Shown here piece by piece: positions 1 through 64,000 of a stretch of 64,000 nucleotides of DNA. Source of the stretch: Phycisphaerae bacterium (GTDB taxonomy: Bacteria; Planctomycetota; Phycisphaerae; UBA1845); the NCBI GenBank assembly GCA_028289375.1, contig JANQQK010000012.1, positions 1 through 64,000 on the forward strand. Reading direction: 5' to 3'. Each line of letters opens with the position of its first letter. The stretch's first letter is position 1. The notes under the pieces were generated by a model that saw only the letters and a list, made by a program, of their open reading frames with translations, searched no databases and was not told the DNA's origin. The position numbers and the translations under genes were made by a program.

Positions 1-616
1 GCCTCTTCAAACCGGCGACCGCCTCGGGGTATCCGGGGATCTGCTGGAGCGCACGTTCGTAGAGCTGCTTTGCGTCGCCAAACTTTCCGGCGTCGACCAT
101 CTCATCCGCACGACGGGTTAGCGATGCGGCCCGCAAGGTGCGCAACTGATCCATCTGCGCATCGGTCAACCCCGTGTCCGTCTTTGCGGCGGGGGAGGGG
201 GCTGCCGGTTGCTTGTCCATGGACGCGAGCATGCGCTCCGCGCTCGACTTCGTCTCGGTCGCGGCGAACTTGTTGTCCATGATGTCATTCAGGATGCGTC
301 GGGCATCATCCACACGGCCCTCGGATTCCGCCAGCCGCGCCGACTGCAAATCCTCGTCCGACTTGCGCTGCATCGAAACTGCCAGCCCGGATCGCTGCAA
401 ATACTCGGAATGACGCGAGCGGTCAGCCGACGTCAGATCACCGGCTTCGATTTGCTGCAGCGCGTGCTGTGCGCCGACGTAGTCGCCTTCATTGAATCGC
501 AAAATGGCAGACTCGAGCGCGTCTGTGGCAGATGCGTCCGCATTCTGGGCCATCGCAACCGTGGGAACGAGCAAGGCGGCCAACAGGGCGGTGCACACGA
601 CCAAGGCCTGCCGCAT
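1..616 (-). CDS. Partial exported TPR-containing protein (possibly N-terminus of a secretin/pilus-associated protein); runs off the left edge
   Basis: Minus-strand reading gives MRQALVVCTALLAALLVPTVAMAQNADASATDALESAILRFNEGDYVGAQHALQQIEAGD...ADEMVDAGKFGDAKQLYERALQQIPGYPEAVAGLKR with signal peptide and TPR-like repeats; no stop before the window edge; downstream of the PilM operon. Confidence 0.7.
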   Translation of the reverse strand, partial: MRQALVVCTALLAALLVPTVAMAQNADASATDALESAILRFNEGDYVGAQHALQQIEAGDLTSADRSRHSEYLQRSGLAVSMQRKSDEDLQSARLAESEGRVDDARRILNDIMDNKFAATETKSSAERMLASMDKQPAAPSPAAKTDTGLTDAQMDQLRTLRAASLTRRADEMVDAGKFGDAKQLYERALQQIPGYPEAVAGLKR

Positions 617-846
617 CGACTTTCCGTACTTCAAGGGATGTCCTCCTTCGCACCACGCGTCGCGGTACGTCCATCTCCGTCAGGCGGTTGGGTTGACGCC
701 CGGATCAACAGGCGGCACAGGCCTGTTGCGCAGGGGATCGCCATTCCTGCATAGAGTGCAAAGTCTAGTTGTCGCGGTGGCAGCCCGCAACCCCGTTTTT
801 GAGGGTTGTCACAATTGGGAGAAACCGGGTAAGGCGTGTCGCGTCG

Positions 847-2691
847 CTACCGACGCGGGGCTTCAAACACCAAGCTCTTGTAGCGTTTGAAGGCGTCGCT
901 TTTCTTGTCGACTTCCAGCACGCGTTTGCTCAGTTCACCGGTTCGCGTGTCGACGTAAATCATCGCGATGGTGGGCTCGGCCGGCTGGATTTCGTAGGTG
1001 TTGCCGCGTTGGCGTTTGTTCGGGAACGTGTAATCCTCGATGATGTCGATCACCGTGGCATTGGTGTCGTACGCGACCTCGGGACGGTCCGGGGTGCCGT
1101 CTTGCAGGACACGCACCGCATGTCGCGACCTGCCCGCGATACGGTCGCCGACGTTGACGTTCATCGAGTGCTTGGTCCAGACGCCCTCAAACCACTTGAA
1201 GACCGTCACCTTCGGGCTGATGCCGGAAAAAGGGCTGCCCGACGTCAGGAAAAACACGGTATCACGCGGAATGAAAACGTCATCCGACGGTACGGACCAC
1301 GCGCCAACGACCTCCATCCGCTCGGCATCATCCGCATTGTCCAGGTCCTGTGGCTGAGCACAGTAACGATTGAACAGCCGCACCCGCATGCGGTACTGAT
1401 AGGTCTTGCCGGATTCGGCGCCGCCGTTGAGCGGCAGCGTCGCGTCGTGTGCCCACACAACCTGGAAACGCGAACGAGGCCGATCGACTTCGTCGGCGTC
1501 ACCATCATCCACAGGAGCCTCCTCGGGGAGTCTTCCACGATCCTCATCGCGCTTGCCCTGGTCGGCGTCTTGGATGATCTGTTCAGCCGCGGTTTTGTCA
1601 CGCTGTGTGGCAGCCTGATTTGATCTCGCCATACCTGCCAAGCGCTTCGCCTCAGACCATCTGCGTCCATCGACCGCAGCTCGGGCATCCCGAAGCAGGC
1701 CGGCGATGATCTCCTTGTCGGATTTTTCTTCCGGCTCGGTCGCGTCCTGCAGGTCGGCGATGCCGTAATCACGTGGCTCGCACTCGTCATCGGGCGGGCA
1801 CAACTCCAGATCAAGATCGCGCACGTTCAGGTCGGCGTAACCGGGCATCGCCCAATCGTCGCCGAACAGAACCGGCGGCATGAGTGGTCGAATCAGGTGC
1901 ACTTGCGCCTCGCGCACGAGATTGAAATACTCACGCACCGTGTCCTGTGTCCGAATCGTGGGAAGCGGTCCCTTTCGGGTCTGCTCGATCACGATCTCCG
2001 GCGGTGCAGGTGGGACAAGGGGTCGATACGTGATGACATCCACCCAGTCGCTGTAGGCGCCACTGGCGAGCTTCTCCCGACGTTGCAAATCCACACCGAT
2101 CACGTACGGGTTGCGCTTTCCGACCTTGTACCCAGCGTTCTGGAATGCATTGATCTGACGCACCTGATCGAAGCGGGCGGACACCGTCACCCAGTTGACA
2201 TCCTGTGTGCCCACTCCGACCGCGTCCTGATTTGACTTGCCGAGGACCTGCGGCAGCGGCGGGTCGATGCTCGAACGACCGAATGTCACCTGAAGATCTT
2301 CCACCGCGATCACGTCGGCCAATCGCAATTCACCCGCCACCGGCGTCCACTTGACCTCCGGGACGGGCGGCAGCCATGGTGCAGGCGGCTTGGTTGTCGG
2401 ACTCAGGTTTGCGTAGTCAATCGGGCTTTTGGCAGATACGAACTGCTCGACAAGCGGCTCGATCTCGGCCTCCTCGACCTTAACGCCGTTCATTCGGGTA
2501 AGCAGACTTCTGGCTTCATCGAGAACGCGATTGTCGATGGTCTCCGGGGTCACCTGTTCGCCGCGGAGATCGACGGTATTGGGCGTCGACACGAGAAACA
2601 TCACAATCGCCCCGACGAGTATCAACCCGCACAGACCGAGGACACCCTTTTCCACATGTCGCTCAATGATGTTGATCGATTGCTTGGCCAT
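847..2691 (-). CDS. Membrane-anchored uncharacterised protein of pilus/secretion operon (614 aa)
   Basis: Long ORF, single N-terminal TM (GVLGLCGLILVGAIVMFLV), co-directional with PilM-like gene. Confidence 0.8.
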   Translation of the reverse strand: MAKQSINIIERHVEKGVLGLCGLILVGAIVMFLVSTPNTVDLRGEQVTPETIDNRVLDEARSLLTRMNGVKVEEAEIEPLVEQFVSAKSPIDYANLSPTTKPPAPWLPPVPEVKWTPVAGELRLADVIAVEDLQVTFGRSSIDPPLPQVLGKSNQDAVGVGTQDVNWVTVSARFDQVRQINAFQNAGYKVGKRNPYVIGVDLQRREKLASGAYSDWVDVITYRPLVPPAPPEIVIEQTRKGPLPTIRTQDTVREYFNLVREAQVHLIRPLMPPVLFGDDWAMPGYADLNVRDLDLELCPPDDECEPRDYGIADLQDATEPEEKSDKEIIAGLLRDARAAVDGRRWSEAKRLAGMARSNQAATQRDKTAAEQIIQDADQGKRDEDRGRLPEEAPVDDGDADEVDRPRSRFQVVWAHDATLPLNGGAESGKTYQYRMRVRLFNRYCAQPQDLDNADDAERMEVVGAWSVPSDDVFIPRDTVFFLTSGSPFSGISPKVTVFKWFEGVWTKHSMNVNVGDRIAGRSRHAVRVLQDGTPDRPEVAYDTNATVIDIIEDYTFPNKRQRGNTYEIQPAEPTIAMIYVDTRTGELSKRVLEVDKKSDAFKRYKSLVFEAPRR

Positions 2692-2729
2692 GAGCAGTTC
2701 TTCTTGTTAGTCGGATCCCTGAGTTTCTG

Positions 2730-4079
2730 TCATCTTCCGCCCCGGCCTCTTCGACCGCCGCGATTGCCGGCACCTTGACGCCCAGTGGTCGACGGAGCGG
2801 CCTTTTTGGGTTCTCGATCGGGACATTTCTGCTTGATGCGTTCGAGGACCTCATCGGGCATCATGCACCGATACAGGTCGCCGAAAAATATAGTCTCAAA
2901 ATCCAGCACGGCCGTGACCGCCGGATCTGATCCGTAAATACGCCCCTCCATCGCGAGGTTTTCAAACTTGTCGCGATCGTAGACATATTGCGAATTCAGC
3001 AGCGAATGGAAACGGTTTTTGCACAGTTCATCGATGATCGTCGGCAGCTTGCGGGAATCCACGACCAACTTCAATGTGAACTGCACCACCTCATACAACG
3101 ACTCGCTTTCACTCCCGGTGAAGACCGTTTCCGGATCAGCCGGCGGCAGTACAGGATTGTCACCCGCGAGCGATGGAGCCTGACTCCGGCGCTGTCCCAT
3201 TCGTTCTGTGGGCAGATAATCCGAAACCCGGATCGAAATGAGTTCCTTGACCGGCAGCGTCGCCACCCAACCACGCTCACCGTCTGCTTTCAGCGCTTCA
3301 GCACTCTGCTCGTTGATACGGGCGATGGACGCAACAATGTCCTGCTGAATCCAAAGTGACACCTGCGCATCCCACATGTCCGCCAGATTCGGCGTCACGT
3401 CTTCGTAAATCTCCGTGCGCTCGTCGAACGCTTCACGGGACGCATAGCACTGGATCTCGCGTGCCCGACGAATAGCCGCCCGCGTCGCAGCGGATTGCAT
3501 GGCCTCCTGCGAAGTGATGAGGCCCGAGGCGTGCGGTGGTTCGATCTCCAGGTCATCGGTCAAATCGGAAGACTCCGATCCGCTGTCGTCGAGGATGCTC
3601 ATCTGATGGCGGCGCTCATCCTCCATCTCTTCCTGCATGCGTTGAATATCAATGTCGCTTGGCGGTTCGCCGGCTTTGAGAGCGTCGATCATCTGAATGA
3701 ACGCATTGGCGTAGATGTCGGGAAACTGGAGCTTTCCGTCGCGTGTCGGCTCGGGGAAGAACTGCTCGCCCGATGGGGGCGGTAGGGGTTCATACTGATT
3801 CAGAGCGTGCGCTTCCTTGAGCAACTCCTCATACATCGCCTTGACGGTTTCGACGCGTTTCTTCTCCGCGTCGATGGTCTTGTTGTTCACGGGCCTGCTG
3901 ATTTGCGCGCCGAATTGATTGTACAGGCTGGCGATCTGGTCCAGTTCGGACTTGACGTCGTCCATGGCGCCAACGCCCATCACACCCATGACGATTGCCC
4001 CGATCGCCACCACACCGCAGACAATGTTGAAAACGTGCTTCTTGAGCACCGTTACTATGGTCTTGAGGATGTTCTTCAT
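2730..4079 (-). CDS. Membrane-anchored protein of pilus/secretion operon, PilO-like position
   Basis: ORF starting MKNILKTIVTVLKKHVFNIVCGVVAIGAIVMGVMGV; N-terminal TM then coiled region; between PilM-like and 614-aa genes. Confidence 0.75.
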   Translation of the reverse strand: MKNILKTIVTVLKKHVFNIVCGVVAIGAIVMGVMGVGAMDDVKSELDQIASLYNQFGAQISRPVNNKTIDAEKKRVETVKAMYEELLKEAHALNQYEPLPPPSGEQFFPEPTRDGKLQFPDIYANAFIQMIDALKAGEPPSDIDIQRMQEEMEDERRHQMSILDDSGSESSDLTDDLEIEPPHASGLITSQEAMQSAATRAAIRRAREIQCYASREAFDERTEIYEDVTPNLADMWDAQVSLWIQQDIVASIARINEQSAEALKADGERGWVATLPVKELISIRVSDYLPTERMGQRRSQAPSLAGDNPVLPPADPETVFTGSESESLYEVVQFTLKLVVDSRKLPTIIDELCKNRFHSLLNSQYVYDRDKFENLAMEGRIYGSDPAVTAVLDFETIFFGDLYRCMMPDEVLERIKQKCPDREPKKAAPSTTGRQGAGNRGGRRGRGGR

Positions 4080-4127
4080 GCCACCGCCTTCATCAGCCAC
4101 CACGCGTGGCAGCCCGTTTCATCGCTT

Positions 4128-6224
4128 TTACGGGTTGCCCGTTGTCGTATTCCCGGCTGGATCATCCTTCTTCTCCTCAACTGGAAGATCCTCCAGGACG
4201 ACGTCCAACTCCAAACCAAAGACCCAATCATTGTCCATCGCCTCATCGGTCACGGGATCGACAAATTTGGCGTCTGATGACTTTGGCGTCGGTGTCGTCG
4301 GCTTCTTGCCGCGACCACCACGTCCCTTGCCCCAGCCACCTCGTGTAGTCGATGTTGATGCCCCGGACTTCTTGCCCTTTTGGGGCAGCTTTCGGCCACT
4401 GGCGAACACGACCCGATTGATAAAGAACCCGGTCCCGGGCTGACGGCCCGTTTCGAGCAACGCGTCGCGGAACTTGTCTGCAGCGAATCGAATGGTCTCT
4501 TCGTGCGGCGTGCGACACTCGAGCTTGACGTGGAACCCAGGCCGCTTCGCATTGCCCTTGGGCTTGATCACTTGGGGCGCGTCCGCCTTGAGAACCATGT
4601 CCTCCATCTCGACCTCGTCGATTTCGGCGTGGTAGGTCGATTCAAACCGCTCGATGAAGACTTCCTCACGCCGTTCACGACGCAGCACACCCGACCGGTC
4701 TGTTGTGACAGCGTTGATGTAGCTGTCGACATCGGTCACGTCACTGACTTTGTCGCTCGTTTTTGGAAGCGCGGCATGAATGGACGCGAGGATTTTGGGC
4801 CAAACCGCCTTGTTGCGCTGCAACTGGATGAGTTGCTCGCACTTTTTCTTCTCGTCCAAACCCTGCGTTTTGAAGGTGCTCAGCTCTTTGCCAAATGTCT
4901 TGGATACCTGCAGGATCGTGTTCGCTTCCTCACGCGGTCGCAGACCACCGGTGACGCCGGTCTGGAGGATCTGCGTAGCACGATCAAGGTTGACCGGTGG
5001 CGGTGTGTTGCCGGCGTTGGCCTGAAGCGTGCCCATGTCGGACGATTGCCGGAACCAGACGATTCCAGAGGCCAACAACAGACACGCCGCCGACGCCGCA
5101 AAGAACGGCTTTTTCTTACGCCAAACGACCTGTTTGACGATTTCACCGGGCAGCAGGTTGCTGCTGATCGCCGACGTGCCCGGCTGCGACTTGGTGTGCT
5201 CCAACCCCTGCAACGCCAGCCCATAGGCGACGATGTACGGGGACATGTTTTCCTTAAAATTCTCGGTGTCGCGCACGTCCACGACATTCGCGTTGGTGAA
5301 CGTCATGGGCCGTTCAACCGGAAGTTGCAGGTTCTGCTGCAGATACTTCTGAAGCCCGGGCAATTCGAATGCGTTGCCCAACCCAAGAATTCGCACCAGT
5401 TCCGTATCACGGTGCGTCGAGCGGTAGAACCCGAGCGACCGTGACAATTCCTGAACCAGCTCAGCGAACACGGGGCGCATCGCCTGGAAGATCTGGCGTG
5501 CGTACTTGCTCGTCGCCGCCGTGCGCTTGAGGTTTTCTGCCTTGGAGAAGGTGAGCTTGAACGCCTTGACGAGAACGTCCGTGAATTTGTTGCCCCCGAG
5601 CGGGACGGTTCGCGTCCACAGGTTGTGGTTCGTGGCCACGATCAGGTCGGTGTTTTCCGCACCGAGATCGAGGAGCACGCTGGCTTCCTCGGTCAGGCGA
5701 CCCTCGAAATGGAGGGCATTGTAAAGTGCCAGCGGAGAGGACTGCACCACGATCGGTTCGATACCTGCCCGCTCAAATGGCAGCAGGTAGTCGCGAATCA
5801 ACTCCCGCTTCATCGCGAAGATGCCGACCTCGACGTCGGGCGAATCCTCCTCCTGGAACGTCTGAAAGTCCCAGATGACTTCGTCCAGATCAAACGGAAT
5901 CTGCTGATCGGCTTCATACCGAACGATGTCGGGGATCTTTTTGGGCTCGACCGGCGGCAATTTGCTGAATCGGGCGAGGGTGTGTTGGCCGGGGACGCCG
6001 ACGACCACCTTATCCTTGGAAATATCGTTGCGGGCGAGGAATTTCTCGATGGCCGACGAGACCACCTCGTGGCGGTCGGTGTCGGGTTGAGAGAGCATTT
6101 TGGCGTGTTCGATGAGTTCCTGACCGACGATGTCGACCTTTCCGTCGGCCCCGGGGCGCAGCTTGATCGCCTTCAGCGAGCAACGCCCAAGATCAATCCC
6201 CCAGATTGCGGTTGCACCAGCCAT
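4128..6224 (-). CDS. pilM: Type IV pilus assembly PilM-like ATPase with C-terminal TM/PilN-like extension (698 aa)
   Basis: MAGATAIWGIDLGRCSLKAIKLRPG... actin-like PilM fold motifs (VVVGVPGQHTLARFSKLPPV, LLDLGAENTDLIV), TM segment FFAASAACLLLASGIVWF in the second half. Confidence 0.8.
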   Translation of the reverse strand: MAGATAIWGIDLGRCSLKAIKLRPGADGKVDIVGQELIEHAKMLSQPDTDRHEVVSSAIEKFLARNDISKDKVVVGVPGQHTLARFSKLPPVEPKKIPDIVRYEADQQIPFDLDEVIWDFQTFQEEDSPDVEVGIFAMKRELIRDYLLPFERAGIEPIVVQSSPLALYNALHFEGRLTEEASVLLDLGAENTDLIVATNHNLWTRTVPLGGNKFTDVLVKAFKLTFSKAENLKRTAATSKYARQIFQAMRPVFAELVQELSRSLGFYRSTHRDTELVRILGLGNAFELPGLQKYLQQNLQLPVERPMTFTNANVVDVRDTENFKENMSPYIVAYGLALQGLEHTKSQPGTSAISSNLLPGEIVKQVVWRKKKPFFAASAACLLLASGIVWFRQSSDMGTLQANAGNTPPPVNLDRATQILQTGVTGGLRPREEANTILQVSKTFGKELSTFKTQGLDEKKKCEQLIQLQRNKAVWPKILASIHAALPKTSDKVSDVTDVDSYINAVTTDRSGVLRRERREEVFIERFESTYHAEIDEVEMEDMVLKADAPQVIKPKGNAKRPGFHVKLECRTPHEETIRFAADKFRDALLETGRQPGTGFFINRVVFASGRKLPQKGKKSGASTSTTRGGWGKGRGGRGKKPTTPTPKSSDAKFVDPVTDEAMDNDWVFGLELDVVLEDLPVEEKKDDPAGNTTTGNP

Positions 6225-6570
6225 TCAACGCCTCCTGAAACGCGCATAAGGATCGCCTGCACCGGCCAGCGGTCCTGTTGCGGCCAGAGTATGGTGCATG
6301 CGGGCGTGGGTGTAAAGCCAGCCTGATCGCGGGTGCTTCCTGCTCGGGATGTGGGAAAACGCAGCCCGAGCGCAGGCCACCCTTTCTGACTGATGCTTCT
6401 CTGTCGGTTATCAAAAATCCACTCAAATCCCTCCATTGAGGCAGGTTTTGACATCGGTTTTCGTAGCGAGGATTGAACCAAGGCCGTTGCAACTCGCTCC
6501 GTTGACAGGGCGACCGGGCGGACAACAATCAGCGACGGTCAACGCAAGACTCCACTGGAAGGCGATCACC

Positions 6571-7230
6571 ATGAGCAGCGAACCGCTTCGGATTCACGTC
6601 ACCAACGACATGATGTTCTTTGAGAATGGCTACACCGTTTCATTCCGCGACGGCGGGGCGTGCTGGATTATCGATCCGGGACCGCCGCCGCAGGCTGATC
6701 AGATCGTGGCCTACGTGAAGGAACATGACCTCAAACCCGAAGCCGTTGTTCTGACGCACGCGCACGCCGATCACATCGCCGGTATCGATGACTGCCTGGA
6801 CCAGTTGGGAGAGATGCCGGTCTTTCTTGCTGAGCAAGAGTGGCCGATGCTGACCGATGGGCATCAGAATCTGTCGACCAATCTCGGGGCTCCGCTGGTT
6901 GTGGCTGCCAAGGACGTTCGGCCGTTGAATGTCGGTGACACCCTGTCGCTGGCGGAATCGGTTTGGGAGATCGGCGACGTATCAGGGCACTCGCCGGGTG
7001 GTCGAAGTTTGTACTGTGCCGATCTGGGGATCGTGTTCGTGGGCGATGCGTTGTTTCAGGGCAGCATCGGGCGAACCGATTTCCATCATTCCAACCATGA
7101 CCAACTGATCGGCAACATCAAGAACACGTTGTTCGCGTTGCCTGACGACACCCGCGTGCTATCGGGACATGGTCCGGAGACGACAATCGGCGTCGAGAAG
7201 GCAAGCAACCCGTTTCTGATGGGCATCTGA
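6571..7230 (+). CDS. MBL-fold metallo-hydrolase (glyoxalase II-like)
   Basis: THAHADHIAGIDD motif (HxHxDH), GHSPGGRSLY, GDALFQGSIGRTD, LSGHGPETTI. Confidence 0.85.
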   Translation: MSSEPLRIHVTNDMMFFENGYTVSFRDGGACWIIDPGPPPQADQIVAYVKEHDLKPEAVVLTHAHADHIAGIDDCLDQLGEMPVFLAEQEWPMLTDGHQNLSTNLGAPLVVAAKDVRPLNVGDTLSLAESVWEIGDVSGHSPGGRSLYCADLGIVFVGDALFQGSIGRTDFHHSNHDQLIGNIKNTLFALPDDTRVLSGHGPETTIGVEKASNPFLMGI

Positions 7231-7238
7231 CGAGCGGC

Positions 7239-7949
7239 GTGGCAGAGGCACTGAGCAACGTGGGCGTGGTCATTCCGGCGCTCAACGAAGCGGACAATCT
7301 GCGTACGCTCCTTCCGACTCTGAATTCACTGAATCCGGGACAAATCGTCGTCGGTGATAACGGATCAACGGACGGGAGCGGGGACGTTGCCCGAGAACTT
7401 GGCGCGACGGTGGCCGACGCTCCGGTTCGTGGATATGGCGCGGCCTGCTGGTGTGCGATGGAGAAGCTGAATGACCACATTGACGTGGTCGTGTTCGTCG
7501 ACGCTGATCAGGCTGACGATGTCACGCTGCTGCCTTCGCTGGTGAGGCCTATTTTGCAGGACGAGGCTGACCTGGTCATTGGAACGCGCGTCGGCGCAAT
7601 GTGTGAATCGGGCGCGATGTCGTTGCCACAACGTTTCGGCGATCGACTGGCAACATGGCTGATTCGCGTGGGCTGGGGTTTTCGTTTCGGGGATCTTGGT
7701 CCATTCCGCGCGATCCGGCGGTCATCGCTTCACGCAATCGGAATGCGCGATCGTGCGTTCGGGTGGACGATTGAAATGCAGATTCGGGCGGTGGAACTGG
7801 AACTGCGTATCTGGCAGCTTCCAGTGCCGTACCGTCGACGACGTGGAAAGAGCAAAATCAGTGGCACTGTTCGCGGTGTCGTGTTGGCGGGGTATTGGAT
7901 CCTGACGACGTGGGCTCGCCTGTGGTGGACGCGGTCGGCCAGAATCTGA
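7239..7949 (+). CDS. Glycosyltransferase family 2
   Basis: VGVVIPALNEADNLRTLLPTL...DNGSTDGS...VVFVDADQADD GT2 motifs. Confidence 0.85.
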   Translation: MAEALSNVGVVIPALNEADNLRTLLPTLNSLNPGQIVVGDNGSTDGSGDVARELGATVADAPVRGYGAACWCAMEKLNDHIDVVVFVDADQADDVTLLPSLVRPILQDEADLVIGTRVGAMCESGAMSLPQRFGDRLATWLIRVGWGFRFGDLGPFRAIRRSSLHAIGMRDRAFGWTIEMQIRAVELELRIWQLPVPYRRRRGKSKISGTVRGVVLAGYWILTTWARLWWTRSARI

Positions 7950-8230
7950 CATTGCGTGCGATGGTAGGTCGACGTACGACCGAATCGTGCGGTGAACGAC
8001 GCAACCCGAGCTCTGGTCGCGCATCGGCATTGACGTTCATTGGTTTTGATTGAGTCGTGTGGGCCATGCGAATTCGCATTGTTGCCGGAACTTCGCATGC
8101 CACGATCCTAACGACTGGCTTGACACGGGGTTAGGTGTCCGATTCAATTCAAGCTGAAAGTTGTGACTGATCGCACATCGCGTGGCGATGGCAGGGTCGC
8201 ATCTCGTTGTGATGTGAAAGAGCAAACGGC

Positions 8231-8395
8231 ATGATGAATCGATGGAAGCGGATGGTGGGCGTGATGTTGTCCGGCGGGCTTCTGTTCCAGATGGAAGGGT
8301 GCGTGGTCGACCCCGACATTCTCCTGCGTGCGGGTCTTTCGGTCGCGACGGACCTGTCGGTGTTCCTGCTGGAGAATCTGGCAGCCACCCTTTAA
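8231..8395 (+). CDS. Small exported peptide (54 aa), paralogue-like to next ORF
   Basis: MMNRWKRMVGVMLSGGLLFQMEGCVVDPDILLRAGLSVATDLSVFLLENLAATL; signal-like N-terminus, Cys. Confidence 0.55.
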   Translation: MMNRWKRMVGVMLSGGLLFQMEGCVVDPDILLRAGLSVATDLSVFLLENLAATL

Positions 8396-8429
8396 GGCGG
8401 TTTTTGGTATTCGGCGCGGTGGGAGCTTG

Positions 8430-8630
8430 ATGAGCATGAAGAGAACATCACGGGCATTCAGGCGTGGGATTTTGCTTTCATCGCTGGCGGGTCTCTGCCT
8501 TTCGGCAGGGCCTTGCGGCATCACGACGTTGCAGTTCAACGAATTCGTTCAGTCGACGTTCATTCGGACGGCTGTGACGACCTTTTTCTCAATCGTTGAA
8601 GCTGCGACCATTGATCAGGCCGGCGGATAG
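8430..8630 (+). CDS. Small exported peptide (66 aa)
   Basis: MSMKRTSRAFRRGILLSSLAGLCLSAGPCGITTLQFNEFVQSTFIRTAVTTFFSIVEAATIDQAGG; same layout as preceding ORF. Confidence 0.55.
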   Translation: MSMKRTSRAFRRGILLSSLAGLCLSAGPCGITTLQFNEFVQSTFIRTAVTTFFSIVEAATIDQAGG

Positions 8631-8678
8631 CGCGTCGGGCGACGGCATCATTCGACGATTCGGTCAACAGGATTGGGC

Positions 8679-11030
8679 ATGCGACAACTGGTACGGATTG
8701 CGACCTTTGTGCTGGCGGGTATCGCCGTGTTTGCGATGCCATCCGTCGTCATCGCGCAGGAGGCCGAAGCGACGGCAGCTGTGTCGGATCAACCTGATCC
8801 CGACATCCTCATCGATCTTCACAGCGGTATCTTCAACTACCTTCAGGGGTACCTCGATACCGATGAATTCTCCTATTACAACGAAGCGATCTCGCTGTTC
8901 GACTCGGTCCTCGAACGCGATCCGGGCAATCGGATGGCGCTGTTGTTTCGCGCGTTGTGCCATGGTCGTATCGGGTTGGCTGAGCGTGAAGCGCGACTGA
9001 CCGCAGAGGATGAGCGGTCTCGCATCGATGAGACGATCAGGATCCGGGAGAATCCGGAGCTTCGCGATGAATATGAACAGGAGATGGCCGACTGTGAAGC
9101 GAAGCTGGCCGACCCCGATCTCGAGCCGTCCGAACGAAACATCATTCAGCTGCGTCGAGATGAGCTTGATCCGCTGCTGATCTTCGATGACTTCAAGAAG
9201 GACGCCACGGTCGACGAGCTTCGCGAGGAGCGAAATGACGCTCAGCACCGAATGGTGGTTGTCTCGAAGCGCGAGCGGGCCAAGTACATTGACATGCTCA
9301 ACGATCTTGAGCGATTGCTTGCGGTCGATGATCAACCTGAGACCGTCATTCGACTCCTGGAAGTCATCGCGCGCAGCAAAGTCGCCCGGCTCGATGAGGA
9401 AGAGGCTGTCCGCATCCTTGAAGGCGAGATGCCTGATGGGCTGGCGAGTGGACCGCCAGCCGCTCTGCGCGAAGCATCGGCGGCCGCCTTGTCGGATGCT
9501 GCGGCGATTCTCGAGTCTATTCAGTCAGAAGACATGCTGAATGAAGATTCGATACGCGCGAAGTTCTTTCTGGGCGTGATTCGCTACCGACAAGCCGTGC
9601 CGCGTCAGACCGAAGACGAACCGGTCAAGCGCGACATGACGTTGCTGGGTGAGGCAGAACGCATCATGACCGAGCTGGTCGATGAGCCGCTTGCCGCCGC
9701 CACATGGAAGAGTTACTCCGCGCTGTACCTGGGTCTGATCATCCCGATTCGCGCCGTGACCGAACCAACAGAGGCTGCGCGTGATCGCGCCTTGGATGAA
9801 GCGAATAGCCGGCTTGATCAGGCGGCTGCTCTGGATACGGTCACCCCCGATGACGGTCAGGAGTCCTACTCGGATAGCGGCGGTGCGATTCCGCTGGTGG
9901 TGAATCGGCAGCGCGCGGTGCTTCGCGAAGCGCGCGAACAGCCGGTCGCCAAACCACAGTACATCAATGATCTGCGTCTGACACTCAGTACGGGAATCAG
10001 CCGAGACTCGAACGTTGTGCTCCTTGGCGAACGTACCGATCTGCCGCGCGGCATCTCCGATGAAGAGGACTATGGATTTCGTCTCGGGTTTGCCGTTGAT
10101 TACACTCTTGACCTCGCATTGATTGATCCAAGCCTCGACAAGTGGACGTTCGGTTTCCGGGGGCGGACGTCACAGCTGTGGCACGTCGAGATCGATGAAT
10201 TCGATGAGCAGGTTTATGGTGGCAGCTTCGCGCTGCAGTATGAGCTTGCTCCTGAAGAGGGCAACATCGGGCCTGTCTACGCGCAGCTTCAATACGATTA
10301 CGACTATACGCTCCTTGGTCGGGAACCCTTCCTGTCGACCAACTCGATTTCGCCGCGATTGCGGACCTACTGGGACGATCAGCGCGGCAATTCGGATTTG
10401 TACTTCCGTTTCGAGATTCGCGACTACGACGAGCCGCTCTTCGACAAGCGGTTCAATCGAGATGGTCATTACTTCCGCGTCGGAGTTTTCCAGAGTCACA
10501 AGATGTTCGACATGGCGCCGACCATTGAGAGTTGGGGACTTCCCGCTTGGGGTCATCAGAACGACGATGCGTTTGCTCAGGAAGATCCGGACTATCCTGG
10601 TCGCTACTTCACGCCGTTCATGGGGCTGGAGTATGGCTGGGATTCGACGGCGGGTGACGAATTCGACATGCGCTACTTTGAGTTCACGTTTGGCGCGATC
10701 GTCCCGCTGCCATATGGACTACTGTTTGATACGACCATCGATTTTACGTGGGAAGACTACCTGGCAGATGGCAGCCTGGTTGATTTCCATCGTCGTGGGC
10801 GCGAGGACTTCATTCAGCGGTATGAAGTCGGACTTTCGCGGACGTATGTTTTGCGTGAAGGTGCGGCGGCGAACCGGTACAATTTACCGATTGATCAGAC
10901 CCTGATGACGATCCGGGGTTTTGCCGCGTGGACGCTGGACGACAGCAACGTGGTGGATCGGTTTGGTCAGGCGATTTTTGAGTATGACCGCGTCATTTAC
11001 GGCATCAATGTCGCCTTCTCGTTCAATTAG
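8679..11030 (+). CDS. Exported TPR/coiled protein with C-terminal beta-barrel-like half
   Basis: Signal peptide (MRQLVRIATFVLAGIAVFAMPSVVIAQ), helical repeats, then alternating aromatic/acidic strands ending YGINVAFSFN. Confidence 0.75.
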   Translation: MRQLVRIATFVLAGIAVFAMPSVVIAQEAEATAAVSDQPDPDILIDLHSGIFNYLQGYLDTDEFSYYNEAISLFDSVLERDPGNRMALLFRALCHGRIGLAEREARLTAEDERSRIDETIRIRENPELRDEYEQEMADCEAKLADPDLEPSERNIIQLRRDELDPLLIFDDFKKDATVDELREERNDAQHRMVVVSKRERAKYIDMLNDLERLLAVDDQPETVIRLLEVIARSKVARLDEEEAVRILEGEMPDGLASGPPAALREASAAALSDAAAILESIQSEDMLNEDSIRAKFFLGVIRYRQAVPRQTEDEPVKRDMTLLGEAERIMTELVDEPLAAATWKSYSALYLGLIIPIRAVTEPTEAARDRALDEANSRLDQAAALDTVTPDDGQESYSDSGGAIPLVVNRQRAVLREAREQPVAKPQYINDLRLTLSTGISRDSNVVLLGERTDLPRGISDEEDYGFRLGFAVDYTLDLALIDPSLDKWTFGFRGRTSQLWHVEIDEFDEQVYGGSFALQYELAPEEGNIGPVYAQLQYDYDYTLLGREPFLSTNSISPRLRTYWDDQRGNSDLYFRFEIRDYDEPLFDKRFNRDGHYFRVGVFQSHKMFDMAPTIESWGLPAWGHQNDDAFAQEDPDYPGRYFTPFMGLEYGWDSTAGDEFDMRYFEFTFGAIVPLPYGLLFDTTIDFTWEDYLADGSLVDFHRRGREDFIQRYEVGLSRTYVLREGAAANRYNLPIDQTLMTIRGFAAWTLDDSNVVDRFGQAIFEYDRVIYGINVAFSFN

Positions 11031-11055
11031 GGTCTACCCCCTGCAGGTTAGGGTG

Positions 11056-12111
11056 ATGATGAAACGCACGCTCATTTCGGCGACTCTCGTGCTTATCGGC
11101 TTGGCCGGTCCGGTTTTCGGTCAGTTCGGTGGTCCGGATATCCTCGGATTCGTGACCGTGCAAACCGGCGACGGCGCGACGCGCGGGCTTGAGGGGTCGG
11201 CATTTGACGCGCGGATGGAGTCCTTTTCGGACGCAACCCACGGCGTATCGGTCGGGGACGAGGTTGCCACAAATCGGGACGCAACTGCGGTGGTGACTCT
11301 GCCGGAATACGGGTCTATCGTTCAGCTAGACAGTTCCACTTTGATGACGTTGTCTGAAGATCGACTTGGAGGCATGGGTTTCCCAGCGACGGTCAGCGTC
11401 TCGGAAGGTTCGCTGACGGTGCTTCGCAAGTCTTCGGATGATCGCTGGATGGTGGTCTCCGGGGTAAATCGACGTGGTGCCGGATTTGTGCTGTTTCGGA
11501 AGGGATCGATCAGATTGACGGTGGATCGACGTGATATTTCCTGTCTCGCCATGTTGGGCGAGGTGATCTGGTTCGACGGCGAGTTGCCGGACGGACCGAT
11601 CGTCGATGCCGATGGCGACATCACACTTGAGGGCGGGACGAACGTGCCAGCTGGTTCACGTGTGTCGGCAAGGCTTGAGGATGAACGGGTGTCTGCGGAC
11701 CCCGCTGCGATCGGCACGACCTACGCCGGTCTGTTGAATTCAATAGACGAGTTCGGTGTTGATCAGAGCGGATTGTGGGTCGAACGTGCAGAGCAGGGCG
11801 ATTTCACGCCGGTGCGCGGCTCATCGAGAGCGGCTGCTGAGGCGTTCAGTTCAGAGATTGGTGTATCGCAGTCGGCGTTCGATCAGCCACGAAGCGTGGT
11901 TGTGGCGCCGGCACCTGCGGTTCGCACTGTGACGGTTCGGACGACGAGTCCGTCGCAGACGTTGATTGAATCGGGCGTGCCATCCAATGTCGTGATTGGC
12001 CAGCGTTTGCGGCGTTCGCGCATCATTGGCAGTCCGGGGACGACGGGTCTTGGTTTGCGATTCAATCCAAACGCGGAGCAGTTGATTCGCCTGACGGGGG
12101 GCTCGCGGTAG
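11056..12111 (+). CDS. Exported FecR-like domain protein
   Basis: MMKRTLISATLVLIGLAGPVFGQ; GDEVATNRDATAVVTLPEYGSIVQLDSSTLMTL resembles FecR domain. Confidence 0.6.
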   Translation: MMKRTLISATLVLIGLAGPVFGQFGGPDILGFVTVQTGDGATRGLEGSAFDARMESFSDATHGVSVGDEVATNRDATAVVTLPEYGSIVQLDSSTLMTLSEDRLGGMGFPATVSVSEGSLTVLRKSSDDRWMVVSGVNRRGAGFVLFRKGSIRLTVDRRDISCLAMLGEVIWFDGELPDGPIVDADGDITLEGGTNVPAGSRVSARLEDERVSADPAAIGTTYAGLLNSIDEFGVDQSGLWVERAEQGDFTPVRGSSRAAAEAFSSEIGVSQSAFDQPRSVVVAPAPAVRTVTVRTTSPSQTLIESGVPSNVVIGQRLRRSRIIGSPGTTGLGLRFNPNAEQLIRLTGGSR

Positions 12112-12264
12112 GGGGCGTATTTCGTGTGCACCGATGCGGAGCGTCGCTGCGGAGTATTTCACCAGGTAGCATGGACGTATGTGGGAGGGGTTGTCGCCAG
12201 ACGGCGGCGAATGTGAGGTATGCAGATGTTTGGCATTTCAACATGGAACGTGGGCACCAGGCTG

Positions 12265-15200
12265 ATGAAACACTTGGCGGTTCTTGTGTGCGTGGTTGTC
12301 GCTGGCTGCGAGGTTCAGCCACCATTCGGCGCGCCGGTCCCTCCGGACGTGGACGGATCTGATATCCGCCCCGATGCCGTGATCGAGGCATTCATGTCGG
12401 CCGAGCGGAGCGTCGTGGTTCGCGACGATTCGAGCGAAGGCGGCAGCGAGGTCACGGTCGAGTCCTCGACGTGTGCAACCTATACGTGGCTATTCGAAGT
12501 GATCGAACGCAACGATAGTGGCGATATCATCTCACGCACGCCGTTGGCGCAATTGGGTCGGACGTTCCTCGATATCGAGACGCCAAGCCCAACGCAAATC
12601 ACAGCGATCAGCATTGCACGCATACTGCAGGTCCTCTCTGACCCCGGTCCGAACGGAACGGAGATCATGGCGACGGTGACGATCACGTCGACCTCCTCGG
12701 AGGGCGAGGCGTGTGAGCCGGCCGAAGTCGATGGCGAGGTGATCACCCGACAAATCACGCTTTTGGTGACACGTCCGAGCGGTCCACTGACGGTGACCCT
12801 TTCGTCGGCAGCCGGCACGCGGGTATCGCCCGGCGAATCGCTTGAGCTGTCTGCCGTCATCAGCGGCGGCACGCCGATACTTGATCCACCAATTCCCTGC
12901 ACCGGTTTCAGAGTCGGCAATCGCCCGAACAACAGCGGCACGCCCTACGTGGTGGAATGGAACCTGACAGCGACCGATCCAGTCCTCGATCCCGATGCCG
13001 TCGGGGGTACCGCCGTCTTCGAGGCGGACTGTCTTGAACTGGGTGATGGGGTTGTGGAGACGCAGGGCCGATATACCGCTCCGAACGAGACGGGCAACGT
13101 GCTGGCGTCGATCGTGGCTGTTGATGCACGCGGTAACCGCACGACGGCGTCGCTGTCGATCGTGGTGGGTGCTCCCGAGCCATTGACGTTTGCCGAGGCG
13201 TCGATCGATGCGACGCGCATTGCCCCCGGTACCTCAACCGGGATTCAGGTCCGTCCCGAGGGTGGAACTCCACCCTATGACGTCGTGATCGAATTGACCG
13301 CCAACGCGGCAGATCGCATTGGCAACCTGCAAGTGGGCGGAAGCACGGCGTCTTCGAGTGTTGGATGTAATTCACTGGCGGCGGATGTTCCTTGCGAAGC
13401 GACCTATTCGGCGTTGGCCAACCGCACGGGCAACGATCTTGTGCGCATCACAGCCACGGACGCAGTGGGTGACTCGATCTCGACCACGATTCCACTGACC
13501 GTTGCGTCGGCGCAAACGCTGTCACTCAGTGCCATCGCGACGCCACCGATTGTCTTCTCCGAAGGCGGTACGGGGACCATCACCGCGTCGATCGCCGGCG
13601 GTACGCCACCGTACCAGGTGTGCTACGCGATCGAACCGGACTCGGTGGGAGGCTTGACGCTCAGCGATGGGGCTGGTTGTCCGGGCATTGGAACGCTGAC
13701 CAATTGCACCTGTAATCTGGCGAGACCGGACGACAATTCGCCGGCGATCGCCACGCGTATTCTGACGGCTGGCGGAATGGAAGGTTTTGCGACGATTCGC
13801 GTTCAGGCAGAGGACGCCGTCGGCGACGCGTCGACGCAGTTTGTCAGTGTGGACGTGAGTGTCTTTTCGAGTGCCGGTCAGGTCGAGACGACCGACCTGA
13901 CGTTTGACGGGACAATGGTGGCTGAGACCGAGTCGATCTGCCTCGCGATTGGCGACGGTGCGGACACACCTGTCAATCCAATCAACGTGGACATGAACTT
14001 CACCGGTGGTGTTGGCCCGTTTGCCTATGCATGGAGCGACAGCACAGGCGGGCCTACACGATTTACAGACGACGAATCCAAGGCAACGACCTGGACACCG
14101 GACGCACTCGATCCTGCTTCTGATGAACAGACGATTCAGTTCACCGGAACCGTGACCGATACCCGAACAAACCTGAGCTCACCGTTGACGGTCGACGCGC
14201 ACTTGCACGCGGCTGCCCTCGCTCAATGCGACAATCCGGCAGATGAGCTGGTGCCTGCCAACGTGACGGAAGTCTGCGAGGGCGAGGACATCGTGCTCCT
14301 CGGCGGTCCGGACGGGCAGGCGAGTTATGTCTGGCGTGACCCTGCCAACGCCGAGATTCCGGAAAACCTATTGGATGTGACGAATCGTTTGATTTCGCCG
14401 GCGGTTGCAGGCGTTTACACGCTCGAGATTACGTCGACCGTTCCCGATGCGATGCTCTGCACCGACACCGACACGACGGAGGTCATCGTCAACGAGGTGC
14501 CGACGGCTGAGCCGGGAATGGACCTGCTCGGAGCTGACGCCATTTGCGGCAACGAACCGATTACCGTGGGCGCTCCGGCACCGGCCATCGGCGGTATTCC
14601 GCCATACAGTTGCCTCTGGACCGGCGACGGTGCGCCGTTCCTCAGCGCAACGAATGTTTGCGATCCAACGTTTGATCCGCCAGACGAGGACTTCGCGACG
14701 ATCACCTACAGCCTGAACCTGCAGGTAACAGACAACTCATCGACCATGTGTGGAAGCGACTTCGAGACCATCATGATCGAAGTGCTGCCGGTACCGACGG
14801 CCAACGCAGGTGCGGACGCCGATGTATGTGCCGACGATCCAACACCACTGGGCGGCCTTCCGGCGGCCACCGGCGGATCGGGTGGCTACACGTTTGCGTG
14901 GACCGGGACACCGGATTGCGTCGGCTTCCTCGACGATCCGACGCTCGGCAATCCGACGATTGATCCTCCGGACGACACCGACCTTGTGTGCGAATTCACA
15001 CTCAGCGTGACCGACAGCGACGGTTGCACGGACACGGACGACGTGACCATCACCATCAATTCGACACCGGTGCCGGATCCGGGCATGGACATGGTTGGCC
15101 CCAATGCGGTGTGTGCCGCGCCGGGCATGCCGATTGGCGGAACGCCGGCTGCGACGGGTGGTACGCCACCCTTTACATTCCTGTGGACGGGTTCGTGCGC

Positions 15201-16857
15201 GGGATACCTCGACGACGTGAACGCAGAAAACCCGTTCTTCGATCCACCGGATGACACGATGGAGACGTGTTTCCTATTCCTGACCGTGACCGACGACAAC
15301 AACTGCGACGCGACGGCGGGACCGATAGCGATCGACATCCTTTCGTCACCAACGGCTGACGCCGGTGATGCTGAGACGGTTTGCTCGGGTGACGCCACGG
15401 TGCTTGGCGGAGTCGACGCTGTTTCGGGAGGCACGCCGCCGTACACGATTACATGGTCGAGCAATCCACCGGCGTGCGTGGCGTTCCTCGATTCCACGGC
15501 GGTTGAGAATCCAGGTTTCGACACGAACGGCAGTCCGTTCACCGGTACGTGCGTCTTCACGCTCGATGTCGAGGACAGCACCGGATGCGGCGATCAGGAC
15601 ACGGTGACGATCGACGTCGTGGAGAATCCAACGGCGGATGCCGGAACGGATCTCACGGGCGGCAATGGAATTTGTGACAACGAAGACGCTCAGATCGGTG
15701 GAGAACCGACGGCGGATGGCGGGACGGCGCCGTACACGTTCGTCTGGTCGGGCACTTGCGTGGATGACGGCTTCCTGACCATGACCGACGTCGCCAATCC
15801 CACGATTTCCGCCCCGGACAACACGACATCGATGTGCGACGCGACCGTGACCGTGACGGATGACAACACGTGTGTTGATACCGACACGATCAGCATCGAC
15901 ATTTTCCCATCGTCTGCTGTCGACGCCGGTCCAGACTTTACCGGTGGCGACGCGCTGTGCGCGGGCGATATGCAGGTAATCGGAGGTTCGCCGACGGTGA
16001 CTGGTGGGTCGGCCCCCACGGTTGTGCAGTGGGCGGGTGCCGGCATCTTCAACCTGGATGACGGTGCGCTGGAGAATCCGACGTTCACGGCGCCGGCCAA
16101 CGATTCGGCGGGAACCGATTCGTTCGATTTCATCGTTCAGGTTACATCTGACGCCAACGGTTGCGCATCGCGGAATCAGGACATGATGACGATCGATGTG
16201 CTCGCCACGACCAATATCACGGCCCAGCCGCCGATGATGATCGTGGGCGATACGGGTATGAGCGTGGACATCTCTCTGTCGGCTGCAGGGGCGAACCTGT
16301 CGTTCCAGTGGCAGTTCGCGTCTGACGGGGAGACATTCGTCGACCTGGTGGACGGCGGCAGGATCAGCGGCGCCACGACCGACACGCTGACCATCGACCC
16401 GGTTAACAACAACGATGTGGGTGCGTATCGCTGCATCGTGGATGGCACGTGCGACGGTGGGGCGATCACATCGGATGAAACATCGTTGATGATCATGTGT
16501 CCGGTTGACCCGGCCACGGTCACGACGCCTGAGACGTGCGTCTGCTTCGCACCGGGTGCGGATGATCAAACGATTTCCGTGATCGGTGGTGGAGAGACCC
16601 CGACGTTTGAATGGCAGAAGGAAGTGGCGGGCATGCCGGGGACGTTTGTGAGTGTTCTGGAATTCAACGGTGCGGACATGCCGCTGCAAGCCATCGACGA
16701 GGCGTCAGCAAGCACAGACACGCTGCTCTTCACGCAAGCCGACACTATTGAGCATCCTGGCAACTACCGCTGCGTGGTGTCCAACCAGTGTGGCAGTGTG
16801 ACGTCGGAGATCATCGCCGTGAATGTGCAAACGCCTTGTACGGGAGTGTGTCCATAA
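12265..16857 (+). CDS. Large lipoprotein with tandem Cys-containing PKD/Ig-like repeats
   Basis: MKHLAVLVCVVVAGCEVQ lipobox; repeats of the type 'TADAG.D...C.....IGG.P.ATGGTPPYTF.WTG.C..FLDD....NP.FDPPDDT...C.FTLTVTD..GC.DTDTVTI'. Confidence 0.8.
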   Translation: MKHLAVLVCVVVAGCEVQPPFGAPVPPDVDGSDIRPDAVIEAFMSAERSVVVRDDSSEGGSEVTVESSTCATYTWLFEVIERNDSGDIISRTPLAQLGRTFLDIETPSPTQITAISIARILQVLSDPGPNGTEIMATVTITSTSSEGEACEPAEVDGEVITRQITLLVTRPSGPLTVTLSSAAGTRVSPGESLELSAVISGGTPILDPPIPCTGFRVGNRPNNSGTPYVVEWNLTATDPVLDPDAVGGTAVFEADCLELGDGVVETQGRYTAPNETGNVLASIVAVDARGNRTTASLSIVVGAPEPLTFAEASIDATRIAPGTSTGIQVRPEGGTPPYDVVIELTANAADRIGNLQVGGSTASSSVGCNSLAADVPCEATYSALANRTGNDLVRITATDAVGDSISTTIPLTVASAQTLSLSAIATPPIVFSEGGTGTITASIAGGTPPYQVCYAIEPDSVGGLTLSDGAGCPGIGTLTNCTCNLARPDDNSPAIATRILTAGGMEGFATIRVQAEDAVGDASTQFVSVDVSVFSSAGQVETTDLTFDGTMVAETESICLAIGDGADTPVNPINVDMNFTGGVGPFAYAWSDSTGGPTRFTDDESKATTWTPDALDPASDEQTIQFTGTVTDTRTNLSSPLTVDAHLHAAALAQCDNPADELVPANVTEVCEGEDIVLLGGPDGQASYVWRDPANAEIPENLLDVTNRLISPAVAGVYTLEITSTVPDAMLCTDTDTTEVIVNEVPTAEPGMDLLGADAICGNEPITVGAPAPAIGGIPPYSCLWTGDGAPFLSATNVCDPTFDPPDEDFATITYSLNLQVTDNSSTMCGSDFETIMIEVLPVPTANAGADADVCADDPTPLGGLPAATGGSGGYTFAWTGTPDCVGFLDDPTLGNPTIDPPDDTDLVCEFTLSVTDSDGCTDTDDVTITINSTPVPDPGMDMVGPNAVCAAPGMPIGGTPAATGGTPPFTFLWTGSCAGYLDDVNAENPFFDPPDDTMETCFLFLTVTDDNNCDATAGPIAIDILSSPTADAGDAETVCSGDATVLGGVDAVSGGTPPYTITWSSNPPACVAFLDSTAVENPGFDTNGSPFTGTCVFTLDVEDSTGCGDQDTVTIDVVENPTADAGTDLTGGNGICDNEDAQIGGEPTADGGTAPYTFVWSGTCVDDGFLTMTDVANPTISAPDNTTSMCDATVTVTDDNTCVDTDTISIDIFPSSAVDAGPDFTGGDALCAGDMQVIGGSPTVTGGSAPTVVQWAGAGIFNLDDGALENPTFTAPANDSAGTDSFDFIVQVTSDANGCASRNQDMMTIDVLATTNITAQPPMMIVGDTGMSVDISLSAAGANLSFQWQFASDGETFVDLVDGGRISGATTDTLTIDPVNNNDVGAYRCIVDGTCDGGAITSDETSLMIMCPVDPATVTTPETCVCFAPGADDQTISVIGGGETPTFEWQKEVAGMPGTFVSVLEFNGADMPLQAIDEASASTDTLLFTQADTIEHPGNYRCVVSNQCGSVTSEIIAVNVQTPCTGVCP

Positions 16858-16902
16858 TTCAAGACGCCCACGCCGGGGCGTTTGATTGAAAGGAAAATAG
16901 TC

Positions 16903-18588
16903 ATGAATCCATTTCGGTGCACCGGTAGACCCCTGGTGGCCGTTCTGGTCGCGAGCGTCGTGACGCTGTTCGCGACGACGAACATTGCTCTTGGGCAAGC
17001 GCGAACGGTACCGTTGACCAACGCCGAACTCGAAGGCGTCTTCGAGTTTGTCCCGGAGACCGTGGAAAACGGTGTCGTCACCCGTACGGGAACCACGGGG
17101 CGACGGCTTGAAGTCCCCAACCTCGCGGCGGCCCGTATTCTGAACCGTCTGGACATCGATGGGGACGGCTTGGCCGACAACTCGCGCGACACCGACGGCG
17201 ATGGTCTGCCCGACAATTGGGAAGCAGGTGGTTTCGAATCACTTACCGTCGGCGGATTCACGGTCGACCGCGTGGTCTTCTTCCCTGCTCCAACGCCGAT
17301 TGTGCCGGGTACACCGCCAACACCGATCTTCACCCGTCTCGCCGTCGCCACCAGCGCACTCGATCCGGACACGGACGGTGATGGCTTGACCGACTTCGTT
17401 GAAGTCTTTGGCCTGATGTTCATCGACGAGTTTCGCAGTGATGGCGATGACATCATTCGCAACGGCCTGCTTGAAGATGGTGTGGAGTGGGAGGACAAGA
17501 ATGGTGACGGATTGCCGAGTCCGGGCGAATTCCCGCTGGACAACAGTTCACGTTCGGAGCTGCCGCTCTCGGGCTTGCTCCACGACTTCGACGGGTTCGT
17601 CTTCACCGATCCGACCAACGCCGACACCGACGGCGATTCGATTCCCGATGGCATCGACGACGACCCACTCATCAACCCACGCGCATTTGGAAACGATACG
17701 CTGAGCATCGAGCGCATCAATGACGAGGATCTGGATGAGGACGGTCTTGGAAACGGCATGGACATGGGCAACGATCTCGTCGCGGATGACCCGGGTGTTC
17801 CGGAGGATTTCCAGGGCATCGACAACCCCGACAACCTGTCAGACCTGTTGAACTTTTTCCGACGCGACCTTCTCGCAGAAGACATCGTCCCTGAATCGGC
17901 CATCGAGGACCTTCTCGGTGCCGACTGGGATGGCAACGGTCTGTGGCGTACCACCGATGTGCGGACCTGGTTCATCGTGATAGACCCCGCCGATCCGGGC
18001 AATCTCCCAGCCGAAGCCGATTTTGTGATCGACGGTCAACCGCTCTTCGCCACGCAGACGTTCGACGAAATCAGCGAGATCTTCAACGACGACGATTTCG
18101 ATCGATACGGTAGTCGCGGGATCGGCATGGGGTGGCAGGATCTGCTCGAACCGTCGGGGCCAACGCAGTTCATTCCAGATCGCCGCGTCTGGTCCATCCT
18201 GTACTCATGGCGGATGCCCGGATTCGACATCGATGGGGACGGTTTCATCGGTGTCCCGAACATTTCCGCCACGGCACGAAGGATCGACGACGGCGTGGAA
18301 GTGGCAACTGTGAGTCTTGCCCGCGAACCGGGTGGCTTCATGGCCAGCGACGCCGTTCCGATCATGCAAGCCGACGACCTGGACGCTCGTCCCTTCGACG
18401 ATCGCATCCGCATCGTGGTCGCGCCCGATTCAACCGGTGGCGGCGGCGGCGGTGACAATTCGCTCGACGGACAAATCGACGCCCCGGAGGGGTTCCCTGC
18501 GATCCCGCTCGGTGGCTGCGGCCCCGTCGGCATGATCAGCTTGCTCGGTATCGTCGCGGGCTTGTCATTGGTTCGACGACGCATTTGA
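16903..18588 (+). CDS. Exported protein with Asp-rich calcium-binding repeats and C-terminal sorting-like tail
   Basis: DIDGDGLADNSRDTDGDGLPDNWE, DPDTDGDGLTDF, DADTDGDSIPDGIDDDP; C-terminus GGCGPVGMISLLGIVAGLSLVRRRI. Confidence 0.8.
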   Translation: MNPFRCTGRPLVAVLVASVVTLFATTNIALGQARTVPLTNAELEGVFEFVPETVENGVVTRTGTTGRRLEVPNLAAARILNRLDIDGDGLADNSRDTDGDGLPDNWEAGGFESLTVGGFTVDRVVFFPAPTPIVPGTPPTPIFTRLAVATSALDPDTDGDGLTDFVEVFGLMFIDEFRSDGDDIIRNGLLEDGVEWEDKNGDGLPSPGEFPLDNSSRSELPLSGLLHDFDGFVFTDPTNADTDGDSIPDGIDDDPLINPRAFGNDTLSIERINDEDLDEDGLGNGMDMGNDLVADDPGVPEDFQGIDNPDNLSDLLNFFRRDLLAEDIVPESAIEDLLGADWDGNGLWRTTDVRTWFIVIDPADPGNLPAEADFVIDGQPLFATQTFDEISEIFNDDDFDRYGSRGIGMGWQDLLEPSGPTQFIPDRRVWSILYSWRMPGFDIDGDGFIGVPNISATARRIDDGVEVATVSLAREPGGFMASDAVPIMQADDLDARPFDDRIRIVVAPDSTGGGGGGDNSLDGQIDAPEGFPAIPLGGCGPVGMISLLGIVAGLSLVRRRI

Positions 18589-18625
18589 GTGACGGATTCG
18601 TTGTTCTGAGCAACATCCGCGCGCG

Positions 18626-18913
18626 TCAACGTGGCCTGTCGCGGCGACGTTCGATCGGGCGTTCCAGGCGCGGTGGCTGCACTGGCCGTTCAACGGCTTG
18701 CGAACTCCGCTTCTGATCGTCTACCGCCATGTCGCCGCGTTGTTGATCGACGACCGCGCCGGCAGCATTGGGCGACTGTGTGGACTGCTCCAGCGGTGAC
18801 TGCTGAACAGCCGCGTCGTCAGACGTCGTCCGGCATCCGGCGACTAAAACCACGCACAGCACACCGGTCGCAAGTGCCATTCCACGAATCATTCGCCGCT
18901 TTGTCATTGTCAT
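18626..18913 (-). CDS. Small lipoprotein
   Basis: MTMTKRRMIRGMALATGVLCVVLVAGCRTTSDD lipobox; Arg/Pro-rich tail. Confidence 0.55.
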   Translation of the reverse strand: MTMTKRRMIRGMALATGVLCVVLVAGCRTTSDDAAVQQSPLEQSTQSPNAAGAVVDQQRGDMAVDDQKRSSQAVERPVQPPRLERPIERRRDRPR

Positions 18914-18943
18914 GTGGCGACTCCGGTTTGACATGCCCGAATC

Positions 18944-20470
18944 TCATACATACCCTGACCGTACCTCGGCCACGTTGCGTCGCAATCGCAGCCAGCGCCG
19001 AAAACTGAACCCGGAGGAGTGGCCGAGCGGCTGAAGGCGACGGTTTTGAAAACCGTTGAACGGGTAACCGTTCCGGGGGTTCGAATCCCTCCTCCTCCGA
19101 TTGCCACCAAATGACATGTCTCGACATTCGTCGTCATTAACCGACTGTGCTGAAGCGACTTGCGCCGATTCGTTTTCCTCGGGTATGTCCTGTGATATGT
19201 CTTGACTTGCGTCATGGTCCGTCACCGTGCGACAACCGCCGTCATGCCCCGTCCGTGCAACATTTGTACAACAACCTTGCTCGCAGGGATTGAAGTCATC
19301 GGTGCCGGTCGCTGCAAGCCCAATCTCGTCACGTTCCGAATCGAGGCTCGGAAGGGCGTCCAAAGCGTTTGCAGCGTCTAAGACGACGCGGTGGCAATAC
19401 CTGTCCATCGTGAGCCCGATCGAGCCGTGGCGAGCCAGGAGTTGGGCGTCCTTGGGGTGGACACCAGGCTTGGCAATGTTAGTGATGAATGTGTGCCTCA
19501 AAGCGTGAAAGTCCGCGACACGATTCGCGGAGTCCCGATATGGGATCTCAGCCGCCTCCAAGTCCTTCTTGATCATTCGACTCACCCCTGTCGGATACGG
19601 CAACTCAAATAGCAGATCACCCTTGGGCCGTGTCGCGACAAATTTGCGAAGTACATCAGCGAACTCGCGGCGAATTGGTTGCACATCTTCTCGCCGGTGC
19701 TTCGAGTATGCTGCGGCCACAGTGACTGTGGGAGGCGTGGAGGTGAGCGATAGGGAGCCAACAGACAGACTGCGAATCTCATTCGCCCTAAGACCGGTCT
19801 CCACCGCGAAACGGTAGAGCATCGCTCTTTGAGGACCGGTCATCCTGAATCGATGTGGGGCGTTTCGGGTCACCTGCAGCAGTGTTTGTAGCTCCACGTC
19901 AGTTAGGGCTCTTCGCTCGTGTCGCTTGTCAGTCTGAACGTTGTAACGCGGCAAGTGCTTTAGGGGGTCATCAGGAGCCCTTCGATCACGAACCATCCAG
20001 CGAGTGAATTGCTTGCATGACGCAAGATAGTGGTTTGCCGTCTGGAGCGAACGCCCTTTGTCGATCAGGTCCTTGATCGCTGACTGAACGAGCGACGCGG
20101 AGATATCCTGCCAACGCTTAAACTGCCGAGCCTCAATGATGGCATTCGCTCGGCTGCGCTGCTGCGTTGCTTGCTTCGGCGAAGTGCTCTTCGCAACCAT
20201 GGAATCGTGCCAGTCGATAAGGTGATCCGATAGCGGCCTACTCATGTGTTCTTCGTACGGATTCAGGAGTCCAGCAGACTCTATGTGAGCCCGTCGAATC
20301 GCCTCCGAGTAGGCGAGCTCTGCTGCTTTTCTGTCTTGCGTCTTGAGTGACATCCGCACCTGCTTGCCAGTGACTGGGTGTCGGAAGAGACCCCACCAGA
20401 CTGTAGACTTCGTGCGCACACGCTGGCCCCGCTTGCCCTTGCGCGTAACAGTTGGCCGGTATACTCCCAT
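18944..20470 (-). CDS. int: Site-specific tyrosine recombinase/integrase; ORF reads antisense through attL into host DNA
   Basis: ETGLRANEIRSL (Arg box), DFHALRHTFITNIA (HxLRH), LLARHGSIGLTMDRYCH (H...Y); N-terminal SAM-like domain; C-terminal RRRRDSNPRNGYPFNGFQNRR is tRNA antisense translation. Confidence 0.92.
   Translation of the reverse strand: MGVYRPTVTRKGKRGQRVRTKSTVWWGLFRHPVTGKQVRMSLKTQDRKAAELAYSEAIRRAHIESAGLLNPYEEHMSRPLSDHLIDWHDSMVAKSTSPKQATQQRSRANAIIEARQFKRWQDISASLVQSAIKDLIDKGRSLQTANHYLASCKQFTRWMVRDRRAPDDPLKHLPRYNVQTDKRHERRALTDVELQTLLQVTRNAPHRFRMTGPQRAMLYRFAVETGLRANEIRSLSVGSLSLTSTPPTVTVAAAYSKHRREDVQPIRREFADVLRKFVATRPKGDLLFELPYPTGVSRMIKKDLEAAEIPYRDSANRVADFHALRHTFITNIAKPGVHPKDAQLLARHGSIGLTMDRYCHRVVLDAANALDALPSLDSERDEIGLAATGTDDFNPCEQGCCTNVARTGHDGGCRTVTDHDASQDISQDIPEENESAQVASAQSVNDDECRDMSFGGNRRRRDSNPRNGYPFNGFQNRRLQPLGHSSGFSFRRWLRLRRNVAEVRSGYV
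19013..19099 (+). tRNA. tRNA-Ser (anticodon TGA)
   Basis: GGAGGAG/CTCCTCC acceptor stem, ACGGT-TTTGAAA-ACCGT anticodon arm (TGA), long variable arm (GAACGGGTAACCGTTC region), GGTTCGAATCC T-loop; CCA not encoded. Confidence 0.95.
19034..19101 (+). repeat. attL: 68-bp direct repeat = 3' part of tRNA-Ser
   Basis: aaggcgacggttttgaaaaccgttgaacgggtaaccgttccgggggttcgaatccctcctcctccgat identical to 41601-41668. Confidence 0.95.
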
Positions 20471-20471
20471 G

Positions 20472-20690
20472 CTACCTATTCCTTCGTTTTATCAGCTCTA
20501 GGTCGAGCACATTGGCGAGCTTCGACAGTGTCGACAACGTTACGTCGGCGCCGTCGTTCACCAGAGCGTGCAAGCTGGCGTAGCCGACGCCACTCTCGCG
20601 CGCGAGCGCGAAGATTGACTTGCCGGATACGTCAATTGCTCGAATCAGTTGGCGCCGAATGTCCTCTTGCTTCATGTTTCGTCGTCCCAT
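20472..20690 (-). CDS. Xre/Cro-type HTH regulator
   Basis: VSGKSIFALARESGVGYASLHALVNDGADVTLSTLSKLANVLDLEL. Confidence 0.8.
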   Translation of the reverse strand: MGRRNMKQEDIRRQLIRAIDVSGKSIFALARESGVGYASLHALVNDGADVTLSTLSKLANVLDLELIKRRNR

Positions 20691-20722
20691 CCCGTGAGGA
20701 TATCAAAATGCCGATATCGGCG

Positions 20723-20929
20723 TCAAGTGGTTCGGTCGAGTTGGTCCACCCATTCGCGGATGTCAGCCAGCCGCCATCGCACCCCGGTCTTGCCAATGCG
20801 GACGCACTCGGGTAAACATCCCTCGGTTTGTAGCCGTTCGACAGTCCTCTTTGACACGCTCAATAGCCGAGCCAATTCAGCTGAGCCAACAAGCAGTGGC
20901 TCAATGCGATTGGGATTACGATCAGACAT
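20723..20929 (-). CDS. AlpA/excisionase-like HTH protein
   Basis: LLVGSAELARLLSVSKRTVERLQTEGCLPECVRIGKTGVRWRLADIREWVDQL. Confidence 0.85.
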   Translation of the reverse strand: MSDRNPNRIEPLLVGSAELARLLSVSKRTVERLQTEGCLPECVRIGKTGVRWRLADIREWVDQLDRTT

Positions 20930-21031
20930 TGCGTTGTTGCCCCGCCATGATTGTTGACTCGTAGCAGACCAAACTCAGTGTGTATGGCCTACGAATTACG
21001 CTTGGACACCGTTGACGCCAATGCACCAATT

Positions 21032-21053
21032 GCCGCCAAACCCATGTGGCGGC
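21032..21053. other. Short hairpin between divergently spaced element genes (GCCGCCA-N8-TGGCGGC)
   Basis: 7-bp perfect inverted repeat in intergenic DNA downstream of the ATPase gene. Confidence 0.35.
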
Positions 21054-21085
21054 GATAAACGTCTGATTGGCTGAAGGTTGTGTCA

Positions 21086-22405
21086 TTACGCCAAACCTCC
21101 ACCGTTTCGATTCAGAAACTCCTTAACGTCCTCAACCGTCGGCAAGCCTTGTGCGACATCCAGCGAGTCCGGATTGATGTGGAAGGCCTGGCCACGCCCG
21201 GGCACTAGCCGTCGATTTTTCCACGAGTCTGGCAACTGTTTGATTCGCCGTCGGACGGTCGTTTCGGGTGTCTTAAGCTTCTTCACCAACTCGGGGATTG
21301 TGTGCTCCGTACCCTCCAGATTGACAACGGAATTTGCGAACTCCACGACCTGTTGGCTGGGTAGGCCGAACACGTGGTTCAGCTCCACCGCAATCAATGG
21401 CCGCGCGTACTTCCAATCTAGTTCGTCTGCATAGACCACTCGGCGTTCATTTGAGTCAGTCTCGAATCTACGCCCCTTTCTGAATTGGCAGACGAAAGTC
21501 ACGGCCTCGACGATCTGCAAAATCCGCTCAAATGCTCTGCGGACGGTCGGGTCATGATTGGGTAGTTGAATCAGATCCGCGAACGGGACGTTGATTTTGG
21601 TATTTCGGGCTCTCCCTAACTGAATCTGACATTGGTGCCACACACGTGACGGAATTGCCCGGCGCACCGATTTGGCAGGGTTTGTTTTGCTCTTCTTTCG
21701 CTTGGGCATGTACTTCCGGCGAATCCGCCGAATCACGGCTTCGGTTTGCGTGGAACTGTCGTCCACCGGAAAGCACGACATCCTGCTGAGGTCCTCAGCG
21801 TTTATGTCCTCTAGTTTCTGGGTCGTGGTAGTGATAAACGCAGTGGGGCCTTCGGCGGTATATTCCGTCGCTTGATTGTCCCGTACTGTTAGGTTGCGCA
21901 CCCGACCAGTTGTGGCCATTTCCCGGAACGCCACACCAAGTTCGGGGTCGATGAATTCTGCGATGAACAGGACGCGATGCTTGAAGCGATCTGAGTCTTC
22001 CTCCAGCTGATTCAGGAGGTACTTCTTCGTCATCTGCGTGGCGGTGATGACCTCGTCCGGCGGAAACATCTCCAGCACACGTTGCGTCACGAATGACTTG
22101 CCGCAGCTCGACGGGCCGTACACGCAAAGGTTGAGCGGACGAGGAAACAAGCGCGTCGTTGCGGTCAAATAGACCATCAAGATGACATTGTATTCACCGA
22201 CAGCTCCTTGGCGGTGAACATGGTCGATCACATGCTGGGGGAAGTCCGGATCCTCAAGCAGCAAAGTCGCAGCTGCACGGCGCTTGTGTTTCGCGGGCGT
22301 TTTCGTGGCAGAGCGGCGCGCTTGATCTAAGTCCTTTTTCTCGCTGCGCTTAGGGCCGCCACCATACTCTGGCTTCGTTTGGCGTTTTGGTTTTCTATCA
22401 GCCAT
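21086..22405 (-). CDS. AAA+/P-loop ATPase, phage/plasmid replication-like
   Basis: Walker A YGPSSCGKSFV, Walker B-like RVLFIAEFID; C-terminal HTH-like segment (LVKKLKTPETTVRRRIKQLPD). Confidence 0.65.
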   Translation of the reverse strand: MADRKPKRQTKPEYGGGPKRSEKKDLDQARRSATKTPAKHKRRAAATLLLEDPDFPQHVIDHVHRQGAVGEYNVILMVYLTATTRLFPRPLNLCVYGPSSCGKSFVTQRVLEMFPPDEVITATQMTKKYLLNQLEEDSDRFKHRVLFIAEFIDPELGVAFREMATTGRVRNLTVRDNQATEYTAEGPTAFITTTTQKLEDINAEDLSRMSCFPVDDSSTQTEAVIRRIRRKYMPKRKKSKTNPAKSVRRAIPSRVWHQCQIQLGRARNTKINVPFADLIQLPNHDPTVRRAFERILQIVEAVTFVCQFRKGRRFETDSNERRVVYADELDWKYARPLIAVELNHVFGLPSQQVVEFANSVVNLEGTEHTIPELVKKLKTPETTVRRRIKQLPDSWKNRRLVPGRGQAFHINPDSLDVAQGLPTVEDVKEFLNRNGGGLA

Positions 22406-22602
22406 ATGCTGGTTCCCTATTGTGCGCGCGGATTCTCCGCAGCGCCGATTCGTGGCGTTGAGCAACTTGCCGTACTAACTAGGCAGTGTGGGTTTGCTCC
22501 CCAACGTCTGCTCCTGATAAAGCGGATGGTGGGAGCGATATTCCGACCTCAAGGAGCGGGCCGCATCCATCGACAGTCGTATGGGCCCCAAGGTCACATG
22601 AT

Positions 22603-22815
22603 TCACTCATGCCGCGCTCCACTCTGTCTGCTAGAAGCACCGATCGTGATCGCCTTTTCGACGTCAGAGAGCTTGAAGAATGCGACCTTTTTTGATGGTC
22701 GAATGCTCGGAATGCGTCCGTGTCGCGCCCAGGCGTACACCGTGGCGACTGTGACGCCGAAGCGTTCGGCGACGGTCTGGACATCAACCCAATCATTAGG
22801 CGGTTCGTTTGTCAT
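22603..22815 (-). CDS. MerR/excisionase-like DNA-binding protein
   Basis: DWVDVQTVAERFGVTVATVYAWARHGRIPSIRPSKKVAFFKLSDVEKAI. Confidence 0.8.
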   Translation of the reverse strand: MTNEPPNDWVDVQTVAERFGVTVATVYAWARHGRIPSIRPSKKVAFFKLSDVEKAITIGASSRQSGARHE

Positions 22816-22921
22816 TCTCAATACCTCCATTGGCGTTGAACTCGTCAACACCAGGAGTCTATCGCGTGAAAGATGGGCATGAGTGGATCAAAGAGTGGAT
22901 ATGTGTGAATATGTGTGGATG

Positions 22922-23824
22922 CTATTCGCTACGTGGTGTCGTCGCGATTCGGTATCCGCCTCTGCCCGCTCTACCGGGCATGATGATCGCACGCTTCCAA
23001 TCAGGATCGGACTCGCGGAGTTCCCTAAGTCGGGCGCGAGCGCTAGGCACTCCATTGCGTGGATCTTCTAACTCGCCTAGTGTCATGGGCCGTCCGCGAG
23101 CATCAACTAGCAGTGCAACTGCTCGGAACTGTGCATCACCAAGCCGTGGCTTTTTGTTCCCAAAGACGATGGGGCATTCGTCTGGACTACCAAGGACGAT
23201 TGGTGTGCCCCGTTCATTCACGGCTTCGTCGCCACTAAAACCGTAATGCGACATTGCGATGAGATGCTCCTTGTAGAGCGTGGATTGATAGACGCTGTCT
23301 ACCATAGGCAATCCGATTGCTGTAAGACGCTCTATCATCTTGGGGTAGTAAGCCCGACCATCACGAATGGGATCCCAGTCGGAACATACAATTGCCCCGT
23401 CGATCGAAGCGAACCGTTGAGGGTTGACCCTGTTGGCAAGCTTGTATAGCCATTGCGGGCCTTGATGACCGGGGACTATCAGCAGGTCAAACGACTTGCG
23501 CAGCCAGACGAGGCTGGCATCGTGAAATGTAATCGCCATCTCGTCGTGGACTTGAACGGGCGTCTCAATCGACCCGTTCGCCTCGACAGCCTTCGCGATT
23601 TTGTCGCGCACGCCAGCGAGGGTCGGGCCCTTGCTGTCCAGTGCCTCCCGCCCATCGCGTGAAACTCCGTGAACTTGATCGTCGAAGCGCCGCAGCCCAT
23701 CCACATCCGTGGCGGTACCCATCAATATCCTCCACAGTACCAAGGGGCTTCTAACATTGCTCGAACCTGCATTGTAGCAGTGGATCGCAGCTGAATGGGC
23801 ATCACGAAGATCCTGCTCGTTCAC
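22922..23824 (-). CDS. Uncharacterised element protein; possible Toprim-like core with C-terminal wHTH
   Basis: GAIVCSDWDPIRDGRAYYPKMIERLTAIG resembles a Toprim DxD motif; C-terminal MTLGELEDPRNGVPSARARLRELRESD...GGYRI wHTH-like. Confidence 0.5.
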   Translation of the reverse strand: MNEQDLRDAHSAAIHCYNAGSSNVRSPLVLWRILMGTATDVDGLRRFDDQVHGVSRDGREALDSKGPTLAGVRDKIAKAVEANGSIETPVQVHDEMAITFHDASLVWLRKSFDLLIVPGHQGPQWLYKLANRVNPQRFASIDGAIVCSDWDPIRDGRAYYPKMIERLTAIGLPMVDSVYQSTLYKEHLIAMSHYGFSGDEAVNERGTPIVLGSPDECPIVFGNKKPRLGDAQFRAVALLVDARGRPMTLGELEDPRNGVPSARARLRELRESDPDWKRAIIMPGRAGRGGYRIATTPRSE

Positions 23825-23828
23825 CGCC

Positions 23829-24236
23829 TCATCTCACGTTCTTCCGACAGGAGTTTTCCCCGGCACTGGCAGAATTGCCGTCTGACGCTCGTTTGCGGGC
23901 CATCTCCAATCCGAGAGGACCGAAATGAACCGCCACCAGTCCGATCTCGCGAATCCGTTCCATCATCTCCATTCGTTTCACTGGCGACGCATCCGGATTC
24001 TTCGCAACTTTGACCAACTCCGCGGCGTATTCGGCAAGCTTGAATTCGATGCCTGCCCTAACGATCCTTGCCACGGGAATGCGCGATGATTTGGACAGCG
24101 CCCTGAGCGCATCAAGTGCCGGACGCGGCAGCCTCACGTTGAAGTTGGCGTCAAACTGACAACCTCTTGGCCGTCCGCTTCGGTGCAGTGCTTCGGCGTG
24201 ACTTCGCTTCTCGTGTTGCTTCAATTGCTCACACAT
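23829..24236 (-). CDS. Small regulator, ribbon-helix-helix-like
   Basis: FNVRLPRPALDALRALSKSSRIPVARIVRAGIEFKLAEYA. Confidence 0.55.
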   Translation of the reverse strand: MCEQLKQHEKRSHAEALHRSGRPRGCQFDANFNVRLPRPALDALRALSKSSRIPVARIVRAGIEFKLAEYAAELVKVAKNPDASPVKRMEMMERIREIGLVAVHFGPLGLEMARKRASDGNSASAGENSCRKNVR

Positions 24237-24401
24237 GACTTAAACCTAGATTTTGCAGCCAGATACGCCAACCCGCCAAACAGTGGATCGCAATCTCCCA
24301 CGAACACCCAGCACCCCCTTGGGCTACCTTGGCCAGCTTACAAATTGTAGATTCTGCGCGAATTCTTGCAACGCAAAACCGCCGAGTGGTGCACTGTGTC
24401 G

Positions 24402-24629
24402 CTAGACCTCGACCCCCGCAATCGCATCATGTAGCGACATTCCAAGCGCCTTGGTCATTCGCTGCAAAGTGAGAATTGTGACGTTGTACTCGCCCCGCTC
24501 TACAGAGCCCACGTAAGTACGGTGCACGCCACACTTCGCCGCAAACTGCTCCTGTGACCACCCTCGATCCTCTCGAACCGACCGAAGGTTCGCACCAATT
24601 CGCACCAATGACCTGTTCTTCCGTGCCAT
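24402..24629 (-). CDS. Xre-family HTH regulator
   Basis: IGANLRSVREDRGWSQEQFAAKCGVHRTYVGSVERGEYNVTILTLQRMTKALGMSL. Confidence 0.9.
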   Translation of the reverse strand: MARKNRSLVRIGANLRSVREDRGWSQEQFAAKCGVHRTYVGSVERGEYNVTILTLQRMTKALGMSLHDAIAGVEV

Positions 24630-24741
24630 AGCGCGAGTGTGATCGTTGACATCGTATAACTCGACAGAGTATAACTAGCACTTGAGATTCGCCGTGGCTG
24701 GCGCTTCGTGGAACAACTCGACTAAAGAAAAGGAGTATCAA

Positions 24742-25101
24742 ATGCGTACCCGCTCCCCACATCGAGGCCATCGAATTCTACTCGCGCTCATCGTGTACGC
24801 GACGACACTATCGACTGTGGGGTGCGGACTTCAGCCAGGTGCCTATGCAGTCAATCCGTCGACCGGGCAGATCACGTCAGTCCCGGCTGATCTAGTCGAG
24901 CTCTGTGAGGTTAGGAGCGCCGCAGAGTTGGAGTCTATCGAGGCCACAATTGACATCTTCCGGCTTCTGCGTCAGCAGGGTGCCACGCGGCAAGAGTTGA
25001 TTAGCGAAGTCCTTCCGCAAGCCGACTGCACGGGGTTTTCCAACTCAAATCAGTGCTTGCGATGCAGCCAGAGGATCATCGATGCAGCGTTCGGCCTCTA
25101 G
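24742..25101 (+). CDS. Small lipoprotein of the element
   Basis: MRTRSPHRGHRILLALIVYATTLSTVGCGLQPG lipobox; aaggag upstream of ATG. Confidence 0.65.
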   Translation: MRTRSPHRGHRILLALIVYATTLSTVGCGLQPGAYAVNPSTGQITSVPADLVELCEVRSAAELESIEATIDIFRLLRQQGATRQELISEVLPQADCTGFSNSNQCLRCSQRIIDAAFGL

Positions 25102-25644
25102 GCAAGCCCGCTAATCGATGAGACGATCCAACAGAGCTGGCAGTCACGGATCGCAAAGCACCACTCGTGGAGCGCTCAAGGTGGCCCAACAACACGTACG
25201 AAGAACGCGAACACACCCGCGTTCCATGTCCATGCGATGATTTCTGCTCGCGCAAAACTGTAGCGACGCGGGCCAATCAGGGCACGCGGCTCGCCCATCG
25301 TTATCCGGAGATCGATGCGATCATCTTCGATCTGGAGCTCGACACGACTGAATTCCAATTCAATCTGGGTTATTCCTTTTGCCACACGTTTGCGCGGGTG
25401 ATCGCTCACCCAAAGCTCGGATCCTCAAGCACAAGCTGTCGTCGATTCGGCTATCGGCCCTGGCAAAACACGCCGTGACCTTTCCTCGCGGAACCGATCC
25501 GCGTAGATTCTCATGAACGTGTGTCTGAACTGGTGGTGTGAGGACTGGTCGAAACTCTGAATGTTGAGAGATGACTCCTGCCAGACTTGACTCGCGGGCG
25601 TCATCGGTCCGATACCAGTATAATCGTCTGAGAAGGAGTTAGTC

Positions 25645-26331
25645 TTGGGCTCGAACTCGCTACTCACAGAACGCGGAATGGTGCGTCGGGCGCTACCTCA
25701 GATATATCCCGCACTCGACATCTGCAAGGAGCACTTCCGCGCGACAAAGGAGCTGACAGTCGGCAAGAGCATTGCGGATGTAGTCTTCTACAAATCAAAC
25801 GACCTTGCAGCATGGCCCGAGGCTCCCCTGTCCGCAACCGAGAGCGTGATTCTCTCGATCGTGCGGCTTCGAAACTCTGCGCGGCTGGACACGATTGCAC
25901 GACACACGTACCTCCCCATTGACGAGGTAGAGGCAGCGGTCATGGGGCGTCTCGTGGCATGGGGCCTCGTGCGGGTGAGGGCGCGTGGCGTCGTTGAGGC
26001 GACGCGGGAGTGGGTCGAGCAGTCAGAGATAATCGCGATCGAGGCGAAGCTGACGAAGTGGAGAGACGCACTCGATCAGGCGATCGAATACCGACACTAC
26101 TCTGATCGTTCGTATGTTCTCCTGCCTGACTATTGCGTCGAGATCGCGATTCGAAACATTCATAAGTTCAAGCAAGCAGGCGTCGGACTCCTTTCTTACA
26201 GTCCAAGGGCAGTCGAAAAGATCCTCGACGCAATGCCGAGCCGAAGGCACCTCTGGCATCGCGAGTACGCTCTGTCGAGGTTGACCCAGAACAGAAGCGG
26301 GAGGGCGACCCGTGTCCGACGAACTGATTGA
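25645..26331 (+). CDS. Putative PD-(D/E)xK-like protein with inserted winged-helix domain (228 aa)
   Basis: KSIADVVFY ... wHTH (LSATESVILSIVRLRNSARLDTIARHTYLPIDEVEAAVMGRLVAWGLVR) ... EIIAIEAKLTKWRDALDQAIEYRHYSDRSYVLLP (ExK then Q); AAGGAG upstream of TTG start. Confidence 0.55.
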   Translation: MGSNSLLTERGMVRRALPQIYPALDICKEHFRATKELTVGKSIADVVFYKSNDLAAWPEAPLSATESVILSIVRLRNSARLDTIARHTYLPIDEVEAAVMGRLVAWGLVRVRARGVVEATREWVEQSEIIAIEAKLTKWRDALDQAIEYRHYSDRSYVLLPDYCVEIAIRNIHKFKQAGVGLLSYSPRAVEKILDAMPSRRHLWHREYALSRLTQNRSGRATRVRRTD

Positions 26332-27118
26332 ACACATCCGACGTCATCTGCCCGGCGGTGTTGAGATCGAGGGTCCGTTAGCTGGAGGCGGCCAGGGTGC
26401 GGTGCTGAAGGGAACCGCCGACGGCGCACCTGCGGCGATCAAAGTCTTCCGGCCTGACACTGATCACCGCCGCGTGGATCGCGAGATCGAGCTTCTCTCC
26501 ACGCTGGACTGTCCGAGGGTCGTAAAGCTCTTGCGGGCCGAGACGCTCACAATCAACGGAGAGAGCCTTCGACTCATCGCTTACGAATTGCATGACGGTG
26601 GGGATCTGACGCGCCACCTCGACACCCACGCTGCAGCCCTCACGCCAGATCAGTTGGTAAAGATTGGGTGCGAAGTAAGTTCGGCGGTCCACGCGCTTTG
26701 GCGTCGGAAGATCGTGCATCGCGATATCAAACCAGCAAACATCGTCGAGGGAAATGACGGCGGTTGTGTCCTTGTGGACGTTGGACTCGCACGACACGTC
26801 GATCGCTCCAATATTACGATTGTGGGTGCGCCTGGTACGCGAGGATTTCGATCCCCGGAGCAAGCATTAGGGCGGAAGTCGCTCACGATCCACTCCGATG
26901 CGTGGTCGCTCGGAGTGACGTTGTACATGTTGGCGACCAAGTACCATCCGTTCGCGGGGCAGGATGTCGTCAACCCCGCTACGGTCGATCTCGGTCCGCT
27001 CGACAGGCGTGGTGACCTGGATCGCCGATTTATCGATACGATTGGCCAGATGCTCAGCTTCGTTCCCGCTCGGCGTCCGTCTAATCTCGTGGAGCGTTTC
27101 ACTTCGCTAGGAGGATGA
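26312..27118 (+). CDS. Hanks-type Ser/Thr protein kinase, single domain, no TM
   Basis: Gly loop LAGGGQGAVLKG, AAIKVF, HRDIKPANIV, DVGLARH (DFG variant), GTRGFRSPEQ, DAWSLGVTLYMLATKYHPF; GTG start overlapping previous ORF. Confidence 0.92.
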   Translation: MSDELIEHIRRHLPGGVEIEGPLAGGGQGAVLKGTADGAPAAIKVFRPDTDHRRVDREIELLSTLDCPRVVKLLRAETLTINGESLRLIAYELHDGGDLTRHLDTHAAALTPDQLVKIGCEVSSAVHALWRRKIVHRDIKPANIVEGNDGGCVLVDVGLARHVDRSNITIVGAPGTRGFRSPEQALGRKSLTIHSDAWSLGVTLYMLATKYHPFAGQDVVNPATVDLGPLDRRGDLDRRFIDTIGQMLSFVPARRPSNLVERFTSLGG

Positions 27119-27121
27119 CCT

Positions 27122-28402
27122 ATGTTCGCATTGAATGAAGGGAGCAAGTGGGGGTCGCCCAAGTACGCCGAGTCGCTTTACGGTGTCGTCTACATGCCAA
27201 TGTCGAACCACGTAGTACGAATGCGGCGCCGCCCGCTCGGGGACGTAACGTGGCAGTTGTTCGATCCGCAGCTCTACCTCGGCGAACTGGATTGTCCGGA
27301 GGCCATGAAGGTATGCGCGCGGCTTTCGACTTATCCTTGGTTTGGTGTTGACGAGATCCCCGAGTTTGACAGCGACGGAGACGGACAGCGAAGCTGGGAG
27401 CATGACGTTCAGGACGTCGTCTGCGACCAATGGCATGGCGACGTAACGGAAGATCCGGGCGAGATCCGGGGCGCAGCATTGTCAGCGATCGAGTTCCAGG
27501 CTGAGATCAGTTGCTCTCACATAATTCTCCCGACTCCACTGGTAACTGAGAGGGAGGACGAGGCAGAAACGCAAGCTATTTGGGTCGATCAGGGACTTGC
27601 GGCAGCAGACGCCGCCGATGTTGGACAGCCGGTCATTGCCACAATCGCGATCAGCGAGGCGGTTCTCAACAACGCTGCGTTCGTGCCTGGCGGGTTTCTT
27701 GATACAGTCGTGGATCAGATCACGGCACGAGAGGGGCTTTCGGGCGTCTACATCGTCGTGGCCCAGACAGACGCGAACCATCCGTTGAAGCCGCCATACG
27801 CGGTAACTGCGGCCTACGCGCACCTTACACGAGCGTTCGCCGAGTTCGGACACGACTTCATCTTTGTGAACTTCGCGGATACTTTCGGCGTTGCGTGCTT
27901 GGGGCTCGGCGCGAGCGCCTTTGCAACGGGGCCGACTCAGAACCTCCGGCGTCTTTCACTCGCCGGATTTGGAGACACAGGCGGCGGGCCATTCCCCAGG
28001 TACTATTCGCACCGTGTCGCCGGCGAGTTCCTTCCCGATGGCGATCTCCGCCACGTAGTTGCCCGTCGGCAGCTTCGACGGGTCGAGGACCGGACGTTGT
28101 ACAGTCGTGACCTTCTCCAATCTCTCGCGCAGAACGGAAGAGCCAACACCGTCGCGAACTGGGTCGAGACACGGAACAATGTTTTCAAGGCGGCTCAGCC
28201 TCACTTCATCTCTAGGATGATCCTGGAGGGGCAAGGGTACAGCGGGCAGACGTTCGCTCAGCGGTCTGCGAGGGCGGAGAGTTGGCTCGACGACGCGGTC
28301 GTGAACCAGGATTACCTCGCGCGTAAGCTAGACGGTACCGGTGCGGCCCCAAACTTTGCACCGGTCGAGGACTGGCTGACACAGCTTCAGGAGCATTCCT
28401 GA
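27122..28402 (+). CDS. Uncharacterised 426-aa protein (possible alpha/beta barrel) translationally linked to kinase
   Basis: Starts 4 nt after kinase ORF end; alternating hydrophobic strand segments (CSHIILPTPLV, PVIATIAIS, GVYIVVAQTD, DFIFVNFADTFGVACLGLGASAFATGPTQ). Confidence 0.75.
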   Translation: MFALNEGSKWGSPKYAESLYGVVYMPMSNHVVRMRRRPLGDVTWQLFDPQLYLGELDCPEAMKVCARLSTYPWFGVDEIPEFDSDGDGQRSWEHDVQDVVCDQWHGDVTEDPGEIRGAALSAIEFQAEISCSHIILPTPLVTEREDEAETQAIWVDQGLAAADAADVGQPVIATIAISEAVLNNAAFVPGGFLDTVVDQITAREGLSGVYIVVAQTDANHPLKPPYAVTAAYAHLTRAFAEFGHDFIFVNFADTFGVACLGLGASAFATGPTQNLRRLSLAGFGDTGGGPFPRYYSHRVAGEFLPDGDLRHVVARRQLRRVEDRTLYSRDLLQSLAQNGRANTVANWVETRNNVFKAAQPHFISRMILEGQGYSGQTFAQRSARAESWLDDAVVNQDYLARKLDGTGAAPNFAPVEDWLTQLQEHS

Positions 28403-28456
28403 TACCTTTCCGCATCGCACCCACACTCCGCCCGCCGCCACAGGTTTTCTGCGCCG

Positions 28457-28733
28457 CATGAAGAGCGCGCCCAACAAGACCACGGTGGATACCTGACGCA
28501 TCAAATCCGGATTTGTTATGTCCTGGGACCGCGTCGATGGTCCGGAGGTCATTGACCAACTCACCAAGGATGACCCGGCAACCTGGGCGAAGCTAACTGT
28601 CGCCGTTTTGCCAAGAGACGTGGGCCCCGAATTCATGGGCGGTGAAAGACTGCTCACAAACGCGAATGCAATCAAGCTGCTCGACGGAACGGCGCTTCCA
28701 CGTAAGCCTCATAGACAATGGTCAGATCTATAG
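28457..28733 (+). pseudogene. Possible remnant of a phage-type small protein (terminase-small/DUF5681-like), interrupted by an in-frame stop
   Basis: MKSAPNKTTVDT*RIKSGFVMSWDRVDGPEVIDQLTKDDPATWAKLTVAVLPRDV; phage-like 'PNKTT...DPA...LP' layout across an in-frame TGA. Confidence 0.3.
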
Positions 28734-29172
28734 GACCGTATTGGAGCGATCTTCGACCTCATCCTCAACTGCAAGAGCGCCCATGACACACACTGACTAC
28801 TTTGCAGTCGAAGCGCACCACATTGATGCTCCGTTCATACGCGTCTGAGTGAGGGGCTCACCTTCGCTATTCTTGAAGGGTATGCGGCTGTCGGGTTCGG
28901 TGGCAGATGCGTACGAGGACTTGTTCTGTCGACTCGAATGAGTCTCCCCCCAAATCCACTGCTGATGATGTAACATAACCTCCTAATGTCGATCCACAAC
29001 AGCAAAGCGATTATTCCGCCCTTTGGGTCAGCACTTGAACGAGGTCACAATGTTGGCAAGCAAGCAGTGCTGAAGCAAATGGGAACAAACACCGTCGCCC
29101 CGTCAGGCCGGCCATTGTGATTCACGATTTGTCTTGACCACATGAGGGCCAAGACGTAGAATCCCGGCGTTT

Positions 29173-29187
29173 TGAGACTGAGTCTCA
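29173..29187. promoter_or_regulatory. Palindrome TGAGACTGAGTCTCA (Fur-box-like 7-1-7)
   Basis: Perfect 7-1-7 palindrome ~45 bp upstream of ATG at 29232; same core repeated at 34689-34705. Confidence 0.5.
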
Positions 29188-29231
29188 TTTTCCGCAGCCG
29201 CTTCACGCGGGGCGATCGATTGACGATAACC

Positions 29232-29798
29232 ATGGGACTGATTGGGGATTTTGTGATCCGAATACAGGCCAACAACCCAGCAACGGCTATTCGCAGCCAG
29301 AATGCCAAGCGTGGTATGCGTCGGGCGATCTGGCTTGCTGCGCGGGCGGCGTGGTTGCTTGCCCTGGTCAGTCACTCGGTCTGGTTCGTCAAAGGCATCG
29401 TCTCCGGCCCGGGCGTCTCATTGCCCTTGGCGTTGGCGCTGGCCTTCTTCGTCCTCAAGTTTCTGGATGTGTCGTTTCTTCGCGTCACGTGGTCCCGACG
29501 TTCGATCGTCGCGGCTTTGGTCATCGTTCTCTTCCTGCATGCAAATGTGATCTCCGACGCCGCGAGTGATGCGGATTTGATCTATCTCTGGTCATCTTTC
29601 GAGCTTCAATACGGGGTACTGATCCAATTCGTCCTCGTTTTGACGGCAGTTATTGGTGTTTTTGCAGCATTTCATCGCTTTGGTCGATTCGGCAAGATTC
29701 GAGGGCCTGGGGCGTCGTACGATTCGTCTCAGCTCACCCGTCCGTTCTTGCAGATTCCGGCACTTCGCGACGCACCTCTTCGTGCGCCGCCTCTCTAG
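29232..29798 (+). CDS. Small multi-pass membrane protein
   Basis: Several hydrophobic segments (LAARAAWLLALVSHSVWFV, LPLALALAFFVLKFLDV, SIVAALVIVLFLHANVI, VLIQFVLVLTAVIGVFAAF). Confidence 0.7.
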   Translation: MGLIGDFVIRIQANNPATAIRSQNAKRGMRRAIWLAARAAWLLALVSHSVWFVKGIVSGPGVSLPLALALAFFVLKFLDVSFLRVTWSRRSIVAALVIVLFLHANVISDAASDADLIYLWSSFELQYGVLIQFVLVLTAVIGVFAAFHRFGRFGKIRGPGASYDSSQLTRPFLQIPALRDAPLRAPPL

Positions 29799-30233
29799 CC
29801 TGTCCTAGGCAAATTCTTGCAGATCCGATTCGGCTATTGAGCGGATCTGCGGATCAAGTGAATTCTCATTGACATCCAAGATGTGTCCATCCCGTGTGTT
29901 GCTGTGATTGTGATCGCAGCAGGCGAGCGTGATGTTGGCGTGATTTGTAAAAAGGCGGCCAGGTTCCTCGCCAAAGTCCCCTGACCGCCGGTGTTCGCGA
30001 TAACCCGTGAAGGCCATCGCCTATGACAGTATCGCATATCGACTGGCTTACCACAACGCGCGTCACCCTTTGCCCATCTTGGTCTCTTAAGGTCCACGAC
30101 TTCGGTCGTGGCCTGTTCAGCGTCATCGGTGTCCTGCACGCACCGTTGATCTTGTACGCGTAGCACGGTGCTTTTCGGAGACAGGAAAGTGATTTGGTCA
30201 ATCAACTACTCAAGAGATGGAGGTAGGAAAAAG

Positions 30234-31076
30234 ATGTATCAAAGGACATGCACAGCACTCTGTGGGCTCGTCGTTACTTGCGCCGCATCAGGCGCGACCG
30301 TTCCATTCGTCGAAGAGTTCAACGCAGGACCTTCCGATTGGTTTGATGCGGGCGGAGGCGCCTTGGTCGACTGGTCGAACAGTGGCGGTCCAGACGGCAG
30401 CCCACACGTCTTCACAACGTTGAGTCTCGCAGGGGCAACGTCGGGAGATACGCCGACGCTGTTTCGCGGACAGGATCGCTTCTCATCGAGCGGTGGCGCC
30501 TTTGAGGGCAACTGGATCGCCGAAGGAGTTGAAGAGCTGCGGTTCTTCGTGCGCCACGATGCGCCATTTCCGCTGACGTTCTTCGCGCGGTGCTCAGGCC
30601 CCGCCAATTTCCCTGGTGCCATTGCCGTGAATTTTGTCCCGGTGTTCCCAAACACATGGACGGAAGTGGTGATCGCGATTGACTCGGCGAACCCGCAATT
30701 CGTCAGCTTCGAAGGCACGAGCTTTCCCGCTGTATTCAGCAATGTGGGACACGTTCAGGTGGGGGTATCCGTTGCTGATGGACAGGGTGGGTTTCCGTTT
30801 CCAATCACGGTTGATCTCGACAAGGTCGCGATTACCGACTGTGCAGCCGACTGCACAGGACGCGAGTGTGGCGGTGATGGATGTGGTGGCTCTTGTGGAA
30901 CGTGCGCCTTGGGGGAGCAGTGCAATGCGAGTGGAGTCTGCGAGACCGTTGATGTGACCGAAGCGGAGGCGGTTCCCGCAATGGACGAGTGGGGAATGTT
31001 CTCACTCAGCTTCATTCTGTTCATTGCCTTGACGTACAAGTTCGGAACGGGCTGGTCCGAGAAGGAATTGTTCTAA
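30234..31076 (+). CDS. Exported protein with Cys-rich module and IPTL-CTERM-like tail
   Basis: Signal peptide; CTGRECGGDGCGGSCGTCALGEQCNASGVC; C-terminus VPAMDEWGMFSLSFILFIALTYKF. Confidence 0.75.
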   Translation: MYQRTCTALCGLVVTCAASGATVPFVEEFNAGPSDWFDAGGGALVDWSNSGGPDGSPHVFTTLSLAGATSGDTPTLFRGQDRFSSSGGAFEGNWIAEGVEELRFFVRHDAPFPLTFFARCSGPANFPGAIAVNFVPVFPNTWTEVVIAIDSANPQFVSFEGTSFPAVFSNVGHVQVGVSVADGQGGFPFPITVDLDKVAITDCAADCTGRECGGDGCGGSCGTCALGEQCNASGVCETVDVTEAEAVPAMDEWGMFSLSFILFIALTYKFGTGWSEKELF

Positions 31077-31157
31077 ACCCGTGGCCGGGACCGGGTGGAG
31101 ATTGGGCACTCTGTGCCCTTTCTCTCACCCGGAAGCGTCACCTCAGGAGGTAATAGA

Positions 31158-32285
31158 ATGAAGACCAAAGCAGCTCGGGGAGTAATGGTCATCATGCTCT
31201 CACTCACGAGTATCCCAGCGATCGCCGCAGACTCGGAGTTCGTGTTCGACACGCCGAGCGATGACCGATGGCAGTATCCATTTAACTTCACGCCCGGTGC
31301 ACGGCCATTGGGCTCGACGTTTGGTGCACCCGGTGTTCCGGGATTCAACGACAGGGATGGTGCACTGACCATCGCGTGGGACACGACGGACGACATCGAA
31401 CCTGGATTGGGACCGGATTCGTACGAGATTCTGTCCATCACGGTCACACTCACCAATCAGGCCAACGAATTCATCAACCCTGAGTGGCCGATTGACCTGA
31501 CGGTCGATGAGTGGTTCACGTACGTCGGCATCGCGGAGGATGAAGACCCCGGCAGGCCGATTGAGTTATATGGCGCTGGGTTCGGTCCACAACTAACGGA
31601 GGAAAGCTGGCAGGAGAGTAGCTTCTTCATTGGATCGACCGCGAAAGGTGATGTGCCACGAGACCCGTTTCCCTTCGTTTATCAGGATGAGACGTTTGAG
31701 CTGGTCCATGTGGAAGACAATATCAAGGGATTGCACAACGACGAATTGAAGGTACCTCTTTGTGACGATCCTGGCGGAGTGTGTCCGTTCACATCAATAC
31801 CATGGGCTATCGGTGAACCGGTGGGCTACACGCCGGGAATGCAATTCGAGCCATTCGACGTGGTCTTTGACATCGATCTGAATATGTCTGAAGGCCAGGT
31901 CAAGAAGTACTTCCAGGAGCAGTTGAATACTGGACGCATCATCGTCTCCGTCACATCGCTCCGCGAGGCAGACTTTCAAGGACCCGCGTCTGGATTTCCG
32001 AGTTTCTACATGAAAGAAGGAGTTCCGCTCGATCCAAACGCGCGTGCCGGCAAACTGGCGGTAGTTCTGGGTGCGGCGGTCACGGGCGATCTGGACCTCG
32101 ACGAAACGGTCGATCTGGACGATTGGTCGGGCTATTTGGATTGCTTGAGTGGTCCGGGATTGGCGCCAGATCCTGACAGTCCTCTGACGGCTGAGATGTG
32201 CCTGTGCACGTATGATTTTGACCGCGATGGTGATGTTGACCTGCTGGATGCTGGGGAATTCACCGTCCGCTTTACAGGGCCGTGA
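31158..32285 (+). CDS. Exported uncharacterised protein A (TPSDDRW.YPFNFTPG family) with dockerin-like EF-hand tail
   Basis: FVFDTPSDDRWQYPFNFTPG...; tail GDLDLDETVDLDDWSGYLDCL...YDFDRDGDVDLLDAGEF. Confidence 0.8.
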   Translation: MKTKAARGVMVIMLSLTSIPAIAADSEFVFDTPSDDRWQYPFNFTPGARPLGSTFGAPGVPGFNDRDGALTIAWDTTDDIEPGLGPDSYEILSITVTLTNQANEFINPEWPIDLTVDEWFTYVGIAEDEDPGRPIELYGAGFGPQLTEESWQESSFFIGSTAKGDVPRDPFPFVYQDETFELVHVEDNIKGLHNDELKVPLCDDPGGVCPFTSIPWAIGEPVGYTPGMQFEPFDVVFDIDLNMSEGQVKKYFQEQLNTGRIIVSVTSLREADFQGPASGFPSFYMKEGVPLDPNARAGKLAVVLGAAVTGDLDLDETVDLDDWSGYLDCLSGPGLAPDPDSPLTAEMCLCTYDFDRDGDVDLLDAGEFTVRFTGP

Positions 32286-32342
32286 CGACGTAATGAATGA
32301 CGCGGGTCATCAGTTCGTCGCGTTCCCAAAGGAGAAACTACC

Positions 32343-33161
32343 ATGAATGTCACGAGCCAGTCCACTCAACGGAGGGGGTTTACGCTGATTGAGCTGCTCG
32401 TTGTTGCGTCGATTATCGCGTTGTTAATCAGCATCCTGCTTCCATCGCTGAAGAGTGCACGGGAATCGTCTAAACAGGTCGTATGTCGCAACAATCTCAG
32501 GAGTATTTGGACCGGGATTGTTCAGTATTCGCTCGTGAACGAAGACAACGTCCCGTTCATGGAGGACATCAATCGGACGGATCCCAATGCCGACCCGTTC
32601 GACTCAGACCCAGCCCACAGCTCGACCGTTGGACGCGTGTTGCAGAAATACGTGAACGAAAAAAGCTGGGTCTGTCCCAGCGCGATCGGGGGATTCCCGT
32701 TCAACGCGCCGCGCGGACAGTGGAAAATGACTTATTGGTTCCGCACCGCCGGAGTGATTGGCCAGGGGACTCCGTTCTCGACTGCCAATGCGACCGCTGG
32801 AGCATTGGGGCCCTTGGTCAGCAACTACATCAGCTTTGATGGCCGGCCCTTGAGGGTATTGAGCGGGCGTCGCCATACGCCAAGCAACCCTTTGGCGCCA
32901 AACAAGGACGATATTGGTCCGTGGACATTTTCGTTTCCTCTGATCGCAGACGTGACCAGGGGAAACGAAGCCACGGGCAGGCCGATTTATCCGCACGTTG
33001 GTGTCATCGAACAACGTCGTGATCTGCAGAACGCACGAGGTATGTTTGAGCGCAACGCTGGAAAGGGACGGAAGAAGGCCCGGATGGAATTGCACACTGA
33101 GGGCGACAAGGTGCGCATCATGTTGACGCGCGTACCCTTTCCGCATCAACCGGGGTATTGA
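32343..33161 (+). CDS. Prepilin-like protein (type II/IV pseudopilin N-terminus)
   Basis: RRGFTLIELLVVASIIALLISILLPSLKSARESSKQVVCRNNLRSIW. Confidence 0.88.
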   Translation: MNVTSQSTQRRGFTLIELLVVASIIALLISILLPSLKSARESSKQVVCRNNLRSIWTGIVQYSLVNEDNVPFMEDINRTDPNADPFDSDPAHSSTVGRVLQKYVNEKSWVCPSAIGGFPFNAPRGQWKMTYWFRTAGVIGQGTPFSTANATAGALGPLVSNYISFDGRPLRVLSGRRHTPSNPLAPNKDDIGPWTFSFPLIADVTRGNEATGRPIYPHVGVIEQRRDLQNARGMFERNAGKGRKKARMELHTEGDKVRIMLTRVPFPHQPGY

Positions 33162-33202
33162 ATCAAGCGACGTGAAGCGTCGCCAACATACGGAGATTGA
33201 CA

Positions 33203-33421
33203 ATGTGTCAGCATGAGGAATGCAGAAGTCGCGTCGTGCTATCGCGTTGCGGCCACGGAACGTATCACCTCTCGATCGGTGCGACGACTTTGCATCTGTC
33301 CGAGGATGAAGTGTCGATGATCGTCGCAGCTGTCAATCAGGCGGCATTCAGACAGCCGACGCTCATGGGCAAATTGCTGCTTGACGCGTGCCGTACACCC
33401 GACCCCCTGGACTTGAACTAG
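33203..33421 (+). CDS. Small conserved-looking protein in operon with flanking exported paralogues
   Basis: MCQHEECRSRVVLSRCGHGTYHLSIGATTLHLSEDEVSMIVAAVNQAAF; tightly packed between two genes. Confidence 0.6.
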   Translation: MCQHEECRSRVVLSRCGHGTYHLSIGATTLHLSEDEVSMIVAAVNQAAFRQPTLMGKLLLDACRTPDPLDLN

Positions 33422-33451
33422 ACAAATCTGCCAAGAGGAGGCACTGAAGCT

Positions 33452-34492
33452 ATGAAGAAGATCTACAGTTGCACGGCCCTGCTAGCGATGGCATCTGTGC
33501 TGCAGGCCGGTCAATTCACTTTTGAGACGCCGAGTGATGACCGTTGGCATTACCCATTCAACTTCACGCCGGGGTTTCGCGCCACAGGCTCGTGCTTTGG
33601 AGCCGTTGGATCGGAAGGGTTTAACAACCGCGATGCGATGATCTACATCGCGTGGGACACGAGCAGCCTGATCCCTCCAGGGCAAGGCGTTGACGCGTAT
33701 GACCTGCAGTCCATCACAGTCACGCTGACCAATCAAGCCAATGCGAGTATCAACCCCGACTGGCCGATTGACCTGACGGTTGACGAGTGGTTCACGTACG
33801 ACCTGAATGGAGATGGGGACGTGAATCTCGACGGCATTGAGCGTGGTGAACCTGGCGACACAGATGGCGAGAGCAACGACGATGATCCTGGAAGGCCGCT
33901 TGAGTTGTATGGTCTTGCATTCGGCCCGACCACAACCGAAGCTGCATGGTCTGAGGGGACTGGGTTCCTTGGCGGTGATAGTGAGACCGTGGTCGCGCGC
34001 GATCCGTTTCCGTTTGTGTATCAAGATGTGACCAACGAGCCGTTGCACGTCGAAGACAGCGTGTCAGGATTGTTCAACGAGAGCCAAGGAGTATCGGAAT
34101 TCACACCGACTCCGTGGGCGACTGGAGCGCCGATCGGTTACACGCCGGGAGCCCAAAGTATCCCGTTTGATGTGCAATTCGAAGTTGATCTGACGCTCGC
34201 CGACGGTGAAGTAAGGGCCTATTTTCAAGAGCAGTTGAACAATGGTCGGATCATTGTGGCGGTAAATTCTCTTACCGAAACAGTCATCATGGGACCGACA
34301 ACTGGGATACCTAGCTTCTACATGAAAGAGGGGGTCAATCTTGACGCTGGCGCGAAGGCAGCGAGTCTTCGTGTGGTCCTCGCAGAACCGGATGTTCCCG
34401 CAGTATCCGGAGTCAGTATGGCGACGATGGTGGGAATGGTCATTGGCATTGGGACGTTGATCTCGCGACGTCAGGCCGTCGCCGCAAGCTAA
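33452..34492 (+). CDS. Exported uncharacterised protein B, paralogue of 31158-32285, with C-terminal sorting-like tail
   Basis: FTFETPSDDRWHYPFNFTPG...; LTNQANASINPDWPIDLTVDEWFTYD; tail VPAVSGVSMATMVGMVIGIGTLISRRQAVAAS. Confidence 0.82.
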   Translation: MKKIYSCTALLAMASVLQAGQFTFETPSDDRWHYPFNFTPGFRATGSCFGAVGSEGFNNRDAMIYIAWDTSSLIPPGQGVDAYDLQSITVTLTNQANASINPDWPIDLTVDEWFTYDLNGDGDVNLDGIERGEPGDTDGESNDDDPGRPLELYGLAFGPTTTEAAWSEGTGFLGGDSETVVARDPFPFVYQDVTNEPLHVEDSVSGLFNESQGVSEFTPTPWATGAPIGYTPGAQSIPFDVQFEVDLTLADGEVRAYFQEQLNNGRIIVAVNSLTETVIMGPTTGIPSFYMKEGVNLDAGAKAASLRVVLAEPDVPAVSGVSMATMVGMVIGIGTLISRRQAVAAS

Positions 34493-34688
34493 CCGCTGTT
34501 ATTCAGTCTTTCCTCGAACGGATGAGCAGGTTGTCCTGCAACCATCGTACCGCAACCTGCTCATCCTCCTCGCGCTCCTCGCGTACGCACTTCACTATCG
34601 AATCACGCACTTCGTTCCATTCGGACATCATTGGATCCAACCACCGTCGTCTTGACGAGCGCGAGAGAAGCTGTACCATACCCGCCAA

Positions 34689-34705
34689 TTGAGACTGAGT
34701 CTCAA
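34689..34705. promoter_or_regulatory. Perfect 8-1-8 palindrome TTGAGACTGAGTCTCAA (Fur-box-like)
   Basis: Perfect inverted repeat ~90 bp upstream of 34795 gene; shares 16 nt TTGAGACTGAGTCTCA with 29172-29187. Confidence 0.55.
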
Positions 34706-34794
34706 GTAGACTCCTGTCCGTCGAGCGATTCCGGGTCTCGCTCGGTAAGCACACCACGAAGACGTCAGTATCCCAATCGTAGTGAGCAGGTTTC

Positions 34795-37017
34795 ATGCGA
34801 TCGATTTCCGCCGTTGTCTTTGTATTTCATGTTGCGTGTCTTTCCGTCAGTACCACGCTCGCACACTTTTCATTCATCATACCGTCCGAGGATTCGCTCT
34901 CGGCCAAGATCATCATGGCCGAGACACTTGATGATACTGAATCGATCAGTGTCCGGTTTTTGGGTGACATGACGCTGTATCAGAAATCTCGCAGGGGCGA
35001 TGTAGCAGTCCTTCGCACCAAACCAATCGATGACAAAACACTGCAGGTCGAGTCACGCGGAGAGGGCACGCGAGTAATCTACGGCAAGGCCGATCTGGGC
35101 GTCATGGAGCGAGGATCGACCCCACACCATCTGATCTACCATCCAAAATCCATCATCGGCAATCCATATGACGACGCGACCCGGCTGGACGACGCGTCAC
35201 CAATCGAGTTGATCCCGGTCCTTGCGTCCACTGACGGCCAATTTCGGCTTCAGCTTGTCGTCTCCGGCGCACCAAAACCCGAATCGGAAGTGACGATGAT
35301 CTTCCCCGACGGCACTGTCGAAGTGGTTGTGACCGATCAAGATGGAATGACCACGAGCTTTGAAGCGTCCGGGCGGTATGCCGCGTGGGCGCGCCATTGG
35401 GATGAAACGCCAGGTGTACTGAACGGCAAGATGTTCCAACAGGTGCGTCACTACGCAACAATCGTTCTTGACGCCGACGGTGATCAGTCCACTCAGTCAG
35501 CTATCGATAGAGCGTCGGACGATTCAGGTGTTGCCAGATGGATCGACCTGCCAATCGCGACAGCGAGTTTCGGCGCAGTGGCTTCTCGGGGTTGGTTGTA
35601 CCTTTATGGTGGGCATACTGCGGTTCCACACGAATACCACACAAGCTCGTCATCTGGTGAATTCTGGCGACTGGACCTAACGGAGCCAAGCGATTGGCAG
35701 TCGCTGCCAGGGGGTGTCTCACTTCAGGGGATGAATCTTGCAGCCGTAGACGGGCTGATCTATCGCGTGGGTGGCATGCGATCACTAAACGAGATTGGAG
35801 AACCTGCCGACAACCGCTCTATCGCAGATTGTGCGGTCTTTGACCCTGCGTCCATGTCGTGGAGAGAATTGCCTGATCTGCCCGTGCCTCGCTCATCGCA
35901 TGACGTGGTGGCCGTTGGCCGAACATTGTACGTGTTGGGTGGTTGGCAGATGCAGCACAACGGGCCATCGGTGTGGGCAAGCGCGATGTTCGCGCTCGAT
36001 CTGGATCAGAAGGAACCCAATTGGGAGCGACTAGCACAGCCATTTCATCGTCGCGCGCTCATAGCCGCTGCTGTTGACGAGCACATTTACGTAATGGGTG
36101 GGTTCGGCGAAACGAACAAACCGAGTCGTCGCGTCGAAGTGTACAACACGGTGACCCGCAAATGGTCTGAAGGTCCCGATCTGCCAGGACGACGGATTAA
36201 CGGCTTCGCGCCCGCGTCCTGCACGCACGATGGCCGACTCTTGGTCAGCGTCGGAGATGGCACGTTGTATCGCTTGTCGGAAAATCGTAAGTCGTGGGAA
36301 GCTGTTGCCGAAACAACGCCGCGCATCGTACATCGCATGGTTCCAGCAGGCGCTCGGGTACTTGTGATGGGCGGCGCGGCTGACGGTGATGTCATCAATC
36401 TACTTGAATCTGTCCGCCTGTCTCAGCCCGGTGCGGGAGCGGAAACGACTGAATCGGCGACTGCATCGCGTCGTCGGGTGACCTCTGCAGACGCTGGTGA
36501 CAAGCACGCGCCCCATGCCATTGCATCAGGGCAGACTACGCGGGTAGAGGCTGATGCGCCCTCGGAACAGAGTCCCCGAACGACGAGCAAATCCGCGGAA
36601 AAAGACCCGATCGCACTTGGCCAGACGATGTGTCCAGTCATGACGTCCAAGCGCGTTAACCATGAGAGCCCAGTCGCAGTCTATCGGGGGCGTCCTGTTG
36701 CTCTGTGCTGCGAAACTTGCCTAGCCAAGTGGGACAGGAATCCCGATTCGTACGCGGCAGTCGCCCAGATCCCGCAATTGCGAGGCTTAATCGTTGCGCC
36801 GCGAAAAATCGAGCAGGTCTACTGCCCAGTCTACAAAGATCGCGTTGTCACGTCGGACGACCCATCCGTCGAATATCTTGGCAAGACGATCCACCTATTC
36901 AATCGAGCAGCAGTTCGCCGCTGGAATGACGATCCGAAGAGACACGCTGACGTGGATGTGTTGCCGCAGCTGCGAAATCCTTCAAAGGAACGAACGATCG
37001 CTCAATCGAGCGATTGA
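34795..37017 (+). CDS. DUF4198-like domain + Kelch repeats + two YHS-like modules (740 aa), exported
   Basis: N-term AHFSFIIPSEDS...(DUF4198-like); Kelch GWLYLYGGHTA, LIYRVGGMRS, TLYVLGGWQM, HIYVMGGFGE; CPVMTSKRVNHESPVAVYRGRPVALCCETCLAKWDRNPDSY and second CPVYKDRVV... Confidence 0.75.
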   Translation: MRSISAVVFVFHVACLSVSTTLAHFSFIIPSEDSLSAKIIMAETLDDTESISVRFLGDMTLYQKSRRGDVAVLRTKPIDDKTLQVESRGEGTRVIYGKADLGVMERGSTPHHLIYHPKSIIGNPYDDATRLDDASPIELIPVLASTDGQFRLQLVVSGAPKPESEVTMIFPDGTVEVVVTDQDGMTTSFEASGRYAAWARHWDETPGVLNGKMFQQVRHYATIVLDADGDQSTQSAIDRASDDSGVARWIDLPIATASFGAVASRGWLYLYGGHTAVPHEYHTSSSSGEFWRLDLTEPSDWQSLPGGVSLQGMNLAAVDGLIYRVGGMRSLNEIGEPADNRSIADCAVFDPASMSWRELPDLPVPRSSHDVVAVGRTLYVLGGWQMQHNGPSVWASAMFALDLDQKEPNWERLAQPFHRRALIAAAVDEHIYVMGGFGETNKPSRRVEVYNTVTRKWSEGPDLPGRRINGFAPASCTHDGRLLVSVGDGTLYRLSENRKSWEAVAETTPRIVHRMVPAGARVLVMGGAADGDVINLLESVRLSQPGAGAETTESATASRRRVTSADAGDKHAPHAIASGQTTRVEADAPSEQSPRTTSKSAEKDPIALGQTMCPVMTSKRVNHESPVAVYRGRPVALCCETCLAKWDRNPDSYAAVAQIPQLRGLIVAPRKIEQVYCPVYKDRVVTSDDPSVEYLGKTIHLFNRAAVRRWNDDPKRHADVDVLPQLRNPSKERTIAQSSD

Positions 37018-37098
37018 CCTCCTCGCAGTACGACCAGCGTCGAGAGATAGTGAGCCTTGGCCCGGTTTTACGAGACCGTTGCGTGCTCGAACGGAGTA

Positions 37099-38229
37099 TC
37101 AGCGAAGTAGTCGCACAGCGAGCTCACCCAATTCAGCAGCCGCGGTGAGTTTTTCTGGAGTGGCTGTCAAGTTGGCCAAGCAAATGATCGTCACGTCGCG
37201 ATCCGGCAAGTATACCGCGAACGCGGAATACCCCGGCACATCGCCTGTGCTGCCGATCCCACCGTTCTGACGAGCAATGTGGAACCCATACTCGATCTGT
37301 TCGTAACCGATGTCGATCCAGTCGAATAGCGCCACGCGACCTGTTTCGCCCACCAGCTCACCGCGCGAAGCTGCACGCGTAAACTTCGCCAAATCATCCA
37401 TCGTGCTATACATGTCGCCGGACGCACCCCAAACGCTTCCGCTCCAGTCGGTCGCATCGAACCAGAAGTCACCATACCGAACGAGGTTGTCCCTCTGTCC
37501 AAAGCGATAACCGCGCGGCGTCGGCGTAGGTACGCGACTCCCATGTGGATACCCCGTATGCGACAGACCAAGGCGTCGAACGATACGATCGTCAACAGCC
37601 TCGTACCACGGCTTGCCAGTGACCGCATCAATAATCTCACCGAGCAGGATGGTGTTGCTATTGGAGTACATCCATCCCTCACCTGGCGGGAAGAGCGGTT
37701 CCATCGACCACGTATAAGCGAGAATCTCCTCAGCCTTCCACTGCCGATCCGGCTCCGATTGCAGCGCCTTCTGGAGCTTGGGATTGGCCATCTCACGCGG
37801 AATTCCGCTGGTGTGGTAGCCCAGCATGGCGACAGTGATGTTTTCACCGTTTGGAACCACGCCCGGCAAGTACTTTGAAACTGAGGCATCGAGCTCCAGA
37901 ATTCCCTCGTCGACGAGCTGCAGGATGACTTGACCGACAAATAGCTTCGTGACGCTCGCGATACGGAAGTGATCGCCGCGGAGAATCGGCCGGCTGCGGT
38001 CTTCGTCGGCGAAGCCAAGCGGCAAAAAGAGCGCCGGTTCTGTTTCCGCACCTCGATAGATGCCGAACACCGCACCCGGTGTCTGCAGCGTCTCAAACTG
38101 GCGAGATAGCTGCGTGCGAATGTGATTCAGAGGCAGCCCGTCGGAACTGGTAACGGCGGGGCCGGTCAATGCGCACCCCGCCGCGATCAGTCCGAATACC
38201 GTGACAAACAAGCGAGTGAATTTGCTCAT
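37099..38229 (-). CDS. Serine hydrolase, beta-lactamase/class C PBP family, lipoprotein
   Basis: SVTKLF (SxxK), GWMYSNSNTILLGEI (YSN), lipobox GLIAAGCAL. Confidence 0.88.
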   Translation of the reverse strand: MSKFTRLFVTVFGLIAAGCALTGPAVTSSDGLPLNHIRTQLSRQFETLQTPGAVFGIYRGAETEPALFLPLGFADEDRSRPILRGDHFRIASVTKLFVGQVILQLVDEGILELDASVSKYLPGVVPNGENITVAMLGYHTSGIPREMANPKLQKALQSEPDRQWKAEEILAYTWSMEPLFPPGEGWMYSNSNTILLGEIIDAVTGKPWYEAVDDRIVRRLGLSHTGYPHGSRVPTPTPRGYRFGQRDNLVRYGDFWFDATDWSGSVWGASGDMYSTMDDLAKFTRAASRGELVGETGRVALFDWIDIGYEQIEYGFHIARQNGGIGSTGDVPGYSAFAVYLPDRDVTIICLANLTATPEKLTAAAELGELAVRLLR

Positions 38230-38256
38230 ATCGAATCAGAAATTACGATGGATGGT

Positions 38257-38940
38257 TCAGTTACGACGCCGGACGATAGCGACACACGCGATGGCCAGAA
38301 GGGACAGGGCGGTCGGTTCTGGAACTGTTGTCAACGTTCCTGAGAAATCCCAAACGACCGGCGTGTCACTGTCAGTAGCGATCAGCCCCACGAATTGTTC
38401 GCCGCTTACATCGAAGTTACCGTTTGCAACAATGCTGCCCCCGAACGCGGTCACCATCACGTCGCTGGTCAGACTCATCGAAACGAGCACGTCGTTTACC
38501 AATTCAACGGTCCCCGAGAAGTCTGTAACGGTCGTCTCGATGTCATCCCACCGTCCATAGTTGATATATGACGGGTTTCCCGGCTGCGCACCGATTCCAA
38601 GCTCGATCGCGGAAATCGGAGCGGTTCCAGTGCCGCCGATCAGCGCGGACTCGTCGAATGTGACATTGCCAAGTCGAAAGTCAGAGTCATTCGGAAAACC
38701 GTCAAACGCCGGATTCCCAATCACGACAGATGGATCGCTGATCAGATGAAAACGTTGTTGATGATCGTTGGGGGGAGGCTGGACAAGATCCATTCGGAAG
38801 AATGTGTCCGATGGGTTCTCAATGTAGGCGGAGTCGCCGTCGGCGATTCCGTCGAGCGCAACGACACCCGCAACCGCAGGGGTCGATACCACGAACCAGC
38901 AAGCGAGCCCGAACAGGTGTATACCATGACCATTCCTCAT
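38257..38940 (-). CDS. PEP-CTERM exported protein
   Basis: Signal peptide; C-terminus VPEPTALSLLAIACVAIVRRRN. Confidence 0.85.
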   Translation of the reverse strand: MRNGHGIHLFGLACWFVVSTPAVAGVVALDGIADGDSAYIENPSDTFFRMDLVQPPPNDHQQRFHLISDPSVVIGNPAFDGFPNDSDFRLGNVTFDESALIGGTGTAPISAIELGIGAQPGNPSYINYGRWDDIETTVTDFSGTVELVNDVLVSMSLTSDVMVTAFGGSIVANGNFDVSGEQFVGLIATDSDTPVVWDFSGTLTTVPEPTALSLLAIACVAIVRRRN

Positions 38941-38989
38941 GCTTCTCTCTCTCTTCCTTAAAGCCGTAGCATCCCGCATCGGAATGCCC

Positions 38990-39976
38990 TTAAGGCGTGC
39001 CATGATATTGTTGCAGCCGACCGAAGTCCAACAGGTCAACGTCGCGATCGACGTCGAGATCTGCCTCGCGACATTCGCAAAGCGGAACAGGATTGCCCCG
39101 TCCTGCCGCGCATGAACGAAACTCCGAAAAGTCGAGCAGATCGACTCGTACGTCATCGTTCAAGTCGCCGGGGACGAATTCGCCAGTCGCATCACGCGTT
39201 GCGACGATCGTGCCTTCGTATTTCAGCTCAACAACCAGAAAATTGATGAACAATTTGGTGAGTGAGTAAACCGGCAGCGTCAAAACTTCAGCCGTCTCGT
39301 CCTTGCCGATCCAGGCGTCGTTGTCGGTCGAACTGGTGTCGTCCGGACTGATCGTGTTGATCATATCTGTGATGGGAGGAGATCCCCCGGAACTGTAATA
39401 AATTGTACCGGATACGAAATCAGTGGGTGTACCACCCTCGTCGAACGCGCCGCACGCAAATGGCTTAGCGGACTCGTCGATCAAGGTCATCTGCAGATCG
39501 CGTGTTGAGCTTGGCGAAAGCCCGCCCATGCCCAGGACGTTGCCAAGGGGCGACAAGTCCGTAATGAACCCGTAGTTGGCAGGGGCCGGTGAATTGGTGT
39601 AGCCGTCGGGTTCATCGAGGTCGCCGGGGTATTGCGAGAAGTCCGTGCCGGGAAGCCAATCACCGGAATTGCCGGCAATCAAGAGCGTTCCCGATAGCAT
39701 CTGGATGGTCGTCGGCGTCAATTCGACCACGACTGTTCCGGTGTACTGAGCGACATTGCTATTCTCGCCTTGGAGAAAGCTGTCGAGCGGCACACCAGCG
39801 AGGAACACGGTGGACCTTCCCTGCAGCGCGCTTCGCGTTGGATCAACCGTATACTCGAACACTTCGGCACTGGCATGCGTCGCGAACAAGAGCATCGTCA
39901 CCAGCACGCGTATGCGAGCAACGGAACACCCGCACTTCCAATTTCGTCTTGATCGTGTCACTTTACAAACATCCAT
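38990..39976 (-). CDS. Exported protein with dockerin-like EF-hand tail
   Basis: GDLNDDVRVDLLDFSEFRSCAAGRGNPVPLCECREADLDVDRDVDLLDFGRLQQYHG. Confidence 0.75.
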   Translation of the reverse strand: MDVCKVTRSRRNWKCGCSVARIRVLVTMLLFATHASAEVFEYTVDPTRSALQGRSTVFLAGVPLDSFLQGENSNVAQYTGTVVVELTPTTIQMLSGTLLIAGNSGDWLPGTDFSQYPGDLDEPDGYTNSPAPANYGFITDLSPLGNVLGMGGLSPSSTRDLQMTLIDESAKPFACGAFDEGGTPTDFVSGTIYYSSGGSPPITDMINTISPDDTSSTDNDAWIGKDETAEVLTLPVYSLTKLFINFLVVELKYEGTIVATRDATGEFVPGDLNDDVRVDLLDFSEFRSCAAGRGNPVPLCECREADLDVDRDVDLLDFGRLQQYHGTP

Positions 39977-40911
39977 TTGTTGCTGCGCTCGCCTCCGATA
40001 TCCGGCGCAACGTACCCCAGTCGTTTGGCAATCGTCTCGGGCGATTGATTAACATACTGCCGAACGCGGATCGAAGTCGCGTGTCCATCTGCCCAAGTCA
40101 CATTGACCGTCTCGCCCACGTGGCGACCGTGGGCCGATGCAATGGGTTTTGCCCGCAACCAACCATTCGGAAACGACAGGCCAATTGGCGGTGAAATTGT
40201 TGGATTCGGAACGACGCGCCCGAGCATCAGGTCACCTGCATCAGCAAACATGGCGATAGTGCTGGAGCTCCCGATTTCCTCCGGGCGATAGCCGACCCAG
40301 CTTCGGTACCCGGTCAAGTTGGGGTTTGTCGCGTAGAAGTTCTCGTGTCGGAAACCCAGTAGCAAGCCGTTGTAGCCGTAGTCCACTGCGACTGGATACG
40401 CGAGGTTGAACTGCGCGTAGAATTCTACAATGTCCACCGGAGCTTCGAATTCCGGGCATCCTGCGATGTCCACTGAGTTTCCAAGATACGGATATAGCAG
40501 CCCATTCTGGAAAGCCAGCTGCGGATCGCCGGGAGTGTCGTCCGACCATGACCACCTCACATTGACCCCGAGTCCGCCACTCCGATTGGCGATCGCCCCG
40601 TCAAACTGCGAGTACGGTACGACGCGTCCATGGTCCGTCGCATACAGATGATTCGCGACGCCCAGTTGCCTGACGTTGGAAGCGCAGACCACCCGCCGCC
40701 CGCTTCGCCTCGCGTCTTGGAGCGATGGAACTAAGGCCCCGATTAGGACGGCAATGATTCCTATGGCTATCATCAACTCAATCAGAGTGAATCCGCGTGA
40801 GGCAGCCAACGTGCTGACCGGATCAAAACTACTACAGTCCTTGAGGCTCTTACGTTCCAAGACGGCATTCCAATCTTCAACGTCGCCAACATCCGAGCAA
40901 GGTGACACCAT
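39958..40911 (-). CDS. Prepilin-like protein
   Basis: RGFTLIELMIAIGIIAVLIGALVPSLQDARRSGRRVVCASNVRQLGVANHLYATDHG; C-terminal ADGHA motif. Confidence 0.85.
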   Translation of the reverse strand: MVSPCSDVGDVEDWNAVLERKSLKDCSSFDPVSTLAASRGFTLIELMIAIGIIAVLIGALVPSLQDARRSGRRVVCASNVRQLGVANHLYATDHGRVVPYSQFDGAIANRSGGLGVNVRWSWSDDTPGDPQLAFQNGLLYPYLGNSVDIAGCPEFEAPVDIVEFYAQFNLAYPVAVDYGYNGLLLGFRHENFYATNPNLTGYRSWVGYRPEEIGSSSTIAMFADAGDLMLGRVVPNPTISPPIGLSFPNGWLRAKPIASAHGRHVGETVNVTWADGHATSIRVRQYVNQSPETIAKRLGYVAPDIGGERSNKWMFVK

Positions 40912-41214
40912 CAGAGCGCGATTACTCAATCGCCACCGTGCGGCAAAAGCATGGCCATCGTTGCACTCTGACGTCGGCGATCCGGATCTTGTCGGAATCA
41001 CTCGTTGACGATCAAACTCCAACGCTTCCGGTAGCGTGCAACTTGTCACTTCCATATCCGAGCACGCAGTTGACGGTCGGTACTGCCGCGATTCGGGGTG
41101 CTCGGGGTATTTTGGCATCAGAGCCAAGTTTCCGTCGGACGCCGGATTCTAACAGGGACGCGTCCTCTCGACCAAATCTCGATTCGATTTAGGGGGGGGC
41201 AACCGTACCGCGAT

Positions 41215-41258
41215 GCTCCTACCTCGGACCTTTTATTAGGGAGGTTCGAGGTAGGAGC
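41215..41258. other. Strong stem-loop: 17-bp stem (one G-T), 10-nt loop
   Basis: GCTCCTACCTCGGACCT / TTTATTAGGG / AGGTTCGAGGTAGGAGC. Confidence 0.75.
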
Positions 41259-41414
41259 CAGCGACTGACCAGCCATCTCGCGAATCCCCAGTTCATGACA
41301 GACCGATGCGAAGTGTCGAGTTCCAAGAATCAAACTTCGTTGTCGGCCACTCCGGCAGCAGAGGTGTAGGAGGTAATCAACGACTGAGCCGTCACCGATA
41401 ACGCCGGAAGCTGA

Positions 41415-41600
41415 CTAGTGTCGGCCCGTGGACAGATACGAGTCTACTGCTCGCACCACGAGAGCCTTCACGTCGGGCGGTACATCAGACTCCATGATTA
41501 GTCGGATTGCACGCTCGGCCTCGTCGGAGTTTGCGCGCTTCGGTACAACATTTGTACAACATTCGGCGGAAATCGGCGTTTCTGAGAACGGCAAGGGGGT
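41415..41600 (-). other. Open reading segment in the integrase frame at the element right end (would be the Int C-terminus in the excised circle)
   Basis: In frame across the 68-bp core: TPLPFSETPISAECCTNVVPKRANSDEAERAIRLIMESDVPPDVKALVVRAVDSYLSTGRH* (61 codons, TAG at 41415-41417). Confidence 0.6.
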
Positions 41601-41668
41601 AAGGCGACGGTTTTGAAAACCGTTGAACGGGTAACCGTTCCGGGGGTTCGAATCCCTCCTCCTCCGAT
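41601..41668 (+). repeat. attR: 68-bp direct repeat (truncated tRNA-Ser copy)
   Basis: Identical to 19034-19101; upstream 5' part of tRNA (GGAGGAGTGGCCGAGCGGCTG) absent. Confidence 0.95.
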
Positions 41669-41690
41669 CAAAACCAGGCGTTGTCGCACG

Positions 41691-44225
41691 TCATCCATTT
41701 CGCGATGCAACCGCCTGTCTTCCGCCGCGGGACACCAACGCCCCGACGACCAGAAGACACAAACCCGCAACCAGCATCGTTCGGCCCTTCGTGGCCGGTA
41801 CCGCGATTTCGCAATCATCGGGGATTCCATTCGCGTTGTCGTCCGGACTCTGTCCAGCCGCGATGTCCAACGCATCCGGCAGATCGCTATCGTTGCAGTC
41901 TGCCGCAAAGACAAACACCTTCGCGACGTCCTGTCCGCCGGCCGAATCGGGATAGGCAAATCGTAGCGATCCGTCGACAACCTCGTGGTTCAGCGCCGAG
42001 AGAAACGCACCGTCGCCGTCAACCGAATGGACAAACAGCGACGCACCTGCAGGCCACGCCTCGGGCAGGGGGACTTGCAACATTGCGTCGGGACCGATCG
42101 GCTTGCGCAACTCAATGTAGGTCGGTGTGCGTCGCTCGATGACGAAGTGATCAGCCCCACCCAATGACGCACCTCGATACGACCGAACGTATCCGCCGCG
42201 AATCCGACCATCAAAGGATTCAACATAGCAACCGTCCGGTGGCAACTCGACGTCGGCGACCACTGCCGACGCTGCTTGATCCCAGTTGCGCCAGATCGTC
42301 CACCCATCCATCGACGTGCGTGTCACATCGTCGGATAGATGCATGTAGTCCGTGATCCGATTCCCCACGTAGTCGGCTACCAGGCCCTCCTGAATCGTCG
42401 CGACGATGTCGACCCACGGATCGGAAATCCCCGCGGTCAGATCGTAGCTGAGCAGGTGTCCCTGCGCGATGTTCCAGCAGAGGGTGGAAACGTCGGTGGT
42501 CATGACCTCGGGCGCAAGATCATGTTGATAGAACAGGACCTTGTCGCCCACGAGCATCTGCGCAAGCGGATAGGGTTCCCAGTTCTCCTCGCCCAACACT
42601 TCATCCAGATCGCGGGCCCGCTGATCGAGCAACACACCCCCACAAAAACCCGCTTCCCATCTGGCCAGCCGATCAAACCCGCGCTCGGTCATCAGCAGCC
42701 GATCCGCATTGTTCTCCACATGTTCCATCAATCCCGTGATGTACGTCGTCGGTCCGGACGCAGAAGCGTTTGTATCGTAAACAAAGCTCCGCGCACCGAT
42801 CTGATCCTCGAAGACGGCGTTAAATCCATAATCGCCGGTGAGTTGATCCATCACCTGCTGAACCTTCGTGTTCACGAACGCACTGGCGAAACTGACCACG
42901 TAGCCATCGTTGGGACCATACGACTCGAAGACCGGCGATCCGTTGAGATTGAGAACGGCGACGTCATTCAGCGTCAGCGGCGGTGGAAGATTGGTCAGCG
43001 TCGGCCCTTCGTCGTCCCACCACGTCGGGTTGAAGTAGGGCATCACCAGCTGTCCGCGCTGCTGCGCGTTGGCCACGGCCACGCGAAACGCTTCGTCGCT
43101 GCCCCACTGTGGGTCGGCTGGCAGTACCTCCGGGTATCGGTTGTCGAACCCACCCGCCCAGTACGCGACAGGATGAATCAACGCAGGAGACGGCAGACCT
43201 GCCAGCACTGAGTCGAGCTGATCGTAACCAAAACCAAGCTGACCAAGGTCCGCCTTGTACAGGGGCGATTGACGCAATGCGTCCCAAACGTTTCCAACCT
43301 TCGTCACCACATCAGACCATTCGTCCATCCCGGCATCGATGCGCAGATGAGCGACAGCGTCCGCACCTTCATCGCGGAATCGCACGCGCAAAGGGCCAAG
43401 TGTCACGGTCTCACCGGCCTCCAACGCGACATTGAAGTTGTGGCTGAAGATACTGCTGTCCGGAACGTCATCATCGTCCGGCCAGAATGCGAGCGACGCG
43501 TAGAAATGCTCCGTCCGATCAAGATCGATGGCGTAGATAGACACGGGACCTGCATCGGTATTGATGAACACAGCGTCGCTGAACAGGGTCGGATACGCGC
43601 GGCCAAAGCTGCGATCTTCCTGGAAGAAGGTCGATTTCAAACGAACACCGGGATGCAGTGGATACACCACATCGACGATTTCGTTCTCAGCGAAAATCAG
43701 ATCACTCGGAAACAGCGCGAAGTCGAGAATCGACGCCCGCTCGTTGGTGAGCGTGAGCGACAGATCGAAATACGCGTCGTCGAACAGCCGAATGGCGACG
43801 TCCGCCCGCACGCCGGCAGGTGTCGGTCCGCCGGGCGTGTACGTGAGCAGAATTGACGATTCGACAGGGTCAAAGCTGTAGGCGAATGCGTTGGACCACC
43901 CGCTGGCAAACGAGCAACCGCCCACGTAGGCATCCGTCTCCTCGGGAAACACCGATCCCCAGAGGCAATCGAATCGTGAGCCACCCATGATGACCTGCCC
44001 GGACACACCATCGGTCCATCGCGTGAACGCACCGTTCACCTTGCTCATGGCGACTTCATACATCCCCGGCACGCCGAATTGAACTTCCGCACCGGCGTCG
44101 TCGAAGTAAGCCCGCTGACCGTGCACCATCGTGACAGCGCAGCCACACACCAGTACGACCTTCCAGGCAGTCAGTTGCACTCTGCTGCTGGGAGATTCAG
44201 ATCGGTGGGACATCTTGGGGATCAT
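41691..44225 (-). CDS. Exported glycoside-hydrolase-like (DUF6259-like) protein with C-terminal sorting-like tail
   Basis: Signal peptide; central AVFEDQIGARSFVYD...LLMTERGFDRLARWEAGFCGGVL barrel-like; tail VPATKGRTMLVAGLCLLVVGALVSRGGRQAVASRNG. Confidence 0.6.
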   Translation of the reverse strand: MIPKMSHRSESPSSRVQLTAWKVVLVCGCAVTMVHGQRAYFDDAGAEVQFGVPGMYEVAMSKVNGAFTRWTDGVSGQVIMGGSRFDCLWGSVFPEETDAYVGGCSFASGWSNAFAYSFDPVESSILLTYTPGGPTPAGVRADVAIRLFDDAYFDLSLTLTNERASILDFALFPSDLIFAENEIVDVVYPLHPGVRLKSTFFQEDRSFGRAYPTLFSDAVFINTDAGPVSIYAIDLDRTEHFYASLAFWPDDDDVPDSSIFSHNFNVALEAGETVTLGPLRVRFRDEGADAVAHLRIDAGMDEWSDVVTKVGNVWDALRQSPLYKADLGQLGFGYDQLDSVLAGLPSPALIHPVAYWAGGFDNRYPEVLPADPQWGSDEAFRVAVANAQQRGQLVMPYFNPTWWDDEGPTLTNLPPPLTLNDVAVLNLNGSPVFESYGPNDGYVVSFASAFVNTKVQQVMDQLTGDYGFNAVFEDQIGARSFVYDTNASASGPTTYITGLMEHVENNADRLLMTERGFDRLARWEAGFCGGVLLDQRARDLDEVLGEENWEPYPLAQMLVGDKVLFYQHDLAPEVMTTDVSTLCWNIAQGHLLSYDLTAGISDPWVDIVATIQEGLVADYVGNRITDYMHLSDDVTRTSMDGWTIWRNWDQAASAVVADVELPPDGCYVESFDGRIRGGYVRSYRGASLGGADHFVIERRTPTYIELRKPIGPDAMLQVPLPEAWPAGASLFVHSVDGDGAFLSALNHEVVDGSLRFAYPDSAGGQDVAKVFVFAADCNDSDLPDALDIAAGQSPDDNANGIPDDCEIAVPATKGRTMLVAGLCLLVVGALVSRGGRQAVASRNG

Positions 44226-44527
44226 GACGGTATGCTCTTGGTGTCTCCGGGGACCGGTCGGTGTCCGATTATACGGATCGGCTGGCACTCGAAACAACCC
44301 GCACGATTCGTTCAGCGACCGATAACACATGCGCCGAGCCCGACGTGCTCACGGTACTTGTAATCGATCGATGCGCGGAAGGTCGCCAACCCCTGCACGT
44401 TTCGCGTTGATCTCCACCACGAAGAATGTCACTGCAGACACATCGCCACGACCTCATACCTTGCACTGCGGGCCGTTCGAAACGACACTCCAGAACCGAT
44501 CACCGCAAGCATGAGGATGATCATCAA

Positions 44528-44899
44528 GTGCCCGACAAACGCCACCACAAACAGCCGCGACGACACTTCTCAACGCTCGCCTTCGTTACCGTTGCAATCC
44601 TCACGGGTGTGGGCATCTGGTATGGCGTCTCGTGGATCGTGGCCGCGCTCGTCGCGATCAATCTGGTCACTTTCGCGCTCTACGGGTCGGACAAACGCCG
44701 AGCCATCACCGAGCGTCAGCGCATTCCCGAATCGGTCTTGCACGTGCTGACGGCCGCGGGCGGGACGATCGGAGCATGGACGGGTCAGCGTGTCTTTCGT
44801 CACAAGACGCGCGACGTGAAATTTCGTCGTGTGTTTTTCGCGATCGTTGGACTGCAGGTGATCGTTACGGGATTGTGGATTTGGTTTCAGTGGCGGTAG
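44528..44899 (+). CDS. DUF1294 family membrane protein
   Basis: FALYGSDKRRAITERQRIPESVLHVLTAAGGTIGAWTGQRVFRHKTRDVKFRRVF. Confidence 0.85.
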   Translation: MPDKRHHKQPRRHFSTLAFVTVAILTGVGIWYGVSWIVAALVAINLVTFALYGSDKRRAITERQRIPESVLHVLTAAGGTIGAWTGQRVFRHKTRDVKFRRVFFAIVGLQVIVTGLWIWFQWR

Positions 44900-44940
44900 G
44901 GCGGCGGGACTCCGGGTCCACCCGATGGATTGCGAATCAG

Positions 44941-45750
44941 CTACTGCGACCCGCTGGCTGGAAGCGTGACGTCACCGTAGGGCGTCTCAATGACACCGCT
45001 TGGCTGCAAACGGACACTGCCGACCGAGACGCCGCCGAGAATACTGCGAATGGCTGACGCCGCTGATACCTTACACGTCAGTGAAAACTCGCCGCTTGCG
45101 TCGGCCTCAATGGAATTTGTTGTTTCCATGCTGACAACGCCAAGGTCGACATCACCCAATCGCAGCGTGTACCCGAGCTTGGATATCCCGACGTCGAACA
45201 CGTTTGGGTTGCTGATCATCCCAGCCAAATTGAGTCGCGCACTCGTCAACGATACGTCCGAAGTATCGACCGACGAAATGTCTATGTCGGGAAACCGCAG
45301 CACCGGCAACCTTCCGGAATGAGAAAACGGCAACTCGACAGCATCACCGAGAACGTCAATAGCCAACGCGCCCTCAATGTCGATCGGTAACTCCCTGTCG
45401 TCGCGCACCGATCCCATCAGCGTCCAAAGATCGGCATATCGAATCTGTGCTGGAATCGTGATCACGCCAACACCTGCCCCTGGCAATTGGCTTTCCGGCA
45501 CATCTTCAGATGATAGGAGCGTCGACTCGGAAACACGCAAGGCATACCGCCCACCCGGCACGCGCACCGACAACGGCACGTTGTTCCGCACGGACACGTC
45601 GAACGACATGGCCACGCCGTCAAAGTCGATGCCCTCAATCCGACTCGCCAATCCGGCAATCTCCGGACGCATCGACGCACATCCCGATGACAGCATGATC
45701 AGCACGCAAGTCGCAAACGGAAATAGACATATACCTCTCGCTGTGCGCAT
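44941..45750 (-). CDS. LEA type 2/WHy-domain lipoprotein
   Basis: LSSGCASMRPEI lipobox; FDGVAMSFDVSVRNNVPLSVRVPGGRYALRV and second NPNVFDVGISKLGYTLRLGDVDLG. Confidence 0.7.
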   Translation of the reverse strand: MRTARGICLFPFATCVLIMLSSGCASMRPEIAGLASRIEGIDFDGVAMSFDVSVRNNVPLSVRVPGGRYALRVSESTLLSSEDVPESQLPGAGVGVITIPAQIRYADLWTLMGSVRDDRELPIDIEGALAIDVLGDAVELPFSHSGRLPVLRFPDIDISSVDTSDVSLTSARLNLAGMISNPNVFDVGISKLGYTLRLGDVDLGVVSMETTNSIEADASGEFSLTCKVSAASAIRSILGGVSVGSVRLQPSGVIETPYGDVTLPASGSQ

Positions 45751-45802
45751 AGAGAACGCTCCGTACAGAAGGCAAACACACTCAGTCTCGGAAAGAGATC
45801 AG

Positions 45803-46468
45803 CTATGCCGACGCTGGCGTTGTACCACCACCGGGCAATGCCAATCTTGGTGAAGCCGTCTCAGGCAACGCCCGCGATGTTTCCACGCGTTCCACACGCT
45901 CGACGCGCGTCGGCAACGCTTTCTGACGCTCCAGCAGGTCGGCCGGCGCATTCGCGACTGCGCGACGCCACGCGGCACGCTCCGCTCGCGTCAACGCTTC
46001 CTTGATCTTGGGACGCAGAACCTCGGCACGTGCTCGACCGTTCGGCTTCGATCCGTTCGCCAGTTCACGATCCGCCAAGCGCGTCAGGATGGAAAACAAG
46101 ACCTGCCCCATTTCGGGCGTGACCAGACCTGTCCGCACTTCACGATACAACCGATCCATCGCATGACCGACGGCAGTTCGATTCGAAAGCTTGCGCAGGT
46201 ATCCACCGGGAATCTGCGACAGACGCCGACGCTGAATGGCCTTGGGCGAGTTCATCGACTGACGACGTTTCGCTGCGGTGGCTGGATCATGGAACATGCA
46301 ATACTCGCTGCCGCGGAGTGTCTTACCGCGACACCGCTGTCCCGATTTCTTCATCGCTGCACACTGCCGGTCGTAGGGAAGTCTCGTCGAAGCCTTGACC
46401 GGCGTTCCGGTCGGTTGGGGCGTTGTCGTACGCGGCGCTTTCGATTGCAGTGCTTCCCACAGCAGCAT
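45803..46468 (-). CDS. Protein with short zinc-knuckle-like CxxxxxxGxxCxxx...CxxH motif (DUF5763-like)
   Basis: QCAAMKKSGQRCRGKTLRGSEYCMFHDP. Confidence 0.65.
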   Translation of the reverse strand: MLLWEALQSKAPRTTTPQPTGTPVKASTRLPYDRQCAAMKKSGQRCRGKTLRGSEYCMFHDPATAAKRRQSMNSPKAIQRRRLSQIPGGYLRKLSNRTAVGHAMDRLYREVRTGLVTPEMGQVLFSILTRLADRELANGSKPNGRARAEVLRPKIKEALTRAERAAWRRAVANAPADLLERQKALPTRVERVERVETSRALPETASPRLALPGGGTTPASA

Positions 46469-47041
46469 GTCAGCCTCCTTGTCGCGCATGAGCAGCCTCA
46501 CGCGCCTATCAATTCATCTGCGATCGGGCATCCATGAATCCCGACGCAAGTGATGTGCTTTGTATGTTCGGGGTGGTTCGTCCCTGACCACCATCCCGCG
46601 GCCTCATGACGCCGCGCGGCAACACCAATCCCTGCACCGCACGCGACATTGATTCGCCGACAGGCCGATTCTAAACCAATCGATTCGCGATTCAAGCGAC
46701 ATGTTGATGATGCGAAAATCACAGGGGAGGTTCCACGGTGCAACGCATGTAAGTCGTTGCAGTCACGCGATTCGCAAACGCTGTCAAGATGGGCAAACAA
46801 GTGAACATCGCGAACCACGGTGGCGTGTGAAATCAGACGCGTATCCCGCGCGGTCAACAGCGGTTCTGACCACGCCCACCGCACAAGTGGCTGGCGATCG
46901 ATTCGTTCATCAAGTAACCTACCTGAAAGAGTTTCCGATCGGCAGGGGGCATCCCCTGACCGCATCTGGGAGAGAGAAAGTCGGATAGGCCATCGCGGCC
47001 ACACGCCCGCGCCGAAAGGCGCCTCCACGGAGGGAGAGATC

Positions 47042-47662
47042 ATGCCCATTCAGAAGAATCCGCGCACGTTTCAAACCACAACAACACTCTGCACACTGCT
47101 CGCCATCTTCGCGTCGATTCCTATCGCATCGGCTGAGCAGATTGACTTTCAAACCGCGTCGAGCGACGTGATGGCCGGTGATCCCGTTTCGCTGCTCGTC
47201 ATCATTCGCGAAAATTCAACGCCGCTGGTGAGCTATTCGCTGAATGTCGATGTGGAACCCGTTGGCGACGCAGTGGGAGCGCTCAGCGCAGACATCGCCG
47301 AAACAAATCTCTTCCCGGCCCGCAACCTCATTGAGACCGACCCCGATGACAGTCTCGACCCCGTATTCAGCGTGATTTCGGATCCCGGTGACGGGGGCGT
47401 GTTCATCAACGCCCAAAGTCTCAGCGGTACGCCCGTTGCGTTGGCCCAACCGGGTTTCAGCGACGTGCTCGCAGAGGTGGTCTTCGATGTCCCGCCCGAC
47501 GCGCTCGGCACGTTCCGTGTCAGCCTCGGCACGGGCTCGACGCTCTTCAACGGCGCAAACGAAGTGCCGTTTGATACGCAGTTTCTCGACTTGATTGTCG
47601 TGCCCGAACCGGTGTCGGCGATACTCCTCGGACTGGGCGGGCTACTCATCCGCCGACGCTGA
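47042..47662 (+). CDS. Exported cohesin-like PEP-CTERM protein
   Basis: Signal peptide; beta-rich ~150 aa domain ([28 protein letters not shown]...); C-terminus [20 protein letters not shown]. Confidence 0.75.
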
Positions 47663-47711
47663 ATCCCGTTCTGCGTCCAAGTTTTCCCGATCTTATCGGA
47701 GCCGGTTCCTG

Positions 47712-50324
47712 ATGAAATGCGCTGGTCCCGTTCTGCTTCTGCTTGCGATCGCATCCTCGTCTGTGGCAGATCCCCCGAGAATCAGTTCGATCGATCCACA
47801 TCCGGGCGATTGGCTCGTCGGTGGTGAATCCCTGAGCGAGGTGGTCATCCGCTTCGACCAACTCGTCAACATCCCGGCAGACGCCATCTCAGCACGACTC
47901 GGCCCGGCAGATGAACAGTGTCAATCGGTCCCGACCGTCGCCCTTGCGTTCACAAGTGACTCGCCCGACGTGCTCCGCATCACGCTTGATCCGATCGAAT
48001 TCGGGCGCGTCACGCTGGTTCTGCGCGACAGCATCATCGATGTCGAAGGTGACATGCTCGACGGCGAAATCGCGACGCCGCACGATCCGACGCTGCCAAG
48101 CGGCGATCCGCGTCGCCATCGCGGCGGAGCAGCAGTCATTCAGTTCACGGTCCTGCCCGGCGATGTCAGTCGCGACGGCATCGTCAATGCGGTCGACACG
48201 ACACTGCTGTCGGCCGCCGTCGATACATGCGTTGGAGACTCAGGGTATTCGGGCAATGCCGATCTGAACGGCGATGGCTGTGTCGACGCGATGGACGTGG
48301 CGATCATCACTGCCCCCGGCGTACTCGGCTCTTTCATCCCCGCCATCAACAATCCCGCACCCCGAAGCACATCCATCGATCCACGCTGCCTGCCGCTGAC
48401 CGATGACACCCTGACCGCAACGTTCGATCAGCCCCTGCTGCCGACTTCCCTTACCGGCGACGCACTGTTCGCGATCGATCGGGACGGCGAACTGATTCGC
48501 CCGATATCCGATTCCTTGCTCCAAACGCCCACAACCGTGCTGTTTCGATTCGCATCACTCGACAACGGTCCCTACACATTCACCCTCGGCAACGGATTGG
48601 CCAGCCAGTGCGGCGTGCTGCTACCCAATCAACAGTTCGTGCGGGGCGATGTTTCACTTGATGCCGACTGCGACGGAGTACTCGCCGGCGACAATTGCAT
48701 CGACACGTTCAATCCGCTTCAGTCCGACCTGGACAGCGACGGACTTGGCGACGCATGCGACAGCGATGCCGACGGCGACGGCGTCGAGGATGATCAGGAC
48801 AATTGCATCGGCGTGGCCAACGGACCACAAACCGACACCGATGCCGACACGATCGGCGATGCCTGCGACAACTGCGTCGACGTTGCCAACATTGATCAAT
48901 TCGATACAGACGGCGACGGACGTGGCGACACCTGCGACAACTGCCCCAACATCGCCAACCCCGCACAGGCTGATGCTGACTTGGACGATGCAGGCGATCT
49001 CTGTGACGACGATGACGACAACGATGGCATTCCAGACGACGGCAACAGCGACGGCAACGCGGGTGCAACGCCATGTCGCGCGGGCGCGGTTGAAAACTGC
49101 GACGACAACTGCCGTTTCGTTGCAAATCCCGACCAGGCGGACCTCGACGGCGACGGCGTGGGCAACCGCTGCGACGCCGACATCGACTCAGACCAGCGCA
49201 TCAACACCGAAGACAACTGCCCGCTACTCGCCAACGCAGACCAATCCGACGCAGACGGCGACGCCATCGGTGACGCTTGTGACAACTGCCCGAGCATCGC
49301 CAACGTCGCACAGTCTGATGATGATGGCGACGGCATTGGGGACGTCTGTGACGCAGACAATCTGACTCCTGCAAACCCGCCGGTCGATATGGCTGATGGC
49401 GACAACGACGACGACAACCCCGCCACAACCGATCGCGACGGCGATGGCATCGTCGACGAATTCGACAACTGCCCCGCCCAACCCAACGCCAATCAGGATG
49501 ATGCCGACGTCGACGGAATCGGCGATATCTGCGACGACACGCCCAATCCCGTTCCGCCGAACGATGACGACAATCAACAGGACCCCGATACACCAACGGA
49601 ACCCGCACCAGGCCAGCCAATCGGTGACGGCGAATTGGGTTTTGAAGCGGAAGGCATCGTCGGATCGGACGGCATGCTGACGCTTGAAATCGCATCGGCT
49701 GACGGTTCAGCCTTTGCGCTGATCGAAGTCCTCAACGGCGAACCGGGTGGTGACGTGATGGCCCGACTGATCCTCAATCCGTCCACACCGGGTCCACCCG
49801 ACGCCATGACATTCAAAGGCCTCCGCAACCAGGAAGCTCTGCCCGCAACCCTGACCGTTTGCGCGACGATGGCCCCACAGACCTACACCGTCCGAATCTC
49901 GCTGTACATCGCCGAAGAAACACTCGGCTTGGCCAATCTCGACCCGGACGCGTTGGACCTGCACGTCCTCCGCAAGCTAGGACCCAATCAGCAACGTCTT
50001 CTCATCGCCAACGGCTTGAACATTCTTGCTGAACCGAAATGGTTGCGGGCGGGATGCCGATACCGTGGTCAGTCCGCTGCCACAACGCGCGTCGGTGACT
50101 TCGGATTCGACCCCACCATCGATGCGTACGTCCGCTTCTGGGTCGTGCGCGACCGCCTCAGTGTTTTCGCGGTTGGCACGTCGGAGGACGGTCCCGCCAC
50201 AGTTCCGACGCAGGACGACATCATATCGCCACCGTGCGGCCCACCTTTGTGCGGTATCCTCGGGTTTACGCCACTGACATTCATGCTCGTGACAACGGTT
50301 CGTCTTGCCCGACGTCGCCATTGA
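47712..50324 (+). CDS. Exported protein with dockerin-like region and thrombospondin type-3 repeats
   Basis: [23 protein letters not shown]...[19 protein letters not shown]; many DxDxDGxGDxCDNCP repeats; C-terminal tail [29 protein letters not shown]. Confidence 0.85.
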
Positions 50325-50369
50325 CGCAACGTTCAAAGCACGTCGACTCCGGCGTTGTGCGCAATGAAA

Positions 50370-50404
50370 AACCCCGAACCGCCGACCAGCGACGATTCGG
50401 GGTT
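50370..50404. terminator. Bidirectional terminator between convergent genes
   Basis: AACCCCGAA-N17-TTCGGGGTT perfect 9-bp stem between genes ending at 50324 (+) and 50428 (-). Confidence 0.75.
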
Positions 50405-50427
50405 CTGAATCTGTCCAATCGGGTTGC

Positions 50428-53400
50428 CTACCTGCGAACGCGGATCCGTCGCCGCATCGGCAGCAATCCGAGCATCATGCCCGCAAACGAGATCATGCCC
50501 ATCGTGCCGCATGGTGCACCGCAGTCGGTACCGTCGACCGGTTGACCCGGGGCAGGCTCGTCACCATCCATGTCATCGTCCGGCGTCGGATCGACACAGA
50601 CGTTGCGGAATTCGTCACATGTCTGCTCAGCCGTGCACGGCGCGTCGCCCGTGATGCAACCGCTGGCATCGCACGATTCCTGACCGTTGCAGAACATGCC
50701 GTCGTCGCAATCAAGACAACTGATGCACTGGCTGTTCTCCTCGTCGCAGAACGACTCGGGCAGCGAGCAGGGCGGTCGACCCGACTCACACACATTCGCG
50801 TCGTTACACGTTTCGATGCCGTTGCAGAACAACCCATCGTCGCAGTCGGACCGGCTCGCACATTCAACCACCGTGGACGGACCCGCCGTCGACTGGCCAA
50901 TGGCGAACAGGCTGAAACTGCTCCGCGACGCCCAGAATGTCACGGTCCCACTGCCGATGAAGTAGCCATAATCACCCACGTTGGATGTCGGATTGCTTTC
51001 TCCAACGAAGTTCGTACCGGCAAGTTCCCAAACCGGCGGCGTCACTTCCTCATTCAGGAAGTGCAGATCGAGTTCCGCCGCACCGATTCCGAGATTGTCG
51101 AGGAATGAGTTTGGAACCTGAACCTGAATCACCGCATCGAACGTGTCCGCACGCAGGCCGGACGTCACCCGAATCGTCGTTGGGATGGCGTTGTTGTTGA
51201 GGAAACCGTTGAAGATCGGCGAACCGATCGGTCCCGGCCCATCCACGTTCATCAGAAGCGTCACGCTGACATTCTCGCCCGAGGTGGCCCGGGTGACTTG
51301 AACGACGGCGATCACACGGCCATCGGGTGACGACACCGAAATGCTGGCAGAACCGGCTGTATCGACCGAACCGGTTGACGTGGGACCGTCATCCATGTCC
51401 GCATCGTCGGCATCGTCATCGATCTGATCGTCATCCTGATCATCGTCGCCGTCGTCGCCGGTGTCACCACCACCGCCGCCGCCTCCGCCGCCGCCACCGC
51501 CACCGGTGCCCTGATCGGGGTCGGGTGACGCATCGCAGGGGTTGCCGAATCCGTCGTTGTCGTTGTCGGCCTGATCGGCGTTGGCGATTGTCGGGCAGTT
51601 GTCGACGTCACCACAAACACCGTCATTGTCCGTGTCGTTGTTCGGGTCGGCCGGGCATGTATCACACGCATTGCCCAACCCGTCGCTGTCGCCATCTGCC
51701 TGCCCCTCGTTGTCTGTATTGGGACAGTTGTCGCACGCATCACCGAGCGAATCGCCATCGCTGTTGACCTGATCGGCGTTCGCGATTGTCGGGCAATTGT
51801 CACTCGCATTCGCGACACCATCACCATCAGCATCGACGACCTCCGCGGCAACCGTAATCACGACGGTGCGCGTAGCCGATACGTCCGTCTCAGGATTGGT
51901 GACCGTGAGTGTCGCGGTGAAACTCCCTGCCGACATGTATGAATGGGTCACCTGAATTCCGGACGCTGAACTTCCGTCGCCAAAATCCCAGTCGTACTGC
52001 AGACTCGGATTGTCTTCACCATCCTCGTCTGTCGTGCCCGCGGCATCGAACGTCACGTCAAGCGGCGCATTTCCGCAGGCGTTCGTCGGATTACCATCAG
52101 GACAACTCACCACCAACTGGACCAATAGCTGCGACTGAAGTTGAAGCCCGTCATCAGTAATCGCCAAAGAAATCGGCTCACTGTACGCAGTCCTGCCTGT
52201 CGTCAGGAACGTAAAACGATCCGGTTCGCCACCGTTGCTGCCGTCAGTAAAGCTGTGCACGCGGTAGTTGATCGTCGCGTTACCCTGACTGATACCCGGA
52301 TCCTGCGCGAGAATGAGTGTGTTCTCATCCGGCACCGACAGAATGGTGAAGAACCCCGTGTTGACGCCAGCAGGGCCATCGGTGATGCGAACATGGTCAC
52401 CCGGATTGAACGTCGTGGCATCGAATCCCGGAATCGGCTCCATGTCACGCAGGAAGAATCGACCGTCCTCGGTGCCAACGGAAACCAGACCGGAATTTCC
52501 GCCGAAGATACCCTGCCAGTTGATGCTGAACGAGACCTCACCATTGTCGGTCATTTGAGCCATCAACTGACTCGCCGTCGCCTGGTTCGTCTGCAGCCCG
52601 GAAAGTGACCCTTCGATCGAGAATATCTCGGCACCCGGCGTCGACGCATCGACGCACGTCAGCGTCCAGTTTTCAAGGAGGGCAGCCTCGTTATCAACAC
52701 TGTTGACCACCACGCTGCCACGCCCACGGTTCGAGAACGCGGCACGCGACTCGGACGAACTCGGCTCCTGCCCATCAGGCGTCGAACCCGGTATCAGGCG
52801 GGCGTAGAAGTAAAAGATCCCATCGCCATCAAACTCAATAAGCGGAATCTCTATCGAACCCTCTATGAAACCGGGTTCCTTCTCGGTGAATGTTGCAGCC
52901 ACCTCGCCATCGTAACCCATGGCATCATCATCGATGTAGAATTCGATATCCGTGCTGCCCGTGAAGTCAAACGCCTCGAAGCTCAGGATGTAATTGTCAC
53001 CCACAATCTGCCCGCCCGGCGGTTCGACAAACTTCAACTCAGGCACCAGACGCGGCTCCCAAAGAAACGTCACCACGGATCGGTCAGATTCCTGCACAAT
53101 GTTCGTAACGGACAGACCACTGCGATTGTCGCGGAAATTGGAGCTTGGAACGGTGTCCTCATTCCATAGGTCGCCAGCCGAGAAAGCGTCGCCCGCATTT
53201 CCGGCAAAATTGGTCCCGCCGTCGGCCTGGACAATCTCGAACGGAAAGTTCGGCGCGACCATCTGCGGTGTCGCCAATGCCTCATCATTCGCGAACCCCT
53301 TGGTTTGCATGATCAACATACCCTGCCCAGGGGCGTACCTTGAGAAGTTGACTTCATCCGGAATCATCTGATTCGTCAGACGCCAGAACCAGAATTGCTC

Positions 53401-56400
53401 ATCATTGTTCAGTTCGTCGGGATTCGTGAAGAAGTACACCGACTGGTTCGGATCAAACGCATAGTCGTTCAGGACGACAGCCTGCTCCACTCCAGGTACA
53501 AGCATCGACGTCAGATCGCGAGGCTGAATCCATGGATCATGCGGGTAGTGGCGGCTCCCACTTAGGTCAAAGCTCTTCAACGTTGGGGCGGGATGGGTAA
53601 ACGAACCAGCGGCCATGATGTCCCACGGGCCAACCGGAACGTCCTCGAATGGAGGATTGGTGTACGTATGGTAATCGTACAGATCCGGGTAACCTTCCCA
53701 AACATGGAAGAACTCATGGGCCATCAACTCCTTGAGAAATCCGTTGCTGGCCACTCCAGTCTCACCAATTGAGCCAACAGCGGCTGCAAAATCGGAAAAC
53801 TGAATCAACCCGTAATCCAGACCTGATTCAAACTCATCGCCGGTGGCGATATCAACGCCCGTGTCCGGCGGAAGGTCGCGAACCTGGATGGGCAAATCCA
53901 TCGCAGGTGCGGGCAGCGTAAACAGATCGCGCCCGCCGGCAATGGAATTCGGCGGAAACAGATCCGGGCTGAGGATCAGCGTCCCGTAGACGAACCGCTC
54001 CTGAAACGCCAGCGTGACCCCCGGCGTAAAGAGGTCAGACGTGCGCTCGCGCACCACCGACCACGTATCCCAATCTGTCGTTGCATCCAGCGCCGCGACT
54101 GCGTCCTCCATCATGCGACGACGGTTGAAGGGGTAGACACTGCCGGGACCGCCATCGTTTGGCGTCGAAATGTATTCGTCGTAGGCGTAGTTCTCTGTTC
54201 CCCGGGCTCGTGTTTCGCCGGTATCAAGAAGCCCGTCAAAGTTGATATCACGCTTTAGAATGTCCGGTGGAACAGGGTTGCACGGTGGAAGACCATTGGG
54301 CGGAAACATCGGCCCATTCGGATCACAAACACATGGCTCGGTTGCACCCGAATCAAGACACGCAGGATCGAACGGTTCAAGAAACTGACGCGTCGGTGGA
54401 AGATCCTTCGCCCACGTGAGGTACTCCAATGTGAGCACGTTTCCACCATCATATCCGCCGCTGCCATGGACATTGAATGCAAGCGGACCGGCAGGCGGAA
54501 TCACCCCATCGCCGCCACCAGAGCCCGAACCAATGCCCGATCCGTCACCGATGTCGGCACCGAACGCCGCAAAAGGACCGAAGTCCATATCAACCGGCTC
54601 AACCGCACTGCCCGAAGTCACCTCGCCCAACCGACCGTCACCGCCGTAGGAAATTCCGGACTTGTCGATGGCGTGATAGATCGACGATGGAAGATCATCA
54701 AATTCCGCAGGCCCATCATACCAGATGCGATTTCGATCGGGAAAAACCTCCCAACTCGTCTCACTTGTTGGGTCTGCAGTGGTGATGACGCCGTTTTCGT
54801 CAACCACGCTCCCATCTCCAATGCAGACAACCTCGGTCACCGATGGGGCGTTACACGGCACCGCGGTACGTCCCGCCGGCGGCATGTTCGCAAAGCACAT
54901 CTTCGGATTCGAAAGGTCGCCCTCTGTGCAGGTGATCAGCGATTCCGGATCTGGCTGTGTCAGCAAGGGAAAGTCGGGATTGGGCTCGACGAATTGTGCC
55001 GTGCAGATGTCGTTCGTATCGACAGTCTCCTGAGGAGGACACGAGCCATCGGGGAGTGCAAGGATGGCGGAAGAGCCTCCGGCATTGGGTGCGAACGGGA
55101 TTTCCTGGAACGTATTCAGCGGGTTATTCGTGCCGGTTGCGTTACTGGGATCAAACTCCGTAAGCCGCGGAACGGCATTGCCCTCAGGCCACCTCGGTGC
55201 GATCGGTGACGGCGGAACGGGGAATGGCGCATCTGTACCAAGCGCGGACGGACTGAAGCCGGCGGACACGTGCTTGTCTTCCCAATACGCATCCCACCAG
55301 TCATAACCCTCCCAATTATGAAAGACCAACCCACCACCACATTCTGGCGTCGCAAGACATGCGTTTTCCGCCTGAGGAATGCACGGCGAACCTTCCAACG
55401 GACCGCCGACGCATGAACCGGCCACGCACTCGCCAAATTCAACACATGGATAGTCGTCAGCGACACTGCATGGCTGCCCGATGCGGCCACCACTAATGCA
55501 AACACCATCAACACATTCTCCCTGGTCCACGCACGTCAGTGCATCGTCAGGGTCGCAGAACGCACCAGCATTGGGACCGTCGAGGCATACATTGCCCGGC
55601 GGCGGGGAAGTGAATCCGGAGACGCGGTCGAGCGGACCCGGACGACGTTGGTACTTCGTGTTCCCGACATCGGTCCAGCGATCCGCACCGTCGTATTGGC
55701 CGTTGCCGAAACGCCCCATGAACCCGGAACCTGCATTGAATGTGAAAACAGGCATAGGACCACTATCGTCGACGTTCAGCAGGTTCGGTCGTCCAAGGTT
55801 GCTTCCCACGTAATTGGCACGAATGTAGCGTTCAGCCCACAATCGCGAGCCGATCGCCGCGGGCGGATCCATCGCGGTGAAGCCCGATTCCTGACCGGCC
55901 ACACACTGAAGATCGCCGGCTTCGCAATTGCGGTAGCTTGGGTCAAGTCGGACCCAGCTGCCCACGCTGTCCACGTAGACACGCAGGAAATCCTCAAACG
56001 GCTCGGGGAATGAGTATCCGCCGCTTGAGTCAAAGTCGTCGAACTCATCCTCGCCGCGAATCATGTCAGCCCCGCAGCAGAAATCAGCTGGGATTAGTTC
56101 GTTCGTTGGCATGCCGTCTTTATCGAACACCGGCGGGCACATAACTTCGGGGTCTTCGGTCGGCAGTTCCTGAACACATTCGTGCAGGGCGTCATAGCGG
56201 GCGTCGCCATCAAGATCCAAGAACCGTTCACCCGGCGTCCAGATTCCATCAGCAAATCCCTCTGAACGCGCAACCACGGCACTCGATGGATTCGCGGCAG
56301 TTCCGGTGGTGCCCGGTTCCCCCCCCAAGCTGCCGTTGTAGTCGACGAAGATCATCTGCTCGGATTCGTCGAATCGCTCGCCGTCAAACGGATCAAATTC

Positions 56401-56802
56401 ACCCGTCTGGTTCAGATCAATGAACGGCAGTGTTTTGGTTGGATCGGTCAGCGGAAGATCCGAGTCAGGATCCTCCACACCCGCGGGGATTTGCGGAAGG
56501 GCAGGCCATGGCAACTCGACGGGACCAAAGACTTCGCCGCTAATGGACACTTGGCCATAGGAGACTTCGTTCCAGTATTCATGGAACGAGTCGATGTTCG
56601 GATCAATGCGGTCAAAGTACTCAGCAACAACGGCCGCACGATCACCAGCGAATGCCTGCACGTATTCCGTCGGATCTTGATCTACCGGAGCGGACTTGAT
56701 CGGCACGCCGAGGATCACGACAAACTTGCGGTCAGCAGCCCTCGCGTCCAGGCCTGTGAAAAACCCACCAAACACCAACGCCAAAATCAACGCGCGCTTC
56801 AT
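50428..56802 (-). CDS. Very large M6-type (immune inhibitor A-like) secreted metalloprotease-related protein with PKD, TSP3 and C-terminal tail (~2124 aa)
   Basis: LMAHEFFHVWEGYPDLYDY (HExxH-like HEFFH), PKD region VTFDAAGTTDEDGEDNPSLQYDWDFGDGSSASGIQVTHSY, DNCPTIANADQ repeats, Cys repeats CDDGLFCNGIETC; C-term CGAPCGTMGMISFAGMMLGLLPMRRR. Confidence 0.82.
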   Translation of the reverse strand: MKRALILALVFGGFFTGLDARAADRKFVVILGVPIKSAPVDQDPTEYVQAFAGDRAAVVAEYFDRIDPNIDSFHEYWNEVSYGQVSISGEVFGPVELPWPALPQIPAGVEDPDSDLPLTDPTKTLPFIDLNQTGEFDPFDGERFDESEQMIFVDYNGSLGGEPGTTGTAANPSSAVVARSEGFADGIWTPGERFLDLDGDARYDALHECVQELPTEDPEVMCPPVFDKDGMPTNELIPADFCCGADMIRGEDEFDDFDSSGGYSFPEPFEDFLRVYVDSVGSWVRLDPSYRNCEAGDLQCVAGQESGFTAMDPPAAIGSRLWAERYIRANYVGSNLGRPNLLNVDDSGPMPVFTFNAGSGFMGRFGNGQYDGADRWTDVGNTKYQRRPGPLDRVSGFTSPPPGNVCLDGPNAGAFCDPDDALTCVDQGECVDGVCISGGRIGQPCSVADDYPCVEFGECVAGSCVGGPLEGSPCIPQAENACLATPECGGGLVFHNWEGYDWWDAYWEDKHVSAGFSPSALGTDAPFPVPPSPIAPRWPEGNAVPRLTEFDPSNATGTNNPLNTFQEIPFAPNAGGSSAILALPDGSCPPQETVDTNDICTAQFVEPNPDFPLLTQPDPESLITCTEGDLSNPKMCFANMPPAGRTAVPCNAPSVTEVVCIGDGSVVDENGVITTADPTSETSWEVFPDRNRIWYDGPAEFDDLPSSIYHAIDKSGISYGGDGRLGEVTSGSAVEPVDMDFGPFAAFGADIGDGSGIGSGSGGGDGVIPPAGPLAFNVHGSGGYDGGNVLTLEYLTWAKDLPPTRQFLEPFDPACLDSGATEPCVCDPNGPMFPPNGLPPCNPVPPDILKRDINFDGLLDTGETRARGTENYAYDEYISTPNDGGPGSVYPFNRRRMMEDAVAALDATTDWDTWSVVRERTSDLFTPGVTLAFQERFVYGTLILSPDLFPPNSIAGGRDLFTLPAPAMDLPIQVRDLPPDTGVDIATGDEFESGLDYGLIQFSDFAAAVGSIGETGVASNGFLKELMAHEFFHVWEGYPDLYDYHTYTNPPFEDVPVGPWDIMAAGSFTHPAPTLKSFDLSGSRHYPHDPWIQPRDLTSMLVPGVEQAVVLNDYAFDPNQSVYFFTNPDELNNDEQFWFWRLTNQMIPDEVNFSRYAPGQGMLIMQTKGFANDEALATPQMVAPNFPFEIVQADGGTNFAGNAGDAFSAGDLWNEDTVPSSNFRDNRSGLSVTNIVQESDRSVVTFLWEPRLVPELKFVEPPGGQIVGDNYILSFEAFDFTGSTDIEFYIDDDAMGYDGEVAATFTEKEPGFIEGSIEIPLIEFDGDGIFYFYARLIPGSTPDGQEPSSSESRAAFSNRGRGSVVVNSVDNEAALLENWTLTCVDASTPGAEIFSIEGSLSGLQTNQATASQLMAQMTDNGEVSFSINWQGIFGGNSGLVSVGTEDGRFFLRDMEPIPGFDATTFNPGDHVRITDGPAGVNTGFFTILSVPDENTLILAQDPGISQGNATINYRVHSFTDGSNGGEPDRFTFLTTGRTAYSEPISLAITDDGLQLQSQLLVQLVVSCPDGNPTNACGNAPLDVTFDAAGTTDEDGEDNPSLQYDWDFGDGSSASGIQVTHSYMSAGSFTATLTVTNPETDVSATRTVVITVAAEVVDADGDGVANASDNCPTIANADQVNSDGDSLGDACDNCPNTDNEGQADGDSDGLGNACDTCPADPNNDTDNDGVCGDVDNCPTIANADQADNDNDGFGNPCDASPDPDQGTGGGGGGGGGGGGGDTGDDGDDDQDDDQIDDDADDADMDDGPTSTGSVDTAGSASISVSSPDGRVIAVVQVTRATSGENVSVTLLMNVDGPGPIGSPIFNGFLNNNAIPTTIRVTSGLRADTFDAVIQVQVPNSFLDNLGIGAAELDLHFLNEEVTPPVWELAGTNFVGESNPTSNVGDYGYFIGSGTVTFWASRSSFSLFAIGQSTAGPSTVVECASRSDCDDGLFCNGIETCNDANVCESGRPPCSLPESFCDEENSQCISCLDCDDGMFCNGQESCDASGCITGDAPCTAEQTCDEFRNVCVDPTPDDDMDGDEPAPGQPVDGTDCGAPCGTMGMISFAGMMLGLLPMRRRIRVRR

Positions 56803-57389
56803 GGACGCTGCCTTTCCTGTGAGGAACATCTCAATCACCTATCCATTCGCGGACCTGCCGGCACATTCAATTCCGGCATACCGCCACCGATCCCGAAAGC
56901 GGAATCATCATCCAAGGCTCGCAACCCGTCGTACCGCCTTCGCGGCGGCACTTGTTTCTTAGTCCGGTGCTGTCCGTGTCGCTGCCTTATCGCATTCTAA
57001 GCGCCCGAACTCCCTGCACAAAGCGGTGCAGTTTCCGACTCCGGAATCAGGCACATCGAAACGCCGAAGTCGACCCAGAGCCAAAGGCTCGGCCCAGGCC
57101 GACAGACGTTTGATCATCGTATCACCGCACAACGCCGCGGAAAAGCACTTTCTCGCTCCTGAAACGATAACCGGGCGAGCCTAAACCGTTTCGCGTCCGA
57201 TACATAGGTCACCGGCATCAACCTCAGTCAGCATTACCGGACGCCAAATGTCCGCCAAGTGCCGAACGTCCCGATCCCGAACCGACCCGGAGAACTCCCT
57301 GCAGTTTTCGCATTGTCACTGAATCAGCAAACCAGCCGCCGGAAAACGCACAACGCCCTCTGTTATGGGTCCGGCAACGCCGTCGATTC

Positions 57390-60119
57390 TTACACCAAAT
57401 CCCGCAGATTCGTTGATCGATCCACTTGGCGATCTGTCTGCGACCGGTAGAGCAGCGCCAGCAACGCGGGCAGCACCAGCAACGTCGCCAACAGACACGT
57501 CAGAACGCTGAGCATCAGCAGCCCGCCGAGTCGCGCATTCGCCGGAACCTGCGAGAAGATCAGCACGCCGAATCCGACGGCGATGGCGACGGCATCGATG
57601 ATCACGGCTGGTCCGGTCGACACAACCGCCTTTGCGATCGCAGACGGGCCATCGACCCCGGTCTCCTCGCGATACGCGCCAAACCGTTCGCTCAAATGAA
57701 TGGCGAAGTCCACGCCGATCCCAAGCGTCATCCCGGCGAACATCGACGTCGCCACGCCCAGCGGAATGCCAAACCAACCCATGGCAGCGAAGTTGCCCGC
57801 GACCGCCAATCCGCACGGAACGATGCAGAGAAATCCCCGTCGCCACGAGTGGCCCATCACGGCCGTCACCAGGAAAATGCCAACAAACGATCCGCCCAGC
57901 GACAGCAACTGCGTCTGGACGATCGCCCCGATCAATGTCTGACTCACCGCCACGTCGCCGGCAAGATCGATCGTCAAACCCGAAGGGCGAAGATGCTCCG
58001 ATTCGTACTCGCGAATCGCCGTGATCAGGGCATCCACATCCCGAAAGTTCGCGTCCTTGAGGTAGATCGTCGTCAACGCCTGCGCATGATCCGGCGACAG
58101 CAGTTGCCGCATGCGCTCCGCGCCGCGGATGCGCTCGTACTGCTCCCAAACCCATTCCGCCTTCTCCGCAGTCGCCGGCAAGCGTCGCTCCTCTCGCTTC
58201 AACCCCATGGCCATGAGGTTCGTCGTGCGCGCGTAGGAGGCGGTTCCGATGACCCCGCCGACGGTCAGGGCATCCTGCTCGCCGAGAAAACGCTCGAACG
58301 CCTGGATCTTCTCAAGCACCGGTGGCTTCATGAATGGTTGGATTGCGATTCGGTACGCGATCGAATCATCGTCACGCGCTTGCAGGGCAAACGGCAGTCG
58401 CCCCTTCTTTTTGTCAATGTGCAACACCACCGTTTCGCCGACCCGGTCAGCCGAGGTGACCCGTCCCGCTCGAATCCCGACACCCCTCATCCGGCCATCA
58501 TCCGGACCAGCCACGCGCTCATTCCGAAGCACAACGAGTGCATCGATCCACTCTTCGACCGATACGTCCGGTGGGTCGCGCAGCACGATCGCATGATTTT
58601 GCACATCTTCCCGCGCGAACGTCCCCCCAAATCGCAACCCCTCACCCGTGACCCGCGCAAGCAAAAGATGCGTACCCAGAAAATGCTCATTGAAGAACGT
58701 GGTCGCCTCGTGGAAACCACTCTCAGGGGCAAACCCGTTGATCCAACTATCCTGCACCTCAACCTTGGCAACCCCTCGCCACAAGGGAAACGCCGCAACG
58801 CCAACCGCAATCAGCACCCACCAGCGGATCCGCACGCCCAAAGTCGCCACCGCACCAAGCACGGACCTACCGCTCGGATGCTGCTGCGTCGAGCCTCCCC
58901 GAAACCACCGCGCCGGAATGATCGACAGCATCGCCGGCACCGCCGTCAGCGAAAACACCATGCAGTACACAATGCCCAGCGACGTCATCAGCCCAAACGC
59001 CCGTACCGGCACCTGATCCGAGAGGCCAAACGACAGGAACGCAATCGCCGTCGTCACCGACGTCTTCATCACCGGTGGCCGCATCTCGTCCATCGCGCAC
59101 TCAAGCGCACGCCGGTCATCGTCCTCGCCTTCGCGCAGTCGCCGTCGGTAGTGCGAGAAAATGTGAATCTCGTCCGCCACACCGATCGCCGTCAGAATCA
59201 CCGGCATCACCGCAATCGTCAGATAGACCGGCACGCCCAGCCAACCCATCATGCCGAACACAAATGCCAGACACGCCCCGACCTCGATCAAAGGCAAAAC
59301 CGCTGCCGTCACGCTGCGAAACCCGATGGCAAAGACCATCACGAGCACCAGCATCGCCACCGGCACCAGACCAATCCGACGAATGATCTGTCGCAACGAT
59401 GGCGTCTCATCCGATGCGTCAGCGAACGTCTCGACCCCAAGCAGCGACGTCGGCACGCCCAGATCTTCGAGAATGTGCGACCCCAACAACGCCTCAGCCA
59501 CCGGTGCCCCGATCACGTCGATCCGCTCAGGACCCGATTCGCGACGCGAGACAATCCGCAGAATCGATCGGTACGCCTCGGTCCGATCGAATTCAGGCGG
59601 AACGCCGACGAAGATGGCCGCACTCTTCCCGTCGTGCGACAACACCGTCCCGCGGTACAACCCAATCGCGTAGACATCACCGCGCACCCTGGCCAGCTCA
59701 CGCTGCGTCGTCGGCAACGGTTCGAGCAACCGACGGTTCTTCAGCGTGCCGCTGCGAACACGATGACTGTATTCGGTCGCCAGGCTCGACACGTGATGCG
59801 GTTCGATCCCGTCGAGCGCGATGATCTCGTCGGTCAGTTCCTGGATCACTCGGATCGTGCCGGCGTTGAAGATGCCCGTCCCGCTGACATCCGGGATACC
59901 GTCCGCCCGGATCAGAACGACGATGACATCCTCGGTCAGAAATGCATCACGAATCTCGCGATCGAGCGCCAATTCCGGGCGAACCGGCGGAATCAGGGCA
60001 TGACCATCCGTCCGCAGTTCCAGCCGCAGAGCACCCGGCACAGCCATCGCGACCACCACCAGCGTCAGCAGCAGCGTCACCCATGGTCGGTTGATGGCGA
60101 ATTGATGCAGATGTGCCAA
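57390..60119 (-). CDS. MMPL/RND-superfamily exporter (909 aa)
   Basis: Two sets of multiple TM segments; FAIGFRSVTAAVLPLIEVGACLAFVFGMMGWLGVPVYLTIAVMPVILTAIGVADEIH. Confidence 0.88.
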   Translation of the reverse strand: MAHLHQFAINRPWVTLLLTLVVVAMAVPGALRLELRTDGHALIPPVRPELALDREIRDAFLTEDVIVVLIRADGIPDVSGTGIFNAGTIRVIQELTDEIIALDGIEPHHVSSLATEYSHRVRSGTLKNRRLLEPLPTTQRELARVRGDVYAIGLYRGTVLSHDGKSAAIFVGVPPEFDRTEAYRSILRIVSRRESGPERIDVIGAPVAEALLGSHILEDLGVPTSLLGVETFADASDETPSLRQIIRRIGLVPVAMLVLVMVFAIGFRSVTAAVLPLIEVGACLAFVFGMMGWLGVPVYLTIAVMPVILTAIGVADEIHIFSHYRRRLREGEDDDRRALECAMDEMRPPVMKTSVTTAIAFLSFGLSDQVPVRAFGLMTSLGIVYCMVFSLTAVPAMLSIIPARWFRGGSTQQHPSGRSVLGAVATLGVRIRWWVLIAVGVAAFPLWRGVAKVEVQDSWINGFAPESGFHEATTFFNEHFLGTHLLLARVTGEGLRFGGTFAREDVQNHAIVLRDPPDVSVEEWIDALVVLRNERVAGPDDGRMRGVGIRAGRVTSADRVGETVVLHIDKKKGRLPFALQARDDDSIAYRIAIQPFMKPPVLEKIQAFERFLGEQDALTVGGVIGTASYARTTNLMAMGLKREERRLPATAEKAEWVWEQYERIRGAERMRQLLSPDHAQALTTIYLKDANFRDVDALITAIREYESEHLRPSGLTIDLAGDVAVSQTLIGAIVQTQLLSLGGSFVGIFLVTAVMGHSWRRGFLCIVPCGLAVAGNFAAMGWFGIPLGVATSMFAGMTLGIGVDFAIHLSERFGAYREETGVDGPSAIAKAVVSTGPAVIIDAVAIAVGFGVLIFSQVPANARLGGLLMLSVLTCLLATLLVLPALLALLYRSQTDRQVDRSTNLRDLV

Positions 60120-60265
60120 TCTCGATCCTCACAGGCAGCAGGGCGGTTCCATCCGATGGTCAGATACTCCCGCAGCAACCGACGCATGACAAGTTGCATT
60201 CGGTCGCATTTTCGGCGCGGCCTGACGCGCATCAGACGGTACGATGGTCACCGAGGATAGCTGTC

Positions 60266-61084
60266 ATGCATTACGCCGAATTCCCACCTCACCCCTCTCT
60301 CGCCGGCATTGTTCGGTGCATCTGGGCACTTCATGTCCCCGCACAGGCAAAACACGAAGATCCGGTCGAAAACGTCGTGCCCGACGGATGCATGGAATGG
60401 GTCATCCACCTCGGCGATCCCGTCCGCGCCGCATCGACAGGCAGTGCATTCGCCATGCAGGACAGCACAGTTGTCGTTGGCCAGATCACCGGTCCCTTCC
60501 AACTCCAGCCAACCGGCGATCTGAACGTCATCGGCGTGCGCTTCGCTCCCGCAGCCTTCGCATCCCTGTTTCACGTGCCGGCCCGAATGCTCACCGACCA
60601 GCATGTGTCAACGGATGGGCTTGGTTCGCTGCCGACCGGCGAACTGATGGACCGCATCAGTCAAGCGCTCGACACCACGCAGCGCATCGGCATCATTCAA
60701 CAGTTCCTGATCGACCGACTCGCCGGCCGTCCGAGTCATCCACCCAGAGCACTCAGCCATGCCGTCGATCGGATCATCAGCACACAGGGCCAACTGCCCA
60801 TTGATCAACTCGCCCGAACCCTGCGCATCAGCCATCGCCACCTCGAAAGGCTGTTCCACGAGCATGTCGGTGTCACGCCCAAGATGCTCAGCCGCATCGT
60901 CCGCTTCCGATCGGTCTTCGATCGCGTTTCCGACGACCCCAAGTGGTCGTCGATTGCCCTCGATTGCGGCTATTTCGACCAGGCCCACCTAATCCGCGAT
61001 TTCAACCGTTTCGCCGGCCAATCTCCGCATGCCTACCTCCGAAGTCAATCGCCGCTGGACCGCTGCGTCAAAGGGATGGACTGA
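60266..61084 (+). CDS. AraC-family transcriptional regulator
   Basis: QLPIDQLARTLRISHRHLERLFHEHVGVTPKMLSRIVRFRSVFDRVSDDPKWSSIALDCGYFDQAHLIRDFNRFAGQSP. Confidence 0.9.
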   Translation: MHYAEFPPHPSLAGIVRCIWALHVPAQAKHEDPVENVVPDGCMEWVIHLGDPVRAASTGSAFAMQDSTVVVGQITGPFQLQPTGDLNVIGVRFAPAAFASLFHVPARMLTDQHVSTDGLGSLPTGELMDRISQALDTTQRIGIIQQFLIDRLAGRPSHPPRALSHAVDRIISTQGQLPIDQLARTLRISHRHLERLFHEHVGVTPKMLSRIVRFRSVFDRVSDDPKWSSIALDCGYFDQAHLIRDFNRFAGQSPHAYLRSQSPLDRCVKGMD

Positions 61085-61181
61085 TCTGAGTTGCTGCTTC
61101 ATGTCGTTTTTTTCCAATTCACAGAGCCGCCACGCTGTTACGCTCGTCGACATTGGACAGTGGAAATCAAGGAGACCCGAC

Positions 61182-61667
61182 ATGCGCGCCACGTTATTCG
61201 CTTCCATCTTGCTAATCCCCGTCATCGCGATCACCGCTTTCGCCGATCCGGATACGTCCACGCCGCGTCAACAGCTCGAATCGCTCGATTGGCTCGCCGG
61301 ATGCTGGCGTGGACCACACGACGGTGGCATCTGGGAAGCCTGCTACACCACCGCCGAAGCAGGCATGGTGCTCAGCGCCAACAAAGAGATCAAGCATGGC
61401 CGCGTCGTCATGATCGAGTTCGAACGCTTCGACGTTGTCGACGACCAGGTCGTCGTCGTCCCATACCCGTTCGGTCGCCCCAGCGTGCCCTTCAAACTCG
61501 TCAAGCACGACAAGAAAAAACGACGAGCCGAATTCGCCAACCCTGAGCACGACTTTCCAAAACGCATCGTCTACCACCGCATGAGCAAGGATTCACTGCA
61601 CATTCTCGTCGAAGGCGAGCAGGGTGGTCGGGAAATCGTCATGGAATTGAAACTCAAGAGGGAGTAG
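61182..61667 (+). CDS. DUF6265-like exported small protein
   Basis: LDWLAGCWRG...WEACYTTAEAGMVLSANKEIKHGRVVMIEFERF...FANPEHDFPKRIVYHR. Confidence 0.75.
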   Translation: MRATLFASILLIPVIAITAFADPDTSTPRQQLESLDWLAGCWRGPHDGGIWEACYTTAEAGMVLSANKEIKHGRVVMIEFERFDVVDDQVVVVPYPFGRPSVPFKLVKHDKKKRRAEFANPEHDFPKRIVYHRMSKDSLHILVEGEQGGREIVMELKLKRE

Positions 61668-61755
61668 GAGCGCGGCTGGCAGACAAGTCTCCGCATGCGT
61701 AAACTGGCGATGTCAGATTCGTCCTCTGTCGCCTGTCACGCATCGGAGCCGTCGC

Positions 61756-62748
61756 GTGCCCACATGGACACCATGCAGCACCATCCATCTTGACGCAGAC
61801 TTACCCTTGAGTCGTCGGTACGCCGACATTCCGGATCATGTCATCGACGATGGGCGGCGACTACTTGCGTCCGTCCTGAGCATGACACCACGCGCGTTGA
61901 CGCCGTTCGCAGACCTGATCCGACTCAGAACCCGAGGCCGGTTTCACGCCGAAGCGCGCGCCATCGCTGCCCGTGCCGGCAAGAGCTGGCGTTCCGTCAT
62001 GCTTGCGAATATCGGATATGACCTCGCAATTTCATTCATCGGTTGCTCGACGATGGTCCTGCCGACGCCCGACGGGCCCATCCTCGCACGAAACATGGAC
62101 TGGTGGCCCGCAGACGTCTTGGCCCAAACCAGCTACGTCATCGAAACGTCGCGGAACGGAAACGCGGAACTCAGCATCGCCGGTTGGCCCGGGTCAATCG
62201 GCGTCGTCAGCGGACTCTCACATCGCGGCTTTGCCATTGTTATCAACGCCGTCGGATGTACCGAACGCACCGCATTCGGCGGCTATCCGGTTCTGCTCCA
62301 CGCCCGCCGAGTACTCGAAGATGCTGCAGATTTTGACGAGGCACTCGCCTTGCTTCGCGACCAGAAGCTCGTCACATCCTGTCTCTTCACCCTCGTCGGC
62401 ACGGAAAATCATCAACGTGTTGTCATCGAACGAACGCCGCGACAGGCAACCCTCAGAACCGCACCACGCGACGCGCCACTCATCGCCACCAATGACTACC
62501 GAACGTCCGACCGAATCCCCGCCGACATGACATGCATGCGATTCGACCGCCTCATGGAACTATTGCAGGAAATGAATACGTCGACGACGCCCACGGCTGA
62601 ACAGCTTCTTTACATGCTGACCGACCAGGACGTGATTCAGCTCATCACCGCCCAGCACGTCGTCATCCACCCGAGGTCACGACGCTTGGAATTCTACGTG
62701 CCAACGGACCTGTTGAACGGCTCACCATCAACCGGACCGATCGCCTGA
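61756..62748 (+). CDS. Ntn-type linear amide C-N hydrolase / C45-like peptidase
   Basis: [50 protein letters not shown] start. Confidence 0.7.
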
Positions 62749-63780
62749 TCGCTCCAGCGCTTCGACGCGTTTGATCAGATTCCTGAGTCGCTCGATCCAC
62801 GTCGGCAACCGACGAACCGTCGCTTCCTGCTTCAGGTAGCGACTTCCCTCGACCGCCGGAATACCACGCACCTGCACGCCGTCGGCCACATGCGTCATAA
62901 CGGAACTCTTCGCCGCCACGAGACTTGCATCGCCGATCCGCACATGATCCGTCACGCCCGCCTGACCGCCGATCACCACGTGATGGCCCAAAGTGCTCGA
63001 ACCACCAATGCCGACCTGCCCCACGAGGATGCTGTCACAGCCAATCTCAACGTTGTGAGCAACTTGACAAAGATTGTCGATCTTCGTCCCGGCGCCGATT
63101 CGCGTCTCGCCGAGTCGCGCACGATCAATCGCCGTATTCGCCCCGATCTCAACATCATCCTCGATCACGACGACGCCGGTCTGCGGAATCTTGTGATGAC
63201 GTCCGTCCCGAAACAAATAGCCGAATCCGTCACCACCGATTGAGCTGTTCGGGTGAATCGTCACACGGTCGCCGATCGTCGCTCGCTCACGTACGACAAC
63301 ATTGGGCCACAACACGCAGTCATCCCCAATCGTACAATCCTCGCCGACAACGACACCGGCATGAATTTGCGTACGCCTGCCGACAGTCGTCCGCGCTCCG
63401 ATCACGGCACGCGGACCGATCGACGCTCCGTCCACGTTGGTCGTCGGATGCACGACCGCTGTCGCATCAACGCCCGCTTCGAGCGTGGCCGGCGGCGGCG
63501 CCAACCAGCGCTGGACGTCGCAGATCGCCATGTCCGGGTCAGCCACGCAGATGGTCGGCACATCAAAAGACGCATCACAATCGGCCGGCAAAACCAGAAC
63601 ACCAGCAGAGGACGATCGCGCCCGCTCGACAAACGCCTGCGACCCCGCCCAGGAGACGTCATCGGCGGTCGCTTTCTCCAGGATCGCAACCCGCCCGACC
63701 ACGCGCGAACCATCGCCGCTCAACTCTCCATCAAGCCGCACCGCCAACTCATCCGCCGTCATCCGTCGCTCATCTGCCAT
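62728..63780 (-). CDS. lpxD: UDP-3-O-acylglucosamine N-acyltransferase
   Basis: Hexapeptide repeats ([55 protein letters not shown]), classic LpxD signature. Confidence 0.93.
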
Positions 63781-63889
63781 CGGAAGTGCCCTTCATCACG
63801 GTGCGCGCACCATCGCCGCAACCGGCCATAGCATCGCCGAACCATTTCGAAAGGCAACCGGAACGCAGTTCAGAGCACGAACGCCGGCA

Positions 63890-64000
63890 TCAGCATCCGT
63901 CGCTGGTCACCACGACTTTCTCGGAAAAGATAGATTCGCAGGCACCAATGACCTCAACCGAATACGTTCCCGGTTCGGTCACTTCAAAGAAGAACGATGT
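63890..64000 (-). CDS. Partial CDS, C-terminus of Ig-like/extracellular protein; runs off right edge
   Basis: TSFFFEVTEPGTYSVEVIGACESIFSEKVVVTSDGC*. Confidence 0.5.
   Translation of the reverse strand, partial: TSFFFEVTEPGTYSVEVIGACESIFSEKVVVTSDGC

Follow-up and report, generated by a model that had tools for sequence, protein, structure and literature searches.

A planctomycete integrative element whose integrase gene contains its own attachment site and exchanges a conserved C-terminal hairpin on integration

A 22,567-bp element is inserted in tRNA-Ser(TGA) within the window, the whole stretch of 64,000 nucleotides analyzed here, which its relatives place in a Phycisphaerae MAG. We consider it likely that this element carries its attachment site inside its own integrase gene, that a full-length, hairpin-bearing integrase (Int) performs integration, and that the integrated form is less active or altered. 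In the circle, as reconstructed, the gene would encode in turn the Int body, a linker with an arm site, the core, a second arm site and then the hairpin and stop. Recombination at the core would strand the hairpin exon at attR, and the body would then run on into antisense tRNA and host DNA. Reading frames in relatives indicate that this layout is a family-wide design in Planctomycetota.

The element has an intact tRNA at one end, a repeat of the tRNA 3' fragment at the other and an adjacent int gene, as expected for a tRNA-targeted integrative element. The host tRNA-Ser(TGA) (19012..19100, plus strand; ARAGORN) is intact, having been restored by the element. The core copy at attL (19034..19101) comprises the 3' 67 nt of the tRNA plus one base and is identical over 68 bp to the copy at attR (41601..41668), a tRNA-Ser 3' fragment. 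A second ARAGORN tRNA call (41581-41669) was rejected because it joins this fragment to an unrelated 5' part. We sought an empty site in a sister species (G088), where the host flanks are not conserved. Cargo genes (window positions 26312-27118, 34795-37017 and 37099-38229) include those for a protein kinase, a kelch-repeat protein and a beta-lactamase-fold protein. The element ORFs that were scanned with Pfam include no phage structural gene. Directly before int is a gene for a 72-aa Cro/C1-type helix-turn-helix (HTH) protein (20472..20690, minus strand; PF13443, E 1.1e-6), a candidate regulator or excision factor. A short HTH gene of similar kind precedes int in several relatives. The same genome holds a sister element (L036 with L056; G000 contig 6, int near 4791-6137) in tRNA-Thr. 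It has the opposite orientation, with a 141-bp repeat over the 5' part of the tRNA, and its Int tail is swapped too.

In the integrated state, the integrase frame (18944..20470, minus strand) encodes a 508-aa tyrosine recombinase (PF00589, E 7.9e-16). From the ATG at 20470, 1437 nt (479 codons) lead up to the outer edge of the core, which supplies the final 23 codons that the two forms of the protein share. The int frame has no stop inside the element; the stop of the integrated form lies at 18944-18946, and the last 29 codons of that form are host DNA, including the 5' part of the tRNA. When attP is reconstructed in silico, the frame crosses the core and continues for 61 codons plus a stop (41600-41415), giving 540 aa. 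This detached tail (41415..41600, minus strand; tail profile E 1.2e-16) continues int only once the element is excised, here in the reconstructed circle. Recomputation returned the lengths of 508 aa (integrated) and 540 aa (circular) and the 61-codon tail claimed in a sequence-only reading, with an identical tail sequence. Taken alone, 61 open codons would arise by chance with a probability of about 12%, which is weak evidence; the significance of the open frame comes from relatives.

The assignment to the tyrosine recombinases is based on the PF00589 domain, the catalytic signature and a fold like those of lambda Int and XerA. Residues R228, K257, H322, R325, H348 and Y358 are invariant among homologues. 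The catalytic tyrosine is residue 358, and the core starts after residue 456.

A tRNA or T-arm lies downstream in 70 of 80 close homologues from public genomes. Homologous integrases that end before the tRNA core had been suggested as evidence against the exchange, but the int frame stays open into the tRNA in 65 of these 70, where about 15% would be expected for that distance. The tRNA targets of the family include Arg, Ser, Cys, Leu, Lys, SeC, Asp, Phe, Met and Thr. The antisense T-arm is read in all three phases among the elements, which argues that the int reading frame is no accident of tRNA sequence. Sense-oriented tRNA targets also exist in the family. Selenocysteine tRNA genes are recurrent targets (L046, L048, L242, L269 and L275).

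For 18 elements, both att sites were mapped by the core repeat and then joined in silico. The frame was open beyond the core and reached a common tail motif in 16. With further loci, the tail lies at attR in phase and with no intervening stop in 22 of 23 elements. Adding an IMG/VR prophage (contig IMGVR_UViG_3300050015_001122) makes the count 23/24, where the denominator comprises elements with both att sites mapped and the tail found, and the phase test is partly circular for the 17 tails that were used in building the tail model. Seven in-phase cases (L158, L214, L217, L245, L253, L255 and the IMG/VR prophage) come from outside model-building. In the single exception (G094) the tail is present at attR, but int is frameshifted with a stop before the core, and is degenerate. 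One further candidate relative (G028), which has both att sites, no tail and an int that stops early, was rejected as lying outside the group.

The tail is conserved among relatives, a check that the sequence-only reading had proposed. Its consensus is DPDLAxVxxAWPxLPxAVRAGIVAMVRA (in a fuller rendering, DPDLAAVVAAWPxLPEAVRAGIVAMVRAA). Between the window element and its sister on contig 6 of G000, the tail has dN of 0.21 and dS of 1.25 (dN/dS about 0.17), and the pre-core linker has dN of 0.62 and dS of 0.95. The tail is real coding sequence, and it is under purifying selection. The window tail is itself divergent, being about 10-20% identical to most other tails over the tail alignment. Searching with the tail profile gave matches in 80 of 114 genomes from the order and in 104 of 392 genomes sampled from the phylum. 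Among distinct detached tails, a tRNA signature occurs within 400 nt on the 5' side in 60/76 and on the 3' side in 0/76; some of the 16 without a 5' signature resemble other targets or other proteins. The module has no match in Pfam or NCBIfam, nor by sequence among PDB structures, and a tblastn search of a free-phage protein against 50,697 phage records gave no match. A degenerate DNA pattern search of viral contigs returned few real tails.

The hairpin motif also ends proteins that are not integrases (L127:540-2156, plus strand; L130, minus strand), one of them a Ser/Thr kinase-like protein beside a sigma-factor-like gene, and planctomycetes may use it more generally as a docking module. Another recombinase group (L132, L279, L282 and L289) has the same terminal hairpin after a GLEPP/GLEHP...GGAESGA stretch and is without a recognized tRNA arm; its target is perhaps different. 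At one locus (L142; G085 contig 439) two detached tails occur in a row, about 850 bp apart, suggesting stacked integrations. A tandem array of this kind would reconnect one int with a tail.

Natural free forms were identified in two distinct viral contigs (L155 and L180; 43 and 49 kb), each of which encodes one uninterrupted int-core-tail gene, of 573 and 528 aa, respectively. In order, the gene comprises the Int body, the antisense T-arm of a tRNA fragment, the tail and the stop, without a complete tRNA. Phage genes, including those for terminase and helicase, lie on both sides. A contig from another sample starts inside the L155 gene and is identical over 121 residues. These contigs are the predicted attP state, seen directly. 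Also found was a fused gene in G054 (C250; L126), which was not counted as free-form evidence because its body is decayed. The sequence-only reading had claimed that integration rewrites the Int C-terminus and had suggested looking for the tail in homologous free elements. The two phage contigs encode it fused to Int, and together with tail conservation these fused genes support the claim.

Structure prediction with AlphaFold was carried out on the natural free-phage Int of L155 rather than on the joined 540-aa sequence, and the window tail was folded alone. The L155 model is multi-domain and lambda-Int-like, with PDB matches to XerA, lambda Int and Tn1549 Int. Residues 423-536 are predicted to be disordered, forming a linker of about 115 residues, and are followed by a terminal helical hairpin. 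The window tail model has helices at residues 25-37 and 42-57, with block pLDDT >90 over the hairpin core. Tail alignment and model together place the conserved two-helix hairpin at tail residues 24-57 (41430..41531, minus strand).

Each element has a 15-24-bp direct repeat on both sides of the core, within the disordered stretch, and the repeat often consists of two half-repeats about one helical turn apart. These repeats are element-specific (own mean score 15.9 vs 8.3 cross-element, p 6e-14). From their position, and by comparison with lambda Int, they are probably arm-type Int sites. In the window, the putative site upstream of the core (19258..19273, minus strand; TGTTGTACAAATGTTG in the int sense) is in the int frame, and the same 16 bp recur on the other side of the core in the tail coding sequence (41546..41561, minus strand). 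Because the DNA sites fall in the disordered stretch, the attachment site seems to sit in a part of Int, the linker, where any sequence is tolerated.

Full-length Int would be the form that performs integration in a newly entered or excised circle. Selection acts on the hairpin although it is attached to Int solely when the element is free (or in tandem). Thus, we infer that it serves the free form, most simply in integration, and most probably by making a protein contact within the integration complex. The integrated, hairpin-less Int would be less active or altered in specificity, the direction of the change being suggested by analogy with phage Mx8. Integration would in this way throttle its own reversal until another factor acts, which could be an excision factor, or else full-length Int supplied by a relative that enters the cell or by a tandem copy. 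Most Int bodies in the integrated state are intact, and the truncated protein may therefore retain a function instead of being turned off altogether. As Mx8 Int is active with changed specificity when integrated, according to the original reports as relayed in PMC6070905, "latch" may be too strong a term. By this C-terminal swap the element may lock its own integration or redirect it. More tentatively, and at somewhat less than even confidence, these elements may represent phylum-wide self-editing bacterial integrases, with attP in a disordered linker and a free-state-only hairpin that licenses integration, so that gene connectivity sets direction independently of a separate regulator.

Could int merely read through stop-poor antisense tRNA and the DNA beyond, with a meaningless tail? 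Antisense T-arms are indeed stop-poor, and an open run of this length has by itself a chance of about 12%. Against this stand a conserved amino-acid motif, the 23/24 in-phase tails, purifying selection and intact natural phage genes; we regard chance read-through as a most improbable account that the conserved in-phase tail has already refuted. It is scarcely more credible that right-end DNA is kept for arm sites, with an incidental reading frame. Arm-type repeats do fall in the tail region, but they precede the hairpin motif and differ completely between elements, and what is conserved in the hairpin is the protein sequence, dN being far lower than dS.

Two other alternatives accept the tail as protein. 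It might be translated alone from attR in the lysogen and work in trans as a peptide, for instance one that governs directionality or immunity, and at most attR sites the tail frame is open back through the core into host DNA. However, the host flank differs in every element and the fused form alone explains the selection, making a separate peptide very unlikely. Possible, if on balance doubtful, is a directionality switch in which the tail suppresses excision and the 508-aa integrated form is a dedicated excisionase-competent recombinase. The largely intact int bodies of integrated elements would fit such a switch, as would the report that Mx8 Int is changed and not inactivated on integration (PMC6070905). 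The new C-termini, however, vary at random in sequence and in length (from 0 to hundreds of residues), so that the signal could lie only in losing the tail and not in acquiring another. We favor integration by full-length Int, followed by reduced or altered activity of the integrated form.

The principle is already known from Mx8, archaeal SSV-type integrases and the rumA integrative and conjugative elements (ICEs); the C-terminal module is unnamed. According to a 2021 review, only archaea have recombinases that disrupt their own gene (PMC8371274). In bacteria, Mx8 and the rumA ICEs show a milder form confined to the C-terminus, and each has been known as an isolated example; across Planctomycetota, this principle is the regular design of dozens of elements and phages. 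In the open-licence literature we found no report of an int C-terminal swap in Planctomycetota. Many independent natural pairs now allow tests of what an exchangeable Int C-terminus does. In integrated planctomycete elements, the annotated integrases end in spurious tRNA-derived sequence, and the tail left behind can serve as a marker for attR.

Archaeal SSV-type "suicidal" integrases likewise have attP inside the integrase gene, which is changed by integration into a tRNA gene (PMC8371274). There, the catalytic domain is parted from the N-terminal part, leaving inactive pieces, whereas here the core lies past the catalytic tyrosine (after residue 456, with Tyr 358), the body and its catalytic domain remain undivided, and only a C-terminal accessory module is lost. 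The streptococcal rumA ICEs resemble the window element in having an att site within the integrase gene and a C-terminus exchanged at integration (PMC4701971). They differ in using a serine recombinase and a protein-coding target, and in that both proteins exchange ends. The sequence-only reading had pointed to mycobacteriophages as precedent. In BPs and its relatives a gene spanning attP does change its C-terminus on integration (PMC4557955), but that gene is the repressor. Integration-dependent immunity entails an attP within the repressor gene and a repressor that sheds a degradation tag on integration; here attP lies in int and no repressor spans it. The precedent is thus a looser match than Mx8, whose attP is in the integrase gene itself.

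Myxococcus phage Mx8 is the closest precedent. As in the window element, an attP core (the tRNA 3' part, antisense) lies inside a tyrosine integrase gene, in frame, and the frame continues in the free form to a different C-terminus, which is replaced beyond the core on integration. One review reports that integration replaces 112 Int residues by 13 with a less active product (PMC4701971), and another that integrated Int is not inactivated, its specificity being changed (PMC6070905). The int gene of the free Mx8 genome carries an antisense T-arm, as do the free phage genes here. Its small HTH excisionase gene, uoi, overlaps the int start, and the window HTH gene abuts int. The arrangement of putative arm sites in the linker was worked out on the planctomycete elements. 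By sequence, the window Int does not belong to the Mx8 Int family in body or tail: the Int bodies show no significant similarity (BLASTP E 1.9), both matching only the broad phrog_1, and the Mx8 tail scores 2 bits against the hairpin profile, which is no match. Mx8 is a single phage lineage, whereas the planctomycete family is phylum-wide and uses many tRNAs.

Follow-up and report, generated by a model that had tools for sequence, protein, structure and literature searches.

The three-gene locus and its setting in the window

Within the 64,000-nucleotide window, the whole stretch of Phycisphaerae DNA that was analysed, three adjacent genes raise the question of whether they form a genuine unit and, if so, what that unit does and whether it corresponds to any described system. 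A first-pass annotation had read them as a candidate undescribed conflict or defence module. The genes, here termed P1, P2 and P3, are co-directional and, as first described, tightly coupled, with a 20-nt overlap between P1 and P2 and a 3-nt gap between P2 and P3 (25645-28402). An AAGGAG Shine-Dalgarno-like stretch (25633-25638) lies ahead of the TTG start of P1. The Xre regulator and small lipoprotein reported ahead of the trio were both recovered, the latter as an ORF with a lipoprotein-like signal recognized from its sequence; it lies outside the conserved trio and was not recognized near the trio in the other loci read.

24402-24629, minus strand: Xre-type repressor, upstream of the trio (Pfam HTH_3, E=1.8e-15)
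24682-25101, plus strand: small putative lipoprotein ORF; signal with a VGC lipobox, no Pfam match
25645-26331, plus strand: P1 gene; ORF call, 228 aa, TTG start
26312-27118, plus strand: P2 gene; ORF call, 268 aa, GTG start
27122-28402, plus strand: P3 gene; ORF call, 426 aa, ATG start

The trio is bracketed by 68-bp perfect repeats, which form the last bases of two tRNA-Ser(TGA) genes 22.6 kb apart, and GC content drops from about 0.60-0.62 to about 0.55-0.57 at about position 19,000.

18944-20470, minus strand: tyrosine recombinase (integrase), left end of the element (PF00589, E=7.9e-16)
19034-19101, no strand assigned: left attachment-type repeat, 3' part of tRNA-Ser(TGA) at 19012-19100
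21086-22465, minus strand: protein of the element, weakly similar to P-loop/AAA proteins and possibly involved in replication (AAA_16, E=0.01, under the cut-off)
22603-22851, minus strand: excisionase-like HTH_17 protein (PF12728, 4e-8)
41601-41668, no strand assigned: right attachment-type repeat, 3' part of the second tRNA-Ser(TGA) at 41581-41669

On the basis of the repeats, the integrase and the GC drop, the trio looks to be carried inside a candidate 22.6-kb tRNA-integrated element; the recombinase and the repeats thus support the earlier placement of the genes in a mobile-element cargo zone. The right half of the element holds chromosome-like, secreted-protein genes (Kelch, beta-lactamase fold, dockerin, DUF1559), and for this reason its right boundary is less certain than its left. 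Signs of mobility were also found elsewhere: an integrase-like ORF adjoins the one further trio recovered by a family-level search (G012, L110), and an M78 peptidase and an integrase flank the trio on a prophage-like contig.

Co-occurrence and distribution of the trio

All three genes were found together in about 27 loci, some cut by contig ends, and in three gene orders: P1-kinase-P3, kinase-P3-P1, and kinase-P3 converging on P1. Searching 296 genomes of the window's phylum with a P3 profile built from three sequences detected P3 in 11, counting the window's own genome. P1 was adjacent in 10/10 of the other P3 loci and the kinase in 9/10; among the loci of the phylum, one kinase is cut by a contig end (L028) and one P3 is split over two frames (L034). 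The trio occurs in the same order as in the window in G048, at about 23-34% identity, and in another order in G080. Carriers comprise members of the phylum, a Polaromonas plasmid, a Priestia plasmid, a haloarchaeal (Natribaculum) plasmid (L013) and IMG/VR prophage-like contigs. On Priestia megaterium p6_CACC119 (L036:6885-9554) the kinase and a CxCxxC-bearing P3 are fused into a single protein of 677 aa, with P1 convergent.

Scans of IMG/VR with P3 motifs and, separately, with the P1 active-site motif yielded further trios on prophage-like contigs, and P1-only searches recovered the kinase and P3 beside many matches. The pairing of P1 with P3 is not circular, since each of the two was searched for independently. 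Scans of viral contigs that used the window-like P3 pair, the L031-type group and a 22-residue-gap motif returned no matches, and short kinase-like ORFs beside P1 in three contigs (L059, L077 and L079) were set aside as doubtful. Furthermore, the existence of three gene orders disfavours mere inherited synteny. That the genes constitute a conserved three-gene module is, in our assessment, close to certain. The neighbourhood analysis that the first-pass annotation had called for thus found the trio travelling together, and its named homologues carry no housekeeping label, being annotated as 'hypothetical protein' or 'serine/threonine-protein kinase'.

P1, a predicted PD-(D/E)xK protein with an inserted winged helix

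P1 gave no PADLOC or NCBIfam match, no convincing PDB-sequence match and no Pfam match above cut-off. Its active-site set consists of E9, D45, E133-x-K135 and Q145. In an alignment of 32 P1 homologues D45, E133 and K135 are kept in all 32 and Q145 in 31, the full set being essentially invariant; the window contains a single match to the corresponding DNA pattern, against 0 expected from shuffled sequence. The AF2 model (pLDDT 87.3) predicts a PD-(D/E)xK-type core of alpha-beta-beta-beta-alpha-beta topology on which the D...(D/E)xK...Q order is kept, with a winged helix-turn-helix (wHTH) at about residues 64-119. Foldseek against the PDB returned 3dnx as the top match (E=2.8e-4), followed by MarR-type wHTH structures; the 3dnx match covers the core and the MarR-type domains match the insert. 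We take 3dnx to represent DUF2161, a PD-(D/E)xK protein family, and one P1 homologue gave a weak Pfam match to DUF2161 (E=0.12). Matches of the P1 profile to MarR-type structures reach E=0.0014.

The D-to-ExK spacing is 14 residues in the smallest P1 proteins and 86-100 in most of those with a wHTH, which argues that the wHTH has been inserted into a complete PD-(D/E)xK core. Many P1 proteins lack the wHTH while their nuclease residues remain invariant. By motif and predicted fold P1 is assigned to the PD-(D/E)xK nuclease superfamily; the alignment, the model and the MarR matches agree with the initial reading of a D...ExK...Q layout split by a wHTH, and the confident model of the core is not that of a non-nuclease fold. 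P1 is probably a DNase effector. Small wHTH-less relatives of P1 with neither P3 nor kinase were also observed in IMG/VR contigs (L051:6532-6978, L058:1527-1946, L073:3127-3546 and L083:11973-12701), and these may be stand-alone phage nucleases.

P3, a barrel protein resembling tRNA-guanine transglycosylases

As the first reading had it, P3 matches no family, with none found in Pfam, PADLOC or NCBIfam. A single-sequence search found no relatives among genome contigs or plasmids and no convincing or meaningful PDB sequence match, and relatives were recovered only with profiles of divergent members. One apparent P3 match (L002) was discarded as chance, the gene being an RND transporter. The earlier description of P3 as barrel-like proved right: the AF2 model, built from 12 sequences, is a beta/alpha barrel-like fold with eight strands (pTM 0.72, pLDDT 63). 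When this model was compared with 350,542 PDB chains using Foldseek, tRNA-guanine transglycosylases (TGTs) ranked first and second (E 0.010 and 0.011, prob 1.00), with further TGTs at ranks 5, 16, 30 and 42 (E about 0.01-0.17), for a model whose pLDDT is only 63. Strand-DPQFY and GAxAxAxG motifs had hinted at a TGT relation prior to folding. D48, P137 and G270 are invariant in 24/24 P3 proteins. A CxCxxC motif of the TGT-zinc type is present in 2/24 (Priestia and L070) and absent from the P3 of the window; the Priestia protein also shows a weak ArcS match at its CxCxxC end.

TGT ancestry was not established at the level of sequence (profile-profile E about 0.35). P3 has no Pfam TGT match, the hhalign comparison with bacterial TGT profiles was not significant (E about 0.36), and neither was the profile-profile comparison with phage 9g DpdA (E about 0.35). 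We consider it fairly likely that P3 is TGT-derived. The column equated with the TGT nucleophile Asp, an equivalence inferred by motif alignment, is A, G, S or T in 24/24 P3 proteins. Because it is never Asp, recognition is favoured over base exchange, and the proposal that P3 is a recognizer rather than a base-exchange enzyme carries about even weight in our judgement.

These data bear directly on a second reading, a modification-restriction pair in which P3, like DpdA, would swap a base in the cell's own DNA and P1 would cut DNA lacking the modification. The TGT-type fold matches are what such a pair would lead one to expect, and Dpd and BRC systems do use TGT homologues (PMC12839542). Against this, the favoured motif alignment leaves no Asp at the nucleophile position in any P3, no 7-deazaguanine synthesis genes were recognized adjoining the trio, and the similarity of P3 to DpdA is not significant; the reading is accordingly held to be very improbable.

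P2, an intact Hanks-type kinase, and loci without it

P2 is a Hanks-type Ser/Thr kinase (Pfam Pkinase, E=1.1e-32) that carries the Lys (VAIK), HRDxKxxN, DxG and APE motifs. Its catalytic residues are all present (K44, E58, H136-R137-D138, K140, N143, D156-x-G158 and E183) and are retained in 12/12 aligned trio kinases. The protein is soluble with no domain beyond the kinase, in keeping with the bare soluble Hanks kinase originally reported.

Several loci hold P1 and P3 with something else in place of the kinase. In G075 (L010:3477-6230) the position of the kinase beside P1 and a divergent P3-like protein is taken by an FRG-domain protein (PF08867, E=1.2e-19), while two loci (L070:8455-11462 and G044, L111:508-3563) encode a Panacea/SocA-like protein, so labelled from a weak Pfam match, together with a probable membrane protein, P1 and P3, and no kinase. 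In G388 (L032, 4977-7208) P1 and P3 converge, no kinase was found upstream, and an aminotransferase-like gene follows directly. Since the kinase-less variants keep P1 and P3, these two likely represent the core and the kinase the exchangeable part.

The function of the kinase can be read in two ways. It may act as a switch rather than a toxin, a proposal that we regard as evenly poised. Alternatively, the kinase could itself be the toxin: P1 and P3 would sense infection or repress the system, and the released kinase would phosphorylate host proteins and bring about abortive infection, as in KKP and Stk2-type systems. Phage defence by kinases that are themselves toxic is known (PMC11341870), all 12 trio kinases checked are intact, and the kinase-less loci hold another candidate effector (the FRG-domain protein, or the membrane and Panacea-like proteins), which suits an exchangeable effector. 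However, the nuclease residues of P1 are kept in 32/32 homologues, a degree of conservation that a pure sensor would not require, no phosphatase antitoxin was recognized in trio loci, and G388 appears to retain P1 and P3 without any kinase. A toxic kinase is therefore considered unlikely.

Defence and prophage context

The most informative neighbourhoods are those in which the trio is nested within restriction operons. In G268 (L026:1017-11490) it is embedded in a type-3 BREX operon, with PglXI on one side and BrxH-PglZ on the other, all on one strand and almost gapless, with PADLOC E-values of 0, 0 and 9e-288 for PglXI, BrxH and PglZ. In G377 the trio sits between HsdM and HsdS, and in G162 it is flanked on one side by HsdS, with a fragment of HsdR farther out, and on the opposite side by an NsnB/AriA-like ATPase. 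It is found beside PDC-S02 and a type I R-M locus in G250, adjoining CBASS phospholipase, cyclase and E2 genes in G322, and near a type IIG/DrmMI-like (type IIG/DISARM-like) enzyme on the Natribaculum plasmid. Known defence genes were present near the trio in 6/17 cellular or plasmid loci, a raw count with no random-gene baseline, and about 10/17 had no recognized defence neighbour within the stretch read. A defence role is supported by the nesting in two types of restriction operon, for which another explanation is hard to find.

A different setting was found on prophage-like contigs, where the arrangement is Xre, M78 peptidase, trio and integrase; the trio also lies next to tail genes (L054) and next to a terminase-like gene (L012), both identified by eye. 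Such contexts would be expected if the wHTH protein and the kinase controlled prophage or element genes, as a regulator of lysogeny or element maintenance, and did not act on invaders. The recurrence of Xre/M78 and integrase genes beside the trio on several of these contigs, and the proximity of Xre and integrase genes in the window itself, are consistent with this. Yet no phage genes were recognized where the trio is nested in BREX-3 and type I R-M operons, and the wHTH is missing from many P1 proteins whose nuclease residues are invariant, leaving a regulatory role with little probability. A role in defence or conflict, as initially proposed and now supported by positions within or next to BREX-3, type I R-M, CBASS and type IIG/DISARM-like genes, is instead strongly favoured.

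Proposed mechanism and significance

The three genes are real and co-conserved, their catalytic motifs are intact, and they are mobile and often situated in defence loci. From these observations we infer the nuclease activity, P3 as recognizer, the order of events and the target of the kinase. The trio would then be a mobile, self-contained anti-invader system in which a P1-P3 core recognizes and cuts and the kinase switches, an interpretation that we find reasonably likely. In this scheme P3, through its TGT-like barrel, would recognize a nucleic-acid feature of the invader. P1, as a PD-(D/E)xK nuclease, would cut DNA, and in many members the DNA-binding wHTH would assist it. P2 would serve as the switch, phosphorylating P1, P3 or a host protein on sensed infection and thereby licensing attack. 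In its broadest form, to which we give somewhat less than even credence, the proposal describes a cross-domain immune system with a core of P1 and a catalytically altered TGT-type recognizer, to which a kinase, FRG or membrane/Panacea-like module would be exchangeably attached.

If correct, this would add a defence system of bacteria, archaea and prophages that is missing from PADLOC (2023), and the TGT fold would gain a function as an immune sensor instead of in base exchange. The natural kinase-P3 fusion and the nesting of the trio within BREX-3 and type I R-M operons make the system directly testable, and a third component that can be exchanged would make it easier to tell recognition by the core from the output of the effector.

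Comparison with known systems

Among described systems, MADS is likewise a mobile defence system with a Hanks kinase, and in PADLOC P2 matches mad6 best (E=3.9e-47). The match is confined to the kinase domain (residues 17-257 against 53-302 of 659) and scores 90.6 bits against an NCBIfam cut-off of 460 bits, while P1 and P3 match no MADS protein and the MAD1-MAD8 set was not found. Membership in MADS was rejected, the similarity being limited to the kinase domain. The possibility that the C-terminal half of MAD6 is a P3 domain was also rejected, as the match of the Priestia kinase-P3 fusion stops at residue 302.

PglW of BREX type 2 and kinase-bearing DndF carry Ser/Thr kinase domains together with a nuclease of the PD-(D/E)xK type (NERD), to which PglW adds wHTH modules (PMC12839542). 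These are single large proteins within BREX or Dnd and have no TGT-like barrel, whereas the trio consists of three genes, and P2 scores 65.5 against a cut-off of 990 bits. No BREX gene set (PglX, PglZ, BrxC etc.) was recognized near the trio of the window, and among trio loci BREX was seen only in L026. Dpd (DpdA) and BRC systems use a TGT homologue in DNA-targeting conflict (PMC12839542); in contrast, the trio has a kinase, no DpdB/C or 7-deazaguanine genes were recognized with it, and P3 shows no significant similarity to DpdA. KKP is a prophage-borne kinase defence built as a kinase-kinase-phosphatase module (PMC11341870). It comprises two kinases and a phosphatase with no conserved nuclease and barrel, whereas the trio has one kinase, and no phosphatase was recognized in the trio loci read. 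The likeness to Stk2 noted in the first-pass annotation holds for the kinase fold that it shares with P2 and goes no further.

A separate arrangement was observed on two contigs (L104:4108-7221 and L105:1-2645), where an sce7726-family ExK-type protein converges on a protein of 360-380 aa beside an Xre/M78-like gene. The partner, labelled T4-beta-protein-like by eye, is probably the product of a barrel gene, and no literature description of the pair was found. It resembles the trio in pairing a small ExK-type protein with a probable barrel gene in convergent orientation, and the P1 profile reaches sce7726 at E=8e-4; it differs in having no kinase, and the P3 profile has no match to the barrel protein.

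No description of the trio was found in the literature searched, which covered open-licence papers and not preprints. Together with the mismatch to MADS, BREX and KKP, this agrees with the original designation of the locus as undescribed. Judged by sequence, the trio would represent a categorically new gene system built from known folds, distinct from MADS, BREX and KKP, and is probably an undescribed microbial immune system.
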